Origin: Candidatus Aerophobota bacterium
Lineage (GTDB): Bacteria; Aerophobota; Aerophobia; Aerophobales; AE-B3A
NCBI GenBank assembly: GCA_030672445.1
Contig: DAOVGK010000053.1
Location: 1 to 6,491, forward strand
Reading direction: 5' to 3'
DNA length: 6,491 bases
Of the stretch, positions 1 to 6,491 are shown piece by piece (position 1 is the first letter of the stretch; each line of letters opens with the position of its first letter). The position numbers were made by a program, and so were the translations under genes. Under the pieces are notes generated by a model that saw only the letters and a program-made list of their open reading frames with translations, made no database searches and was not told the origin of the DNA.

Positions 1-884
1 AAGAATTAAGAGAGGGTAGGAAGGTCTATTTGGACTATAGCTGTAATCCAAAAGATTTAAAATGGGAGGGATTAACCAAAGTAGTAAAGTGGTATAAGAA
101 AGCAAAAGGAGTAGATTTATTAAAGGAAGAAAAACTTAAAACTAACCCTTTATCAAGACTGAAGAAAATAAATCCTGAGGCAGTATCCTGGCTTCAAGAA
201 AGAGGAATAAATTTAGCAAAAGGAGTCAAGGTAGAGATAGCTCCCGCCGCTCAACACTTCCAGGGAGGGGTTAAAATAGGAGAAAAAGGACAGACTACAC
301 TTAAGGGGCTTTACGCAGCCGGAGAATGTGCTGGAGGTCAACATGGAGCAAATAGACCAGGAGGAAATGCTTTACTTGATTCCCAGGTATTTGGTAGGAT
401 TGCTGGATCTTCCGCTTTAAAGCAGGCAAAAAAGACCAATTACTTTCCTAATATAGAACCCTCTATTATTGAGAATATGGAGCAGAAGTTAAACAATTTG
501 CAGAATAAAAATAGGGGAGAAAAAGCTTCTCTGGGTCGTGAGCAAGTACAAAACTCACTTTCCCACTTCGCTAGTATCGTAAGAACTGAGGAAGGATTAA
601 AGAAAGGAATCCAAGAGCTAAAGAAGATAGAGGAAAAAGGTATCTGTACTGATGAGAGAGGTCTTATTTTTACCTTAGAGACTATCAATCTCCTACAGGT
701 GGCACAAATGATTGTGGGAGCAGCGAGGATTCGAAAAGAAAGCCGTGGACCTCACCTTTATTTTAGTAATTTTGAGGATGCTGTGCCTTTGTCTAGAGAC
801 GATGAACTGTGGCGAAAATACATAATTATTACAAAAAGAGGAGAGAAAATGAAGTTTGAGATAAGAGAACCTGTAAGGTTGTAA
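1..884 (+). CDS. FAD-dependent fumarate reductase/succinate dehydrogenase-type flavoprotein, C-terminal part (5' end outside window)
   Basis: The reading frame is open from base 3 and continues off the left edge, so this is the C-terminal 293 residues of a protein that is usually about 540-600 aa. The TTG at base 30 is internal, because the residues before it (ELREGRKVY) fit the family's EIREGR-VYLD segment. The hallmark of the FAD_binding_2 fold follows: [20 protein letters not shown] at visible residues ~102-121, then [14 protein letters not shown], which holds the flavin and the substrate-binding Arg of HGANR. From ~residue 158 comes the helical Succ_DH_flav_C-type domain, ending in an [14 protein letters not shown] segment typical of the family. 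Members are cytoplasmic or membrane-associated flavin dehydrogenases/reductases acting on dicarboxylates or related acids (fumarate reductase, succinate dehydrogenase, L-aspartate oxidase, APS reductase-like). The exact substrate cannot be read here. The position matching the E. coli FrdA active-site His appears to be Gln, with His one residue later (AAQHFQGG), which argues against a plain FrdA/SdhA/NadB assignment. The NAD/FAD-binding N-terminus lies outside the window. Confidence 0.88.
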
Positions 885-901
885 GGAGCAGTTTTGAACA
901 A

Positions 902-933
902 GTCCCCCGCATTTTATGCCACTTCGAGGGGAC
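902..933. other. Nested inverted repeat between convergent genes (possible weak terminator)
   Basis: GTCCCC (902-907) pairs with GGGGAC (928-933). Inside this arm a second small stem GCAT-TTT-ATGC (909-919) can form. It lies between the flavoprotein stop (884) and the stop of the convergent MFS gene (974). Neither strand has a good T-tract after the stem, so a terminator role is only suggested by position. The 885-973 gap holds nothing else I can support. Confidence 0.35.
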
Positions 934-973
934 CGGTTTCTCTAGATATCTTAAAGAAATGATTTTTTTATCT

Positions 974-1465
974 TCAGCTTTGAACCGCTTTTTTCTCTTC
1001 AGGCCAGCTATCCAGGGATGTGCGAGTTTTAAGATAGATAAAAAGTGCTCCCGCCAGAACAAGAGGAATAGTGCTCAACTGCAAAGCTAGAATTAGCCCT
1101 AAATGGTCGGCCAGCAGCCCTATTATCCCCGGAGCAGCCGCACCCACCAGAGCCGAGGCAAGAAGTAGTTGCCAGTAAAAGCTGCTTTTACTACAAAGTA
1201 TCAGAGCCAGAGAAGCAATTAAAAATCCTCCACTTAAGATGATTCTTCGACCAAAACGGTCACCTAAATAGCCGGTAATAAAGGAACCCAGGCCGGTGAC
1301 GATGGTAAAAGAGGTTACCAGAAGGCCTGCCTGAATATAACTTAGCCCGAATTCCTCTTTAACGAGAGGTAGAAGAACGGGAAAGATAAACCAGTACATA
1401 TCACTTAAGGCATGGGCGAAGGATGTTGACCTCAGGATATTTAGGGGCCGATTTTTTCTGCTCAT
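974..1465 (-). CDS. Shortened MFS transporter lacking the central helices (probable pseudogene/deletion derivative)
   Basis: This encodes about 163 residues, against ~400 for a 12-helix major facilitator. The N-terminal part looks normal: TM1 with HALSDMYWFIFPVLLP, TM2 GLLVTSFTIVTGLGSF, the cytoplasmic motif A GYLGDRFGRR, TM3 and TM4 (SFYWQLLLASALVG). Directly after this comes AAAPGIIGLLADHLG and one further hydrophobic stretch ending IYLKTR. In this transporter type that resembles the TM10/11 loop, TM11 and TM12 at the C-terminus. The simplest reading is an in-frame loss of TM5-TM10 (roughly 220 aa) between two similar Val-Gly-Ala stretches, near base 1130-1147. The resemblance is to fosmidomycin-resistance-like or sugar/acid MFS proteins, but no substrate can be assigned. 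I chose ATG 1465, which has GGA 7 nt upstream; an in-frame TTG at 1477 would add four residues. A MITE-like repeat starts 30 nt upstream of the ATG and may have displaced the promoter. A functional transporter is unlikely, though the frame is intact and expression is possible. Confidence 0.72.
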   Translation of the reverse strand: MSRKNRPLNILRSTSFAHALSDMYWFIFPVLLPLVKEEFGLSYIQAGLLVTSFTIVTGLGSFITGYLGDRFGRRIILSGGFLIASLALILCSKSSFYWQLLLASALVGAAAPGIIGLLADHLGLILALQLSTIPLVLAGALFIYLKTRTSLDSWPEEKKAVQS

Positions 1466-1494
1466 AGACGATTCCAAATTCTCTCAAGGATGAG

Positions 1495-1586
1495 AAAATG
1501 GGGACGTGATTATTTTTTGGAAAGGAAAAATAATTGTAGGAAGAAAGAACTAGAAAAAAAGAAAAAAATAATCACGTCCCCATTTT
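1495..1586 (+). mobile_element. MITE-like element, copy 1 (92 bp, 24-bp terminal inverted repeats)
   Basis: The left end (1495-1518) and right end (1563-1586) are perfect 24-bp inverted repeats carrying the core TGGGGACGTGATTA flanked by A4 and T6. The ~44-bp centre is almost purely purine on the + strand (GGAAAGGAAAA...GAACTAGAAA). A second copy in opposite orientation lies at 2621-2713. The element has no coding capacity and could fold into a long hairpin as RNA or single-stranded DNA. That fits a non-autonomous element (MITE) or a REP-like palindrome mobilised by a transposase elsewhere. No convincing target-site duplication is visible. It sits 30 nt upstream of the MFS ATG on that gene's promoter side. 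Confidence 0.85.
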
Positions 1587-1592
1587 TCGTAC

Positions 1593-1623
1593 AAAAAAGT
1601 GGGCAAGCTGATTCCTTGTCCAC
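1593..1623 (-). terminator. Rho-independent terminator on the minus strand with no adjacent upstream gene
   Basis: Read on the minus strand, GTGGACAAG (1623-1615) pairs with CTTGCCCAC (1607-1599) as a 9-bp stem with one G-U pair and a 7-nt loop. Six T residues follow (1598-1593). The orientation stops minus-strand transcripts arriving from the right. The nearest minus-strand gene on that side is mtrB, more than 1.1 kb away and separated by the oppositely oriented DUF624 gene. On the + strand there is no T-tract. Confidence 0.65.
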
Positions 1624-1738
1624 TGATAGAGCAATAACGGATACTCTAAACTTATCCTATCATCATCGACCATCCTTGTCAAAAGGTGCGGAAAGGAAAC
1701 AACGCTGGTAATAATTGACTACTTTTCTTCATATGCTC

Positions 1739-1779
1739 TGGTATGATGATCTTGCAGTAGTTAGATTTTCGGGTATAAT
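1739..1779 (+). promoter_or_regulatory. Candidate promoter(s) for the DUF624 gene
   Basis: There are two possible -10 boxes. An extended -10, TGGTATGAT (1739-1747), would start transcription near 1754 and leave a ~45-nt leader. A perfect TATAAT (1774-1779) with a weak TTGCAG (1752-1757) 16 nt upstream would start near 1786, inside the SD site, so it fits less well. A TTGACT at 1715 is 21 nt from the first -10 and is too far to be a good -35. The rest of 1624-1738 shows nothing I can support. Confidence 0.4.
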
Positions 1780-1798
1780 GTTAAAGAGGAAAAGACAA

Positions 1799-2599
1799 TT
1801 GTTAAAAGAAAATAACCAAGTTGGTAAACTGTCCATAGGACGGGCCATAAAGTTTACTTTAGGGGATGCCTATCATAATGTGGGTAAGCTTATCCTTAGT
1901 AACTTATTTTGGACAGCTACCTTTGTTCCCTTTCTATTAGTTGGTCTCGAGATCAGAAAAAATCTCTCCCCCTTGCTTCTTCTTTTGCTGGCCGGATGCT
2001 TTCTTTTAACTTCTCCTGCCCTGGCGGGGATATTTGTTATTTCCCGAAAAATTGCCATAAAGGAGCACGAAATAGAGATGAGAGATTTCTTTACTGGGAT
2101 AAAAGATCACTGGAAGAAAAGCCTTATCCTGTCTCTTATTTGCGTGATAATCCCTTTAGTAGCTGGATCTTCCTTAATGTTCTATGGACAATTGGCTAGA
2201 ACCAGCTCGTTGAGTGTGATTCTTTGGATAATCAACATTTGGATATTGATCTTTTTCTTCCTGGCTCAAGTTTATTTCTTTCCCCTTATGATAGGGCAGA
2301 AAATGGGAATAATTCAAATCTTAAGGACTTCTTTTTTGCTAGCTTTGAATAATGTTGGGTTTACCTTTGTAGTTCTTCTCTTTGAAATAGCTATTCTTTT
2401 GCTCTGTTCTGTTACGGGAGTTATCTTTCTGGCCGGAGTGAGTATGATTGCTCTTCTTCAAAGCAATGCCTTCATTGAAGTAGCCAAAAGATATACCGGG
2501 GAGGAGATAAGAAAAGAGGTGAAAAGAGAAGAAGAGGGTCAAAAGAAAACCTTAAGAGATGTTATTCGAAACCTCTTTTTCCCCTGGAAATATGATTGA
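1799..2599 (+). CDS. DUF624/YesL-like integral membrane protein
   Basis: This is a 266-residue membrane protein. The core pattern is that of the DUF624 (YesL) family: an N-terminal amphipathic stretch with a DAYHNVGKLILSN motif (~23-35), then TM1 ~33-50 and TM2 ~57-82. A loop GIFVISRKIA...EIEMRDFFTG follows, with HWKKS (~78-108). TM3 is ~108-128, TM4 ~139-162 and the last hydrophobic segment(s) ~186-220. A highly charged cytoplasmic tail (EEIRKEVKREEEGQKK) ends the protein. The biochemical role of the family is unknown. Members often neighbour CUT1 sugar ABC importers, as yesL does with yesOPQ in B. subtilis, which matches the importer further right here. I chose TTG 1799 because AAGAGGA lies 8 nt before it and the family's conserved start follows. 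The longer reading from TTG 1715 adds 28 residues that run through the candidate promoter and lack a ribosome site. The gene is flanked by inverted MITE-like copies. Confidence 0.8.
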   Translation: MLKENNQVGKLSIGRAIKFTLGDAYHNVGKLILSNLFWTATFVPFLLVGLEIRKNLSPLLLLLLAGCFLLTSPALAGIFVISRKIAIKEHEIEMRDFFTGIKDHWKKSLILSLICVIIPLVAGSSLMFYGQLARTSSLSVILWIINIWILIFFFLAQVYFFPLMIGQKMGIIQILRTSFLLALNNVGFTFVVLLFEIAILLLCSVTGVIFLAGVSMIALLQSNAFIEVAKRYTGEEIRKEVKREEEGQKKTLRDVIRNLFFPWKYD

Positions 2600-2620
2600 G
2601 AGTGCCTGAGGGTCTATTAC

Positions 2621-2713
2621 AGAAAATGGGGACGTGATTATTTTTTCTTCTTTCTAGTTCTCTCTTCCTGCAATTATTTTCCTTTCCAAAAAATAATCAC
2701 GTCCCCATTTTCT
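2621..2713 (-). mobile_element. MITE-like element, copy 2 (inverted relative to copy 1)
   Basis: The ends 2623-2646 and 2688-2711 are identical to those of the copy at 1495-1586. Here pairing extends two further bases (AG...CT) to 26 bp, giving 93 bp in total. The purine-rich centre is on the minus strand. Compared with copy 1 the centre differs by a few substitutions and a one-base indel, while all four inverted-repeat arms agree over 24 bp. It lies 21 bp after the DUF624 stop and 26 bp after the mtrB stop, between two convergent genes. Its hairpin could therefore also act as a weak two-way terminator or 3' end stabiliser. Confidence 0.85.
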
Positions 2714-2739
2714 ATATCTCGTCTTTAGGAATTTAGAAA

Positions 2740-2964
2740 TTATTTACCAGATTGTACTTTTCCATACCGGGAAAAGACCTCTGCTTTACCTCTTATCTTA
2801 ATGGCAGATACATGTTCTGTAAACTGGCAGAACCAGACCTCACCTTCATCCAATTTCTCGGTATGATGAACTATGGTCTCTTTCCCTCGAGTCAAACCAA
2901 TAATAGTTACTCCATTTTCTAGCGCTTTCACTACAATAAAATCAGCTTGCACTCTCTCTTCCAT
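2740..2964 (-). CDS. mtrB: Tryptophan RNA-binding attenuation protein (TRAP)
   Basis: This 74-residue protein aligns without gaps to Bacillus TRAP from residue 8 on (ADFIVVKALENGV..IGLTRG...HHTEKLDEGE...QFTEH.SAIKIRG). TRAP forms an 11-subunit ring. With bound tryptophan it wraps RNA containing repeated GAG/UAG triplets, terminating or blocking translation of trp genes. The known tryptophan-contact residues are at identical positions: Thr25, Thr30, Gln47 and Thr49. The RNA-contact residues Lys37, Lys56 and Arg58 are also present, so both functions should be intact. Unusually, residue 44 is Trp and 46 is Cys; the Bacillus proteins as I recall them contain no tryptophan. No trp gene, anti-TRAP gene or convincing GAG/UAG repeat array is in the window, so the target lies elsewhere. 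ATG 2964 matches the Bacillus protein's length and has AAGAG 7 nt upstream plus an overlapping GGAG. A GTG four codons later is a less likely start. The gene stands alone with its own promoter. Confidence 0.95.
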   Translation of the reverse strand: MEERVQADFIVVKALENGVTIIGLTRGKETIVHHTEKLDEGEVWFCQFTEHVSAIKIRGKAEVFSRYGKVQSGK

Positions 2965-2984
2965 TCTCCAACTCTTTGAGATAC

Positions 2985-3012
2985 ATTATAGTAGTTTTTT
3001 CTTCCCCGTCAA
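2985..3012 (-). promoter_or_regulatory. Sigma70-type promoter of mtrB
   Basis: On the minus strand TTGACG (3012-3007) is followed by a 16-nt spacer and a perfect TATAAT (2990-2985). The predicted start is near 2978, leaving a leader of only ~14 nt that contains the SD sequence. There is therefore no room for a leader attenuator or riboswitch, and mtrB is probably expressed steadily or controlled at the DNA level. Upstream of the -35 are copies of the pentamer GCTAA, including the small palindrome GCTAAGATTTAGC (3051-3063). Confidence 0.78.
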
Positions 3013-3050
3013 CCCCCGCTAAGGCTTGAGAAAAATTGAAAGTTCCGCAA

Positions 3051-3063
3051 GCTAAGATTTAGC
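3051..3063. repeat. Short palindrome upstream of the mtrB promoter
   Basis: GCTAA-GAT-TTAGC is a 13-bp palindrome with 5-bp arms. A further GCTAA lies at 3018, close to the -35 box, and CAAGC/GCTTG form a looser pair around the intervening 20 bases. It could be an operator or simply an A+T-rich coincidence. Confidence 0.3.
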
Positions 3064-3075
3064 AGGTATTCCGAA

Positions 3076-3113
3076 GGGAGTCGAAACAAAATTGACTCCC
3101 CTTTTCTTTTTTT
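3076..3113 (+). terminator. Rho-independent terminator on the + strand with no adjacent upstream gene
   Basis: GGGAGTC (3076-3082) pairs with GACTCCC (3094-3100) around an 11-nt loop. A T-rich tract (3102-3113, TTTTCTTTTTTT) follows. This stops + strand transcription, yet the closest + strand gene is DUF624, which ends at 2599, with the opposite-strand mtrB between. On the minus strand the stem is followed by TTCGGAATACC, so it is not a good terminator for the importer operon. The remaining bases 3114-3172 hold only two CATCGAAT copies (3127-3134 and 3144-3151) and a related CTCGAACG. Confidence 0.7.
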
Positions 3114-3172
3114 CAATCAACCAAACCATCGAATTATTTTTAACATCGAATGTAGAACCTCGAACGTATCTT

Positions 3173-4024
3173 CTAACCCTTAAGTGCTCCCGCAGTTAAT
3201 CCTTCCACGATTCTTCTCTGGAAAATAACCACAAAGACCACTAGAGGTAAGGTGGTCAGTACCGTTGCCGCAGAGATCTGGTCCCAGGGAATCTCATACC
3301 AAGAAGCCCCGGACAGCATAGCAATACCCACAGGGACGGTGTGAGAGCTATCTCTGGTCATAAAGGTAAGGGCTAACAGGAACTCATTCCAGCAAGAGAT
3401 AAATACAAGGATAGCTGTAGTAGCCAGAGCAGGGGCAGACAGAGGCATGATTATTCTAAAAAGAGTGCCCAGACGGCTCAGTCCATCCACCTTAGCAGCA
3501 TCCTCCAGATCACGGGGGACCTGACGGAAGAAACTGGTTATCACCCACATAGTAAAGGGAAGATTCATTGTTACATAAGGTAGGATTAAGGCTAGCCAAT
3601 TGTTGGTAAGATGAGCGCTTCTCACCATCTCGTAAAGAGGAACAATAAGGACAATGCCGGGAAAAAAGGAGATAATCAGTACAGCAAGAAGAACTCCCTC
3701 GCCTCCCAAAAGGTTGAATCGGGCGATAGCATAGGCAGCTAATGAACCAACAAATACACAAATGAGAGTACTTATACAGGCAATACCAATACTGTTTATT
3801 ATCTGCCTGCCAAAGGGACGCTGAATAAAAATCTTTAAATAAGCACTGAAATCCAGGCGAGAGGGAATGTATATCACAGGCCTTGTAAAAATCTCCTCGG
3901 AGGGTTTTATGGAAGTTATAACCTGCCAGATAAAGGGAGCAAGGCTAAAAAACACAATAATCCCTACCACAAGGAAAAACAGGAGACCTTTTGTAAAATA
4001 CATAGATCTTCTGCCAATTCTCAC
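3173..4024 (-). CDS. CUT1 sugar ABC transporter permease, MalG/UgpE type
   Basis: This 283-residue inner-membrane protein has six predicted helices. The first is at ~12-33 (FFLVVGIIVFFSLAPFIWQV), and a large external segment follows. The cytoplasmic EAA loop is at ~174-195 (EDAAKVDGLSRLGTLFRIIM, then P and L), which docks on the ATPase subunit. The C-terminus LTAGALKG is the standard ending of MalG/UgpE-type permeases, so the protein is complete. It should form the translocation pore with the MalF-type partner encoded just upstream and take sugar from the binding protein. The start is GTG 4024, which overlaps the partner's TGA in a GTGA arrangement, implying translational coupling. A GAGG sits 7 nt before it. 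This is the last gene of the operon. No strong terminator follows on the minus strand. Confidence 0.93.
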   Translation of the reverse strand: MRIGRRSMYFTKGLLFFLVVGIIVFFSLAPFIWQVITSIKPSEEIFTRPVIYIPSRLDFSAYLKIFIQRPFGRQIINSIGIACISTLICVFVGSLAAYAIARFNLLGGEGVLLAVLIISFFPGIVLIVPLYEMVRSAHLTNNWLALILPYVTMNLPFTMWVITSFFRQVPRDLEDAAKVDGLSRLGTLFRIIMPLSAPALATTAILVFISCWNEFLLALTFMTRDSSHTVPVGIAMLSGASWYEIPWDQISAATVLTTLPLVVFVVIFQRRIVEGLTAGALKG

Positions 4025-4914
4025 ATTTCTACCTCTCGGCGTCGGAATACCAGGATAGCAAAGATAAGAGCTAAGGCAAAGAAGAACACCATCATGCTTA
4101 GGGCAGCTCCATATCCCAGTTTTAAATAACGAAAGATATAATCGTATACATAGACAGAGAGAGTTGCCGTGGTTCCTGCAGGCCCCCCCTGGGTAAGTAC
4201 CCAGATTAGATCAAAGACGGCAAAGGCTTGTAAGGTGCGAAAGAGGAGAGCAAGAACTATAGCTGGTCTGAGTAAGGGAAAGGTAATATGCCTGAACCTT
4301 TGCCACACATTTGCTCCATCGATGTCAGCCGCAGAATAAAGGTCTTTGGGAATAGACTGCAAACCGGCAAGAAGTATGAGAGTGATAAACGAGGTGGTTT
4401 TCCACACATCAGAAAAGATAGCTGCATACATAGCTGTGGCTGGATTGCCTAGCCAGGCAACAGCCTCATCAATTATTCCCAGGCGCAAAAGAATATCATT
4501 GGAGACCCCAAATATATCATTATAAATCCAGCGCCAGGCCGTGGCCATAACCGCAGTGGGCAAAGCCCAGGGCAGGATAGCCGCAGCTCTAGCAAAATTT
4601 CTTCCTTTGAAGGGAAGATTAAGAACAAGGGCAAAACCCAATCCCAGAATGAACTCTATGGATACCGAAATTAAGGTAAATTTAATGGTATTAAAAAGAG
4701 CATTTCTAAACCAGAGGTCCCTGGTTATGATTCTGAGGTAGTTACCCCCTCCCACAAACTGTGTTTGCATTCCTGTGATAACACTTTTCTGGTGGAAGCT
4801 AAGATATATATTGCGAATTACAGGGTAGATAATTATGGATAAAAAAAAGGCAGTGGCTGGAATGAGAAGAAGATATCCAAATTGCTTATCTGTGAGTCGA
4901 AATTCTTTTTTCAT
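4021..4914 (-). CDS. CUT1 sugar ABC transporter permease, MalF/UgpA type
   Basis: This 297-residue inner-membrane permease has a first helix at ~13-32 (GYLLLIPATAFFLSIIIYPV). The family's SFH.....FVGGGNYLRI segment follows at ~39-63, then helices at ~75-100, ~107-128 and ~163-187. The EAA loop is at ~194-214 (SAADIDGANVWQRFRHITFP), and two further helices lead to a short basic tail (FRRREVEM). It is full length for the family. It pairs with the MalG-type protein, whose start overlaps its stop by 4 nt. ATG 4914 is the only reasonable start, but the bases before it contain no SD-like sequence, because a GC-rich hairpin ends only 9 nt upstream. Expression is therefore probably lower than that of the binding protein and may depend on translation of the upstream gene. 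The substrate is most likely a di- or oligosaccharide, but it cannot be read from the permease. Confidence 0.93.
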   Translation of the reverse strand: MKKEFRLTDKQFGYLLLIPATAFFLSIIIYPVIRNIYLSFHQKSVITGMQTQFVGGGNYLRIITRDLWFRNALFNTIKFTLISVSIEFILGLGFALVLNLPFKGRNFARAAAILPWALPTAVMATAWRWIYNDIFGVSNDILLRLGIIDEAVAWLGNPATAMYAAIFSDVWKTTSFITLILLAGLQSIPKDLYSAADIDGANVWQRFRHITFPLLRPAIVLALLFRTLQAFAVFDLIWVLTQGGPAGTTATLSVYVYDYIFRYLKLGYGAALSMMVFFFALALIFAILVFRRREVEM

Positions 4915-4923
4915 GATTATTTA

Positions 4924-4953
4924 GCGGGGTGGAAAAAGTCTTTCCCACCCCGC
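4924..4953 (-). promoter_or_regulatory. Intercistronic GC-rich hairpin between binding-protein and permease genes
   Basis: GCGGGGTGG pairs with CCACCCCGC (4924-4932 with 4945-4953), a 9-bp nearly all-GC stem with a 12-nt A/T-rich loop. It begins 7 nt after the stop codon of the binding protein and ends 9 nt before the MalF-type ATG. No T-tract follows on the minus strand, so it is not a standard terminator. In binding-protein importer operons such structures commonly protect the upstream mRNA from 3' decay, giving excess binding protein over permease. That role here is inferred from position. Confidence 0.75.
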
Positions 4954-4960
4954 CGGTTGT

Positions 4961-6220
4961 TTACTCGCCTAACAGCTCTCGAATTTCAGCAGCCGCACGC
5001 TTGATGGAATCTTCAGGTTTCATTATTCCCGTAATCGCAGAGTGGACGTATCTTTGAAGGATGTCGGAAATCTGCCCATAAAGAGGATGCTGAGGTCTTG
5101 GTCGAGCATTTATCTGTATTCTCCAGAGAGCAGGATAGTGGGGACTCTCATCAAGGATATCGGGATCTGCGAACAGAGCGTGTCGGTTGGGAATAACTCC
5201 TTCAATGAAGTGAATAAACTTCTGACCTTCATAGCTGGTAGCATATCGTGCAAAGGTCCAGGCAGCCTTTTGGTTCTTGCTGAACTTGGAAAAACAAAAG
5301 CCCCATCCTCCCTGGCAGGCCGCACTTCTGAAACCTTCCTTGTGTACCATAGGGACAATCCCTATCTTGCCTTTAACAGGAGAGTCTTCCTTTTGAGCCA
5401 GAGTCCAGACATAAGGCCAGTTTCTGTGGAATACAGCATTACCATTATGGAAAACGTAGCGTGATTCCTCCTCCCCGTAAGTAGTTACCCCGGGAGGCGA
5501 GATCTTGTGGGTGTGAATCACATCGTGCATGAACTTTACAGCATCCACGGCACCTGTCTCTTCATCCAGGACCACCTTCCCTTCCTCATCTAGGAGAGCC
5601 GCTCCGGCAGCCCAGACAAGCTCCAGATAGTCACAAATTAACCCTTCGTACTCAGCTCCCTGCCAGGTAAAGCCCCAAAGATCCGGTGGGTTTTGCAGCT
5701 TTTTGGCTTGATTCACAAGTTCAGTCCATGTTCTGGGAGGTCTGAGTCCTGCATTCTCCAAGATGTCTTTTCTGTAGTAGAGCATACCCGCATCTGATTG
5801 CATAGGCACACGATACAGTCTTCCCTTGTACATTCCTCCAGCAATATCTCCGGGCAAAAACTCCGCTATCTCGGCGGGGGTAAGCCGGTCTGTTATGTCT
5901 ACAATCCAGCCAGCAGCAGCAAACTTGGGAACCCAAATCAGATCCGCATAGGCAAGATCATAGGTGGCCTCTCCTGCCAGGAAAGAAGTAGAATACATAT
6001 CCTCGCGTGTGTTGGTTGCACCAGGACCTTCCTGCATTTCCACATTAATGTTGGGGTATCCTGCCTCAAATTTTTCAATAAGAGCCGTCCACCCCTTTCT
6101 CGGACCCTCTGGACCCATGAGGAATCTAACTGTGGCTTTCTGGGAGAGTGCAGAGGAACACATCAGTCCTACCAACAATATCCCTAAACTTACCACTAAG
6201 CCAATCTTTGCCTTGTACAT
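4961..6220 (-). CDS. Extracellular solute-binding protein of a CUT1 sugar ABC transporter (family 1)
   Basis: This 419-residue secreted protein captures sugar outside the cell and delivers it to the permease pair encoded downstream. Residues 1-26 are a signal peptide (positive YKAK, hydrophobic core, Ala-Leu-Ser before Gln27). Cys21 is preceded by Gly-Leu-Met, a poor lipobox, so lipid anchoring is uncertain. The mature part shows the bacterial extracellular solute-binding family 1 fold: TALIEKFEAGYPNINVEMQE (~46-64), YDLAYADLIWVPKFAAAGWI (~87-106) and VPMQSDAGMLYYRKDILENAG (~138-158, hinge region). WTELVNQAKKL, QGAEYEGLICDYLELVW (~187-203) and the GGWGFCFSKFSKNQKAAWTF stretch (~304-323) follow. 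QGAEYEGL plus the C-terminal HPLYGQISDILQRYVHSAITG resembles trehalose/maltose-type binding proteins (ThuE/LpqY-like), so an alpha-glucoside is a reasonable but unproven ligand. ATG 6220 is supported by a strong GGAGG (6232-6228) 7 nt upstream. The two following genes are in the same operon. Confidence 0.93.
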   Translation of the reverse strand: MYKAKIGLVVSLGILLVGLMCSSALSQKATVRFLMGPEGPRKGWTALIEKFEAGYPNINVEMQEGPGATNTREDMYSTSFLAGEATYDLAYADLIWVPKFAAAGWIVDITDRLTPAEIAEFLPGDIAGGMYKGRLYRVPMQSDAGMLYYRKDILENAGLRPPRTWTELVNQAKKLQNPPDLWGFTWQGAEYEGLICDYLELVWAAGAALLDEEGKVVLDEETGAVDAVKFMHDVIHTHKISPPGVTTYGEEESRYVFHNGNAVFHRNWPYVWTLAQKEDSPVKGKIGIVPMVHKEGFRSAACQGGWGFCFSKFSKNQKAAWTFARYATSYEGQKFIHFIEGVIPNRHALFADPDILDESPHYPALWRIQINARPRPQHPLYGQISDILQRYVHSAITGIMKPEDSIKRAAAEIRELLGE

Positions 6221-6327
6221 TGTTTAGCCTCCTTCAATGTCTTAGCTTTTTCTAATTTCCCAGCTGGACTGGCCTTTTTTAGTTTCTCACCTCCCTTCTG
6301 GCCTTATATTTCCAGCTCTCACCTTCT

Positions 6328-6491
6328 TCAGGTTATTCGGTAAATGGCAAAAAAGTTTGCCGGAAGTTGGAAAGAAAGCTCCCCTTTTATGGGTATTTTT
6401 AAAGTTTCTTGAGAGCAAACCTCAGGGACCAGATATTTTGCCTTTTTAAATTCTTCCTCAGAATCGAGTTTCACTGTTAAATTACGAGAGG
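6328..6491 (-). CDS. C-terminal end of an unidentified protein, first visible gene of the importer operon (5' end outside window)
   Basis: On the minus strand a frame is open from the right edge (first full codon at 6489) for 53 codons to TGA at 6330-6328. It reads SRNLTVKLDSEEEFKKAKYL, then a stretch ending GELSFQLPANFFAIYRIT. Alternating hydrophobic residues and the ending FFAIYRI look like the last strands of a C-terminal beta-sandwich domain, as found at the end of many glycoside hydrolases. That would fit a sugar-uptake locus, but the fragment is too short to name. The other two minus frames stop within 15 bases of the edge. A 107-nt gap (6221-6327) separates it from the binding-protein gene. 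The gap holds that gene's SD, two AAGGCCAG copies and no clear promoter or terminator, so co-transcription is likely. Confidence 0.6.
   Translation of the reverse strand, partial: SRNLTVKLDSEEEFKKAKYLVPEVCSQETLKIPIKGELSFQLPANFFAIYRIT

Follow-up and report, generated by a model that had tools for sequence, protein, structure and literature searches.

The two short palindromic elements which flank a DUF624 membrane-protein gene in the Candidatus Aerophobota DNA analysed here (6,491 nucleotides, hereafter the window) are probably copies of dispersed, non-autonomous miniature mobile elements, most likely moved by a transposase of the RAYT/TIRYT type. They are regarded as mobile because the repeat family is dispersed in the sister genome G001, the elements are absent from the orthologous sites, the copies are placed mostly outside genes, and the same end design is found at two transposase genes. 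Movement would most likely take place in the form of single-stranded DNA hairpins, the ends of which a RAYT/TIRYT-type HUH tyrosine transposase would recognise, cut and join in trans. The two copies probably reached the flanks of the DUF624 gene independently and not as a unit, and the pair most likely brackets this gene by chance of insertion.

Structure and surroundings of the two elements

The sequence-only reading had described a near-identical palindromic pair in opposite orientation on either side of the DUF624 gene, with four arms identical over 24 bp; alignment and folding bore out the former, and the comparison of the arms the latter. Each element is about 93 bp long (Table 1). Since the centres are asymmetric and opposite in orientation, and a perfect inverted match of 37 bp connects 1493-1529 with 2677-2713, the elements are inverted relative to each other. 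The centres had also been said to differ by substitutions and one indel: the three internal substitutions in the alignment agree with this, but there are three single-base indels. Folded as single-stranded DNA, each strand of each element formed one long hairpin with energies of -22.2 to -25.6 kcal/mol (z -8.7 to -10.6, four folds), and none of the 200 shuffles in any of the four folds was as good as the real hairpin. No match was obtained with Rfam in the window at gathering cut-offs, with element 1 as query in phage records, or with the exact arm in viral contigs.

Table 1. Coordinates of the elements, their arms, the junction and the neighbouring genes in the window
Feature	Position	Strand	Description
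Element 1	1495..1586	+	24-bp perfect inverted ends, 44-bp centre; between divergent MFS and DUF624
Element 1 left arm	1495..1518	+	24 bp
Element 1 right arm	1563..1586	-	24 bp; 100% inverted match to 1495-1518
Element 2	2621..2713	-	26-bp perfect inverted ends, 41-bp centre; between convergent DUF624 and mtrB
Element 2 left arm	2621..2646	+	26 bp
Element 2 right arm	2688..2713	-	26 bp; 100% inverted match to 2621-2646
Junction	2619..2715	.	G004 C77 18792 and 27053 joined through element 2
DUF624 membrane-protein gene	1715..2599	+	Listed TTG start; ATG at 1780
MFS transporter gene	974..1477	-	720-bp in-frame internal loss vs G001 and G004
mtrB, trp RNA-binding attenuation protein	2740..2964	-	trp operon not at this place in the window

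The MFS gene stands to the left of DUF624 and mtrB to its right, followed by ABC transporter genes for which a sugar substrate may be supposed. The DUF624 protein (Pfam match of 27 bits, cut-off 24.2) is 95% identical to its relative in G001 and 89% to that in G004, and mtrB reached 124 bits with NCBIfam as well as with Pfam. The 720-bp loss in the MFS gene sits at an 11-nt direct repeat, and the C-terminal end of this gene differs. Synteny with G001 and G004 starts only at about 1030-1040 of the window; positions 1-1030 hold a flavoprotein gene with relatives in G002, G015, G003, G014 and G008. About 1 kb of extra DNA is present in G004 between the MFS and DUF624 genes (L069 5790-6827), including a 316-aa ORF that matched proteasome assembly chaperone family models with scores below the cut-offs.

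Two further repeat-like stretches were recognised in the window. The one at 6244-6330, upstream of a solute-binding-protein gene, has short matches of 77-91% in six genomes of the phylum (G010, G004, G017, G002, G001, G016). The other, a sequence of about 80 bp at 3029-3113 with a hairpin and a T-run, lies where the synteny with G004 stops beyond mtrB and has one copy each in G016, G002, G006, G003 and G015 (74-87% identity). It is possibly the end of another mobile element; no transposase-like ORF was recognised by eye among the ORFs of the fetched flanks.

Dispersal of the repeat family in Aerophobota

Of the 84,980 species in the collection searched, a single genome contained the exact 22-nt arm, in four stretches: Candidatus Aerophobetes CSMAG_2676 (G001). 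The 18-nt core gave 41 matches in G001 with up to three mismatches (reversed control: 0), and with at most one mismatch it occurred, among the 17 phylum genomes, only in G001 (37) and G004 (3). A full-length copy on contig C78 of G001 is 94-97% identical to the window's elements. The repeats are dispersed and often paired in this sister genome, the window itself containing two copies; the MITE-like character that had been proposed for them is supported.

The ends share one design, AAAAWGGGGAC followed by an 8-nt family-specific part and a T-run, which makes up the 24-bp terminal inverted repeats. A single search pattern covering three related ends was applied to the 17 phylum genomes and matched in 10 of them, with no match of the controls in any of the 17. 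The counts were highest in G013 (53), G001 (38), G017 (34), G005 (22) and G003 (18), and lower in G006 (13), G004 (6), G002 (2), G011 (1) and G016 (1). The G013 matches were, among the matches listed, all of the end type of a transposase locus in that genome (L053, see below), and 11 fetched G013 loci contained 10 short inverted pairs. From the window, 21 stretches of G001, 35 of G003, G005 and G006 and 11 of G013, a sample which leaves out G017, G004, G002 and part of the three-family matches, 41 inverted pairs were drawn (55-169 bp from core start to core end), besides 43 solo arms. Six of the 41 elements lie mostly inside ORFs of at least 120 aa, where 30.6 were expected from the same loci.

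A perfect inverted repeat of 22-28 bp is present in 36 of these elements and is shortened by a mismatch in the other five. Despite this constant length many centres are unrelated across the set; BLAST clustered 6 of the 13 first-family centres, and two more are similar by eye. Both arms are identical in 34 of the 41 elements, against 21.8 expected when right arms were shuffled within families (0 of 20,000 shuffles as high), a count which excludes the solo arms and a shuffle which ignores relatedness among copies. The excess agrees with the earlier proposal that the arms are held alike by function or by conversion, one of the three families being non-significant: identical arms were counted in 11/13 (p 0.0003), 15/18 (p 0.00005) and 8/10 (p 0.2) elements of the respective families. 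Part of this concordance goes back to whole elements being related by descent. Two elements (L184 and L171) each carry in both of their own arms a variant that is absent elsewhere in the set, L182 and L195 have one variant in common, again in both arms, and L176, L178 and L196 have private variants in one arm only. The sections drawn on here from the REPIN study (PMC3116915) report compensatory changes on the two sides of the hairpin as common.

Because near-identical ends enclose unrelated centres in many elements and a few private variants occur in both arms of a single element, the 24-bp ends could themselves be the real unit around arbitrary DNA, with arms being copied onto each other in the hairpin, and with pairs forming around resident DNA and seeding deletions, such as the trp loss at element 2 described below. 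We consider this possibility unlikely.

Orthologous sites, the trp junction and alternative explanations

The DNA of window 1590-2619 is 95.5% identical to G001. At the site of element 1 the element is absent from G001, where window 1487|1590 corresponds to L068 6389|6424 and 34 bp of other sequence are found in its place; at the site of element 2 homology with both G001 and G004 ends at 2619, and the element does not follow DUF624 there. Since both elements are missing at the G001 sites, they were either inserted after the split from G001 or lost in that genome. No target-site duplication was seen at element 1, where 34 bp of the target differ from G001. Four more G001 sites compared with G004 showed neither a target-site duplication nor a clean empty site: three of them are too diverged from G004 for placing the joints, and the fourth is a solo arm with 123 bp in G001 vs 16 bp in G004. 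At an arm-cluster site of G001 the orthologous G004 copy is degenerate and reads TGGGGACAGTGATTATTCTT, with GGGGACAG at the GGGGWSAS position.

Gene order in G004 is MFS, the 316-aa ORF, DUF624, trpA-B-F-C-D-G-E, a trpB-like gene, mtrB and rpsI, and the two G004 positions that are joined in the window are separated there by 8,260 bp (about 8.3 kb) with trpA to trpE and the trpB-like gene. The same order from trpB to trpE, the trpB-like gene, mtrB and rpsI is kept in G002, whose fetched stretch stops before trpA and on whose copy the family name of the trpB-like gene was assigned. In G001 the genes after DUF624 run from trpA to an incomplete trpG, where the contig ends, and mtrB was not found in that genome. 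Homology between the window and G004 comes within 2 bases of element 2 on each side, and gene orientation is conserved across it, which points to a deletion-type joint, as would result if two copies recombined or if an element was inserted and DNA next to it deleted. We favour the deletion of the trp segment via element copies; element 2 would then be the crossover, or would have arrived with the deletion. It is also possible that it was inserted later into a pre-existing junction. Synteny with G004 stops as well beyond mtrB at 3017 and to the left of about 1030, and the region is rearranged in general.

A metagenome assembly mis-join between repeat copies would give the same appearance, with the joint exactly inside a repeat as it is here, and the trp deletion would then not be real, the nature of the elements being unaffected. 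However, the repeat is just 93 bp long, both sides are colinear with G004 in gene order, and the window differs from G004 away from the repeat too (at 1030, in the 720 bp of the MFS gene and at 3017); a mis-join is therefore rather doubtful, though its probability is appreciable. The element pair had also been thought to form a composite mobile unit with DUF624 as its cargo, or to permit recombination that inverts the DUF624 segment of about 1.03 kb. A single gene with inverted copies on both flanks fits the former, but DUF624 has a single match in each of 9 of the 17 phylum genomes, it stands by the same divergent MFS gene at the element-free loci of G001 and G004 (with the 316-aa ORF between them in G004), and the block shared with these genomes is 1030-2619 and not 1495-2713, which makes a composite unit barely credible. 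An invertible switch is permitted by the orientation of the elements and by their 37 bp of perfect inverted identity; yet DUF624 keeps in the window the very orientation that it has in these element-free relatives, a flipped copy was not encountered, and such flipping is very improbable. Neither of these two suggestions of the sequence-only reading was thus supported.

Another explanation would be that the elements are not transposons and were retained as terminators of transcription in both directions or as hairpins for RNA processing. The strength of the hairpins is in accord with it, as is the position of element 2, whose two convergent neighbours have their stops 21 and 26 nt away. Against this, element 1 is situated between divergent genes, and the 26 of the 41 elements with assignable neighbours comprise 6 convergent, 17 codirectional and 3 divergent cases; copies with differing centres suggest mobility; and a terminator scan called neither element, a weak argument as the scan is limited to loops of 3-8 nt. 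Retention for this function alone is improbable, and a secondary role as terminator or RNA signal is possible for elements which we hold to be mobile.

Transposases with similar ends and comparison with known systems

Among the 17 phylum genomes the Y1_Tnp domain had 20 matches in 7, and inverted ends with GGGGAC flank two of the 20, L047 in G017 (26 bp, AAAGAAAAGGGGACAGGCTACTTTTT) and L053 in G013 (21 bp, AAAAAGGGGACAGATTTATTT). Their transposase genes are open frames of 220 or 230 aa enclosed by the ends, and with the NCBIfam model REP_Tyr_transpos (REP-associated tyrosine transposase) they scored 83.5 bits (L047) and 79.2 bits (L053, just under the cut-off of 80). In G017 the L047 end was matched 34 times, two of these being the ends of the gene itself, and 7 short inverted pairs can be made out from the positions. 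None of the 17 phylum genomes yielded a transposase gene with the window's ends on its flanks; the sister G001, a draft MAG of 1.1 Mb, had no Y1_Tnp match, nor had the arm-rich G003, G005 and G006. The link to REP-associated tyrosine transposases that had been put forward is consequently sustained by ends of the same design around intact genes in two genomes of the phylum, and not by the end sequence of the window itself. A derivation of the element centres from transposase-bearing copies was rejected, since the comparison, which covered the 40 of 41 centres of at least 20 nt, gave end-sequence matches and short chance matches only.

Other ends were observed at further Y1_Tnp matches. Inverted ends with GGGGTC accompany Y1_Tnp genes or remnants at L043 (15 bp), L048 (20 bp) and L051 (33 bp, one mismatch), and L052 has a 19-bp inverted pair without GGGG; these four add to the end classes of the phylum. 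The match at L049 has AGGGTC ends of 12 bp. Ends of the TGGTAGCCGCA type, which contain GTAG, flank L055 (11 bp) and L050 (26 bp, not perfectly matched), possibly a GTAG-type REP in Aerophobota. The remaining Y1_Tnp matches had no inverted pair, or had pairs of 10-13 bp that were not counted.

The MITEs of DDE transposons have short perfect terminal inverted repeats and no gene. Elements 1 and 2 are likewise short, have perfect inverted ends and carry no gene, but no target-site duplication was seen here and the end design is that of a tyrosine-transposase element. REPINs of RAYTs, in the parts of Bertels and Rainey 2011 (PMC3116915) considered here, resemble the elements in their conserved inverted ends, less conserved centre, single-stranded DNA hairpin and extragenic placement; unlike REPINs, the arms form no small hairpins themselves and have no GTAG end. 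A GTAG REP doublet was rejected accordingly, the arms lacking GTAG and pairing only with each other. The window arm read inwards contains CGTC, as do the CGTC-tagged REPs in the relevant portion of PMC3733652, although the stems given there are of 8-9 bp with CGTC unpaired, whereas here the stem is of 24-26 bp and CGTC lies within it.

Di Nocera et al. 2013 (PMC3733652) described TIRYT genes whose ends carry GGGGWSAS, together with dispersed dimers of the TIRs, the text drawn on here giving this motif for some TIRs and not for all; the same consensus stands in the corresponding part of a later survey (PMC6006769). Compared with the TIRtron/TIRYT dimers as presented in these parts of PMC3733652, the Aerophobota repeats too are dispersed inverted dimers with long ends and a GGGGAC core, and related end families flank a RAYT-like gene in G013 and G017. 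The L047 and L053 ends (GGGGACAG) fit GGGGWSAS at 8 of 8 positions and the window arm (GGGGACGT) at 6 of 8, having GT instead of AS after GGGGAC. Aerophobota is not among the phyla named in the sections of PMC3733652 referred to.

A little-studied class of transposase-linked repeats is hereby extended to Aerophobota, and the three sister end families, which differ in the 8-nt part, provide a natural test of end recognition. One copy of the element is tied to an entire biosynthetic operon having been lost or displaced while its regulator mtrB stayed in place; this copy, at the trp junction, is the feature that most deserves testing. The elements appear to be a known kind in a new host, and among the known systems they are most like TIRtron dimers.
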